Part shown: piece after piece, positions 1 to 47,823 of the stretch
Position numbering within the stretch: the first letter of the stretch is position 1
Layout: every line of letters starts with the position of its first letter
Assembly (NCBI GenBank): GCA_028689995.1
Contig: JAQVCB010000011.1
Location: 1-47,823 of the forward strand
Origin: Candidatus Gastranaerophilales bacterium
GTDB taxonomy: Bacteria > Cyanobacteriota > Vampirovibrionia > Gastranaerophilales > UBA9579
Direction: 5' to 3'
DNA: 47,823 bases
Program-made: the position numbers and the translations under genes
The notes under the pieces: model-generated
What the model was told of the DNA's origin: nothing
Seen by the model: only the letters and a program-made list of their open reading frames with translations
Databases searched by the model: none

Positions 1-1032
1 TTAAGCAATGAAGCCGCTTTAAAATATCTTGTAATAGGAGCTGCTTCTTCAGCAGTGTTTCTTTACGGTTTTTCATTTATTTACGGTATAACAGGCCAGA
101 CAAACGTTGTCAGTATAGCGGAATATTTATCCAGATATAATGTCAATCTTGTTTTAATTCTCAGCTTTTTATTTGTAATGGGTGGGTTTTGTTATAAAAT
201 TGCCGCTGTTCCTTTTCATATGTGGGCTCCCGATATATATGAAGGTGCTCCTGTTCCTGTAACAGCTTTTTTATCGGTAGTTTCAAAAATAGCAGGATTT
301 GCTGTAATTATAAGATTTTTAAGTCAGATATTTGCAAGTTTGCCTATTTGGAGCTTTAGTATTGCTATTATTGCCATAGCAACAATGACAATAGGTAATT
401 TAGTGGCTGTGAATCAGACAAATATTCGAAGACTTATGGCATATAGTTCAATTGCCCAATCAGGTTATATTTTAACCGGTCTAGCAGTTTCAACAAAGCT
501 AGGAGTTGCAAGTATGATATTTTATCTTATTGCTTATCTCTTTATGAATTTTGGTACATGGGCAGCTATTGAAATATTTATCAATAAAACTGGAAAAGAT
601 TCGATAGATGCATTTGATGGGCTGGTAACCAAAAAACCGTTACTTGCATTTGGATTTACAATATGTCTGCTTTCTCTTGCAGGAATACCTTTTACTGCAG
701 GTTTCTTTGGTAAATTTTTCCTGTTTCAGTCAATTGCGCTTGCGGGAATTGAAAATTATTTGTGGATATTAATTATAGCTCTTATTAATACAGTAATCGG
801 CGTTTATTATTATTTACGAATTATAGCTGCAATGATATTAAAACCGGCTGTTTCTGAATTTAATGAGGATATAATCAAGCCTTCTTTATCATTAAATGTG
901 GTACTGGCTGGCACGGTTGCAGCAGTTTTGTTGATTGGGATATTTGCTTCGCCAATTTATTCGCTATCTAAAGATAGTGCTTCAAAGATTAACTTTGCAG
1001 TTCCATTGACAAATATAAGTCAGAAAAAGTAA
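1..1032 (+). CDS. nuoN: NADH-quinone oxidoreductase subunit N (3' part)
   Basis: The frame is open from base 1, so the gene begins before the window; about 343 C-terminal residues are present. NuoN is one of the antiporter-like membrane subunits of complex I and helps couple quinone reduction to proton translocation. Family hallmarks are visible: PFHMWAPDIYEGAP followed by VTAFLSVVSK, the RRLMAYSSIAQSGYIL segment, and the LAGIPFTAGFFGKFFLFQ segment, all among many hydrophobic helices. NuoN is usually the last gene of a nuo operon, which fits the terminator directly after the stop codon. The equivalent cyanobacterial subunit is NdhB, so an NDH-1-like naming is possible. Only the 5' end is missing, because of the window edge. 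Confidence 0.93.
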   Translation, partial: LSNEAALKYLVIGAASSAVFLYGFSFIYGITGQTNVVSIAEYLSRYNVNLVLILSFLFVMGGFCYKIAAVPFHMWAPDIYEGAPVPVTAFLSVVSKIAGFAVIIRFLSQIFASLPIWSFSIAIIAIATMTIGNLVAVNQTNIRRLMAYSSIAQSGYILTGLAVSTKLGVASMIFYLIAYLFMNFGTWAAIEIFINKTGKDSIDAFDGLVTKKPLLAFGFTICLLSLAGIPFTAGFFGKFFLFQSIALAGIENYLWILIIALINTVIGVYYYLRIIAAMILKPAVSEFNEDIIKPSLSLNVVLAGTVAAVLLIGIFASPIYSLSKDSASKINFAVPLTNISQKK

Positions 1033-1033
1033 T

Positions 1034-1058
1034 AAAAAACCGCTAAAAGCGGTTTTTT
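1034..1058. terminator. Intrinsic terminator after nuoN
   Basis: The stem ACCGCT/AGCGGT (1039-1044 with 1048-1053) has a 3-base loop and is flanked by a run of A on the left and T on the right. It starts within two bases of the nuoN stop codon. The A-run makes it potentially bidirectional, so it may also stop transcription from the convergent gene at 1118-1429. Confidence 0.85.
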
Positions 1059-1117
1059 ATGTGTATCTTACAACATGAGACCGCTGCATTTTGGTAATTA
1101 TGCATCAGTCTTAGCAT

Positions 1118-1429
1118 TTAAAACTTAATTTTTTCATTTCCGAAGTCAGTACTCATTGTAACATCTGACATTCTGAACATATGTTTTAAGGCTTTTATTG
1201 GTTTACTGTTCCAAACTGTATTTTTTAAATTAGGTTCTTCTGTCGGAACAGCTTTTTGCTCTATGCGGTCTTTTTGCATATCAATAATTCTTATCATTTC
1301 AGGTGAATGACCATGATTTTTTAAGTAATTATTATTGGTTGAATCGGTCGGTGACATTGCATTTAAGGAAATGTTACAACATCCGATTATAGCTAATGCA
1401 ATAAAAATAGCTAAATTTATTTTTTTCAT
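1118..1429 (-). CDS. Small exported, lipoprotein-like protein of unknown function
   Basis: A 103-residue protein. The N-terminus has two lysines, a hydrophobic stretch (residues 6-16) and a lipobox-like LAIIGC ending at Cys17, so lipidation and membrane anchoring are likely; an alternative is signal peptidase I cleavage near residue 24. The mature part is polar with no recognisable domain. The start is supported by GGAG nine bases before the ATG on the minus strand. It is convergent with nuoN and divergent from the GGDEF gene, and no partner can be inferred. I do not recognise the family. Confidence 0.7.
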   Translation of the reverse strand: MKKINLAIFIALAIIGCCNISLNAMSPTDSTNNNYLKNHGHSPEMIRIIDMQKDRIEQKAVPTEEPNLKNTVWNSKPIKALKHMFRMSDVTMSTDFGNEKIKF

Positions 1430-1650
1430 ATATTGAAACTCCTGCCATTATAACTTTGGAATCAATGATATGGATATTATAAGTTATTTTTGTCTTTAAT
1501 AGAATCCTTTTTCTGATTTATAAATTTGAATAAATCTATCTGTAAATGATTTCGAATTAATAAAACTTAATAATGACTCCTTAATTTGTAAATAAATCAA
1601 TAGAAATTGTTTTTTAAAATATATATACAAATTAAACATGGTAATATTTA

Positions 1651-2706
1651 ATGAAATCTTCATTTGATCTTCAAAATATTAGTCAGCAGCAAATTACTTC
1701 TGAAAAAAAGAATCATGTACCTTTTAAAGCATCTGTTATTAATTCAGATACTGCTGAGTTTAGTACTAAGAAACAATCTTCAGATCGCATTATAGCTTTA
1801 GCATCAATTGGAACTGCAATAGCTGCAACAATTGCATGTGTCAAGTCAACAATGCAATTATCTAAAATTGAAAAAAAATTTGCTGGTAATCTTAAAGATA
1901 TGGGAATAGATTTCATATCAAAAGAAAAAAGCAGATTTAAAAGAATTATAGAGATGGAGGAAAGATTTTTTGGTCTTTCAGCAAAAGATACAATGACTGG
2001 CCTGAACAATAGAGGCTATCTTTATGCTAATTTACCTAAAATTATTGAAAAAGCAAAATTAAATAATGAAAATATAATAATAGCAATGGTTGATCTGGAT
2101 CATTTTAAGAGTATTAATACTGCATTTGATCATAATGGAGGGGATTCTCATTTAAAAAGAGTTTCAGAGATTATGAAAGAAGTTTTTTCTGAAGAAAGCG
2201 AGCTTATTGCGAGATATGGCGGTGAAGAATTTGTAATTATTACTAAAGATGCCCATAAATTAAAACTATTGACGGATAGAATTAAAACAGATACTAAATT
2301 GTTGGAAACAGTACCATCATATATTGATAATTTAACCAAGTTAATGAAGTCTGATGGAGTTAGCAGTTCTGACAAAATTAAGTATGAAGAATATTTAGCG
2401 CATATTAGAGATCAAAAAGGTCATACTGCCAGCGTAGGATTTGTAAATGTTAAGGATAACCCTGAATTTAAACCGGATGATTATGTTGAAATTGCTGATA
2501 AAGCTCTTAATAGAAAGAAAAATATTAATCAAAGAGGTGAAATTACAAAAGCTGATAGTGCTGATTTTAAAAATTTCTATGACGATAAAATAATAAAATT
2601 AACTGAACAAAATATTAAAAATCCAAGCGCTAAAAACCAGGCTAAAATTGACGAGTTGCAAGAGAAAATGAGTCAAATTGAAAGTAAAATAAGCAGTTCA
2701 AATTAA
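1651..2706 (+). CDS. Membrane-anchored GGDEF-domain protein (probable diguanylate cyclase)
   Basis: A 351-residue protein. Residues 1-45 are polar, 46-64 form one predicted membrane helix, 65-100 look helical, and the GGDEF domain covers roughly 100-285. Seen: DTMTGLNNRGYL at the domain start, MVDLDHFKSINTAFDHNGGD for metal and GTP binding, and GGEEF at 190-194 as the active-site loop, so c-di-GMP synthesis is plausible. Departures from the family: the upstream inhibitory RxxD site is absent (EESE there), about 20 extra residues sit between GGEEF and the SVGF strand (261), and the C-terminal signature reads ADKALNRKKN rather than ADxALYxAK. Residues 286-351 are a charged, probably coiled-coil tail. 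No ligand-sensing domain is seen. The start ATG lacks a clear ribosome site. Confidence 0.85.
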   Translation: MKSSFDLQNISQQQITSEKKNHVPFKASVINSDTAEFSTKKQSSDRIIALASIGTAIAATIACVKSTMQLSKIEKKFAGNLKDMGIDFISKEKSRFKRIIEMEERFFGLSAKDTMTGLNNRGYLYANLPKIIEKAKLNNENIIIAMVDLDHFKSINTAFDHNGGDSHLKRVSEIMKEVFSEESELIARYGGEEFVIITKDAHKLKLLTDRIKTDTKLLETVPSYIDNLTKLMKSDGVSSSDKIKYEEYLAHIRDQKGHTASVGFVNVKDNPEFKPDDYVEIADKALNRKKNINQRGEITKADSADFKNFYDDKIIKLTEQNIKNPSAKNQAKIDELQEKMSQIESKISSSN

Positions 2707-2873
2707 GCCTTGATTTAATATATAAAAGAAAAATATAATTGAATTTAAATTTTCAGCATGATATAGCTATGTTATGGGATTAGTTTTTATTCAGGTTATC
2801 ATTATTTCTTATAATATTTTGATGATATAAAGGATTACTTTTCTTAAATCTAAAGCATTGGAGTTGAACACTT

Positions 2874-3749
2874 CTGAAATCAATTAAAAAGGACATAAAG
2901 ATAGCAAAGTTTGCCGGATTTTGCTATGGAGTCAAAAGAGCAGTTGACTTATCACTTAAAATAAAGGATGAAAATCCTGATATTAAAATATATATATTAG
3001 GCCAGTTAATACATAATACTCAGGTAATTGAGCATCTGAGCAATATTGGTATTCAAACAATTGATGAAATTCCTGAAAAACTTGAAGGGATTTGTATTAT
3101 TAGAACACATGGCGTCTCGCCTCACATTATCCGTGAACTTGAAAATAAAAATTGTCAAATTGTTGATGCTACATGTCCTGATGTAAAGAGAGTTCAGGAC
3201 AAAGCTAAAAATCTTGCTGAAGAAGGATATAAGGTTGTTATAATTGGAAAGGCTGATCATCCTGAAGTTATTGGAATAAAAGCTTATGCTGATTTATATT
3301 CTAAAGGCGAAGCAATTGTGATTTCTTCAGTTAATGAGGTTTTTGCCAATATTGAAAAAATCAGACAGGCAAAAAAAATAGGTATTGTTATTCAAACGAC
3401 ACAAAAAAGTGAAAATTTTAAGAAAATCTTACCGATTATTGCAGAAAATTCAAAAGAGTTAAAAGTTCATAATACAATATGTTCAACTACATTTAAAAGA
3501 CAGCAGGAGGCTCAGGTTCTTGCAAAAGAAGTGGAGCTTATGGTAGTTGTCGGTAGTAAAGCAAGTGCTAATACAACCAATTTGGCTGAGATTTTATCTG
3601 AAATAACCAGAACAATTCATATAGAGAATCCTGAAGAGCTAGATCTATATAAGGATCTATTAAGTATAGTTAATAAAATTGGAGTTACAGCAGGTGCTTC
3701 AACTCCAGAGTTCGTTATAAATGAAGTAATTAATAGAATAGGAGACTAA
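2874..3749 (+). CDS. ispH: 4-hydroxy-3-methylbut-2-enyl diphosphate reductase
   Basis: IspH (LytB) makes IPP and DMAPP in the last step of the MEP isoprenoid pathway, using a [4Fe-4S] cluster. The three cluster cysteines are present with family spacing: C17 (AGFCYGVKRAV), C101 (VDATCPDV) and C203 (NTICSTT). Also visible are LGQLIHN, RTHGVSP and SANTTNL. Reading the frame upstream, a TGA at 2865 blocks extension and no ATG, GTG or TTG lies before the first cluster motif. CTG at 2874, ten bases after GGAG at 2860-2863, is the best start and gives 291 residues, a normal length; ATT at 2883 is the alternative. A one-base sequence error at the AAAAA run near 2886 cannot be excluded. It lies 5 bases before rpsA. 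Confidence 0.93.
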   Translation: MKSIKKDIKIAKFAGFCYGVKRAVDLSLKIKDENPDIKIYILGQLIHNTQVIEHLSNIGIQTIDEIPEKLEGICIIRTHGVSPHIIRELENKNCQIVDATCPDVKRVQDKAKNLAEEGYKVVIIGKADHPEVIGIKAYADLYSKGEAIVISSVNEVFANIEKIRQAKKIGIVIQTTQKSENFKKILPIIAENSKELKVHNTICSTTFKRQQEAQVLAKEVELMVVVGSKASANTTNLAEILSEITRTIHIENPEELDLYKDLLSIVNKIGVTAGASTPEFVINEVINRIGD

Positions 3750-3754
3750 TGTAA

Positions 3755-4906
3755 GTGGCAAAAGCAGTAAAAGAAGCAGAAAAAAATCAATCATCAATGT
3801 CAGAATTTGAAAAACTTTTGAGTGAATCTTTTGATTATAATTTTAAAGTTGCTGATGTTGTTAATGGAACAGTTGTCAGAATTGAAAAAAATGGTGTTCT
3901 CGTTGACATCGGCAGTAAAGCTGAAGCAATAGTACCTCTTAGAGAGTTATCAAATGTTCCATTCGATGGTGCTGAGAGTATTATAGCTGTCGGTGAAAAA
4001 AAAGAATTTTATATTCTTAAAGAAGAAGATGAAGATGGACAAATCACACTTTCGTTGAAGAGAGTATCTCATGCAAGAAACTGGTTAAAGCTTGATGATC
4101 TTCGTCAGAAGAATGAAACGATTACCGCTAAAGTATTCTCTTTAGTGAAAGGTGGAGTTGTAGTAGAAGTTTTTGGTTTGAGAGGTTTTGTTCCTGCAAG
4201 CCAGCTTAGAACAGGAACTCCTCATGAAGGACTTATCGGACAGGAAATTCCTGTAAAAATTCTTGAAACTGATCCTAAGAGAAATAAATTGATCTTAAGT
4301 CAAAGACAGGCTCTTGCTGAAGAAAGAGAAAGAGTTGTTGTAGAAGTTATTTCGAAACTTGATGTTGATCAGATTGTAGAAGGCGAAGTTGTCAGAATTG
4401 CTGATTTCGGTGCATTTATTGATATAAATGGCGTTGATGGACTTCTACCTATATCTGAAATTTCATGGCAACGTGTAAAACATCCTTCAAGTGTTTTAAC
4501 ACTCGGTCAAAAACTTGAAGTTAAAATTCTGAAGATTGATAATGAACTCAATAGAATAAGCCTAAGTCTTAAAAGAATGGAAGAAAATCCCTGGGTTAAA
4601 ATTGAAGATAAATTTACTGAAGGTCAGATTATTAAAGGCATCGTAAATAAAATAACTTCATTTGGTGCATTTATTGATATATTCCCGGGAGTTGAAGCAC
4701 TTCTTCCTGTTGCTGAAATGTCAGACAGACAAATTAATCCGTTTGAATTTCTTTCTATCGGTCAGGAAATTGAAGTTGTAATTAAAAGATTTACCCCTCA
4801 GGAACACAGAATTGGTCTTAGCTTAAAAGACCTTAATAGGCCGAAACAGACAGAAAGTAATGCTTCTGAAGATTCTTCAGAACAGTTAGCTGAAGTAGCT
4901 GAGTAG
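3755..4906 (+). CDS. rpsA: 30S ribosomal protein S1 (four S1 domains)
   Basis: A 383-residue protein with four S1/OB RNA-binding domains at about 27-97, 117-182, 203-272 and 288-358, followed by an acidic tail. Domains 3 and 4 carry the typical DFGAFID and SFGAFID strands. S1 binds mRNA leaders and helps bring them to the 30S subunit. Four domains match the Firmicutes-type short S1 rather than the six-domain enterobacterial form. The start is GTG at 3755 with GGAG at 3741-3744 inside the end of ispH; an ATG at 3749 is followed at once by a stop. Close spacing and shared strand indicate cotranscription with ispH. In many Clostridia the same two domains are one fused IspH-S1 protein. Confidence 0.92.
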   Translation: MAKAVKEAEKNQSSMSEFEKLLSESFDYNFKVADVVNGTVVRIEKNGVLVDIGSKAEAIVPLRELSNVPFDGAESIIAVGEKKEFYILKEEDEDGQITLSLKRVSHARNWLKLDDLRQKNETITAKVFSLVKGGVVVEVFGLRGFVPASQLRTGTPHEGLIGQEIPVKILETDPKRNKLILSQRQALAEERERVVVEVISKLDVDQIVEGEVVRIADFGAFIDINGVDGLLPISEISWQRVKHPSSVLTLGQKLEVKILKIDNELNRISLSLKRMEENPWVKIEDKFTEGQIIKGIVNKITSFGAFIDIFPGVEALLPVAEMSDRQINPFEFLSIGQEIEVVIKRFTPQEHRIGLSLKDLNRPKQTESNASEDSSEQLAEVAE

Positions 4907-4924
4907 TTTAATATATATTAAAAG

Positions 4925-4953
4925 AAACAGGCACTATATTGTGTCTGTTTTTT
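4925..4953 (+). terminator. Intrinsic terminator after rpsA
   Basis: A ten-pair stem (AAACAGGCAC with GTGTCTGTTT, one G-U pair), a six-base loop and a T-run. It lies 18 bases after the rpsA stop codon. Confidence 0.88.
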
Positions 4954-5014
4954 GCTTTTAAAAATTAATAGTATTAAGTATTTTTAATTCTATTTTGTAA
5001 AATCGGAAAATTTA

Positions 5015-5070
5015 TTGCGAATATCACAAATATAACTTATACTAAAGTTAGGGAAAACTATACTAAAGTT
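5015..5070 (+). promoter_or_regulatory. Candidate promoter with tandem 12-bp repeats
   Basis: TTGCGA (5015-5020) and TATACT (5038-5043) are 17 bases apart, a sigma70-like arrangement. The -10 box is also the start of a 12-base unit TATACTAAAGTT that recurs exactly at 5059-5070, 21 bases later (two helical turns), each copy followed by a G/A-rich run. This could be an operator pair for a repressor. The nearest downstream frame is the 40-residue membrane peptide at 5131. No experimental support. Confidence 0.45.
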
Positions 5071-5130
5071 GGAGAGAGTCTAAATTAACTTTTTTACAAA
5101 CTTATAATGCTGAACAAGAGGGCGCTATAT

Positions 5131-5253
5131 ATGCAGAAAGTGACTATGTTCGTTATTGGCTTTTTTATTATACTATTTGTTTTTATTCCTCTATTAAGTG
5201 CTATTCAAAATGGCTTTAATTCAACAGATGGTTTTTACGGAAATAATATATGA
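5131..5253 (+). CDS. 40-residue single-pass membrane peptide
   Basis: An ATG frame preceded by AGAGGG with an eight-base gap. It encodes a peptide with a hydrophobic segment over residues 6-25 (VIGFFIILFVFIPLL within it) and a polar C-terminus. The good ribosome site, the upstream promoter-like sequence and the lack of any other gene between rpsA and the ilv leader support a real small gene, but there is no homology evidence. It could be a membrane toxin-like, stress or lineage-specific peptide. Downstream to 5343 I see only AT-rich DNA without a clear terminator. Confidence 0.5.
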   Translation: MQKVTMFVIGFFIILFVFIPLLSAIQNGFNSTDGFYGNNI

Positions 5254-5343
5254 AGAATTTTTTTATAATTAAGCAATTTTTTCAGGTCTTGTGTTTTTAA
5301 TATGATATATGTTAAAGTTTTTTAATAATAGTAAAATTTAAAC

Positions 5344-5372
5344 TTAACAATTTTTTATTTCTAATTTATACT
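5344..5372 (+). promoter_or_regulatory. ilv operon promoter (sigma70 type)
   Basis: TTAACA (5344-5349) and TATACT (5367-5372) are separated by 17 bases; each differs from consensus at one position. Transcription would start near 5379, about 29 bases before the leader peptide ATG. Confidence 0.75.
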
Positions 5373-5407
5373 ATAAGCTACAATTAATTAAAGGTATTTT
5401 AAATAAA

Positions 5408-5485
5408 ATGTTCAAGATCAATAACGTAATTATTAACTTAATGGTTCTCGTGATTATTATTAGCACGGGTCAGTTGGGTTTTTAA
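5408..5485 (+). CDS. ilv leader peptide (branched-chain amino acid sensing)
   Basis: A 25-codon frame ending 26 bases before an intrinsic terminator that precedes ilvD. Residues 7-18 read VIINLMVLVIII, so ten of twelve codons in the core specify Ile, Val or Leu, the end products of the operon below it. This is the composition expected of an attenuator peptide, as in the enterobacterial ilvGMEDA and ilvBN leaders. Ribosome stalling in this run when charged tRNA is scarce would leave the 3' end of the frame (GGGTC and GGGTT) free to form the antiterminator. The ribosome site is weak: AAGG at 5391-5394, thirteen bases upstream. It does not resemble a stable protein and is too short to have been found by length alone. 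Confidence 0.85.
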   Translation: MFKINNVIINLMVLVIIISTGQLGF

Positions 5486-5553
5486 TTTTTTGATCATAAA
5501 AATAAATTCAACCCGCAGACCCGAAAACGAAGTCTGCGGGTCTTTTATTTTGG
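5467..5553 (+). promoter_or_regulatory. ilv attenuator: antiterminator/terminator switch
   Basis: Terminator: ACCCGCAGAC (5511-5520) pairs perfectly with GTCTGCGGGT (5532-5541), loop 11, followed by a T-rich tract to 5553. Antiterminator: GGGTC (5467-5471) can pair with GACCC (5518-5522), and GGGTT (5476-5480) with AACCC (5510-5514). The same 5' arm of the terminator is therefore used in two exclusive structures. The GGGTC/GGGTT strand lies inside the last codons of the leader peptide, so a ribosome that reaches the stop codon covers it and favours termination, while one stalled on the Ile/Val/Leu codons leaves it free and favours read-through. The two pairings are seen in the sequence; the mechanism is inferred. 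Confidence 0.85.
5511..5548 (+). terminator. Conditional intrinsic terminator in ilv leader
   Basis: A ten-pair perfect GC-rich stem (5511-5520 with 5532-5541) and a trailing CTTTTATTTT. It lies between the leader peptide and ilvD, 51 bases before the ilvD start, where an unconditional terminator would make no sense. Confidence 0.9.
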
Positions 5554-5591
5554 CTAAAATATTAGTTTGACAATAGATAAAGGAGAATACA

Positions 5592-7262
5592 GTGAGAAGC
5601 GACAGAATCAAAAAGGGAATTGACAGAGCACCACATAGAGGTCTACTCTATTCTGTCGGTTTGACACAGAATCAACTTTCAAAACCGTTTATAGGAATAG
5701 CAAGTAGCTTTTCCGATCTTGTTCCAGGTCATTCAGGTATGAGGGATCTTGAAAGAATGATAGAAAAGGGAATACATACTGGTGGAGGGCATTCTTTTAT
5801 TTTTGGATTACCAGCTGTTTGTGACGGTATTGCTATGGGTCATGAAGGAATGAAATATTCTCTTCCATCAAGAGACCTCATAGCGGATAGTGTTGAGTCT
5901 GTCGCTTCTGCACATGCTTTAGATGGGCTTGTTCTCCTCACTAATTGTGACAAAATTACTCCAGGCATGTTAATGGCAGCTTCACGTCTTGATATCCCTT
6001 GTATAGTTGTGTCGGCAGGACCAATGCTTGAAGGATTCTGTGAAGGAATGGAACTCTCTTTGATAAGAGGTACTTTTGAGGCAGTAGGTCAATTTAAAGC
6101 GGGAAAAATATCAGAAGAACAGCTTCAAAAGATGGAGATGAACTCTTGTCCAGGGGTCGGTTCTTGTCAGGGACTTTATACAGCAAACACTATGGCTTGT
6201 CTAACTGAAGTTATGGGAATGAGCCTTCCGGGTTGTGCAACATCTGCTGCAGTCAGTGCTAAAAAGAAAAGAATAGCCTTTGACAGTGGAGTCAGAGTAG
6301 TAGATCTGGTTAGAGAGAACGTCCTTCCTTCGTCGATAATAACCAGAGATTCAATAAGAAATGCAGTTGTTGCTGATTTAGCTCTCGGGGGTTCAACAAA
6401 TTCAGTTTTACATCTTCTTGCTATAGCGCAGGAAGCAGGAGTTGATATAACTCTTAAGGATTTTGAAGAACTAAGTTTTAAAGTCTCCCAAATTATAAAG
6501 CTGGATCCTTCCAGCACGCTTACAATGACTGATTTTGATAAAGCTGGGGGTATACCGGGTGCTCTTAAAAATCTTAAATCTTTACTTGTTGATACTAAAG
6601 GAGTTTCAGGTCAATCGCTTTATTCAACTGTAGAGAATGCATGGGTAAATACAGAGATCATTCGTACTCTTGATAATCCTATGACAAGTAATCCAGGGCT
6701 TGCTGTGCTTTATGGAAATCTTGCACCATCTGGAGCAGTTGTAAAGGTTTCAGGTGTTGATAAGGAATGCCTTAAATTTCAGGGAACGGCAAAGACATTT
6801 AACAGTGAAGAAGAGACAATGGAGGCAATTAATTCAGATCAGATCAAAGCTGGTGATGTTGTTGTTATTCGATATGAAGGGCCAAAAGGAGGCCCTGGCA
6901 TGAGAGAAATGCTTTCGCCTACTTCTACAATAGTTGGCAAAGGATTAGGAAAACAGGTTGCTCTTATTACTGACGGAAGATTTTCAGGAGGGACAAGAGG
7001 GCTTTGTATAGGACATATGTCACCGGAAGCAGCAGCAGGCGGCTTGATCGGACTGGTTCAAAATGGTGATCAGATAAGCATTGATATAGAAAAAAGAACT
7101 GTTGAATTATTGGTTTCAGAAGAAGAGATAAGTAAAAGAAGAGAATCATGGAGTAAAGTGCCGGCTAAAGTAACAAAAGGGTACCTTGCAAGGTATTCAA
7201 GAACAGTTAGTTCAGCTGACAAAGGTGCCGTTAGTGGCATACTAGACTGTAAGGAGGCATAG
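5592..7262 (+). CDS. ilvD: Dihydroxy-acid dehydratase
   Basis: IlvD dehydrates 2,3-dihydroxy-isovalerate and 2,3-dihydroxy-3-methylvalerate to the 2-keto acids, the third common step of Val and Ile synthesis. The 556 residues match the family length. The conserved [10 protein letters not shown] (C119) and [11 protein letters not shown] (C192) cluster/active-site motifs are present. At the position of the third cysteine of [2Fe-2S] plant-type enzymes the sequence is [10 protein letters not shown], without Cys, as in the oxygen-sensitive [4Fe-4S] E. coli type; this cluster assignment is an inference. Start GTG at 5592 follows AAGGAG by six bases. First gene after the attenuator; ilvB begins two bases after its stop. 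Confidence 0.96.
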
Positions 7263-7263
7263 A

Positions 7264-8985
7264 ATGCTGCAAATGAATGAGGTGGATAAAAAAGTTTATA
7301 CAGGTGCTCAGATATTTTTAAAAAGCCTTGAAAAAGAAGGAGTTGAACATATTTTTGGAATTCCGGGCGGAATAATTCTTCCAATCTATGATGCTTTTCA
7401 TCAAAGTACCGTAAAACATATTCTTACAAAACATGAACAGGCAGCAGTTCATGCGGCAGAAGGCTATGCAAAATCAACAGGCAAAGTTGGAGTTGCTCTT
7501 GCAACTTCCGGCCCGGGCGCAACCAATACGGTTACAGGTTTAACAGATGCTTACTATGATTCAGTTCCTATAGTTGTATTTACAGGTAACGTTGCAACTT
7601 CAATACTAGGAAATGATGCCTTTCAGGAATCCGACATTGTAAGTATCACAAGAGCCTGTACTAAACATAATTATCTTGTAAGAGATGTAAAAGATCTTGC
7701 TGCAACTGTTAAAGAAGCATTCTATGTTGCTGCTTCCGGTAGACCAGGACCGGTACTGGTTGACCTTCCGAAAGATGTTATTATGGCTTCCTGTGAATTT
7801 AATTATCCTGAATCAATAAATCTCAGAGGATACAAGCCATATCCTGAAGTTAACGAACAATTAGTTCAAAGATGTATTGAGGAGCTTGTAGTCGCTAAAA
7901 AACCTGTTATATTATGTGGAGGCGGTGTTGTTTCCTCTAATTCACATCAGGAGCTGACTTTGTTTAGTAAAAAATTTGATATTCCTGTTGCTTCAACACT
8001 TATGGGACTTGGTGGATTTCCTGCGGCGCACAAAAACTTTCTGGGGTTTTCAGGAATGCATGGAAATTATTGGGCAAATTTAGCCATTTCAAATTCAGAC
8101 CTGCTTGTTATAGTCGGTTCGAGATTGAGTGACAGGCAGACAGGTGTGGTAAAAGAATATTGTCCTGAAGCTAAAATCATTCATATTGATATAGACCCAA
8201 CTTCATTAAATAAAAATGTGGATGTAGATTTTGATATTCAGGGTGATATAAAACAGGTTTTATCTATGTTTCTGAAAAATTCTGAATCAGTTAATCTTTC
8301 AGACAGCAAAAAGGAGGAAAGGGAACTTTGGTGGAGGCAAATAGCAGAAACAAAGTGTGAGTCTGTTAATATCAAAAATAATAATACGGCAGATGCAATG
8401 ACTCCCGGTGAAGTTATAGGAAAAGTTTATGAACTTGCGAAAAGTGATGCAATTTTTACAACTGAAGTTGGTCAGCATCAGATGTGGGCAGCGCAGCTTT
8501 TTAATAGTGATAATCCGAGAAGTTTTCTGACTTCAGGTGGTCTTGGAACAATGGGGTTTGGTTTTCCAGCAGCTTTAGGTGCGCAGATGGCAAATCCGGG
8601 TAGGCAGGTTATTGTTTTTGCAGGAGACGGAAGTATTCAGATGAATATTCAGGAACTTGTAACAGCAGTTACTTACGATTTACCGGTTAAAATTGTTATT
8701 GTAAACAATGGATATCTAGGAATGGTAAGGCAATGGCAGGGATTTATGTTTAACAGATATTCCCAGTCCAAAATATTTTCACCTGATTATATAACTCTTG
8801 CTAAAGCTTATGGAGCAAATGGTTTTGTTATTGATAAAAGTGAAGATTTAGAAAACACATTAAAAGATGCTTTGGCATGTCCAGGTGTTGCAATTATTGA
8901 TTGCAGAGTGAATGAAGAAGAAGATGTATATCCTTGGGTGCCAGTTGGTAAGGCAAACAGAGATATGTTAACGGAGGCAAAATAA
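7264..8985 (+). CDS. ilvB: Acetolactate synthase, large (catalytic) subunit
   Basis: A 573-residue ThDP enzyme that condenses pyruvate with pyruvate or 2-ketobutyrate, the committed step of Val/Leu and Ile synthesis. The N-terminal PYR domain shows GIPGGIILPIYDAF and the catalytic Glu in KHEQAAVHAAEGYAKSTG. The middle domain has LVDLPKDV and the VGSRLSDRQTG segment. The C-terminal PP domain has the ThDP motif beginning GDGSIQMNIQELVTA and ending VNNGYLGMVRQWQ. RBS GGAGG lies six bases before the ATG. The small subunit gene follows with a one-base overlap, so the two subunits are translationally coupled. Confidence 0.96.
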   Translation: MLQMNEVDKKVYTGAQIFLKSLEKEGVEHIFGIPGGIILPIYDAFHQSTVKHILTKHEQAAVHAAEGYAKSTGKVGVALATSGPGATNTVTGLTDAYYDSVPIVVFTGNVATSILGNDAFQESDIVSITRACTKHNYLVRDVKDLAATVKEAFYVAASGRPGPVLVDLPKDVIMASCEFNYPESINLRGYKPYPEVNEQLVQRCIEELVVAKKPVILCGGGVVSSNSHQELTLFSKKFDIPVASTLMGLGGFPAAHKNFLGFSGMHGNYWANLAISNSDLLVIVGSRLSDRQTGVVKEYCPEAKIIHIDIDPTSLNKNVDVDFDIQGDIKQVLSMFLKNSESVNLSDSKKEERELWWRQIAETKCESVNIKNNNTADAMTPGEVIGKVYELAKSDAIFTTEVGQHQMWAAQLFNSDNPRSFLTSGGLGTMGFGFPAALGAQMANPGRQVIVFAGDGSIQMNIQELVTAVTYDLPVKIVIVNNGYLGMVRQWQGFMFNRYSQSKIFSPDYITLAKAYGANGFVIDKSEDLENTLKDALACPGVAIIDCRVNEEEDVYPWVPVGKANRDMLTEAK

Positions 8986-9275
8986 TGAACGGAAAAACTT
9001 ACAAAAATACGCTGTATTTGCTCGTAGAAAATAAATTCGGAGCATTAGAAAGAGTAATCAGCACGTTTACTCTTAGGGGTTATAAAATTGAGAATCTTAT
9101 TTGTTCTCAAAATAAGGATACTGATCTTTATGATATTAAAATTGCCATAAATTGCACTGATCAGGATTTGGAAAAAATTGTCAAAATACTCCATAATCAA
9201 ATACATGTACTTGAAATTAAGTTAATGCTGAATGAAAATGATCAGGATTATTCAAAAATTGCATTGGCAAGTTAA
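8985..9275 (+). CDS. ilvN: Acetolactate synthase, small regulatory subunit (short form)
   Basis: A 96-residue ACT-domain protein. Residues 5-80 show the ACT pattern (TLYLLVENKFGALERVIST, RGYKIENLI, then YDIKIAIN). The subunit activates IlvB and carries feedback inhibition, usually by valine. It has only one ACT domain, like E. coli IlvN (96 residues) and unlike the ~160-170-residue IlvH type with an extra C-terminal domain that is usual in Cyanobacteria. Start ATG overlaps the ilvB stop (TAATG) and has GGAGG upstream at 8973-8977. Confidence 0.92.
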   Translation: MNGKTYKNTLYLLVENKFGALERVISTFTLRGYKIENLICSQNKDTDLYDIKIAINCTDQDLEKIVKILHNQIHVLEIKLMLNENDQDYSKIALAS

Positions 9276-9373
9276 AAATCATTTGTTTATTTTTTGAATA
9301 AATCTGTAGAATTTATGTTAGTTTATAAATAGTAAAAATATAAGTAAAAAATAAAAATTAGGAGGATTGTCAA

Positions 9374-10429
9374 ATGTCTGAAGTTCAAATGTATTACGAT
9401 AAAGATATTAATGTTGCACCAATTATGAATAAAAATGTTGCTGTTCTTGGGTTTGGAAGTCAGGGGCATGCACATGCGCAGAATCTTAAAGAATCAGGCG
9501 TTAAAGTTAAAGTAGGACTAAGAGAAGGTTCAAAATCAAAAGTTCTTGTTGAAGATGCAGGACTTGAATGTGTTTCATTTGAAGAAGCAGTTAAATGGGC
9601 GGATGTTGTAATGGTTCTTTTACCGGATACAGTTCATCGTGCTGTTTATGAAAAATATATCGCTGCAAATTTAAAAGATGGAATGTATTTAGGATTTGGA
9701 CATGGTTTTAGCATTCATTACAACGAAGTTGTTCCTCCTGCAGGGGTAAATACATTTTTAGTAGCTCCAAAGAGTCCCGGTCATCTTGTTAGAGCTGAAT
9801 ATAAAAGAGGAAGAGGAGTTCCTGCACTCGTTGGCGTTGGTCAAAACCCATCAGGAGATACTTTCGAAGTTGGACTTGCTTATGCTTCCTGTATAGGTTC
9901 AGGTACAGCCGGCATTCTTGAAACAACTTTCAAGGATGAAACAGAAACAGATCTTTTTGGAGAACAGGCTGTCCTTTGTGGAGGCACCACTGCTTTAATT
10001 AAAGCAGGATTTGAAACTCTTGTTGAAGCAGGTTATCCACCTGAAATGGCATATTTTGAATGTCTGCATGAATTAAAATTAATAGTTGATTTAATTTATC
10101 AGGGCGGAATTCAGGACATGCGTTATTCTATCAGTGATACGGCCAGATATGGCGATGTTACAACAGGACCAAAAATTGTAACTTCTGATACCAAAGATAC
10201 AATGAGGCAGGTACTTGCTGATATTCAATCAGGTAAATTTGCAAAAGAATGGATTGAAGAAAACAGAAATGGTCAGCCAAATCTTAAAAGAATGGTTCAG
10301 GAAGATAAAGAGCATCTTATTGAAAAAACCGGTCGCAGACTACGCGGTATGATGAGCTGGATAAATGATGATAATCTTATAAGCTCTAAAGAACGTGAGG
10401 TTGAAAAAAATGACGCATGCCGGACATAG
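9374..10429 (+). CDS. ilvC: Ketol-acid reductoisomerase (NADP+)
   Basis: IlvC isomerises and reduces acetolactate and acetohydroxybutyrate. The 351 residues fit the short class I enzyme, slightly long at the C-terminus (residues after about 335 are not conserved in the family as I know it). Seen: Rossmann motif GFGSQGHAHAQNLKESG; APKSPGHLVR; the metal-binding segment with ETETDLFGEQAVLCGG; and the helical C-terminal knot region with ECLHELKLIVDLIY. Start ATG has AGGAGGA seven bases upstream. It is 98 bases after ilvN; that gap is AT-rich with no obvious terminator. The 3' end overlaps ilvA by 20 bases. Confidence 0.95.
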   Translation: MSEVQMYYDKDINVAPIMNKNVAVLGFGSQGHAHAQNLKESGVKVKVGLREGSKSKVLVEDAGLECVSFEEAVKWADVVMVLLPDTVHRAVYEKYIAANLKDGMYLGFGHGFSIHYNEVVPPAGVNTFLVAPKSPGHLVRAEYKRGRGVPALVGVGQNPSGDTFEVGLAYASCIGSGTAGILETTFKDETETDLFGEQAVLCGGTTALIKAGFETLVEAGYPPEMAYFECLHELKLIVDLIYQGGIQDMRYSISDTARYGDVTTGPKIVTSDTKDTMRQVLADIQSGKFAKEWIEENRNGQPNLKRMVQEDKEHLIEKTGRRLRGMMSWINDDNLISSKEREVEKNDACRT

Positions 10430-11582
10430 AAATAATTCTTTAAACCAAAATTCTAATAAATGGCAATATATGGTAAAAAAGTCGATAAATCCCAGATTTA
10501 CTGACTGTGGTAAATTGAAATTTTCACAAAATACATTGTCGCTTGAAATTTATAGAAAAGTCAGTACACTTTTTGATTCAATACAAAGTGCCAGAACTGT
10601 TATGCTCAGATATAAATCTGATCTTTCGACAGTTGTGGGGCATGAGAATTATTGTATTACACCATTGACAGCTTCAAATAAGCTGCCAATGGTATTTTAC
10701 AAACGGGAAGATCTCACCTGTATAAAAGCTTATAAAATACGTGGTGCTATTTATCAGATGAGCAAAATTATAGAAGAAAATCATTCAACTAAATTGAATT
10801 TTGTTGCCGCATCGACCGGCAATCATGCTCTAGGAGTGCTCAAATCTGCTGAAATTTTACGAGTACCCGGAGTTACAATCTTTATTTCGGAAAGCGTTAC
10901 AGATTTTAAAAAGCAAAAGCTTGAAAACAGGGTTAATGATCTTAAGAAAAAGGGAATAAATGCTAATCTTGTTATAAAAGGTGAAAACTTCGATCAGACA
11001 AATAAATACGCTAAAGGTATTGTAGAAACAAATGAAGATACATATTATATAGATCCATATAATACGCATAATGCAGTAGCAGGACAGGGAACAATAGGAT
11101 TTGAAATTTTGACACAGCTTGAAAATCAGTTCTTTGATCCGGAGCTGCTTGAATATGATTATGAAAAACTTAAAAAGCTGAAAAAAATAACTGTTATTGT
11201 TCCGATAGGTGGTGGAGGCCTAATCTCAGGTATTGCTACAGCTATTTTAATGGGTATTCAAAGTTTTCCAAAATTCAAAAAACTGGATGTTTCTGTTGTC
11301 GGAGTAAAACTTGATGATTTGAATTCTGTATACGGTGATGCTATCAAGGTAAAAATTCCCGGAGAACATAATCAGGATTTGTTAAAATATCTGGTCAGCA
11401 GGCAAGTTGCAATAAACGATGTTGATATGAAAAAAGGAATGGATTTTATTTCAGATGATCTGGGTGTTCTTGTTGAAGGTGCCAGTTCAGGAACTTTAAA
11501 GCCTGTTCTTGAAGGTATAGTTCAGCCATCAGAAGAAAATGCCGTTATATGTGTTCTAAGCGGCGGAAATGTCCATTTTTAA
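10410..11582 (+). CDS. ilvA: Threonine ammonia-lyase, short form without regulatory domain
   Basis: A PLP fold-type II enzyme, 390 residues. Seen: the PLP lysine K109 in KAYKIRGAIYQM, the substrate loop STGNHALGV, the phosphate-binding GGGG at 267-270 (PIGGGGLISGIA), and the C-terminal VLSGGN motif near the end of the protein. It would deaminate threonine to 2-ketobutyrate, the Ile branch entry, which fits its place at the end of the ilv operon. It ends right after the catalytic domain, so the ACT-like C-terminal domain that senses isoleucine in biosynthetic IlvA is missing; instead there are about 85 unusual residues before the catalytic core. ATG at 10410 is preceded by TGAGG; a later in-frame ATG at 10470 is possible. 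A related serine/threonine lyase cannot be excluded. Confidence 0.85.
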   Translation: MTHAGHRNNSLNQNSNKWQYMVKKSINPRFTDCGKLKFSQNTLSLEIYRKVSTLFDSIQSARTVMLRYKSDLSTVVGHENYCITPLTASNKLPMVFYKREDLTCIKAYKIRGAIYQMSKIIEENHSTKLNFVAASTGNHALGVLKSAEILRVPGVTIFISESVTDFKKQKLENRVNDLKKKGINANLVIKGENFDQTNKYAKGIVETNEDTYYIDPYNTHNAVAGQGTIGFEILTQLENQFFDPELLEYDYEKLKKLKKITVIVPIGGGGLISGIATAILMGIQSFPKFKKLDVSVVGVKLDDLNSVYGDAIKVKIPGEHNQDLLKYLVSRQVAINDVDMKKGMDFISDDLGVLVEGASSGTLKPVLEGIVQPSEENAVICVLSGGNVHF

Positions 11583-11599
11583 TCAGTTACGAGATATTT

Positions 11600-12187
11600 T
11601 TATTGATATAAATACTTGCTTGAATTAGGCAGATGTAGTGCATCAGGCTTTATATTATTAGCATTAATAAGTATGACAAATATATCTTTATCTTCTTTAT
11701 TTGGGCCTTTAAATCCGTTTATATCAACTGTAACCGTTCCGCAATGTTCAGGATATATATATGTAGAGTCACACATAGCTGCATTCAAGTCAAAAGTAAC
11801 TAACATACCATTGTTTAGTATAAAGCCAGCATCATCTCCATTTATTGTATACCATGACTGTAATAATGTTGAATCAGTATGCCAGCAATTGCCTGCAATT
11901 GTTGATGGAGTACAGGTTTTTATACTGTTTAAATACTGCAAATACTTGTCTCTAAGACAAATCTGATCGCCAGTAGTGGTACATAAACCTTTCATGGTTC
12001 CGGCATTATCGTTCATTATGCTCTTTGTTGCCAGACTTATATCAGAATAAGCTTTTTTCCACGCAGTTTTTAATTCTGCATCTTGAGTGTTGCTTATTAA
12101 TGCAGGAATAACTATAGAACTAATTACACCCACAATCAGAAGTGTTATCAGTACTTCTGCCAGAGTAAATCCTTTTTTATTCATCAT
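11600..12187 (-). CDS. Type IV pilin-like / pseudopilin protein
   Basis: A 195-residue protein from ATG 12187. It has a class III leader: MMNKKG, cleavage after Gly, then F1, Glu at +5 and a hydrophobic helix (FTLAEVLITLLIVGVISSIVIPALI region). The C-terminal part is polar, has several cysteines and ends with a tail including VDINGFKGPNKEDKDIF, which I associate with abundant pilin-like proteins of Vampirovibrionia. It would be processed by prepilin peptidase PilD and assembled or displayed at the cell surface. A TTG at 12223 would add 12 residues, but it lies at the predicted transcription start, so ATG 12187 is preferred. Convergent with ilvA (17-base gap). Confidence 0.88.
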   Translation of the reverse strand: MMNKKGFTLAEVLITLLIVGVISSIVIPALISNTQDAELKTAWKKAYSDISLATKSIMNDNAGTMKGLCTTTGDQICLRDKYLQYLNSIKTCTPSTIAGNCWHTDSTLLQSWYTINGDDAGFILNNGMLVTFDLNAAMCDSTYIYPEHCGTVTVDINGFKGPNKEDKDIFVILINANNIKPDALHLPNSSKYLYQ

Positions 12188-12219
12188 ATGTACTTTGCCT
12201 ATAATTCGTATAATAGTTT

Positions 12220-12260
12220 TCAATCAAGTTAATTATACTTGATTGAAATATTTATAGCAA
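12220..12260 (-). promoter_or_regulatory. Promoter of pilin-like gene with overlapping palindrome
   Basis: Read on the minus strand: TTGCTA (12260-12255), 17 bases, then a perfect TATAAT (12237-12232). A palindrome with ten-base perfect arms (12220-12229 TCAATCAAGT and 12237-12246 ACTTGATTGA, seven-base centre) covers the -10 box and the expected start point. This is a repressor-like operator position. As a hairpin it lacks a U-run, so it is less likely to be the terminator of the upstream gene. Confidence 0.6.
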
Positions 12261-12280
12261 AGATACTGAATTATAGGTTA

Positions 12281-13477
12281 TTAATTATAATGAATTTTTC
12301 CGTAGCCGCCAAGTGTATAGTATGGTATCAGGTCATTTTCAAGGGAAAGTGTAACCAAATTGGATTCGATACTGTTCTTTTTGTCAAATATTATTGAATT
12401 TATCTTTTCCAGATTTGTTTCGTCCAGATTTAAAACGGCTAATATTTTGTTAATTTTGTCACTTGAACAGAGTAACAGATTTGAATTTTTAATTGCATTG
12501 AAGTTAACGTTAATTAATGCAGGTAACTGATATTCTTTACCATTTTCTTTTGTTGAAACTGTTTTATTAAGAATATTTTGTTTTTTGTAATTTTTATCCG
12601 CTAAAGTAAGTTTATTAATATATTTCAAGTCAAAGGTAAATTTATCTTCGGCTAGAGTTTTCATATTATCAAATAAAATATCAATAAAATTTCTTTTGTA
12701 TAAAATATTTTTGGAATAATGGTTGAAATCAATAAATAACTTGAAGACAGTATTATTTTTGAGACATTCCTGATAAGTTGTATTTGTTAGTTTATACTTT
12801 AAATTTTTACTGTCGATTGGGCTGCCAACTTTATATAAAGTAAGATCTTTTGTATTTAAGCGGGATTCTGTGTAAATATTTGTACTTTCAATAATCTGTA
12901 AGTTTTCAAGCAGTTCGGTGTCTATATTAACGAGAAAATTTTCAAGCAGATGTTCGAAGATATGATTTTTATAAAAATTCTTTCTGTTATTGTAGTTGTT
13001 GCTATTATCAATATTGTCTAGTTCCTGTTTAATAATATCAAGTTGTTTGTTCGCATAATTATTAAATTCTTCATATTTTTTCTTGAAATAATTATAAATA
13101 AAAACTTTTTTAAAAAGATTTTTTAAATATTCACCTGAAATAAAAGGATTACCATTACAATCTTTTTGAAAATATAAATAATTTTCAATTTTTTTAAAAT
13201 TTACTATTTCAATATTATATTGGCTAATACTTTCAAGAAAACCTGTATTTAAAAGTCTGCAATTATAGAGCCATTTGCAGGTATTGTTATAACCGTTATC
13301 ACGAATATACAGGTTAAATTCTTGATAAAGATTTATTTTGGTTAATATCTCATAAAAAATCTTTTCTTTGATAATATAAACCTTATTTTCAAAAAGAATG
13401 GGTGGTATTAGATAGGTTTTTTTGTCGGAAATATGTGCAGGCGAAGACAAATAACAAAAAGTGTCAACTGTAATCAA
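12281..13477 (-). CDS. Orphan RAMP-like protein resembling CRISPR type III-A Csm5
   Basis: About 398 residues from TTG 13477 (GAGG nine bases upstream); a longer frame starts at TTG 13525, and no early in-frame ATG was seen. By eye the order of segments follows Csm5: an N-terminal strand and loop TFCYLSSPAHIS (family: LxPxHIGSG), then ENKVYIIKEKIFYEIL (family: KVYxIDxxKLxxxL), then NGNPFISGEYLKNLFKKVF (family: PyIPGSSIKGAIRTA), a DLTLYKVG strand, YQECLKNNTVFKLFID (family: ECIxxGTxFxxxIxI), and a glycine loop TLGGYGK near the C-terminus. Key glycines of the family motifs are replaced. No other cas gene or CRISPR array lies in the window. The gene is visibly more AT-rich than its neighbours and low-complexity Asn/Lys/Ile-rich, suggesting transfer or relaxed selection. 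Function unknown if it is not Csm5. Confidence 0.45.
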   Translation of the reverse strand: MITVDTFCYLSSPAHISDKKTYLIPPILFENKVYIIKEKIFYEILTKINLYQEFNLYIRDNGYNNTCKWLYNCRLLNTGFLESISQYNIEIVNFKKIENYLYFQKDCNGNPFISGEYLKNLFKKVFIYNYFKKKYEEFNNYANKQLDIIKQELDNIDNSNNYNNRKNFYKNHIFEHLLENFLVNIDTELLENLQIIESTNIYTESRLNTKDLTLYKVGSPIDSKNLKYKLTNTTYQECLKNNTVFKLFIDFNHYSKNILYKRNFIDILFDNMKTLAEDKFTFDLKYINKLTLADKNYKKQNILNKTVSTKENGKEYQLPALINVNFNAIKNSNLLLCSSDKINKILAVLNLDETNLEKINSIIFDKKNSIESNLVTLSLENDLIPYYTLGGYGKIHYN

Positions 13478-13759
13478 TCTTTCTATCCTCAATAATAATT
13501 TTAAACAAAAGTCTTCCAAGCTCAATTAAAACTCGAAAGACATATTATCTGGTAGGTTAAGTTTATTTAGTTTTTGAGAAGAATATCTTAGCTGATTTTT
13601 TATTAATTATTACTATGTAATCATAATAATTGAATATATGATGTTTTAACTTAACATATTTTCGGTTTTACTATTTATTTATATAAATGTTATAAAGTTT
13701 AATAATGTCAATTAATTAACAAATTTTATTTGCTTTATATGATGCGAGAAAATTGATTT

Positions 13760-13817
13760 GCGTTAGCGGGAGCTATAAAGCTGAAGCGGAGCTTTGCTTC
13801 GCTGGATTCTTTAGCTC
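13760..13817. repeat. GC-rich palindromic intergenic repeat, copy A
   Basis: A G+C island in the 447-base gap between the Csm5-like gene and aroF. It contains a hairpin GCGGAGC/GCTTCGC (three-base loop, one G-U pair) nested inside outer arms GAGCTATAAAG/CTTTAGCTC. The reverse complement of 22801-22864 follows a similar order (GCGGGAG, TAAAGC, GAA.CGG, CTTGCTT.GC, TGGA, GCTTTA), so this is probably one member of a dispersed family. The rest of the gap (13478-13759 and 13818-13924) is AT-rich with no gene that I can support. Confidence 0.5.
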
Positions 13818-13924
13818 ATTAATGATAATTTTTTCTGTTACCTCTTAATGTATGTATTGTGAATCTGTTGTAGTATATTATTAAATAGTGATTAAATTTT
13901 CAGATCAAATGCGGAGTTAAAATT

Positions 13925-14935
13925 ATGCTAATTGTAATGAAGCCCAATGCTTCAGAAGAACAAGTTAATCAGATAGTAATTTTTATTAAAGATAAGGGAT
14001 TTGATGCTCATATTTCTCAGGGAGAGATTAATACAATTATTGGGGCTGTCGGTGGTAAAACCATAGACACAAGAAATATAGAACTTTTTGAAGGAGTTCA
14101 GGAAGTTATAAAAATTACATCCAGCTATAAACTCGCAAGCAGGATGTTTCAACCTGAAGATACTGTTATTAAAGTCAAAGATGTTGAGATCGGCGGTGAA
14201 GAATTTTCTTTAATGGCAGGTCCCTGTACAGTGGAATCACTTGAACAAATTGAAATTACTGCGAATAAATTAAAAAATATGGGTGTTAGAATACTAAGAG
14301 GCGGAGCTTTTAAACCTAGAACTTCTCCCTATGCTTTTCAGGGACTTGGAGAAGAAGGTTTAATGATCATGAGACAGGTGGCAGATAAATATAATATGTT
14401 AGTTGTCTCTGAAGTAATGGAAATATCTCAAATCCCTTTATTAGTTAAATATGCTGATATACTTCAGGTTGGGGCTAGGAATATGCAAAATTTCAACCTG
14501 GTTAGAGAATTAGGATATATTAATAAACCTGTAATGCTTAAAAGAGGATTGTCTGCTACTATTCAAGAATGGCTTATGTCAGCAGAATATATTATGGCCG
14601 GAGGAAATAGGGATGTAATTCTCTGTGAAAGAGGTATTAGGACATTTGAGAATGCTACTCGAAATACTCTTGATATTTCTGCGATTCCGGTAATTAAGAA
14701 AATCAGTCATTTGCCCATAATAGCTGATCCTAGTCATGGGACAGGCTTAAGAGATAAAGTTGCGCCAATGTCAAGGGCTGCAATCGCTGCAGGAGCTGAT
14801 GGTATTATGGTTGAAGTTCATCATTCCCCTGAAACTGCGTTATGTGATGGAGCACAATCGTTATATCCTGAACAGTTTGAGAAACTGATAAAAGATTTAA
14901 AAATCATTGCTCCTGTTGTGGGCAAGAAGCTGTAA
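13925..14935 (+). CDS. aroF: 3-deoxy-7-phosphoheptulonate synthase (DAHP synthase, AroA-I-beta type)
   Basis: A 336-residue enzyme for the first step of the shikimate pathway: PEP plus erythrose 4-phosphate. Residues 1-70 form the ferredoxin-like regulatory domain found in the Thermotoga/Firmicutes type; residues about 85-335 form the TIM barrel. Seen: [63 protein letters not shown], and [11 protein letters not shown] near the C-terminus, which together hold metal and substrate ligands. The start has CGGAG eight bases upstream. It appears monocistronic: a large inverted-repeat element follows 15 bases after the stop. Family members of this type are feedback-inhibited by Tyr or by prephenate/chorismate; which applies here is not visible. 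Confidence 0.94.
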
Positions 14936-14950
14936 TAAAAATAATCAAAA

Positions 14951-15165
14951 GCTCATGTACTGACTCTTTAAACTGTTTTATTGCGGAGATTTTGCTTAAA
15001 CTTATGTTTCTATGCCAACCCGCCAACTCCTCTTCACTTCAATTTTTCAATAAGTTTCTCTTTTATATCTTCTTTTTATTTATTAAAACTATATCAATTT
15101 TAATCAGAACGTAAGTTTAAGCAAAATTGTAGCTTTAAAATAGTTTATTAGAGTCAGTAATGAGC
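14951..15165. mobile_element. 215-bp element with ~59-bp imperfect terminal inverted repeats (MITE-like)
   Basis: The left arm 14951-15010 and the reverse complement of 15107-15165 match over nearly their whole length: both begin GCTCAT, share TACTGACTCT, TAAACT and ATTTTGCTTAAACTTA, and differ at scattered bases and small indels. The 96-base centre has no convincing reading frame. There is no transposase and no clear target-site duplication. The size and structure fit a non-autonomous miniature element, but a large regulatory RNA hairpin at the end of aroF is an alternative. The remaining gap (15166-15341) is AT-rich, with a small CCCC/GGGG hairpin at 15189-15203 and nothing else I can name. 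Confidence 0.6.
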
Positions 15166-15341
15166 GATAAATATAGCAAATTTTTTGTTCCCCCTTGTGG
15201 GGTGAGCGATTGCAGAGATAAAAGTCTTTTATATCAAACATTATTCAAGAGCGAATTAAAAAAATTTGCGGTTCAATCTTGAATTTTTTAATTTATATTT
15301 CTTATATGCCTTATTTTGCAATGGTTTTACAGATTTGCTGC

Positions 15342-15366
15342 AAAATACCTGTTAGTCAGGTATTTT
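15342..15366 (-). terminator. Terminator-like hairpin after the ileS-TPR unit
   Basis: AAAATACCTG (15342-15351) pairs perfectly with CAGGTATTTT (15357-15366), loop of five. It lies six bases beyond the stop codon of the minus-strand TPR gene. The minus-strand U-run is the end of the stem (TTTT), so it is somewhat weak. Confidence 0.6.
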
Positions 15367-15371
15367 TCTTT

Positions 15372-17444
15372 TTATTTGTTAATTTTATTTAATTCTTCAA
15401 TTACTCTATCCATAACTTCTTGCCAATTATCCATCTCTTTTTGTCTGAATAATCTGACACTTTTATACCATGGACTGTCTTCCGAGTCTAAAAACCATCG
15501 CCACTCAGATATAAACGGAAGTAATATCCATGTTTTTTTTGCCAGAGCTCCTGATAAATGTGTCAAGGATGTATCGTTGCTTATTAATAAGTCAAGATTT
15601 TCTATTGCTGCTGCAGTATCAGAAAAATCATTAAATGTACTTCCAAGATCAACTATTTCAATATTTTTTGGAACTTTTTTAAGACCTTCTGTGCCGTAAC
15701 CTTTTTGAAATGAATAAAGTTTTACATTTTTAATATCTGCAAGCTTTAGAAATAATTCAAGAGGTATTTCTCTATTCTTGTTTCCGTTAGGATTTCCCTG
15801 CCATTTAATTCCGATTTTAAAGCTATCATTGTTGAAATATTTTTCTTTATAAGTATTTACTTTTTCAGAATCTGCTTTTAAATATCCTTCAGCGAGTGGA
15901 ATGTTATCATAAGTGCTATTTAGATAAGAAGGTATATTCAGTAAGTAAGTATAGCAATCAAATTCAATTTGATTTTCAGGGGTAAAGCTGTCTATAATTT
16001 CAGCTTTTAGATCATTTTGTTTTAAAAGCTTTTCCATACCGGAAGGAGCTTTAAACAAAACTTTTCCTCCATTAGATACAAGTTGAGGCAGATATCTTAC
16101 AAACTGTAAAGTATCTCCCAATCCCTGTTCATGGCAAACAAGAAGGGTTTTGCCCTCAAGAGGACTTCCATCCCATTTTGGCATTTGAAACTCGGTATAT
16201 TTAGGGTGCTTGATATCTTTTACCTTATCTCTCCATTCATAATGTTTAAAACCGTTTGTGAAATCTTTCATTAAAAGATAGGTTGTCCCAAGATTAAGAT
16301 GAGTTTCTGCATAGTTTGGCTTTATTTCCAATGCTTTTTGAAAACAATTCATAGCATCTTCAATGTTTTTCATTGTTATAAACAGGCTTCCAAGATTCAA
16401 ATATGCTTCAACGTAATCAGGTTTTAATTCAATAGCTTTATTGTAAAAGCCAATAGCTTGTTCAAATTCGTAAATATCAGAATAAATATTTCCAAGGTTA
16501 ACATAAACTTCTGCTTTATCCGGCATAAGTTCCAGAGCTTTTAAATAATATTCCAGAGCAGTTTCAGTATGATGAGCTTCTCTGTATGCGTTGCCTATGT
16601 TAAGTAAAACTGCCGGGTCATTTGGTTTTAATTGTGTTGCTATTTTAAAACAATTTATAGCATCTGTTGTTTTGTTGATATATATCATTAGATTGCCGAG
16701 ACTTATATATGAAGCATAATTGTCTGGATTCATTTCAATTGCAAGATTAAGATATTTAAGCGCTTGGGTTATTTCTCCCTTGGTCTTGTAAATATTTCCA
16801 AGATTAATGTAGGCTTTTTCATAATTGGGTTTTATTTTTATTGCTTTTTGGAAACAATATATAGCTTCTTCAATTTCGTAGCGATCAAAATATACAAGAC
16901 CAAGGCTATTATATATATCGGGATCATTCTGATTGAATAATATTGCTTTTTTATAGTTTTCTATAGCTTTGTCAAATTCATTTTTAACTTTATAGATATT
17001 TCCAAGATTAACATGCGCTGAATAGAAAGAAGGGTTCAGCTTTATAGCTTTTTCATAATATTCAATTGCTTTATCATTTTCATTTTTATTTTTATAACAC
17101 ATCCCGAGACCAAACCAGGGATCAGGATTATTTGGATCCATTTCCAAAGATTCATTATAAAAGTCTATAGCTTTATCAAATTCACCTTTGGCTGAATGTA
17201 TGTTTCCAAGATTGATATAAAAATAGGGTATTGGATGAATATCAATGGCTTTTTCAACGTAAATAATCGCTTCTTCATATCGTTTATGTTGAAAAAGAAG
17301 GATTCCAAATAAATTAAGGGCATTGTAGTTTTCAGGTTCTTCTTCTATTACCTGTCTATAGATAATTTCAGCCTCAGGCAGTTGTCCGTTTTTGTGGTAT
17401 TTGAGGGCTGTATTTAATTTGCTCAGATTTTCTTTTGATGACAT
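15372..17444 (-). CDS. TPR protein with C-terminal glycosyltransferase-like domain
   Basis: A 690-residue protein. About eleven to twelve 34-residue tetratricopeptide repeats fill residues 7-395, with a regular pattern (AYxNLGNIY, then FDKAIxxYxKAIxLxPN). Residues 400-690 form a different domain: WDGSPLEGKTLLVCHEQGLGDTLQFVRYLP, GIKWQGNPNGNKNR, and LDLLISNDTSLTHLSGAL. This pattern is like the GT9 heptosyltransferase / GT41 family domain common in cyanobacterial and environmental TPR proteins. Donor and acceptor are unknown; a role in protein or surface glycosylation is an inference. No signal peptide is seen. It starts 14 bases after ileS on the same strand, so probably cotranscribed. Confidence 0.82.
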   Translation of the reverse strand: MSSKENLSKLNTALKYHKNGQLPEAEIIYRQVIEEEPENYNALNLFGILLFQHKRYEEAIIYVEKAIDIHPIPYFYINLGNIHSAKGEFDKAIDFYNESLEMDPNNPDPWFGLGMCYKNKNENDKAIEYYEKAIKLNPSFYSAHVNLGNIYKVKNEFDKAIENYKKAILFNQNDPDIYNSLGLVYFDRYEIEEAIYCFQKAIKIKPNYEKAYINLGNIYKTKGEITQALKYLNLAIEMNPDNYASYISLGNLMIYINKTTDAINCFKIATQLKPNDPAVLLNIGNAYREAHHTETALEYYLKALELMPDKAEVYVNLGNIYSDIYEFEQAIGFYNKAIELKPDYVEAYLNLGSLFITMKNIEDAMNCFQKALEIKPNYAETHLNLGTTYLLMKDFTNGFKHYEWRDKVKDIKHPKYTEFQMPKWDGSPLEGKTLLVCHEQGLGDTLQFVRYLPQLVSNGGKVLFKAPSGMEKLLKQNDLKAEIIDSFTPENQIEFDCYTYLLNIPSYLNSTYDNIPLAEGYLKADSEKVNTYKEKYFNNDSFKIGIKWQGNPNGNKNREIPLELFLKLADIKNVKLYSFQKGYGTEGLKKVPKNIEIVDLGSTFNDFSDTAAAIENLDLLISNDTSLTHLSGALAKKTWILLPFISEWRWFLDSEDSPWYKSVRLFRQKEMDNWQEVMDRVIEELNKINK

Positions 17445-17458
17445 TTTGATACCTGTTT

Positions 17459-20302
17459 TTAAGATATAGCGTCAATACAGTTTTGGCAAAGTGTTTTATG
17501 TTGAGTATCTTTGCCGACATATTCAGAAAATTTCCAGCATCTTGAACATTTTTCTCCAGAGGCTGAAGCTACATATATAATGTAATTATCTTCTTCATAC
17601 TTATTTAGCATATTTTCCGGTTCTTTTCCATTATCTGTTAAAACAGCCTGAGATGTAATAAATATGTTTGCAAGTTCTGAAGCAGAACTTGCAAACATTT
17701 TGGCAAGTTCAGGGTTATTTATTATTTTAATAAATACGGATGTTTCTAACGAGCTGCCAACTTTTTTTTCAGCTCTTACAGGTTCGATAGCTTTTGTTAC
17801 TATTTCTCTTAAACGAAGAATTTCACTCCATTTAGCATCGATTTCTTCGTTTAAGAATTCAGGTTTGACTTTTGGCCAGTCTGAAAGCAGAATACTTTCA
17901 AGATTTTCTTTTTGTGTTTCAGGAACAAACTGCCATATGTCTTCAGCTAAATGCGGTGTTACAGGAACAAATATCCTTGTTAAAACATGTAATGCTTTAT
18001 ACATAACAGTCTGGCATGATCTTCTTGATAAAGAATCTTTTCCTTGTGTATATAGTCTGTCTTTAATTATATCAAGGTATGTAGAGCTGAGATCTACTGC
18101 TGCAAAATTTTGTATTAGCTGATAATATCTGTAAAATTCATATTTATCGAACGCAATTGTTACGTTTTCAACCAGTTTTTGTAGTCTATGAAGAGCAAAT
18201 TTATCAATTTCACTGAGATCTCCATATTCGACGGTATCCTTTGCAGGATCAAAGTCGTATAAGTTTCCAAGCAGGAATCTGCAGGTATTTCTTACTTTTT
18301 TATAAACCTCAACGAGTTGCAGAATAATATTTTCACCTATTCTAACGTCGTTTGTGTAATCAACACTTGCAGTCCATAATCTTAATACATCTGCACCGTA
18401 CTTATTTACAATATTTTGAGGTTCGATAACATTGCCAAGACTCTTGCTCATCTTGCGACCATTTCCGTCAAGTACAAATCCATGAGTTAAAACTGATTTA
18501 TAAGGAGCTTTGCCTTTTGTTGCAACGCTTGTAAGTAGTGATGACTGGAACCAGCCTCTGTGCTGATCTGATCCTTCAAGATACATTTCAACAGGAGTAT
18601 CGCAAAGTTCGTCTTTTCTTGCATCTACAACAGCGGCATGAGTGCTTCCGCTATCAAACCAAACATCCATAATGTCTGTTTCCTTGTTAAAATCATGACT
18701 TCCGCAGTCAGGGCAGGTAAACCCTTCCGGCATAAGTTCTTTTGCAGAATACTTAGCCCATGCATCTGATGATTCTTTTTTGAATATTTCGGCAACGTGG
18801 TTTATAGTTTCATCTGTAACTATTGATTTATTGCATTGTGAGCAAAAGAAAACAGGTATTGGTACACCCCATGCTCTCTGTCTACTTATGCACCAGTCAG
18901 ACCTTGATTCAACCATGTTGTAAATTCTCTGATAGTTATTGACAGGAATCCATTGGACTTCATCAATTGCTTTCAGGGTTTGATCCTTGAATGATTCAAC
19001 ATTGATAAACCATTGCTCAGTTGCTCTGTATATTACAGGCTTTTTGCATCTCCAGCAATGTGGGTAACTGTGACTAATATCTCCATGTGCTAAAAGAGCA
19101 TTTTTATCCTGTAATTCCTGAATGATTATTTCATTTGCTTTGTTGTATCTTAATCCTGCAAATTTTTCGGCTTCTTCCGTAAAAATACCTTTATTGGTTA
19201 AAGGAGAAACTACACCTATTTTATATTTATTGCCGACTTCATAATCTTCAAGTCCATGTCCAGGTGCTGTATGAACCGCACCTGTTCCGGCTTCAGTTGT
19301 TACGTGTTCGCCAAGTATAATCAAGCTGTTCCTGTCAAAGAAAGGATGTCTTGCATTAAGATATTCAAGTTTTTCTCCGGTTGTAGAGCCCAAAATTTTG
19401 TAGGAATTTTCTTCCCAGCCTACGCCGTTTGCAAAACTTTCAAGCAGATCAACGCCTACTATGTAGACTTCGTCTGAATCTTCTTTTTTGACAAAGACGT
19501 ATTGAAGTCTTGGATGAAGCGCAATAGCAAGATTTGCAGGTAAAGTCCATGGAGTTGTTGTCCATATAACTACAGATAGAGGATTAGTTAAATCTAATTC
19601 AGCTGTCTTATATGCTTTTTGTGCTTCTTCTGGAACGAAACCGAATTTAACGTAGATACTGTGTGATTTATGATCAGCATATTCTACTTCGGCTTCAGCA
19701 AGTGCAGTTTCACATTCAGCACACCAGTAAACAGGTTTTAAACCTTTATAAACATACCCTTTTTTAGCCATTTCGCCAAATACTCTGACCTGTATTGATT
19801 CAAATTCTGCATCAATTGTTATGTAAGGATGTTCCCAGTTACCCCAGACTCCTAGTCTTTTGAAGTTTGTTTCCTGTCCTTTAAGGTTTTTAAGTGCAAA
19901 TTCTCTGCATTTTTTTCTTAATTCTTCAGGAGTTAGTGATTCTCTGCCGCCTTTTATTGATTTTACCACTGCATTTTCAATTGGAAGTCCATGTCCATCG
20001 TAACCGGGAACATATGGACTATAAAATCCTGATTGTGATTTATATTTGACGACTATATCTTTTAATATTTTATTTAAGGCAGTTCCTATATGAATTTTAT
20101 CGGAACTTAAGTATGGAGGTCCGTCATGAAGTATAAACTTCCTTGATTTATCCCTCTGTGCAATGTTCTTTTCATAAATTGTATTATCTTCCCAGTATTT
20201 TTGTATTTCTACTTCTCTTAATGCTGCATTTGCCCTCATTTTAAAATCTGTTTGCGGAAGATTTAATGTATTTTTATAGTCAATAGTTTGATTTTCACTC
20301 AT
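17459..20302 (-). CDS. ileS: Isoleucyl-tRNA synthetase
   Basis: 947 residues, the normal bacterial length. Order: catalytic Rossmann fold with HDGPPY and the HIGH-equivalent H71-I-G-T74, the CP1 editing domain (VIWTTTPWTLPANLAIALHP), KMSKS at about 617-621 (DGNGRKMSKSLGN), an anticodon-binding helical domain, and a C-terminal zinc finger (EKCSRCWKF, then CQNC). Cys pairs in WCAEC, HCWRC, FCSQC and CPDC lie in the insertions. The second His of HIGH is Thr, a substitution also known in some class I synthetases (GluRS), so activity is probably intact. ATG is preceded by AAGGG at seven bases. No T-box was seen upstream. Confidence 0.96.
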   Translation of the reverse strand: MSENQTIDYKNTLNLPQTDFKMRANAALREVEIQKYWEDNTIYEKNIAQRDKSRKFILHDGPPYLSSDKIHIGTALNKILKDIVVKYKSQSGFYSPYVPGYDGHGLPIENAVVKSIKGGRESLTPEELRKKCREFALKNLKGQETNFKRLGVWGNWEHPYITIDAEFESIQVRVFGEMAKKGYVYKGLKPVYWCAECETALAEAEVEYADHKSHSIYVKFGFVPEEAQKAYKTAELDLTNPLSVVIWTTTPWTLPANLAIALHPRLQYVFVKKEDSDEVYIVGVDLLESFANGVGWEENSYKILGSTTGEKLEYLNARHPFFDRNSLIILGEHVTTEAGTGAVHTAPGHGLEDYEVGNKYKIGVVSPLTNKGIFTEEAEKFAGLRYNKANEIIIQELQDKNALLAHGDISHSYPHCWRCKKPVIYRATEQWFINVESFKDQTLKAIDEVQWIPVNNYQRIYNMVESRSDWCISRQRAWGVPIPVFFCSQCNKSIVTDETINHVAEIFKKESSDAWAKYSAKELMPEGFTCPDCGSHDFNKETDIMDVWFDSGSTHAAVVDARKDELCDTPVEMYLEGSDQHRGWFQSSLLTSVATKGKAPYKSVLTHGFVLDGNGRKMSKSLGNVIEPQNIVNKYGADVLRLWTASVDYTNDVRIGENIILQLVEVYKKVRNTCRFLLGNLYDFDPAKDTVEYGDLSEIDKFALHRLQKLVENVTIAFDKYEFYRYYQLIQNFAAVDLSSTYLDIIKDRLYTQGKDSLSRRSCQTVMYKALHVLTRIFVPVTPHLAEDIWQFVPETQKENLESILLSDWPKVKPEFLNEEIDAKWSEILRLREIVTKAIEPVRAEKKVGSSLETSVFIKIINNPELAKMFASSASELANIFITSQAVLTDNGKEPENMLNKYEEDNYIIYVASASGEKCSRCWKFSEYVGKDTQHKTLCQNCIDAIS

Positions 20303-20422
20303 TGTAATTACCCTTTATTACTTCTCATATATTATATTATAAGATAAAAATACGATTTTGGGGATTTAGTGCATTGTGGATACAGAAAAAAATATTTTTT
20401 TCTGTATATTCATTAGTCATAA

Positions 20423-20470
20423 ATATTCATTTAAACAAATTATTGATTTAAATGAATATAATAATATACT
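20423..20470 (+). promoter_or_regulatory. Candidate promoter and inverted-repeat operator upstream of GH57 gene
   Basis: ATATTCATTTAAA (20423-20435) is repeated in perfect inversion at 20447-20459, eleven bases apart. TTGATT (20443-20448) and TATACT (20465-20470), 16 bases apart, form a sigma70-like promoter for the GH57 gene, and the right arm of the palindrome overlaps its -35 box and spacer. The position suggests a regulator site in the divergent ileS/GH57 region. Being AT-only palindromic DNA, it could arise by chance more easily than a GC-rich one. Confidence 0.45.
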
Positions 20471-20536
20471 TAAAGTAGTAAAATAGTGTTATATAACTGT
20501 TTTTATTGCTTTTTGATTTAATTATCCGGTAAAAAA

Positions 20537-22783
20537 ATGAGAAAAAAACTTTCCATAGCCTTTGTATGGCATATGCATCAGCCAGTTTATAAAAATCCTG
20601 TTTCAGGCGAGTATTCAATGCCCTGGGTCAGGCTTCATGCCATTAAAGATTATTTAAATATGGTTTTAATTCTGGATGAATTTCCAAAAATTAAACAGAC
20701 TTTTAATATCGTTCCATCTTTAATCGACCAATTAAATGATTATAGCAATAATAATGCTTATGACAGGCATTTATCATTGACAGAAGCTGATATAAACGAT
20801 TTAACAGGAGATGATAAAAACTTTATTCTTGATCATTTCTTCGACGCAAATTATGACAATATGATCGCTCCACATGAGCCATATAGAAAGTTGTATGAAA
20901 AACGTCATAATTTAGAGACTTTCAGCGTAGATAGCTTTTCTGCCCAAGAATATTCTGATATTCTTGCCTGGTATAATCTTATATGGTTTGATTCCCGTTG
21001 GTTTAATGAAATTTCTGAATTAAATAATCTTTATGAAAAAGGAACAGGATATACTTTGGAAGAAAGAAAATCTATAATTCAGATACAAAGAGGAATTATT
21101 AAACGAATAATTCCTAAATATAAAGAACTATTCGAAAAAGGACAGATTGAACTTTCAACAAGTCCTTATTATCATCCAATAATACCGCTTTTAGTTAATT
21201 TTGCTTCTGCCCAAAAGTCAAACGATAAAATACAACTTCCCGAAAGTTCGAATAGTTTGCTCGATGATGCCAAAAAACAAATAATGAAAGGGATGGAATT
21301 ATTTAAACATACATTTGGAAAGTCATCAGCAGGTATCTGGCCACCTGAACAGGCTATTAGTCCAGAAACTTTAGAACTAATGGCATCTCTGGGTGTGAAG
21401 TGGACAATTACTGATGAAGGGATTTTGGCAAAGTCGCTTGATAAGGAATTTGTACGGAATTTTCATGGGGATCTTGAATCACCCTATGAATTAAGTAAAA
21501 TTTATAAAACTGAAGCTGATAAAAAAGAAATACATTTTTTGTGTAGAAACTCAGTTCTGGCTGATCTTATTGGGTTTGAATACGGTAATCATGATCCGGT
21601 TGTTGCTGCAAATGATCTTTATGAACGTTTAAAAAATATTCAGTCTAAACTTCATAATTCTCCTGATTCTAGACATATTGTAACTATTGCACTTGATGGA
21701 GAAAATTGTTGGGAAAGCTACAGAGATAATGGTAAGAGTTTTTTATGTAATCTGTATAAACTTTTAACAGAGGATAAAACACTTGATGTAACTACAGTTA
21801 GTGATTATATCAAAAGAAAAGCTGCAACAAGAATTCTTACGCCTATGCATACAGGTTCATGGATCGACAGGAGCTTTCATCTCTGGATTGGCGATGCTAC
21901 AAAGAATTTGGCATGGGATTATCTTTGCAGAACAAGGCAGGATTTAATACGATTTACCAAAGAAAAGAAATATTCTAAAGATATTGTTGATCAGGCCTGG
22001 AATGAAATATATATAGCTGAAGGCAGTGATTGGTTTTGGTGGTATGGTGAACCTAACGATTCAGGTCAGGATGACCTGTTTGATGCACTTTTTAGAATTC
22101 GTTTGCAAAATGTGTACAGAATTCTTAATAAACCGATACCGGAAAACCTTGAAATGTCGCTTTATTCATATATTGGTAGGCCTTCAAGAAGTCCAAGGGG
22201 TATTTTAAAACCTTTAATAAATGGAAAATTTAATTCTGAAGATGAATGGTCAAATGCTGGATGTATAGATATGCCACAAGGGCCTATGTTTCCTTCAGAG
22301 ATGTTGTTAAGGCGAATTCTTTTTGGTAATGATACTGATAATATTTATTTCAGATTTGATATTAATTCACAATTGCTAACAAAATCTGCACAAGATATTT
22401 TCAATAATGAACTATACATTTATTTTCTTGTTCATGAACAGTGTAAAAATTATTCTTCAATGAGAATAAGAACTAAAGGGTCAACTATTTACCCTGTTCA
22501 AAAGTATTTATATTCTCATGAAGTAGAAATTTCGACTAATAAAGGATGCATTTTGCCTCCTATTATCTCTGAATCAGCAGAGAATAGTCTTTGGAGAATT
22601 ATGATGATGCATGGTATGAATTATAGTCATAAGACTTTTTTTGAATTGTCTATTCCTTTTGATGATATTGAAGTTAAAGAAGGTCAGGATGCTTATTTTG
22701 TAATTGCAACATCAAAATCACAGGTATTACAGGCTATAATACCTCAAAACAGACTTCTCTCAATTCAAAGACCAAAAAAATAG
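20537..22783 (+). CDS. Glycoside hydrolase family 57 (alpha-amylase / glucanotransferase type)
   Basis: A 748-residue cytoplasmic enzyme (no signal peptide). GH57 conserved regions: VWHMHQPVY at residues 9-17; the nucleophile Glu E271 in GIWPPEQAISPE; the acid/base Asp D387 in ALDGENCWESY; and RLHAIKDYLNM near the N-terminus. Residues about 430-560 are helical (WIGDATKNLAWDYL) and include an SDWFWWYGEPNDSGQDDLFDALF segment, followed by a C-terminal domain of about 170 residues that is common in this subgroup. Likely substrate is glycogen or another alpha-glucan; amylase, 4-alpha-glucanotransferase and branching activities cannot be separated by eye. The ribosome site is poor (GG eight bases before ATG). 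No glycogen gene adjoins it. Confidence 0.9.
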   Translation: MRKKLSIAFVWHMHQPVYKNPVSGEYSMPWVRLHAIKDYLNMVLILDEFPKIKQTFNIVPSLIDQLNDYSNNNAYDRHLSLTEADINDLTGDDKNFILDHFFDANYDNMIAPHEPYRKLYEKRHNLETFSVDSFSAQEYSDILAWYNLIWFDSRWFNEISELNNLYEKGTGYTLEERKSIIQIQRGIIKRIIPKYKELFEKGQIELSTSPYYHPIIPLLVNFASAQKSNDKIQLPESSNSLLDDAKKQIMKGMELFKHTFGKSSAGIWPPEQAISPETLELMASLGVKWTITDEGILAKSLDKEFVRNFHGDLESPYELSKIYKTEADKKEIHFLCRNSVLADLIGFEYGNHDPVVAANDLYERLKNIQSKLHNSPDSRHIVTIALDGENCWESYRDNGKSFLCNLYKLLTEDKTLDVTTVSDYIKRKAATRILTPMHTGSWIDRSFHLWIGDATKNLAWDYLCRTRQDLIRFTKEKKYSKDIVDQAWNEIYIAEGSDWFWWYGEPNDSGQDDLFDALFRIRLQNVYRILNKPIPENLEMSLYSYIGRPSRSPRGILKPLINGKFNSEDEWSNAGCIDMPQGPMFPSEMLLRRILFGNDTDNIYFRFDINSQLLTKSAQDIFNNELYIYFLVHEQCKNYSSMRIRTKGSTIYPVQKYLYSHEVEISTNKGCILPPIISESAENSLWRIMMMHGMNYSHKTFFELSIPFDDIEVKEGQDAYFVIATSKSQVLQAIIPQNRLLSIQRPKK

Positions 22784-22800
22784 AATGTAAGAACGAGTTT

Positions 22801-22864
22801 GGTTAAAGCTTCCAACGCCTTGCCAAGCAAGCCGTTTCGGCTTTAGCCAGCACTCCCGCTTCGC
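22801..22864. repeat. GC-rich palindromic intergenic repeat, copy B
   Basis: A G+C-rich island between the GH57 gene and the convergent SPOR gene. It contains AAGCCG/CGGCTT with a three-base loop (22830-22843). In reverse complement it resembles the island at 13760-13817. It may also serve as a transcription end for both convergent genes, since no standard terminator is seen here. Confidence 0.45.
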
Positions 22865-22927
22865 ACGAGCTTTTACTTATATAATTAGATTTTACAGTTT
22901 TTAACAAGACACGCTCTAAATTAATTA

Positions 22928-23722
22928 TTAATTTTTAATTATCCTTGTGTCGAGGTTTCTTTTTCTCAGGTCACTGGCAAGTTTTGCAGCTTTTTGGGGA
23001 TTGGAAAAAGTACCGACCTGAAGGGAATATGAGCCGTTTATTTCTTTAATAAACGGAGTTACATTGAGGTCTGAATTAGTCAGTTCTTGAGAAACTCTTC
23101 TGGCTTCAGTTAAATCGGAATAATTTCCGACCAAAACTTTATTCATTGAAGCCGGTTCTTTTTGAACTTTGACTTTATCTCTTAAAATCAAGTTCTCATT
23201 TTGATTAGTATCATTTTTTGGAACCTGTTTTACAGCTTTTTGGGGTTGAAGTTGAATGGAATTATCTTGCAGTGATGCTTCGTCGGTTGCAGGATCTGTT
23301 GTATCTGGTTCTCTGCTGTCATATGGGAGTTGATCATTTAAGTAATCATTTTGGTTTTGAGGCTCAGTATAGCCCTGATCATTTTGTATAGTATCTAAAT
23401 TGACTTCAGTTTGTTGAATAGTATCGGTTTTATTCAGAAGAGGATTATTAGGTGTTGTATTTTGTAAACCACCATCCATTTCAATCAATTTTAAGCGGGG
23501 ATCGACCCTTCCTTTAAAATCATCACTGGATACAGATGAAAGGTTGCTTTCGTTATCGAGAGCCGGAACATCTATTTTTGGAGTTAATAAAGAGGCTATA
23601 AGCGTACAAAGGAAGAAGAAGCCTACAAATGCGCTGAAAAAGATAAAAAATAATCTTTTTTTATTAATTTTTGTTTTTACTTTTGGTTGTTTTTGGATCT
23701 GAACGCCCGGTTTTATTTTCAT
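22928..23722 (-). CDS. Single-pass membrane protein with SPOR domain
   Basis: A 264-residue protein. Residues 1-22 are basic, 24-46 form a membrane helix (FFIFFSAFVGFFFLCTLIASL), 50-185 are a polar Asn/Gln/Asp-rich linker, and 193-262 form a SPOR fold (KVLVGNYSDLTEARRVSQEL and SLQVGTFSNPQKAAKLASDL). SPOR domains bind denuded peptidoglycan at the division septum, so a role in division or cell-wall remodelling, with the domain outside the cytoplasmic membrane, is likely. It starts five bases after the DUF366 gene; GGAG lies 13 bases before the ATG, inside the end of that gene. Confidence 0.85.
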   Translation of the reverse strand: MKIKPGVQIQKQPKVKTKINKKRLFFIFFSAFVGFFFLCTLIASLLTPKIDVPALDNESNLSSVSSDDFKGRVDPRLKLIEMDGGLQNTTPNNPLLNKTDTIQQTEVNLDTIQNDQGYTEPQNQNDYLNDQLPYDSREPDTTDPATDEASLQDNSIQLQPQKAVKQVPKNDTNQNENLILRDKVKVQKEPASMNKVLVGNYSDLTEARRVSQELTNSDLNVTPFIKEINGSYSLQVGTFSNPQKAAKLASDLRKRNLDTRIIKN

Positions 23723-23727
23723 AATTT

Positions 23728-24294
23728 TTAAATTACTCCTTTAACCTTGCAGGAAGCATTTATAATTTGATTATTTTCCTGTGTGTAATTATTAATTATA
23801 TCACTTGCGATACAATCAATATCTTTTAAGTTTAATTCGGATTTAAGTCCGGCAGCTTTTACAGGGGCATTTTTAGAAACTATATTTATCCCTAAATGTA
23901 TTAACACAGAAGTTATGGATTTTGTAGCTATCGAAACGGAAAGTTTACCCTCTTGATAGTATAAATCATCTCCATGCCTTATTAGTTCAGCAGGGTTAGG
24001 TAATCTGGACAATATAACATCTCTTGCTATTGCAACAAGTAATCTTTGTCTTAATACACCTTCCATGAGCGGGATATTAAAATGTTCAACAATAAAATGA
24101 AGCATTTTTTCGCTGTAAATAGGGCTATTTGTTAGAACATCTTCAATGTCAACCATATTGTCAAGTTTTACCTCACATTCTCCTATGAAGCTTACTATAG
24201 CGTCACCTTGAATATTAAAGTTTTTATAAATCCAGTGGGGAGAAAGTTCTTTTCCTGTATAGCATATCTCTTTTTCAATGAATAGTTTATCCAT
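23728..24294 (-). CDS. DUF366 family protein
   Basis: A 188-residue protein that I recognise as DUF366 from its conserved run: IYKNFNIQGDAIVSFIGEC, then KMLHFIVEHFNIPL, RQRLLV, HGDDLYY, GKLSVSIAT, and a C-terminal INxxxxNAPV stretch. The family is found in archaea and scattered bacteria and has no established reaction. It has no signal peptide and is presumably cytoplasmic. It lies six bases after queC and five before the SPOR gene, so the four minus-strand genes form one unit. The neighbourhood suggests a possible link with 7-deazaguanine synthesis, but this is only a guess from position. Confidence 0.8.
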   Translation of the reverse strand: MDKLFIEKEICYTGKELSPHWIYKNFNIQGDAIVSFIGECEVKLDNMVDIEDVLTNSPIYSEKMLHFIVEHFNIPLMEGVLRQRLLVAIARDVILSRLPNPAELIRHGDDLYYQEGKLSVSIATKSITSVLIHLGINIVSKNAPVKAAGLKSELNLKDIDCIASDIINNYTQENNQIINASCKVKGVI

Positions 24295-24300
24295 TATTTT

Positions 24301-25017
24301 TTAATCAGCCTCAAATATTGTATAATATGTCTTTTTATCAACGGTATTCTGAAGGGCTCTTTTAAATCGCAGGCATGATTCACACTTGCCGCAGTGTTTT
24401 TCATTATTAGTATAACAACTCCGTATTAAATTAAAAGGAATTTTTTTATCTATGCCTATTTTAACTATCTCGGCTTTATCATTTTTTATCAGTGGAGCAA
24501 AGACTTTTGGTTTTGACAGAGTCGAAAATTCAAGTGAATCATTAATTTTATCAATAAAATCCTGTGTATTATCAGGGAATGTAGTTCCTTCTTCTTTATT
24601 TGCTCCAAATATAATATGAGTAAAATTATAACTGTCGGCAAAGCTTGCTGCAATATTGATAAAAAGCCCGTTCCTGTTTGGAACCCATACATTTTTTGCT
24701 GAATTTGTTGTTAAATCAATATTATCCAGTTCAGAAACTTTTAATTCCGGCAAAGAAGATTTTTTGTTTACCAGTGAAGTAGAAGTAATTTCAGCCAGAC
24801 ATGGAAGGGAAATAACTTTATGTTCCAATCCGTAGTATTCTGCAATTTTTTTTGAAGAATTAACTTCTTTTTCTCCTGCTCTTTGTCCGTAGTCAAAAGT
24901 TAAGGCAAGGGTTATATTGTAAGCATCTTTTGTACAACCCAAACTGACAACAGAATCAAGTCCTCCTGATAAAAGAATTATTGATTTATTGGTTTCAGTC
25001 TTCATAGCTTTCTTCAT
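24301..25017 (-). CDS. queC: 7-cyano-7-deazaguanine synthase
   Basis: QueC converts 7-carboxy-7-deazaguanine to preQ0 with ATP and ammonia, in queuosine synthesis. 238 residues. The PP-loop ATP-binding motif SGGLDS is at residues 17-22; the zinc site is C-terminal (SCYTNNEKHCGKCESC). The typical LTFDYGQRAGEKEV and VPNRNGLFINIAASFA segments are present. The first ATG (25017) overlaps the HEAT gene by 23 bases, with GGAAG upstream; a second in-frame ATG at 25005 would remove four residues. No queD, queE or queF is nearby. Confidence 0.94.
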   Translation of the reverse strand: MKKAMKTETNKSIILLSGGLDSVVSLGCTKDAYNITLALTFDYGQRAGEKEVNSSKKIAEYYGLEHKVISLPCLAEITSTSLVNKKSSLPELKVSELDNIDLTTNSAKNVWVPNRNGLFINIAASFADSYNFTHIIFGANKEEGTTFPDNTQDFIDKINDSLEFSTLSKPKVFAPLIKNDKAEIVKIGIDKKIPFNLIRSCYTNNEKHCGKCESCLRFKRALQNTVDKKTYYTIFEAD

Positions 25018-25948
25018 CTTCTTCTTCCAGAATTGTTTCTATTTCATCCTTGCACCAGCCTGGCAGATTATCTCTTTTGAGCAGTTCTATTATATATTCT
25101 TCTCCTGCTACATTATATAAAGCTGCAATTGCTCCTCTTGCAACATCTTCTTCTTCATCATATATCATTTTTTCAATCAGAGGCAAAACTCTTTCATCTT
25201 CCAATTCTGATAATGCTTCAATAGCTTCCAGCCTTATGCATGATGATTCATCCATTAAAGTATTGCTAAGTACCTTTATTGTTTTGTCATCTCTGAATCC
25301 TAATTTTCCGATAGCTTCAATAATTCTTTCTTTTAGGAAAGTAAATTTATCAATAATTCCTTTTTTAGTTTCAAGAATGCTGATTAAAGGATCTAAAGCA
25401 CTTGTATCACCGAGCATACCAAGAGCTTTTGCTGCTGATTCTCTTATATAAACTGATTTTTCATTTTCATTTGTAACAACTTCAATAAGTGGAGCAACTG
25501 CATACCTGTCACCTATTCTTCCAAGAGCTTCGGCTGAGCCAAGTCTAAGTTTATAATTCTCGTCTTTATTGTTTAATATATATAAGAGCGGAACTACTGC
25601 GCTTTGTTCTTTAATATTGCCAAGCACTGTTGCTGCCATACAGCGAACTTTCAAATATTCTTCGGGTTTGTCTATATTTTCTTTGTAGTTGTCTTTTAAG
25701 AGTAAAAGATCAATTAAAACGCATGTTGAGCTTTTATCCCTGTATTTGCCAATGGTTTTAACAAGATAAAGCAGCGTATTGGGATTTTTTTCATGAGAAA
25801 TAAAGAAATTTAAAATTTGTACCAGTTGATCCTGAGGATAACCATCCAGCTGACCGAGCAGTTTTATTTGCTCATCAGAATCTGTATTTTTACCAATTAG
25901 ATATTGTTCAGCAAGCTGGACTAATCTTTCTTCATTTTCTTCAGGCAT
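24995..25948 (-). CDS. HEAT-repeat protein (PBS-lyase-like repeats)
   Basis: A 317-residue, acidic helical repeat protein. At least six HEAT-like repeats are visible, e.g. RCMAATVLGNIKEQSAVVPL, RLGSAEALGRIGDRYAVAPL, RESAAKALGMLGDTSALDPL and RLEAIEALSELEDERVLPLI. The AxALGxIGDxxAVxPLI consensus is that of the phycobilisome-lyase (CpcE/NblB) HEAT class, which also occurs in many non-photosynthetic proteins as a binding scaffold. No catalytic residues can be proposed. No clear Shine-Dalgarno precedes the ATG. First gene of the HEAT-queC-DUF366-SPOR unit. Confidence 0.85.
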   Translation of the reverse strand: MPEENEERLVQLAEQYLIGKNTDSDEQIKLLGQLDGYPQDQLVQILNFFISHEKNPNTLLYLVKTIGKYRDKSSTCVLIDLLLLKDNYKENIDKPEEYLKVRCMAATVLGNIKEQSAVVPLLYILNNKDENYKLRLGSAEALGRIGDRYAVAPLIEVVTNENEKSVYIRESAAKALGMLGDTSALDPLISILETKKGIIDKFTFLKERIIEAIGKLGFRDDKTIKVLSNTLMDESSCIRLEAIEALSELEDERVLPLIEKMIYDEEEDVARGAIAALYNVAGEEYIIELLKRDNLPGWCKDEIETILEEEDEESYED

Positions 25949-26204
25949 AATTTGTAATCGACTCTATTGTTCTAAACTAAAGATATTTCCTAAAATATAA
26001 TCAGGGTTTAATTTATGACAGAAATAAGATTATAAATTAATTTTAATAATAGATTATTACTTCAATAAAAATCAAATAAGTGATGTTGTATTTTGTTAAA
26101 ATTCAAAAAATATTAAATGTTATTGTAAAGCAAAAATGCTGATAAAGTTATAAAAATCATCTATAAGTCATCTACGGGTTTAACAAAACTCATTTTGAAA
26201 CTTT

Positions 26205-26248
26205 TTAAAGAAGAGGCAGGTTAAAAATTAAGCCTGCCTCTTCTTTAA
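26205..26248 (-). terminator. Long stem-loop after rpsO
   Basis: AAAGAAGAGGCAGG (26207-26220) pairs perfectly with CCTGCCTCTTCTTT (26233-26246), loop of 12, with two further A-T pairs outside. It ends 14 bases from the rpsO stop codon. The minus-strand 3' arm is U/C-rich but is not followed by a clean U-run, so it may be a terminator or a 3' processing/stability hairpin. The rest of the 314-base gap back to the HEAT gene (25949-26204) is AT-rich and shows no gene or motif that I can support. Confidence 0.75.
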
Positions 26249-26262
26249 GTTTTATTAAGAAA

Positions 26263-26532
26263 TTACTTACGAATACCTAGTTTTTCAATATGAGTTCTGT
26301 ATTTTTCAATATCCTTGTCTTTAAGATATTTGAGTAATCTTTTTCTTTTTCCGACCATCATTAAAAGACCGCGACGTGCTGAAAAATCTTTACTATTGAT
26401 TTTCAAATGTTCTGTAAGCTCTTTAATTTTTTGTGTAAGCATAGCTGTTTGAACTTCTACGGAGCCGGTATCTCCTTTTTGGATTTGGTAACTTTCAATG
26501 ACTTCCTGTTTGTTTGCTAAATTGATTGGCAT
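26263..26532 (-). CDS. rpsO: 30S ribosomal protein S15
   Basis: 89 residues, the standard length. Conserved features: GDTGSVEVQTAMLTQKI, LTEHLKINSKDFSARRGLL and a basic C-terminal segment with VGKRKRLLKYL. S15 binds 16S rRNA helices 20-22 early in 30S assembly. GAGGA lies eight bases before the ATG. It is alone, without the pnp gene that often follows rpsO. The 281 bases upstream (26533-26813), shared with the divergent TPR gene, are AT-rich and show no feature I can name with confidence. Confidence 0.97.
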   Translation of the reverse strand: MPINLANKQEVIESYQIQKGDTGSVEVQTAMLTQKIKELTEHLKINSKDFSARRGLLMMVGKRKRLLKYLKDKDIEKYRTHIEKLGIRK

Positions 26533-26813
26533 TTATTAGTCCTCGTTAAATATTTATCTTACTAATCTAAACTGAATATATTGAGTACAATGATAAAATA
26601 TAAAATAACACTTCAAGAAAAAAACTCAATATAATTTATTTTTACAATACTATACTCAACTAAAATTGGTTTTCGGTTTTTAAAATTAGCAATATTAAAC
26701 ATTGATATAAGTATATCCGAAAACATAATCTCTATTTCAATTAGTGACAGGTATAAAATATTGTTTTAAAATTGAGATGTTGAGAAATAAATAAGTAGTT
26801 AATATTATTATAT

Positions 26814-27482
26814 ATGAATATAATCAAGTTTTTAAAAATATTTTTATGCATTATAACGGTCTCGATGCTTACGGTATCGTGTACTATAGGATTTGCCAAT
26901 AAATCACAGGACTTTGACGATATTGTAAAAAGGCTTATTAGCAAAGGGCAGTATAAAGAAGCTGCTGATATGATGAATAAAGCCGTTATCAAAAGTCAGG
27001 ATGATATTAAAACTCAGATAAATGTAGCATGGATTTATGCTTTTAATAAGCATTATAAGGAAGCCCTTAATATAACTGATAAAATAATCAAAATTAATCC
27101 AAAATATCAGGAATTATATTATCTTAGGGGATTTGCTTTTCAGAAAACTGAAAATTATCAGTTGGCAATAAAAAGTTTTAAAACAGCGATAAGCTTAAAT
27201 CCAAGAGATATTAAGTCCTATAATTCTTTGGCTGAAGTTTATCAGATAAAAGAAAAGTATGATGATTCTATTTATTATTATCAGTTGGCATCAAAATTGC
27301 AGCCGGAAAATTATGTTTATTATCTTGATCTGGCCAATATTTACTTTAAGAAAAGAGATTTTAAAAAATCCCTGATTGAAGCACAAAATGCCTATAATTA
27401 TGCTCCTCTTGCTGAAAAAGAAAAAATATCGGACATTCTTGAAAATATTAAATTAAGTGCTATTCTTGGACAAAATAAGTAA
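26814..27482 (+). CDS. Exported TPR protein (possible lipoprotein)
   Basis: A 222-residue protein. Residues 5-23 form a hydrophobic signal segment ending LTVSC (Cys23), an imperfect lipobox because position -3 is Thr; signal peptidase I cleavage after GFA is an alternative. Residues 35-205 hold about five TPR units (e.g. YLRGFAFQKTENYQLAIKSF, SYNSLAEVYQIKEKYDDSIYYY). Such proteins act as scaffolds in envelope complexes. It lies 62 bases upstream of gltX on the same strand but has no other clue to its role. Confidence 0.8.
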   Translation: MNIIKFLKIFLCIITVSMLTVSCTIGFANKSQDFDDIVKRLISKGQYKEAADMMNKAVIKSQDDIKTQINVAWIYAFNKHYKEALNITDKIIKINPKYQELYYLRGFAFQKTENYQLAIKSFKTAISLNPRDIKSYNSLAEVYQIKEKYDDSIYYYQLASKLQPENYVYYLDLANIYFKKRDFKKSLIEAQNAYNYAPLAEKEKISDILENIKLSAILGQNK

Positions 27483-27544
27483 ATTTTTAAATTGTTCTGA
27501 ATTTTTTTATATTTAAAGTAATTTTTAGTTTTTGGAGTTTAATA

Positions 27545-28981
27545 ATGGAAAATCAAAATATAAGAGTAAGAATAGCCCCTAGTCCAACCGGTTTTCTGCA
27601 TGTGGGAACTGCAAGAACTGCGTTATTTAATTATTTGTTTGCCAAAAAACATAAGGGTAGTTTTATTCTTAGAATTGAAGATACAGATCTGGAAAGATCC
27701 AAAGAAGAGTATATTAAAAATATTTATGACAGTTTAAAAGCTATGGGGCTTAACTGGGATGAAGGGCCGGATATTGGCGGACCTTATCCTCCTTATAAAC
27801 AGTCAGACAGATTTGACATATATAAAAAATATGCCGATAAATTAGTAGAATCAGGTGTGGCATATTACTGCTGGTGTACTCAGGAAGAGCTTGAGGCTGA
27901 AAAAGAAAAAGCAACAAGCGAGCATATCTACTCAAGAAGATGTCGAAATTTATCTCCCGAGCAGGTAGAAAGTTTTAAGAAGGAAGGCAGAATTCCGACA
28001 ATTAGATTTATTGTTCCTGAAAAACGCCTTAAATTCGATGATATAGTCAAAGGCAGCCTTGATTTTGATTTGGCTTTGATTGGTGATTTTGTAATTATGA
28101 AGTCTAACGGTACGCCTACTTATAATTTTGCTGTTGTTGTTGATGATATAGAAATGAAAATCAGCCATATTATAAGAGGAGAAGATCATATATCAAATAC
28201 TCCAAAGCAAATTCTTATTTATGAGGCTATGGACGCTCAAATTCCAAAATTTGCTCATGTCGGAATGATTTTAGCTCCTGATAGAACCAAGCTTTCAAAG
28301 CGTCATGGAGCGACAGCAGTTAGTGAATTTATCGAACAGGGTTATTTGCCTGAAGCATTCGTTAATTTTATAGCCCTTCTTGGGTGGTCACCCGCTGACG
28401 GGCAGGAGATAAAATCTCTTGATAATTTAATTGAAGCATTTAGTCTGGAAAGAGTTTCTTCAAGTCCTGCTATATTTGAGTTTGATAAATTAAACTGGAT
28501 GAATGGTCAATATATCAGGAATATGCCTTTATCAGAGATCACACAAAGAGCTAAAACTTATCTTAAGAATTATGATTTGTCTATATATACAGAAGCACAG
28601 CTAGAAACCATAGTTGCTGCTGTTAGAGAGCCTCTAACTAAATTAAGTGAAATAACCGATGCAGTCAGTTATTTCTTTGGGGATAGTGTTGAAATAGACC
28701 CTGAAGTAAAAAAGGATGTAATTCAGATACCGGAATCACAAAAGGTATTACAGGAATTCTTTAATCTTGCAGAATCTTTAAGTTACGATAATATTGAAGA
28801 ATTACACGATCAACTGGCAGTTTTTAGAAAATCAATACCTGATTTAAAGCCGAAGCAAATAATGTGGGCAATAAGAGCAGCTCTGACAGGTAGAATTAAA
28901 GGAGCAGATATGGCTGTTATTATTTCTCTTTTAGGAAAAGATAGAATAAAGTTAAGAACAAATGATGCAAAGGAGTCTTAA
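27545..28981 (+). CDS. gltX: Glutamyl-tRNA synthetase
   Basis: 478 residues, normal length. The HIGH-equivalent is H19-V-G-T (PSPTGFLHVGTARTALFNYLFAK) and the KMSKS-equivalent is KLSKR at 249-253. Also present: LRIEDTDLERS, YYCWCTQEELE and the C-terminal helical anticodon-binding domain. Whether it is discriminating or also charges tRNA-Gln cannot be told by eye. GGAG lies seven bases upstream of the ATG. It is followed seven bases later by cysS. Confidence 0.96.
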   Translation: MENQNIRVRIAPSPTGFLHVGTARTALFNYLFAKKHKGSFILRIEDTDLERSKEEYIKNIYDSLKAMGLNWDEGPDIGGPYPPYKQSDRFDIYKKYADKLVESGVAYYCWCTQEELEAEKEKATSEHIYSRRCRNLSPEQVESFKKEGRIPTIRFIVPEKRLKFDDIVKGSLDFDLALIGDFVIMKSNGTPTYNFAVVVDDIEMKISHIIRGEDHISNTPKQILIYEAMDAQIPKFAHVGMILAPDRTKLSKRHGATAVSEFIEQGYLPEAFVNFIALLGWSPADGQEIKSLDNLIEAFSLERVSSSPAIFEFDKLNWMNGQYIRNMPLSEITQRAKTYLKNYDLSIYTEAQLETIVAAVREPLTKLSEITDAVSYFFGDSVEIDPEVKKDVIQIPESQKVLQEFFNLAESLSYDNIEELHDQLAVFRKSIPDLKPKQIMWAIRAALTGRIKGADMAVIISLLGKDRIKLRTNDAKES

Positions 28982-28988
28982 ATAAGCA

Positions 28989-30488
28989 ATGAAGATATAT
29001 GACACTTTATCTCAGGAATTGAAAGACTTTGTGCCAATAGAAGACAATAAAGTCAGAATGTATGTTTGCGGACCAACAGTGTACGATTATCCGCATTTAG
29101 GGCATGCAAGATGTTATATCACCTGGGATATGGTTGTAAGATATCTGAAATTTAAAGGTTATGATGTTACTTATGTCAGAAATATCACTGATGTTGACGA
29201 TAAAATAATCAATAAAGCCAGAGATGCAAAATCAACTCCTCATGAAATTGCCCAGAGGTATTATGAAGAATTTTCAAATGCGATGGAAGCTCTTAATGTA
29301 GCTAGTCCGGATATTGAGCCAAAAGCAACTGAAAATATTGAGGAGATGATTAATATTATTAAAAAGCTTGTTGATAATGGATTTGCTTATGAAAGTAATG
29401 GAGATATTTATTTCAGAGTAAAAAAATATAATAAATACGGCAAATTAAGCAAGCAAAGTATTAATGACCTTGAATCCGGTGTAAGAGTTGAAGCTTCTGA
29501 AAAAAAAGAAGATCCTCTGGATTTTACCCTCTGGAAACCTGCAAAAACTAATGATGAAATAAGCTGGGAAAGTCCATGGGGAAAAGGTAGACCGGGATGG
29601 CATATTGAATGTTCCGCAATGGTGAATAAATATCTTGGAGTTCCGATTGATATTCATGCAGGCGGACAGGATTTGATTTTTCCTCATCATGAAAATGAAA
29701 AAGCACAGACAGAAGCGGCTTTTGATAAAGAGTTTGTTAAATACTGGATGCATAATGGTTTTGTGCTTATTAATGAAGAGAAAATGTCCAAGTCTCTCGG
29801 TAATTTTGTTACTATTAATGATTTATTGGAGAAGTATGATTCAAATACAATACGCTTTTTTATACTGACAAATCATTACAGAATGCCTGTTGAATTTAAT
29901 GATGAAGGCTTAAAAGCTGCAAAAGCCGGAGTAAAACGTTTAAAAAATGCTGTTGGTGATATAAGAAATATTTTCGGAGAAGAAAAAATCGCAGAATCAC
30001 TAGGGATTTTAAATAGTTTAATTGATGAAATAGTTAAGACCGGCAATTTACCGTTTCATAAAATAGATGAAATGCACTATCTTGAGGAAAAAATTCCTGC
30101 TGATATAATGGAAAAGCTGATAAAAGAGCTCAAAAATTATATTAATGCTATGGATGAAGATTTCAATACTTCAAAGGCGCTTGCTGTTCTTTTTGAATTA
30201 GCAAACTGTGCGCAGAAAGAAAAAGAGTCAGCTACACCTGAAGGAAGTATTCTATTAGTTGCTCTTTTGATTAGACTGTCTGAAGTGTTGGGTTTTGATT
30301 TGACTAAAATTGAAGAAGTCAGTGATAAACTTGCTTCACAATTAATGGATGTTATAATTTCAGTCAGAGGAACTGCAAGAACACAAAAAAACTGGGAAAT
30401 AGCAGACAAGGTCAGAGATGAGCTAGGAAAGCTCAAAATTACATTAAAAGATAATAAAGATGGAACAACAAGCTGGAATATTGAATAA
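28989..30488 (+). CDS. cysS: Cysteinyl-tRNA synthetase
   Basis: 499 residues, slightly longer than the usual 460-480. The zinc ligand C27 (MYVCGPTVYDYPHLGH) and HIGH motif H36-L-G-H39 are at the N-terminus, KMSKS at 265-269 (EEKMSKSLGNF), and the segments WHIECSAM and IHAGGQDLIFPHHENE complete the zinc/cysteine site. The extra length lies around residues 315-360, between the catalytic and anticodon-binding parts. Its 3' end overlaps mrnC by 29 bases. Confidence 0.96.
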   Translation: MKIYDTLSQELKDFVPIEDNKVRMYVCGPTVYDYPHLGHARCYITWDMVVRYLKFKGYDVTYVRNITDVDDKIINKARDAKSTPHEIAQRYYEEFSNAMEALNVASPDIEPKATENIEEMINIIKKLVDNGFAYESNGDIYFRVKKYNKYGKLSKQSINDLESGVRVEASEKKEDPLDFTLWKPAKTNDEISWESPWGKGRPGWHIECSAMVNKYLGVPIDIHAGGQDLIFPHHENEKAQTEAAFDKEFVKYWMHNGFVLINEEKMSKSLGNFVTINDLLEKYDSNTIRFFILTNHYRMPVEFNDEGLKAAKAGVKRLKNAVGDIRNIFGEEKIAESLGILNSLIDEIVKTGNLPFHKIDEMHYLEEKIPADIMEKLIKELKNYINAMDEDFNTSKALAVLFELANCAQKEKESATPEGSILLVALLIRLSEVLGFDLTKIEEVSDKLASQLMDVIISVRGTARTQKNWEIADKVRDELGKLKITLKDNKDGTTSWNIE

Positions 30489-30864
30489 CCCCGCTGATCT
30501 TTCAATAAGATCATATGCTCATATCGGCGATGCTGTTTATGAGTTGTATGTACGTGAAAAAGTTGTGTTTTTAACCTCAAAACCTGAAAAACTGCATAAA
30601 ATATCAGTATCACTTGTTAATGCTCAATTTCAGGCAATTTTACTGGATAAAATACAGGATGTTTTGACTGAAAAAGAAAAAGATATTGTAAGAAGAGCAA
30701 GGAATTTATCTGTAACAACTGCAAGAAGAATAAATCAGGCACTACACAGACAAAGTACAGCATTTGAAGCGATTATCGGCTATTTATACCTGAATGATAA
30801 ATCCAGACTTGATGAAGTTTTTAATTATATGGATACTTTCATTCTGGAAAAACTGGCGAGATAA
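30460..30864 (+). CDS. mrnC: Mini-ribonuclease III
   Basis: A 134-residue RNase III catalytic domain without a dsRNA-binding domain. Seen: SYAHIGDAVYELYVRE with catalytic D24, ARNLSVTTARR and AFEAIIGYLYL with the second acidic site. In Bacillus subtilis this enzyme matures 23S rRNA ends. It occurs in Firmicutes and Cyanobacteria and is typically found next to cysS, as here (overlap of 29 bases). No strong ribosome site, consistent with coupling to cysS translation. Confidence 0.93.
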   Translation: MEQQAGILNNPADLSIRSYAHIGDAVYELYVREKVVFLTSKPEKLHKISVSLVNAQFQAILLDKIQDVLTEKEKDIVRRARNLSVTTARRINQALHRQSTAFEAIIGYLYLNDKSRLDEVFNYMDTFILEKLAR

Positions 30865-30866
30865 AT

Positions 30867-31113
30867 GTAGGATGGGCATACCTGCCCATCAATAAAGTAC
30901 TTTAATATTATTTTTTATATTTTTAAATTATTTTGCGTATCTTTTGTATACTTTTCTTTGTCACCCAAAGAAAAGTCTGTCGGGTAAAGGGCAGAAATGC
31001 CCTTTTGTAAATAATAAGTACCGCTAAATTGATGCTGGTGGGTAAGAAACTTTGATATCTATATATAGCAACGATTATCACAGATACCCACCCTACTTTT
31101 CTGCCCATCCTAC
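30867..31113. repeat. 247-bp intergenic palindromic cluster (REP/BIME-like) bounded by 12-bp inverted repeats
   Basis: GTAGGATGGGCA at 30867-30878 is perfectly inverted at 31102-31113. At the left edge the sequence also forms GATGGGCA/TGCCCATC with a four-base loop, and this 29-base unit recurs at 41113-41141 with one change. Inside are two more hairpins, CTTTTCTTT/AAAGAAAAG (30951-30975) and AAAGGGC/GCCCTTT (30986-31005), and GGTGGGTA/TACCCACC (31037-31044 with 31085-31092). There is no gene. It fills the gap between the convergent mrnC and rsmB. Confidence 0.7.
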
Positions 31114-31127
31114 GATTTCTGCAATTT

Positions 31128-32435
31128 CTATATTTTTTTCAATCTTGCAATAAAAAAGCCATCTATGTTTTGTTTTGACTGTAGTATCTGGAAATATCCT
31201 TTATCCTCACTTAATTCCCATGGCAGGTAAGGTGCTATTTTATCAGGTTTAAAATCTTTATTTTCTTCAAGAAATTTTGTTATAACTTCCTGATTTTCTT
31301 CAGGTTCTATGCTGCAAGTACTGTAGACAATTATACCATTTTGTTTAACCAGCTTGGCTGCATTATTCAGGATTTCAAGCTGTAATTTTGCAAGATTTTT
31401 TATATCTTCCTTTGTTTTTTTCCATCTGGCATCAATTCTTTTTGCCAGAACGCCAGTATTTGAGCAGGGGGCATCAATCAAAACCCTGTCAAATTGTTCA
31501 TCGTGGCTATATTCTTTTGCATCAGCAGCTTGATATTCTACTGAACTGATGCCCAGTCTCAAGCAGTTTTCTTTGACTTTTTCCAGTCTTTTAGGGTTAA
31601 GATCAACTGCTATAATCTTTCCTTTGTTATTCATTAAATCTGCTATATGTGTTGTTTTACCGCCCGGTGCTGAACAAAGGTCTAAAATCTTTTCATTTTC
31701 TTTTGGATCGAGAACAATGGAAACAAGAGATGACGATTCACTTTGAACTAGCCAGTATCCTTCTTTGAATCCCGGAATTTCCTTTATATCTCCTTTTTGA
31801 TGAAGTATCAGACAGTCATTAACCATTCTGTCATCAGAAAATGATATTTCATTTTCTTTAAAAAATTCTTTTAAGTCTTCTTTTGATATATTTAAAGTGT
31901 TGACTCGAATGGTTAATTTCGAGCTAAGATTGTTATATTTACATATTTTTATCGTATCGTCAGTTCCGTAATTGTGCAGCCATCTTTCAACCAGCCATTC
32001 GGGATGAGAGTATTTAATGCTGATTGCTGAAACAGGATCTTTTTCAATGTCAGGAAAAGTGATTTCCGGTCTTTTCCTGATAAAATTTCTTAATACTCCG
32101 TTAACAAAAGCCCCTGATTTTAAATCTGAGCGTTTAATTAATTCCACATAAGAGTTTAAGACGGCATAATCAGGTGTTTTTAAAAATTCAAGTTCGTATA
32201 TGGCAAGTCTGAGCGCATTTAATACATTATTTGATAGATCTTTCAACTTTTTATCAGAAATATTGGCGATAAAATAATCAAGAGTCAGTTTATTTCTGAG
32301 GACACCTGCTACGAGGCTTTTTAATTCAGATGAAATGAGTACCTGTTTTGAATAATAATTCAGGATGTCGTCTGAAGAACCGTTTTTATAAAGGATTTTA
32401 TTAAGTGATTTTAAAGCTGCTTTTCTGACATCCAT
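31128..32435 (-). CDS. rsmB: 16S rRNA (cytosine(967)-C(5))-methyltransferase
   Basis: A 435-residue protein with an N-terminal NusB-like RNA-binding domain (about 1-140) and a C-terminal Rossmann methyltransferase domain. Seen: the SAM motif ILDLCSAPGGKTTHIADLM, DAPCSNTGVLAKR with C324, and STCSIEPEENQEVI with the catalytic C374, the two-cysteine arrangement of RNA m5C methyltransferases. It methylates C967 near the decoding centre. It is convergent with mrnC and appears to be a single gene. Confidence 0.94.
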   Translation of the reverse strand: MDVRKAALKSLNKILYKNGSSDDILNYYSKQVLISSELKSLVAGVLRNKLTLDYFIANISDKKLKDLSNNVLNALRLAIYELEFLKTPDYAVLNSYVELIKRSDLKSGAFVNGVLRNFIRKRPEITFPDIEKDPVSAISIKYSHPEWLVERWLHNYGTDDTIKICKYNNLSSKLTIRVNTLNISKEDLKEFFKENEISFSDDRMVNDCLILHQKGDIKEIPGFKEGYWLVQSESSSLVSIVLDPKENEKILDLCSAPGGKTTHIADLMNNKGKIIAVDLNPKRLEKVKENCLRLGISSVEYQAADAKEYSHDEQFDRVLIDAPCSNTGVLAKRIDARWKKTKEDIKNLAKLQLEILNNAAKLVKQNGIIVYSTCSIEPEENQEVITKFLEENKDFKPDKIAPYLPWELSEDKGYFQILQSKQNIDGFFIARLKKI

Positions 32436-32640
32436 ATACTTTTACCTGTTTATTCTCAATTTTTATTTCAGTTATATTTTACTTCCGCTTTGCATATGCA
32501 GTATATCAAAAACCTTTCTAAATTATAAATATATCTTTGTCTTAAATGCCTGATTTTGTCTGCCAGCTGCAAAAATTCTTTATTAATCCTTATATAAGCT
32601 GTTTTATCTTAATTATTTTACATTTGCTCTTGTTAATACC

Positions 32641-33567
32641 TTGAAGGACATATTTTTAAATGTACCAGTAGTTTTTTCTAATTATCCAACTGTGGAATAT
32701 ACTATCCCAAAATTTCTATCAAGATATGTAGGAATAATGGCAATTAAACATAATTTAGATGAAGACAAGTTAAAGTTTGTGAGAATTGTCTTTGATCTTT
32801 ATAGGAGGATGAAAATGGGTATTACTATGGAAGAAATGAAAGCATCAACTACTCTTCCATCTGTTAAGTATTTGGCATCAGGGGATAAATCTAAAAATCT
32901 ATTACTTTCCGCTAAATATAAATTTTGGATATCGAGGAATTTTAATATTGGACTTAGAAAACCTTTTCAATGGGCATTAAAAAGGTTGTTCGACTTTATC
33001 TTAAGTTTTACAGGAATTATTATTATTTTCCCAATTTTACTCATAATTGCTGCTGCTATTAAGCTTGAATCCGATGGACCCGTTTTTTTTAAACAAAAAA
33101 GAGTAGGTTTATACGGTAGAGAGTTCTATATGTATAAATTCAGGAGTATGAGACAGAATGCTGAGGAAAGTCTGGATTTGCTTAAAGATATGAATGAGAC
33201 AAACAGTATTATGTTCAAAATGAGCGAAGATCCCAGAATTACAAATATAGGAAGGTTAATAAGAAAATACAGTTTGGATGAGTTGCCTCAGTTATTTAAT
33301 GTTTTGAAAGGAGAAATGAGTTTAATTGGACCAAGACCGCCACTACCTGATGAGGTAGAAAAGTATGAAAATTGGCATTATATAAAGTTTTCTACTTATC
33401 CTGGATTGACAGGACTTTGGCAAGTTAGTGGCAGGGCTTCAATTAAAGATTTTAATCTTGTCGTTAAATTGGACTTTAAATATGCGGAAAATTGGAATCT
33501 TTTTCAGGATTTGTGCATTTTATTAAAAACAATACCTGTTGTTATTGGGGCAAAGGGTGCATCATAG
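32641..33567 (+). CDS. Polyprenyl-phosphate glycosyl-1-phosphate transferase (initiating sugar transferase)
   Basis: 308 residues. Residues about 115-308 are the bacterial sugar transferase domain: a hydrophobic re-entrant helix (FDFILSFTGIIIIFPILLIIAAA), KQKRVGLYGREFYMYKFRSM, DELPQLFNVLKGEMSLIGPRPPLP with the catalytic Asp-Glu pair, and LTGLWQVSGR. It loads the first sugar phosphate onto undecaprenyl phosphate at the inner membrane face. Residues 1-110 match no known part of WcaJ/WbaP that I recognise and lack the usual four membrane helices. Start is TTG 32641, without an obvious ribosome site; the frame is open back to 32587. First gene of the polysaccharide locus. Confidence 0.87.
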   Translation: MKDIFLNVPVVFSNYPTVEYTIPKFLSRYVGIMAIKHNLDEDKLKFVRIVFDLYRRMKMGITMEEMKASTTLPSVKYLASGDKSKNLLLSAKYKFWISRNFNIGLRKPFQWALKRLFDFILSFTGIIIIFPILLIIAAAIKLESDGPVFFKQKRVGLYGREFYMYKFRSMRQNAEESLDLLKDMNETNSIMFKMSEDPRITNIGRLIRKYSLDELPQLFNVLKGEMSLIGPRPPLPDEVEKYENWHYIKFSTYPGLTGLWQVSGRASIKDFNLVVKLDFKYAENWNLFQDLCILLKTIPVVIGAKGAS

Positions 33568-33621
33568 CAGCAGGAAATAAAAAGATTTATATAAAATAAG
33601 GAGATTATAGGAGAGTTACAA

Positions 33622-34821
33622 ATGGGGAGTAAAAAATTTGGTTTAGCACTGGCGATTATTCTGGCTTTTTCAATGAGTTTAAGTCAGGTTAAGGCAGAAG
33701 ATGCTTCTACAATAAGTCAGATGGGTAATAATAATTTGACAAAAACAGTTGATGTTGAAAAGTTTAAGCAGGATCTTGAGGCTGCGGCACAAGAAACTCC
33801 TTCAGTTAGAGCGGCTTTAAAAGCAAAAGTTAAAACTTTGTCGACAAGATATCTTCTTTCTCCGGGTGATAGTATATCGCTATCCGTATATGGAGAATCT
33901 GATTTTGCACAGCCTGATATTCTGGTAAGACCTGATGGTTTTGCTACTATTGAACCTTTTGGTGAAATAAATGTTGCAGGCTTAAGTGTTGATGAGCTTA
34001 CAGATACCTTAAAAACAAAATTTAAAACTTATCTGTTAGCGCCGAAAGTATCGGTAAAAGTTAATACTTTGCATTCTGCAAAAATTTATGTTTATGGTGC
34101 AGTTCAAAGACCTGGTTTGTATCAGCAGGCAGCAACACAAACCAGACTAAATGCAAATGGTAATTCAGCTCAAATAATTCCTGAAATGACAGTCGCAAGT
34201 ATTATTTCAAATGCAGGTGGGATTAAATTAAATGCTGACCTGAGGCATATTAGAGTTATAAATAATGAAACAAACAGAGATGAAACAGTAGATCTTATGA
34301 AAATGGTTCAACACGGAGATGTTAATCAGGACATTTATTTAAGATCAGGAGATTCCATATATATTCCTTCTCTTGATACAGAAGCTCAAATTTCTGATGA
34401 TGATTTTATGTTAATTTCCAGTTCATCGCTTGCTCCTGTAGATTTTCCGGTTAGAGTTACAGGTGCTGTAAGTAAGCCTGGCGTTTATAATGTCAGTTCC
34501 AATTCTCCAAGATTAAATTCTGCTCTGGCATTTTCTCAAGGTTATACGCCGGAAGCTAAAAAAAATCTCGTAGCAATTCAAAGGCTGACTAATAAAGGTA
34601 ATGTATCTACATTTTATGTAAATCCGAATAAAAATGACGTTATATTAAGGCCTAATGACCTTATTGTTGTGCCTGAGACTTCATCTTCTGCAGCAAGCAA
34701 AAGTTTTGGACTTATAGCAGATATACTAAGTCCGGTAGCAAGATTTGGTGACGGATTTAATTCATGGGCTGAAATGTTTAATCCGACACGTAGATATCCT
34801 CGTAATCTATATGACAATTGA
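33622..34821 (+). CDS. Polysaccharide export protein, Wza/OPX family
   Basis: A 399-residue protein with a signal peptide (residues 1-25, ...SLSQVKA). The polysaccharide export domain is at about 73-145 (YLLSPGDSISLSVYGESDF, VRPDGFATIEPFGEI, then a KVSVKV strand), followed by two SLBB-type domains (IYVYGAVQRPGLY and VRVTGAVSKPGVY). It would form the periplasmic/outer-membrane conduit for the polymer. There is no lipobox cysteine, unlike E. coli Wza. GGAG lies eight bases before the ATG, and a second AAGGAG further upstream. Followed after 99 bases by the Wzc-like gene. Confidence 0.9.
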   Translation: MGSKKFGLALAIILAFSMSLSQVKAEDASTISQMGNNNLTKTVDVEKFKQDLEAAAQETPSVRAALKAKVKTLSTRYLLSPGDSISLSVYGESDFAQPDILVRPDGFATIEPFGEINVAGLSVDELTDTLKTKFKTYLLAPKVSVKVNTLHSAKIYVYGAVQRPGLYQQAATQTRLNANGNSAQIIPEMTVASIISNAGGIKLNADLRHIRVINNETNRDETVDLMKMVQHGDVNQDIYLRSGDSIYIPSLDTEAQISDDDFMLISSSSLAPVDFPVRVTGAVSKPGVYNVSSNSPRLNSALAFSQGYTPEAKKNLVAIQRLTNKGNVSTFYVNPNKNDVILRPNDLIVVPETSSSAASKSFGLIADILSPVARFGDGFNSWAEMFNPTRRYPRNLYDN

Positions 34822-34920
34822 TAATGAGAATTATCAAGGAGAAGGCTTAGGGTATTTACTCGTAGAAATATTTTGCTTCGTATTTTAGTGGCACTATCAA
34901 GAAGAGAAGGAGATACAAAA

Positions 34921-37113
34921 GTGGAAAATATAACTATAGAAAAGGTTTTAAGTATATTTAAAAGGAATATAAAATTTATAATCTTTCTTTCGATTGTTGG
35001 CTTTGCAGTTGGTTTAATTTATGTTTTGACAGTATTTAAACCTATGTATCAGTCAACTGCAAAAATATTAATTAAAGATGTTTCTCAACCGGGTATTATT
35101 ACACAGATGGGAACTGTTAATAGTTTATCACCTCTGGCAAGAAACAGTAATCCTGCTTTGACACAAATGGAAATTCTTACATCAGGTATTCTTTCTGATA
35201 AAGTTTGGCAAGAAATCAGTTCAAAATATAAATTTAAAGATGATCCAAGAATTGGTTCACAATTAATGCGAAAGTCTATCAAAGTTCAAAATCCTGTTGG
35301 AACAGATATAATTGAAGTCACGGCAAGTTGGCAGGATCCTGTTATTGCAAAAGATATAGCAAACTGTTTTGTAACAGCTTATATGAATTCTAATATTGAT
35401 AATTCTAAAAAAAGTATTGTTCAAAGCAAAGGATCAATTGATAGTCAGCTTAATGATGCTGAAAGTAACCTTGCTGCAATTAGAGAAAAAATCAAATATT
35501 TCAGACAAACCAATTCAACTGTTGATATTGCTTCAGAAACACAGAATGTAGTGGCTCAAATAAGTACTCTTGAAAACAGATACAGTGATATATTGTCATC
35601 AGCACGATCTGAAGCAAACAAAGTTAATACGCTTTCCGCTCAAATAGGTATGGATGTAAAAAAAGCTATTGATGGTGTTGCAATAGGTCATAATCCTAAT
35701 TTGTTAGCTTTGGAAAATAGACTTGGTGATGCTCAGGAAGAATTAGCTTCTCTTTCGACAAAATACGCTCCAACTCATCCTGCGTTTGTGGCGCTTAATT
35801 CAAGAATTAACCAGATTAAAACTGAATTTGCAGAACAAATAAAAGAAACAATCGGTAAAAATATAGATGATAATGAATTAGTTATTTCTGACCCGGTTAG
35901 AACATCTATTATGCAGGATCTTGTAAATAGTGAAGCTGCATATAGAGGTTTTCTTGCCCAAAGCAAGGTATTAAAGTCCGCCATCAATTCACTTGAATCA
36001 AAAAAATCAATGATGCCTAATAAGCAGTTTATATTAGCTAACCTTACTCAGCAGGAAGCCAGCTGGACAAATATTGTAGATACACTTAAAGCTCATCAGG
36101 TTGAAGCAAATATTATGGAATCAGAAATTGTCAGTAATATTAGTCTGATTGATGCTCCCAGAACACCTATGTTTCCAGCTTTCCCAAGTAGATCTCAAGT
36201 TATTTTGTTATTTACATTATTTGGTTTTTTGCTTAGTCTTGCCAGTTCATTGATGATATATCTCGTAAAAGATAGTTATGATGATCTTGATAATTTAAGT
36301 GATGAACTTCAAACTCCTATACTTGGAGTAATTCCATGGCTTGATAAACAAACATACAGTGATCCTGAATCTCTAATAGCTATAGATGAAACAGCTTCAT
36401 ATTATTCTCTTGCGTATCAGAATATTATTTCCAGTTTTAGAGTGAAAGGATGTAATTCTGGTATCAAAACTCTTACTTTTACTTCAACTGAATTTTCAAA
36501 ATCCCGTTCAACAATTCTTATGAACATTGCGTATGGTTTAAGCAAGGCAGGACAATCTGTAATTGTTGTTGATGCTGATTTTAGAACACCATCTGTTCAT
36601 AAGGAATTTAGATTATTTACGGATGATAAATTTAATTTAGGTGAACTTCTTAGTAATATTAAAAAAGAGGTTGAAGAAAATGGTGAATTTAACTGGAAAT
36701 ATCTTTCATATTTCACACATGAAGTTCCAGAAGCTCGTAATTTATTTATATTGCCGAATAATAGTAATATTTCGGATCCTTATGAATACCTGCATTCAGC
36801 ATCTTTTAATTTATTAATGCATAAATTAAAAGAACAATATGACTGGATATTATTGGATACACCACCGGCACTCGCTGTATCTGATGCAGTTACAGTTGGC
36901 TCATATACTGACAGCGTTGTTTTAATTACAGGTCTGGACACAACAAAATCAACTATTAAAAAAGTTCACAGACTATTTAATAATTATCACTTACCAATAT
37001 TTGGTATTGTTGCACGTGAACGACAAACTCAGGAAGCTTCTTCTTCCAACAGGTATCTTAAGCAGATGATTTCACGCATGATGCCAGAAGAAGATGTGTT
37101 AATTCAGAAATAA
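34921..37113 (+). CDS. Wzc-like chain-length determinant with degenerate BY-kinase domain
   Basis: 730 residues from GTG 34921 (GGAG eight bases upstream; a TTG at 34873 would add 16 residues but has no such site). A Wzz domain with two membrane helices (about 19-39 and 423-446) encloses a periplasmic coiled coil. The cytoplasmic domain matches bacterial tyrosine kinases: Walker A' VVDADFRTPS and Walker B WILLDTPPALAVSDA. However, the Walker A position reads STEFSKSRSTI (residues 522-532), so both glycines and the nucleotide-binding lysine of GxGKST are changed (Lys to Arg at 529). The C-terminus has one tyrosine, not the usual cluster. It probably acts in polymer length control as a structural partner, with weak or no kinase activity. 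Confidence 0.9.
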   Translation: MENITIEKVLSIFKRNIKFIIFLSIVGFAVGLIYVLTVFKPMYQSTAKILIKDVSQPGIITQMGTVNSLSPLARNSNPALTQMEILTSGILSDKVWQEISSKYKFKDDPRIGSQLMRKSIKVQNPVGTDIIEVTASWQDPVIAKDIANCFVTAYMNSNIDNSKKSIVQSKGSIDSQLNDAESNLAAIREKIKYFRQTNSTVDIASETQNVVAQISTLENRYSDILSSARSEANKVNTLSAQIGMDVKKAIDGVAIGHNPNLLALENRLGDAQEELASLSTKYAPTHPAFVALNSRINQIKTEFAEQIKETIGKNIDDNELVISDPVRTSIMQDLVNSEAAYRGFLAQSKVLKSAINSLESKKSMMPNKQFILANLTQQEASWTNIVDTLKAHQVEANIMESEIVSNISLIDAPRTPMFPAFPSRSQVILLFTLFGFLLSLASSLMIYLVKDSYDDLDNLSDELQTPILGVIPWLDKQTYSDPESLIAIDETASYYSLAYQNIISSFRVKGCNSGIKTLTFTSTEFSKSRSTILMNIAYGLSKAGQSVIVVDADFRTPSVHKEFRLFTDDKFNLGELLSNIKKEVEENGEFNWKYLSYFTHEVPEARNLFILPNNSNISDPYEYLHSASFNLLMHKLKEQYDWILLDTPPALAVSDAVTVGSYTDSVVLITGLDTTKSTIKKVHRLFNNYHLPIFGIVARERQTQEASSSNRYLKQMISRMMPEEDVLIQK

Positions 37114-37195
37114 TAGGTATAACAAGCCATAATGTGATATGCGATAGAAGATTACAAATTTAAGCTTATTCTAATAGAAATATGGGAAAAAAATT

Positions 37196-38572
37196 ATGCA
37201 GAATATATTGGCACCTGTATTTGGACAGGTTGAAAGAACTCGTTATGCTTACTTTTTTATAACATTATTGTTGCTTTTATCACTTGCATCGGTATGTTTT
37301 ATAAAATCACTGGGTATTGTTATTGCCTGTCTGATGGCTTTAGGTATAATAGTTATTCCGTTTTATTATAATAAACCACATATTTTCCTGTTATTTTCAG
37401 TATTAATTTATCCTTTTACACGTTATTTGCCTTTGGAAGACAAATTTGTTATGACAGGATTGCTTTATGTACTGTCTATGCCCTGTGCAATATGGGTCTT
37501 TTGTAAGTATTTTAGAAAAATTTCAAATACATCTGCCTACTTGTGGGCAATGATAATGTATATGATTGTAATTTCGTTCAACATATTTAGACCTCAAACA
37601 GAATTTATAGATCTTTTAAAAGAATTTGGAAGGATGTTTTACGCAATTTTCATTATTCTTTCTGTTTATAATTACGTTGAAAACTGTCCTGAAAATCTCC
37701 GTAAATTATCTAAATACATTAGTTACGTAATGAATATTATTGCTTTCATTGCAATAGGTCAGTATATTACTAAAATTGGAGGCTTGAATCAGGATGGCAT
37801 TTATAGGGCGGTAGGGACTTTTACTGGCTTTAACGATTATGCGTTCGTTTTGTCGTTCTTTATATGTTTTTCCTTATATTTTCTGCTTACAGCCGAGACT
37901 ACAAGAGCCAGATTCTATTGGACTACGACAATAGCTCTTAATATAATAGCTCTTGTGGGTACAGTCAGCAAAACAGCTCTATTTAATACAGCTTTAATAT
38001 TTGTAATAATGAGTATGTTCCTGTCCTGGAAGAGAAAATTTCAGATATTTGCAAGTGCGATTGTAATTGGCGGTTCTCTTTTTGAATATTTAATTATTAC
38101 AGGTGCATATAATTCTCTTATTGTCAGATTTACGGATACGACATCTTTTATGTGGCGTCTTGAAATGTGGAGAACTTTGTATAATATGATTTTACAGGGG
38201 AATATATGGTTAGGACAGGGAGCAAACGCTTCAAGAAATTTCCTTCAACTTCTTGTTATACCCGGTGAATCTTATGCACCGCATAATGTATATCTTGAGA
38301 CGGTCTATAACTTCGGTATTATAGGGCTGATTCCTTTTATTTTAATGTTTATATTTGCTTTATTTCAAGGAGTATTCATTTATTTGGATAAAGGAATCGA
38401 GAATAATCAAAATAAAATCATTGGTATATCTGTAATAATTGTTACTTTAATTGCTATAATTCAGAATTTTGTTAGTAATGCCTATTATGACAGAGCAGGT
38501 AATATTCTTTTCTGGGTAATTTTGACCTTGTTAGTCTGTTGGTATAACTATTATAAGTCGATCAGTAAATGA
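37196..38572 (+). CDS. O-antigen ligase / Wzy-type polymerase family membrane protein
   Basis: A 458-residue integral membrane protein with about ten to twelve helices. The Wzy_C signature is present at residues 335-385: WLGQGANASRNF, then YAPHNVYLETVYNFGIIGLIPF. Large external loop between helices near residues 310-370. It would polymerise or ligate lipid-linked repeat units at the outer face of the inner membrane; context (Wza, Wzc) favours a polymerase. Start ATG has a weak GGGA upstream. It ends 15 bases from the convergent HTH-type gene; the hairpin at 38594-38624 (12-base perfect arms) overlaps that gene's coding end and may stop transcription. Confidence 0.87.
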   Translation: MQNILAPVFGQVERTRYAYFFITLLLLLSLASVCFIKSLGIVIACLMALGIIVIPFYYNKPHIFLLFSVLIYPFTRYLPLEDKFVMTGLLYVLSMPCAIWVFCKYFRKISNTSAYLWAMIMYMIVISFNIFRPQTEFIDLLKEFGRMFYAIFIILSVYNYVENCPENLRKLSKYISYVMNIIAFIAIGQYITKIGGLNQDGIYRAVGTFTGFNDYAFVLSFFICFSLYFLLTAETTRARFYWTTTIALNIIALVGTVSKTALFNTALIFVIMSMFLSWKRKFQIFASAIVIGGSLFEYLIITGAYNSLIVRFTDTTSFMWRLEMWRTLYNMILQGNIWLGQGANASRNFLQLLVIPGESYAPHNVYLETVYNFGIIGLIPFILMFIFALFQGVFIYLDKGIENNQNKIIGISVIIVTLIAIIQNFVSNAYYDRAGNILFWVILTLLVCWYNYYKSISK

Positions 38573-38587
38573 TTATTTGACTTATAA

Positions 38588-39151
38588 CTAATTGACAGCT
38601 TTATTTGTATTTAATAAAGCTGTCTTTAGAGTTTTGAGACTATATTTACCAGCAAGAATCCAGCTTTTAATTTCATTCTCTGTTATTTCAAGAGCTATTG
38701 CAATTCTTGAAATAACAGATTTAGACATAGTTTCTTTGCCTGTAATCATTCTGTTTAATGTACTTTGGTCATGCTTAATCAATTTGCTTAATTGAGTTCT
38801 GGATATATTCTTGTTTTGTAAAATTTCATCAATTTTTGCTGTCAGGATCAGTTCAATGTCATCCTGAGGAGCAGTTAAACTACGACGTGAGGATCTGTCC
38901 AATTTGGTGTTAATTGCCATTTTAATTATTTCTTTTGAATATTTATCAGCTAAAATCCAGCCTTCAAATTCTTCGATAGAGACTTCCAGAATTGGTAATA
39001 TTCTTTCTTTAACTGTGTCTGAAAAAGATTGTTCACCTCTTATCATGTGATTTAATGTATTTTCTCTGTAGTCTATAAGTTTACTCAGTTTATATCGAGA
39101 TAAATTCTTATTTCTTAATATTTTATCAATTTTTTTAGTTACGATAGCCAT
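38588..39151 (-). CDS. Tandem-duplicated helix-turn-helix (XRE-like) protein
   Basis: A 187-residue protein made of two similar halves. Residues 8-82 and about 106-180 align throughout: KIDKILRNKNLSRYKLSKLI with KIDEILQNKNISRTQLSKLI, TLNHMIRGEQSFSD with TLNRMITGKETMSK, and EGWILADKYS with KSWILAGKYS. Each half has a Cro/C1-type HTH (helices at 10-55) and a short C-terminal helical part. It may bind DNA as a pseudo-dimer within one chain. It sits inside the polysaccharide locus on the opposite strand, so it may be a local regulator; no target is known. AAGG lies six bases before the ATG. Confidence 0.75.
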   Translation of the reverse strand: MAIVTKKIDKILRNKNLSRYKLSKLIDYRENTLNHMIRGEQSFSDTVKERILPILEVSIEEFEGWILADKYSKEIIKMAINTKLDRSSRRSLTAPQDDIELILTAKIDEILQNKNISRTQLSKLIKHDQSTLNRMITGKETMSKSVISRIAIALEITENEIKSWILAGKYSLKTLKTALLNTNKAVN

Positions 39152-39196
39152 TTTATGCCTTATTTTTTTATTAAAAATACTCGTTAAAAAATACCC

Positions 39197-39225
39197 TTGA
39201 CTTATTTTTTAATCTGATGTAAAGT
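39197..39225 (+). promoter_or_regulatory. Candidate sigma70 promoter
   Basis: TTGACT (39197-39202), 17 bases, TAAAGT (39220-39225). It is directed away from the HTH gene and towards the 57- and 103-residue ORFs. The expected start point is near 39232. Confidence 0.55.
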
Positions 39226-39231
39226 AAGTTT

Positions 39232-39310
39232 GTTAGAAAAGTGTTTCTCTCAAAAACACATTTACCAGAAAATATTTTTATATCCCTGATTTTTTGTCAG
39301 GGAGGTTTTT
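39232..39310 (+). ncRNA. Candidate small RNA or leader with two hairpins
   Basis: Downstream of the promoter at 39197 come GTGTTT/AAACAC (39241-39246 with 39254-39259) and then TCCCTGA/TCAGGGA (39283-39289 with 39297-39303) followed by GGTTTTTA, a weak terminator shape. This would give an RNA of about 80 bases ending 38 bases before the 57-residue ORF. It could be a free small RNA or an attenuating leader for that ORF. Structure is seen; function is inference. Confidence 0.35.
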
Positions 39311-39347
39311 ATACTTACTTAAATAGTACCATAACTGGTCAATTTAT

Positions 39348-39521
39348 ATGAATAAAAAGCAAAAACAGGAAATGTTAAAACAGAGATTAACCAGCCTCAA
39401 AAACTGTCTTGAAATCTCAAAAGAATGTATTGATTCGGCACTTATAAGTCTTAACAGATTTGATGAATTTAATGATCTTGTTAATAATTGGGATAAATAT
39501 AAAGAAATTTTTACAAAATAA
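39348..39521 (+). CDS. 57-residue charged small protein, hypothetical
   Basis: An ATG frame of 57 codons encoding a Lys/Glu/Asn-rich, probably helical peptide (N-terminus MNKKQKQEMLKQRL; C-terminus NNWDKYKEIFTK). No membrane segment or signal. The amino acid pattern (amphipathic helices at 5-25 and 33-55) looks like a real short protein rather than a random frame. The ribosome site is weak. It is downstream of a promoter-like sequence and 82 bases before the 103-residue gene. Family not recognised. Confidence 0.5.
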   Translation: MNKKQKQEMLKQRLTSLKNCLEISKECIDSALISLNRFDEFNDLVNNWDKYKEIFTK

Positions 39522-39603
39522 TTTGTATTTTTCATTTTTTCGGCAATTTATTTTTTTAGTAATTTTATATATAATTAAGATGAGAAATTAAGAGAGAGAA
39601 AAA

Positions 39604-39915
39604 ATGAATACATTTCCTATATCTTTTAAACAAGCTGTTACAGGTAAAACAATTAATCAAATACGACAACAGGCAAAACAAATTCCTGATCCAAAAGTTA
39701 TGAAAAACTTTGAGTGGTGTGTTGGTCCAAATGCTTCTGCATGCATTAAAAGCGGAGTACCCAATCTAATAGAAATCGCACAAAAAAAACCTTCTTTAAA
39801 AGAAAAAATAAAAACAATATTTCAGGATCTTGTTAATTCTCCTGAAGTCCACGATGATCCAGCAAGTCCAACCTGGTTAAGAGAATTTGGCAAAGCTCTT
39901 GATATTCTTGGTTAA
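39604..39915 (+). CDS. 103-residue protein of unknown function
   Basis: ATG start with AGAGAGA upstream. The protein is soluble, with an N-terminal FPISFKQAVTG segment, two cysteines (WCVGPNASACIKSG) and a helical, charged C-terminal half that ends SPTWLREFGKALDILG. No signal peptide or domain is recognised. Its stop codon overlaps the stop of the convergent gene at 39912 by four bases. Short N-terminal phrases of the type FKx occur in a second protein of this window (the GGDEF protein, VPFKAS). Confidence 0.65.
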   Translation: MNTFPISFKQAVTGKTINQIRQQAKQIPDPKVMKNFEWCVGPNASACIKSGVPNLIEIAQKKPSLKEKIKTIFQDLVNSPEVHDDPASPTWLREFGKALDILG

Positions 39916-40919
39916 TATTTAGAGTTTTTATATTTAGCAAACTGACTACCAAGATACATACCAAGCCCCAGTCCCATTACTCCGCCTGCTGACCCTATTG
40001 CCATTGAAAGCAGTGTGCTCATAAATGCGCCGCACAATGAAATTGATACAACAGAATTTGCTGACTTTGGAATTTGTTTTAGATTATTATTTTTGACAGC
40101 CTTGATTAATTGAGGCAGTTCAAGCATAGAAGCAAAGCCTATACTAATAAGGGGCATTTTATGTAAAGTTGTACCTATCAATTTTCCTGCATTTAATCTT
40201 AACCTGCTTATTTTTTTATCAGGTATCTCTAAAAATTTAACATAATCTCTTTCTACGGTTTCTTTTTTTAACAGAAAAAAGTTTATTTCTTTTTCAAATG
40301 GTTGTACTTCAAATTTAATACCTATTTTTTTATATAATTTTTTAGCCAGTTTTGTCTCTCCAACTGTTTTATCAAGATTGTTAAGAATATATTCACCCCA
40401 CTCAGTTTTTCTTAAAGGTTTTTCAATCAAAGTTCCTGCAAAAAACTTGAATATGGAATAAAATCCTTTTTCAACATTAGACTCTGCTCTGTTAAAAATA
40501 GTCAAAAGATCCCGGAGGTCTTCCTTTAGGTTTACAATACCTAAAACACCTAGACCTGCCATTTTTATTTTGTTATTATCATTATTTTTGCTGTTTTCAA
40601 TCGGCTTTACCCGTCTTAAAAATGGAAAAGGAGAAAGAGCAACTGCAAATATCTCGTTATTAAGGTTTTTATCAATCGAATCAACTTTTGTCTGGATCTT
40701 TCTGAATGATTTGAAAGTATCTTTTACATTATTAATATCATTTACAAGCTTTTTGTCTGTTGCAAAATTATTATTTACAATATTATCTTTAGTAAATTCT
40801 TGAGGAGTAACAGTATTTTTATTATCAGGCAAATTGACAGCAACATCAGACATTGTATCTTTGCTGCCTTTATTCTGGTTATAAAATTTGGAATAAATCC
40901 TTAAAACATTATCTTCCAA
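39912..40919 (-). CDS. 335-residue protein with C-terminal glycine-rich hydrophobic region, unknown
   Basis: Start TTG 40919 with a strong GGGAG five bases upstream. Residues 1-110 are polar and Asn/Lys/Asp-rich; 115-260 are mixed helical with basic patches; 255-325 hold hydrophobic segments, including one ending GSAGGVMGLGLGMYLGSQF that could insert in a membrane or be a glycine-zipper. There is no signal peptide. I do not recognise the family. It lies on the minus strand within the polysaccharide locus, convergent with the 103-residue gene and divergent from the flippase. Confidence 0.7.
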   Translation of the reverse strand: MEDNVLRIYSKFYNQNKGSKDTMSDVAVNLPDNKNTVTPQEFTKDNIVNNNFATDKKLVNDINNVKDTFKSFRKIQTKVDSIDKNLNNEIFAVALSPFPFLRRVKPIENSKNNDNNKIKMAGLGVLGIVNLKEDLRDLLTIFNRAESNVEKGFYSIFKFFAGTLIEKPLRKTEWGEYILNNLDKTVGETKLAKKLYKKIGIKFEVQPFEKEINFFLLKKETVERDYVKFLEIPDKKISRLRLNAGKLIGTTLHKMPLISIGFASMLELPQLIKAVKNNNLKQIPKSANSVVSISLCGAFMSTLLSMAIGSAGGVMGLGLGMYLGSQFAKYKNSKY

Positions 40920-41112
40920 ACTTTCTCCCTTTTTCCATTACAAATTTTATAAAGAATTATTTCTCTTATATATATATAAACAAATTAAATGAAAAAATTG
41001 CTTTTAATTTACAAACATTTTAACTGTGCATACAGAGTAATCTTTTGGGGAATCCATACTATATAAAGAAGCTGTTATAAAGATTTTATAATTAATTGAT
41101 TCTGATTAAAAA

Positions 41113-41141
41113 GTAGGATGGGCATACTTGCCCATCAATAA
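41113..41141. repeat. REP-like 29-bp palindromic unit
   Basis: The same unit as at 30867-30895 with one base change in the loop: GATGGGCA/TGCCCATC around TACT. It lies in the leader of the flippase gene, ending 16 bases before its ATG and just before its ribosome site. Confidence 0.7.
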
Positions 41142-41157
41142 TAATCTAAGGAAAATT

Positions 41158-42657
41158 ATGAACGGTGTAGCAATAGATAAAGTTGGAGATAAAACGAGAC
41201 AGAGTTTGAAGTGGTCTTTTACTCTTCAGGCATTACAAAAAATGGTATTTTTTTGCAGCAGCATTGTTCTTGCGAGGCTTTTAACTCCTGCTGATTTTGG
41301 TCTTGCTACAATGGCTATAACTCTCGATAGCATTACATGGCTTGTATCCTCACTCGGAATAAATACTGCTGTTGTTCATTTTCAAGACCATGTAGAAGAA
41401 AGATTAAATTCTGTATACTGGCTCTTTCAGTCATCAGCGGCATTTTTTGTTTTGTTACAGCTTATTTTTGCTCCTTTGATAGCTGATTTTTATCATTCGC
41501 CGATACTGGCTGATATTGTCAGGATTACGGCTATTTCAATATTTATAAATTCTATCGGTGCCATACACAGGACTGTAATGGTCAAAAATCTTGAATTTAA
41601 AAAATTATCAATTTTAGAAGCTTCTTTATTTATAACAAAAAGTTTATTATATATTATCCTAGCTTTTGCAGGATGCGGGGTATGGAGTTTTATATATCCA
41701 AAAATCATTATAGCTACAAGTAATGTCATATGTCTTTGGAATATGTCAAAATGGCGTCCAAAATTAAAACTGGATATAAAATACTGGGGGGAAATGTTTG
41801 GTTATGGTAAGAATGTTCTTTTTAGCAATATACTTGATTATTTTCTAAATAATTCAAGTTATATCTTTATAGGCAGTATGGTTGGTGCTGCTTCGCTGGG
41901 TATTTATTCCTTTGCTTATGATAAAAGTATGATGCTTGTTAATACACTGGTATATTCAGCGTCAATGATTTCATTTCCAGCTTTTTCAAGGCTACAGAAT
42001 CATCAAAGTTTATTAAAAGAATCATATCTAAAAGCAATTAAGCTTATTTCACTTGTTTCATTTCCATATTCAATAGCTCAAATGGTATTAGGTCCGGAAT
42101 ATATAACGGTTATTTTCGGGCAGAAATGGACTAATTCTATTATTTTATTTCAGATGTTGCTCATGTATACAATGATAAGAACTGTTTCTCAATGTGGTAA
42201 TCCTTTATTGCAGGCAATTGGTAAGCCTAATATAGTTTTAAAATGGAATATGATTTATGCGCCGATATTTATCATTGCTTTATTTATTGGCTACAAAATA
42301 AACGGGCTTTACGGGATAGGATTTGCTACAACTGCAATAGGGATAATTGGTGCTTCATGTTACTTATTTATAGTATCCAGAGTATTAAATTGGCAGATTT
42401 CTGATATTTATAATGTTTTAAAGCCTTCATTTATAAGTTCTGTTCTAATGGGTATTTCCATATATTCCATAAGATCAGTAATGAAGAATTATGCTGTTTC
42501 TGAAGCTATTATACTGTTTACTCTTGCACCTTCTGCATTATTAGTTTACGGTTTATCAATAAAAATATTTTTTAATGGTACGTATGAATTTATACTGAGT
42601 ACGTTTATGAAATTTTTAGGAAAGAGTGGCGAAGCTAAAGATGCTTTCTCAAGTTGA
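41158..42657 (+). CDS. Polysaccharide flippase, Wzx family
   Basis: 499 residues from ATG 41158 (AAGG six bases upstream); an earlier TTG at 41128 lies inside the REP-like repeat and is not preferred. About 12-14 membrane helices. The N-terminus reads LKWSFTLQALQKMVFFCSSIVLARLLTPADFGLA in two stretches, typical of the WzxC/MOP lipopolysaccharide flippase group; GPEYITVIFGQKW and MLLMYTMIRTVSQCGNPLLQAIG are further matches. It would flip undecaprenyl-linked repeat units across the inner membrane. Overlaps the GT4 gene by up to 32 bases. Confidence 0.9.
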   Translation: MNGVAIDKVGDKTRQSLKWSFTLQALQKMVFFCSSIVLARLLTPADFGLATMAITLDSITWLVSSLGINTAVVHFQDHVEERLNSVYWLFQSSAAFFVLLQLIFAPLIADFYHSPILADIVRITAISIFINSIGAIHRTVMVKNLEFKKLSILEASLFITKSLLYIILAFAGCGVWSFIYPKIIIATSNVICLWNMSKWRPKLKLDIKYWGEMFGYGKNVLFSNILDYFLNNSSYIFIGSMVGAASLGIYSFAYDKSMMLVNTLVYSASMISFPAFSRLQNHQSLLKESYLKAIKLISLVSFPYSIAQMVLGPEYITVIFGQKWTNSIILFQMLLMYTMIRTVSQCGNPLLQAIGKPNIVLKWNMIYAPIFIIALFIGYKINGLYGIGFATTAIGIIGASCYLFIVSRVLNWQISDIYNVLKPSFISSVLMGISIYSIRSVMKNYAVSEAIILFTLAPSALLVYGLSIKIFFNGTYEFILSTFMKFLGKSGEAKDAFSS

Positions 42658-43777
42658 TGTAATAAAAAAACCAAAAGTTGCGATAATTCATCCTGCTATA
42701 GGAGAATCTATAGGCGGATCACAGATTTTTGTTCTTGAGTTGGCTGAGAAGCTTAAAGATAGATGTGATATAACTATTTTTTCTTCAAATAAAGTAAATG
42801 AATTATGTCATCCTGTGTTTTCCATATCCAGAAAACAGTCTGATGAAATTAATCATAGATTATTTCAGTTTGTGAGAAAGCTTTTAGGCAAAGTATCTAC
42901 AAGTCCTGATGTTGTTATAGAACATATTACATCATTTTTACCTGTATTTTATCAATTAATGTCAAAAAATTATGATGTTATCTATCCTAATAACAATTGG
43001 GGCGGTTTGCTTGTAGCATCTGCTGTAAGACATATGAAGGGGACACCTGTATTATTTACAGAGCATGGCGGTTTTATGGAAAACGGGAAAATAGCTTCGA
43101 GAAATCTTGGATTTAAGCCGGATAAATACATTGTTCTTTCTGAAGAAATGAAATTCTGGGTAAAAAAATATTTTCCTGAATCAAACGTTGGCTATATTCC
43201 AAATGGTGTTGATTTTGGCAGGTTTAATCCTGATGTGGAATCTAAAATTATTGATCTTCCAAAACCTTTGATTCTTACTGCCTCAAGATATTATCCAAAT
43301 AAAAGACTTGAACTTGTTATTGAGGCTGTTGCAAGTATGAAAAAAGGAAGTCTTTTAATGTTGAGTTCCGGTGATAATCTTGATTTATTAAATAAAAAAG
43401 GGCTCGATAAGCTTGGAGAAAAAAGATTCAGACTTATAAGTGCTGATTATAAAGAAATGGCATCTTATTATAAGGCATGTGATGTTTTTACACTGCCTTC
43501 AATGCATGAGCCTTTTGGACTGGTTTATCTTGAAGCTATGGCATGTAATAAACCTGTTGTAGCGCCATATGATCATTCACGAATGGATATTATCGGTGAT
43601 GCGGGTATACTTTGCGATGTAACAGATATTGATGTTTATGCAGATGCATTAAAAAGAGCAGCAAAAACCAATTTTGGCTCTAAACCATATTATCAGGCAG
43701 GAAAATATACATGGGAAAGCTGCGCGGATAAATATTATTCTGCAATAATGGAATTGATTTCTGCAAAAGTCAGGTAG
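42626..43777 (+). CDS. Glycosyltransferase family 4
   Basis: 383 residues from GTG 42626 (AGGAAAG just upstream); ATG 42641 is an alternative. A GT-B fold: N-terminal Rossmann domain with HPAIGESIGGSQIFVLELA and LFTEHGGF, C-terminal nucleotide-sugar domain with the EX7E motif in HEPFGLVYLEAMACNKPVV. Retaining transfer of a sugar to the lipid-linked repeat unit is expected at the cytoplasmic membrane face; donor and acceptor unknown. Overlap with the flippase gene indicates translational coupling. Last gene of the locus, followed by a terminator. Confidence 0.92.
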   Translation: MAKLKMLSQVDVIKKPKVAIIHPAIGESIGGSQIFVLELAEKLKDRCDITIFSSNKVNELCHPVFSISRKQSDEINHRLFQFVRKLLGKVSTSPDVVIEHITSFLPVFYQLMSKNYDVIYPNNNWGGLLVASAVRHMKGTPVLFTEHGGFMENGKIASRNLGFKPDKYIVLSEEMKFWVKKYFPESNVGYIPNGVDFGRFNPDVESKIIDLPKPLILTASRYYPNKRLELVIEAVASMKKGSLLMLSSGDNLDLLNKKGLDKLGEKRFRLISADYKEMASYYKACDVFTLPSMHEPFGLVYLEAMACNKPVVAPYDHSRMDIIGDAGILCDVTDIDVYADALKRAAKTNFGSKPYYQAGKYTWESCADKYYSAIMELISAKVR

Positions 43778-43815
43778 TATGCTGTAGAAATATCTATCTA
43801 CTGCCTGGATTTTTT
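43771..43815 (+). terminator. Terminator after the GT4 gene
   Basis: CAGGTAGTA (43771-43779, covering the stop codon) pairs with TACTGCCTG (43799-43807) with one G-U pair; an inner GTAGA/TCTAC stem is an alternative. It is followed by ATTTTTT. Confidence 0.7.
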
Positions 43816-43834
43816 ACTTGTTATAAATATTTTA

Positions 43835-44521
43835 TTAAGCCAATAGACTTATATTTACAGTTCCACCCAATGATTCTATTTGTTTGGTATATCTTTCAAT
43901 GATTGCTTTATCACGATCAACAAAACTTTGGTAATTTTCAAGCCTTGCTTTAAGTTCTGAATCAGATAGATTTAAGCATTTTTTATTTTTCTTTTCTCCA
44001 GATGCTTTTCTGTATGATAATTCTTCAGTTACAGGATTAATTCCGGTATCATATGCTCTTTTAATATCTTTTTCAAAATTTTTAATATCGTTTTTTAAAT
44101 TTTTAATATCGAATGATTTATTTATATCATCTTGATTATTTGTTGGTGTTGTAGCGGATTGATTAGTCTTATTTTCTTCTCCTGTTAGTAGTTTCATTGC
44201 ATTAGCATATTCTAAATCATTAGTTTGATCGTCATTATTAACATTAGCAAATTTAAATAATGCACCCATTTCAGCAGCATCTATATAACCATCCTGGTTA
44301 AAATCCAATATTGATAACTGAAAATCCATTCCTTTTGTCTTTAAATCATTTACACTTATTTTATCTGAGCCCCATTCCATTCTTATTTGGTTTAGCATTC
44401 TCTGATCATTAGAAAATACAAAATTCGTATCAGCTGGTTTTCCATAATTTTGAGCATTGTCTTGAGTAGTTAAATTATTCCAGTTTTGTTTGACTTGACT
44501 TAAACTTACATTAGCAACCAT
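43835..44521 (-). CDS. EF-hand calcium-binding protein with C-terminal coiled coil
   Basis: A 228-residue protein without a signal peptide. A canonical EF-hand loop DFNQDGYIDAAE (residues about 73-84) has all expected oxygen ligands and the Gly at position 6. A second, degenerate loop NVNNDDQTNDLE follows about 20 residues later, making a pair. Residues 115-140 are a Thr/Asn/Gln linker, 140-165 and 185-220 helical and charged. GAGAGG lies eight bases before the ATG. Calcium-dependent folding or signalling is plausible; no partner is known. It faces the end of the polysaccharide locus. Confidence 0.8.
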   Translation of the reverse strand: MVANVSLSQVKQNWNNLTTQDNAQNYGKPADTNFVFSNDQRMLNQIRMEWGSDKISVNDLKTKGMDFQLSILDFNQDGYIDAAEMGALFKFANVNNDDQTNDLEYANAMKLLTGEENKTNQSATTPTNNQDDINKSFDIKNLKNDIKNFEKDIKRAYDTGINPVTEELSYRKASGEKKNKKCLNLSDSELKARLENYQSFVDRDKAIIERYTKQIESLGGTVNISLLA

Positions 44522-44636
44522 TTTCTATAACCTCTCATAAAATACGTTCTATATATATAAAGTATATACAAAGAAAATAATTGCTAAATATATAAATTAT
44601 TGTTTACAATTGTTTACAGTATTTGGGGGCCTGAAT

Positions 44637-45464
44637 TCAATTTTTTGCTGCAACAAAATTCATTCCAAAGAACAAATTTTCTTTTATGGTAGGCCATTTT
44701 TGAGTTATCTGTTTTTCCAGATTAATTATTTCTTCCGTATTTTTACCGTTATAAAAGAATTGAGGGAAGAATTTTATATATTGCACATTATTTTCAATTA
44801 TAAAATTTTGCTTTTTCAGTTCACTTTGCCATTGTTTAATGCTTCTAAAATTTTCGTTTCCATAAAGCAGGTTTTTCTTAAGCTGATGATCATAAACTTC
44901 AATTATTCTTTTGTTTCCACGAATGCAAAAGAGTTTTAACTGATGTATAAAGTTTCCGCCGTTTGCTTCAAGAATAATTATTTTTCCATTCGTTCTCAAA
45001 TTCTTGTGTAGAATGCTAAAAACTTGCTGAACCGGCTCTAAATGATGCAGAGTATCCTGAAGAATAATATAATCATAGCTGTCGTCTGCCTGACTTGAAT
45101 CAAAAAGATTTTCGTAGGTAGTTGTAAAGAGGCTTGTATCTCCGTATTTGTCCCAAAAACTTCTTCTTTTTGATATGCCGGTAAAATAATGATCGCCTAT
45201 TGTAGTTCCGTGCGATTTAATGCCATTCATTGCAAGGAAGAAAGAAGTTGTGCCATGTCCGCATCCTAAATCCCAGACATTGACATTTGGATCTTTTATC
45301 TGGTCGATCAGGAACCTTAGACGCTGACAAAAATATGCTTTTCTTAATTCAAAAAATGACGGATTTTTGAAAAGTCTGTGATAATCTCGGAGTTCTTTAT
45401 TTTCATCCATTTCTTTAATGAGAATTTCAAAAAAATTATCGACTGACATTCTGGTTTTTAACAT
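44637..45464 (-). CDS. Class I SAM-dependent methyltransferase
   Basis: 275 residues. The SAM-binding motif I is VWDLGCGHGTTSFFLAMNG (about 61-79); motif IV region DYIILQDTLHHLEPVQQVFS and post-motif NGKIIILEANGG are typical of small-molecule methyltransferases. The C-terminal 90 residues are basic and aromatic-rich and probably bind the acceptor. Nearness to the polysaccharide locus suggests sugar or lipid methylation, but it is on the opposite strand and separated by the EF-hand gene. GAGGA lies seven bases upstream of the ATG. Confidence 0.85.
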   Translation of the reverse strand: MLKTRMSVDNFFEILIKEMDENKELRDYHRLFKNPSFFELRKAYFCQRLRFLIDQIKDPNVNVWDLGCGHGTTSFFLAMNGIKSHGTTIGDHYFTGISKRRSFWDKYGDTSLFTTTYENLFDSSQADDSYDYIILQDTLHHLEPVQQVFSILHKNLRTNGKIIILEANGGNFIHQLKLFCIRGNKRIIEVYDHQLKKNLLYGNENFRSIKQWQSELKKQNFIIENNVQYIKFFPQFFYNGKNTEEIINLEKQITQKWPTIKENLFFGMNFVAAKN

Positions 45465-45643
45465 TTATAATTCCTCTTTTAAATTTGCTTTATCCTTGTC
45501 CTGTAAAGTTTAGAAAAATTTAACGAAATCAATAACGGACAGGAGAATATAATCAACCTGTCAAACTTTAACAAATAAAAGCTAATATTAAATTGTAATC
45601 AAGCTATGATTAATAAATTGCGGTAATTCCCTGTTAGTGAATA

Positions 45644-45742
45644 TTATTTTTTTTGCTTTTCAGGAAGAAAAAAGAACCAGATTATCCATATAATTGCTGC
45701 TATTCCGGCCAGTGTTACAAAAATTTCTGCTTTATCTATCAT
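45644..45742 (-). CDS. 32-residue membrane peptide coupled to the copper ATPase
   Basis: ATG at 45742 overlaps the ATPase stop as ATGA, with AGAGGA eight bases upstream, so translation is coupled. The peptide is one membrane helix ([20 protein letters not shown] within residues 6-25) with a short basic tail. It resembles the N-terminal anchor of membrane-bound cupredoxin-like proteins, but no metal-binding domain follows, as the frame ends with a TAA after an A8 run. A subunit of the transporter, or a gene truncated by a frameshift in the A-run, are the alternatives. The 179 bases beyond it to 45465 are AT-rich with no gene seen. Confidence 0.7.
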
Positions 45743-47823
45743 AACTTGGTTCCTCTTAGTCGCAGGCTGTTTGTTACTACAGATACAGAACTCAATGCCA
45801 TAGCAAATGCCGCAAAGACTGGATTTAAAAGAATACCGAAAACAGGATAAAACAGCCCCGCTGCAATTGGTATTCCAAGGGTATTATATATAAAGGCAAA
45901 GAATAGATTCTGTTTGATGTTTGATATAGTTTTTTTAGAAAGTTTAATAGCACTGACAACACTTAGTAAGCTTGATCTCATAAGAGTAATATCGGAAGAT
46001 TCAATAGCAATATCGGCACCGCTTCCTATTGCTATTCCAACATTAGCCTGCGCAAGTGCAGGTGCATCATTTATTCCATCACCAACCATTGCAACAATTT
46101 TACCTTCATTTTGAATTTGTTTTACGATTTTTACTTTGTCCTGCGGCAAAACATCTGATACAAATCTTCGAATACCTGCCTGTTTTGCTATTGTTTCGGC
46201 TGTATTTTTATTGTCACCGGTGAGCATAATAACTTCGAGACCCATATTTTTTAATTCTTTTATTGCCTGTGCTGAATCAGGTTTGATTGTGTCAGCTATT
46301 CCAATAATTCCTTCTATTTTATTGTTTATTGAAACAAATACAGCTGTCTTACCCTGTTTGTACAGAATGTCGGTTTGTTTTGTAAAAGAATTAATATTAA
46401 TACTTCTGTCTTCAAACATTCTTTGATTGCCGATTAATATTTTGAGGTCGTCAACTACAGCTTCAATTCCATAACCGGAAACTGCTGTAAATTCATTAGG
46501 ATAAATTAATTCGATATTTTTTTGTTGAGCCTTTCTGACAATAGCAGCTCCAAGAGAATGTTCTGAACTTTTTTCTGCGGAAGCGGCAAGATATAAAAGA
46601 TCCATCGGGTCTAAATTTGTTATTACATCGGTAACTTCAGGTTCACCTTTTGTTATTGTACCTGTTTTATCAAGAACAACAGTATTGATTTTATGGGCTG
46701 TTTCAAGGCTTTCTCCGCTTTTGATTAAAATGCCGTTTTCTGCTCCTTTTCCTGTTCCAACCATAATTGCAGTTGGGGTTGCGAGTCCAAGAGCACATGG
46801 ACAGGCTATTATTAGTACGGAAACAAAATTAATAAGAGCATAAGACAGTCTGATATTATTTGGTGCAAGGTCAAACCATAAAATAAAGGTCAGTACTGCA
46901 ATTATCATAACAGTTGGAACAAAATAACTGCTTATATTATCTGCAAGGCGTTGAATGGGGACTTTTGATCCCTGTGCTTCCTGAACAAGTTTGATGATTT
47001 GATATAAAACCGTGTCTTTTCCGACTTTTTCAGCCTTATATTTAAAACTGCCTGTTTTGTTTATTGTTGCACCTATAACCTTGTCGCCGGTTTTTTTATC
47101 TTTTGGAAGACTTTCTCCGGTAATAACAGATTCGTCAATTGAAGAAGTGCCTTCAATAATTTCACCATCGACAGGAATTTTTTCTCCGGGTCTGACTATA
47201 ATAATATCTCCGACTTTTAATTCTTCGGTCGGTATATCCTGTTCTTCACCATTTCTAATTACTCTTGAAGTTTTCGGCTGAAGCCCCAATAGTTTTTTAA
47301 TAGCTTCTGAAGTTTTTCCTTTTGCTTTGGCCTCAAGCATTCTTCCTATAAGAATCAGAGTAATAATAACAGCAGATGCATCATAGTAAACTACAGGCTG
47401 ATGACCAATTGAACTGAATAAATCAGGTATGACAGTTGCAGCGAAACTATATATAAATGCTGCACCTGTTCCTATTGCAATTAATGTATTCATATTGGCT
47501 GATCTGTTTTTGAAAGCTTTATAAGCTCCGGTATAAAACTGCCTTCCACCAACAATAAAAACTGACGCTGTTAATATAAGAAGAATCCAGTTTCTGTAAG
47601 CTAATTCAGGCATGAACATGCTTATAATTACTATTGGAATTGTAAAAATTAAAGTTATTGTAAATTTTGTTTTTTGTATGTTATATGCCAGTTGTTCTTT
47701 TTCAAAAGCATTTGCCTGACTTGCAAAGGTCAGGTCTTTTGGAGTATATCCTGCTTTAGTTATGATATCTTTAATTTCGGCAGATGAAATTTTTTCAGGA
47801 ATGTATTTTATGCTGGCTTTTGA
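45739..47823 (-). CDS. copA: Cu+-exporting P1B-type ATPase (5' end beyond the window)
   Basis: The frame is open to the last base, so the N-terminus is missing; about 694 residues are present. The first 25 or so look like the end of a heavy-metal-associated domain ([24 protein letters not shown]). Next are membrane helices, the actuator loop ([14 protein letters not shown]), the ion-binding [12 protein letters not shown] with CPC, phosphorylation site [13 protein letters not shown], the nucleotide-domain SEHS segment, [20 protein letters not shown] and the C-terminal [18 protein letters not shown] and the MxxSS helix indicate Cu(I). The normally conserved HP dipeptide is HS here. It would pump copper out of the cytoplasm. 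Alternative: Ag+ export. Confidence 0.94.

Follow-up and report, generated by a model that had tools for sequence, protein, structure and literature searches.

The 47,823-nucleotide stretch of DNA analysed here, referred to as the window, corresponds to contig 98 in a MAG of 2.99 Mb (89% completeness, 6% contamination) from a Candidatus Gastranaerophilales gut bacterium (Melainabacteria, phylum Cyanobacteriota). A sequence-only reading had taken it for part of a Melainabacteria-like genome, and the relatives of its ilvD gene are indeed found in Gastranaerophilales MAGs. On the plus strand, the window carries an ilv operon with the gene order ilvD-ilvB2-ilvN2-ilvC-(ilvA-like):

5592-7262, + strand: ilvD, dihydroxy-acid dehydratase, GTG start (TIGR00110, 750 bits against a cut-off of 618)
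7264-8985, + strand: ilvB2, second acetolactate synthase large subunit (TIGR00118, 760 bits against a cut-off of 538)
8985-9275, + strand: ilvN2, acetolactate synthase small-subunit-like, 96 aa (33-40% identity to IlvN-sized frames of the order)
9374-10429, + strand: ilvC, ketol-acid reductoisomerase (TIGR00465, 415 bits against a cut-off of 226)
10395-11582, + strand: PLP-dependent enzyme resembling threonine ammonia-lyase (IlvA) (PF00291; IlvA models, 125 bits against a cut-off of 421)

The window's ilvB2 is only ~54% identical to every other copy in the phylum sample, which marks it as a second acetolactate synthase in this genome. Another ilvB-ilvN pair, on contig 113 (L223), resembles the pairs of the relatives and scores higher against the family model than the window's copy. 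A search for the origin of ilvB2 returned no close relative in 292 phylum genomes, or in plasmids (best match 48.5%). The PLP-dependent enzyme overlaps the end of ilvC and its matches start only at about residue 90; its start may lie further in, or its N-terminus may be unusual. On the minus strand, a 414-codon frame at 12281-13525 has no Pfam or NCBIfam match.

Leader features upstream of ilvD

The region between a predicted promoter and ilvD contains the following features, in order:

5344-5372, + strand: sigma-70-like promoter TTAACA-N17-TATACT (consensus scan, 10 of 12; top site in 5000-6000)
5390-5394, + strand: AAAGG, candidate Shine-Dalgarno sequence of the leader peptide, 13 nt before the ATG
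5408-5485, + strand: leader peptide frame MFKINNVIINLMVLVIIISTGQLGF, 25 codons, then stop (from translation; 12 of 25 codons Ile, Val or Leu)
5435-5456, + strand: segment 1, 5′ strand of the 1:2 hairpin (folding)
5438-5455, + strand: predicted control codons TTA ATG GTT CTC GTG ATT (Leu Met Val Leu Val Ile) (footprint folding model)
5461-5480, + strand: segment 2, partner of segment 1 or segment 3 (folding; the antiterminator uses 5466-5480)
5510-5523, + strand: segment 3, terminator 5′ arm and partner of segment 2 (folding)
5532-5541, + strand: segment 4, 3′ arm of the intrinsic terminator (folding)
5542-5551, + strand: U-rich tract CTTTTATTTT of the terminator (sequence; strict T-tail scan)

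The consensus-like promoter, the 25-codon frame and the perfect ten-pair terminator named in the sequence-only reading were all recovered. From the promoter, transcription is predicted to start at about 5379. The leader frame is preceded by a Shine-Dalgarno-like sequence at a somewhat long spacing, and ten of its twelve core codons (5426-5461, V I I N L M V L V I I I) encode Ile, Val or Leu. With ilvD, ilvB2 and ilvC exceeding their NCBIfam cut-offs, the genes that would be controlled match the pathway of these codons. The terminator hairpin (5511-5541, with 5511-5520 pairing with 5532-5541), followed by its U-rich tract, lies 50 bases upstream of the ilvD GTG. Two of the predicted control codons, CTC and GTG at 5447-5452, are rare, each making up 6% of the Leu and Val codons, respectively, in five window genes. 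Their rarity would make the wait of a ribosome more sensitive; as the same codons make up the core of the 1:2 hairpin, their choice may also be structural.

Competing pairings and the position of the ribosome

Folding yielded three mutually exclusive pairings, 1:2, 2:3 and 3:4. In the 1:2 hairpin, 5435-5442 pairs with 5473-5480 and 5447-5456 with 5461-5469 (-15 to -17 kcal/mol), which places CUCGUG at 5447-5452 opposite CACGGG at 5464-5469. In the 2:3 antiterminator, 5466-5471 pairs with 5518-5523, 5473-5474 with 5515-5516 and 5476-5480 with 5510-5514, with further, weaker A-U pairs beyond these main blocks. The first and last of these blocks bear out the earlier observation that an upstream strand pairs with the 5′ arm of the terminator at two places. 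The 3:4 terminator consists of its ten perfect pairs and two inner pairs. The comparison of energies that had been proposed gave -18.7 kcal/mol for the antiterminator versus -19.2 kcal/mol for the terminator. The fold of the whole 5379-5560 transcript (-45.1 kcal/mol, z = -4.6) contains the 1:2 hairpin. When the transcript was folded as it grows, 1:2 was present up to 5518, 2:3 took its place at 5524-5530, and 1:2 together with 3:4 formed from 5536 onwards.

To represent translation, the bases around the P site were kept unpaired as a stand-in for the ribosome, and the transcript was ended at 5538. E. coli ilvL, included as a positive control, showed no switch in the same simple equilibrium model, which is thus specific rather than sensitive. 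With its output used only for comparison with shuffled sequences and not over-read quantitatively, the probability of the terminator was 0.03-0.05 when the A site was on codons 5438-5453, and 0.98-1.0 without a ribosome, with a ribosome at the start or with a ribosome at the stop codon. Termination also resulted in the model when ribosomes waited at the early Ile codons, 5429 and 5432, or at the final pair, 5456 and 5459, and changing the footprint by a few bases moved the range of antiterminating codons by about one codon. This switching pattern was absent from all 160 codon shuffles and all 160 mononucleotide shuffles. In every state past 5540, the equilibrium model favoured the terminator, so that antitermination requires kinetic trapping of 2:3. 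In classical attenuators, the antiterminator is likewise assumed to hold kinetically.

Chance expectation and alternative readings

As the shuffle and genome-scan tests were devised after the observation, their numbers are descriptive: a frame with at least 10 of 12 Ile, Val or Leu codons arose in a fraction of 0.0002 of 5000 dinucleotide shuffles of the leader; the duplex of the leader with the terminator 5′ arm (-19.6 kcal/mol) had P = 0.011 against dinucleotide shuffles and P = 0.0025 against codon shuffles; and among 618 Shine-Dalgarno-started genes in 1.10 Mb of the window's genome, 12 had a leader terminator, nine had a Shine-Dalgarno-preceded frame rich in Ile, Val and Leu upstream, and only ilvD had both in order.

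Elsewhere in this genome, a terminator-like hairpin lies 130 bases upstream of a gene with an IMP dehydrogenase-like N-terminus (contig 28, L251:6284), and it may be a second premature terminator.

The hairpin before ilvD might instead be an ordinary terminator, perhaps working in both directions, that serves the upstream gene or convergent transcripts, with the Ile/Val/Leu-rich frame a by-product of AT-rich sequence. The small gene upstream (5132-5254) has no terminator of its own, whereas its counterpart in a relative has one shortly past the stop codon, and a scan of the minus strand also calls a terminator at 5542-5510. However, a promoter scan placed all plus-strand promoter-like sites upstream of the terminator and none between it and ilvD, so that transcripts from these sites into ilvD must cross it, and of the 618 genes, only ilvD, at the head of an ilv operon, has a promoter, Shine-Dalgarno sequence, frame, hairpin and terminator in combination. 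As for the frame, AT-rich sequence easily gives Ile and Leu codons, and other frames in the window reach 9-10 Ile, Val or Leu codons in 12, but the pairing between leader and terminator arm exceeds that of shuffled sequences and switching occurred in 0 of the 320 shuffles. We consider it unlikely that an ordinary terminator and a chance frame account for the element.

A premature terminator could also be controlled by a protein, a small RNA or the direct binding of a metabolite or tRNA rather than by a translating ribosome. The type of many leader terminators is unknown (PMC2965389), and alternative pairing by itself names no sensor; here, however, the leader frame fits the pathway, and the pairing segments lie inside this frame at distances compatible with a ribosome. 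The window has no Rfam match at threshold, which argues against a T-box or any known riboswitch, and altogether a sensor other than the ribosome seems very improbable. Specifically, the T-box model (RF00230) gave no match at the gathering score and none below it at E<=10, and among the Rfam amino-acid operon leaders (Leu, Thr, His, Trp), only Trp_leader appeared, with 14.6 bits against 41 required. The three-segment attenuator without a classical 1:2 hairpin that the sequence-only reading had favoured has real 2:3 and 3:4 pairings, but it is hardly credible, as 1:2 is the best fold of the leader alone (-15.2 kcal/mol for 5430-5490; stability matched by 0 of 1000 dinucleotide shuffles and 3.7% of codon shuffles) and, in the model, is what makes an idle or absent ribosome give termination.

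With the 1:2 hairpin present, the design is one of four segments, and the element has the sequence features that define a classical attenuator: a leader frame, a terminator, an antiterminator and a competing hairpin. Together, the in silico data support well the earlier suggestion that an ilv operon outside the Proteobacteria is under ribosome-mediated attenuation: probably, a classical four-segment attenuator sets expression of the ilvD-ilvB2-ilvN2-ilvC-(ilvA-like) operon according to how much Leu, Val and Ile tRNA is charged. The individual parts and their competing pairings come from sequence and folding; the ribosome control and physiological response that we infer from them would run as follows. 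RNA would start near 5379, and translation of the leader peptide would begin at 5408. When Leu, Val or Ile ran short, the ribosome would wait with its A site on a codon in 5438-5453 and cover segment 1, so that segment 2 (5466-5480) could pair with segment 3 (5510-5523), the terminator would be blocked and polymerase would continue into ilvD. With plentiful amino acids, the ribosome would reach the stop codon (5483) and cover segment 2, allowing the 3:4 terminator to form and the RNA to end near 5550. If the leader were untranslated, 1:2 and 3:4 would both form and transcription would end.

Relatives, origin and known systems

The evidence for the attenuator comes from a single genome, in a sample in which the genus is represented by one genome and the family by two. 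The nearest relative in this sample (G001, same family) shares the small upstream gene, followed by an ilvD of 76% identity. Upstream of this ilvD, the leader frame is absent and the sole terminator directly follows the small gene; the gene after ilvD lies on the opposite strand. None of 109 other ilvD upstream regions pairs a strong terminator with a Val/Ile/Leu-rich frame in the order of the leader, and a BLAST search of the leader DNA against 383 genomes of the order returned no homologous DNA, only short AT-rich matches of low-complexity appearance. A conserved family of ilvD leaders was accordingly rejected, being absent from the nearest relative, the 109 upstream regions and the 383 order genomes. 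In the leuA-like and ilvB leaders of 20-25 relatives, no Ile/Val/Leu-rich frame was paired with a terminator, aside from two frames with 7 Ile, Val or Leu codons in 10 near one leuA-like gene (L151), where the terminator lies upstream of the frames. Several family-2 relatives have a terminator upstream of ilvB, without an Ile/Val/Leu-rich frame.

At several other Gastranaerophilales ilvD loci (L071, L078 and L083; also at L080 and L085), an inverted repeat lies 30-60 bases before ilvD with a TAAAAT -10-like box in its loop, for example ACCCTTTCGTGATAAAATAAATATGAAAGGGT. It looks like a repressor operator at the ilvD promoter and may reflect a different control of ilvD in these relatives.

The sequence-only reading had named related ilvD leaders without the peptide, the terminator or the alternative pairing as grounds against it, and every relative examined is of this kind. 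This removes comparative support, including any from covariation, and points to a lineage-specific gain; it does not contradict the mechanism in this genome. Here ilvD is also the first gene of a rearranged operon that includes a second acetolactate synthase, so the attenuator seems, as far as the data go, specific to one lineage and is possibly convergent. We see an even chance that it arose recently and independently in one Gastranaerophilales lineage, with or after the capture of ilvB2-ilvN2, ilvC and the ilvA-like gene by ilvD, and that it is the first of its kind described in the Cyanobacteriota. If so, this would be a rare case in which the attenuator-free state, the relative's lone ilvD behind the same small gene, is still visible. 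A relative with the same small gene and ilvD but no element offers a concrete case for how such switches arise.

The mechanism itself is textbook knowledge from E. coli; what appears new is the lineage, for which we found no earlier report. The attenuators of E. coli ilvGMEDA (ilvL) and ilvBN (ivbL) have a mixed Leu/Val/Ile leader and 1:2, 2:3 and 3:4 segments, and control an acetolactate synthase operon, all of which they share with the element described here. The E. coli ilvL peptide, MTALLRVISLVVISVVVIIIPPCGAALGRGKA, has 32 codons, whereas the leader here has 25, with its stop codon just past segment 2. The operon order here is ilvD-B-N-C-A, the phylum is a different one, and no likeness of peptide or RNA was noticed by eye.

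As to novelty, leader peptides outside the Proteobacteria and Actinobacteria were new at the time of a 2010 survey (PMC2965389), and a 2016 survey reported no reliable evidence of attenuation in cyanobacteria (PMC4833913). The open-access literature yielded no earlier report of a leader peptide in Gastranaerophilales, and one in a subscription journal is possible. The expectation that the element would be new or little described thus stands for the lineage and falls for the three-segment version. A candidate in a non-photosynthetic sister lineage of cyanobacteria extends the range of the mechanism.

The earlier view that T-boxes do this job in Firmicutes was too narrow, as ilvD attenuators are present in Listeria (PMC5864092) and Staphylococcus aureus (PMC5794164). 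The Rli60 element of Listeria monocytogenes, a ribosome-mediated attenuator that has been tested experimentally, likewise lies directly before an ilvD-headed operon and has overlapping terminator and antiterminator; it differs in its 13-codon leader, its occurrence in Firmicutes and an added control by CodY, and in its description both alternative structures follow the peptide, whereas segment 2 of the present element is part of the frame (PMC5864092). In S. aureus, where suppressor mutations support the function, a leader peptide and a terminator also precede ilvD, but the peptide is Leu-rich and the antiterminator captures the poly-U tail without opening the stem, whereas here the 5′ arm of the terminator is taken (PMC5794164). 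In Actinobacteria, ilvB leaders are known or predicted (PMC1262725, PMC11857589). That of Corynebacterium glutamicum ilvBNC shares three hairpins (terminator, antiterminator and anti-antiterminator) and mixed BCAA codons, there MTIIRLVVVTARRLP, with the element in the window, and differs in its phylum, its nearly leaderless 15-codon peptide and its position before ilvB (PMC11857589).
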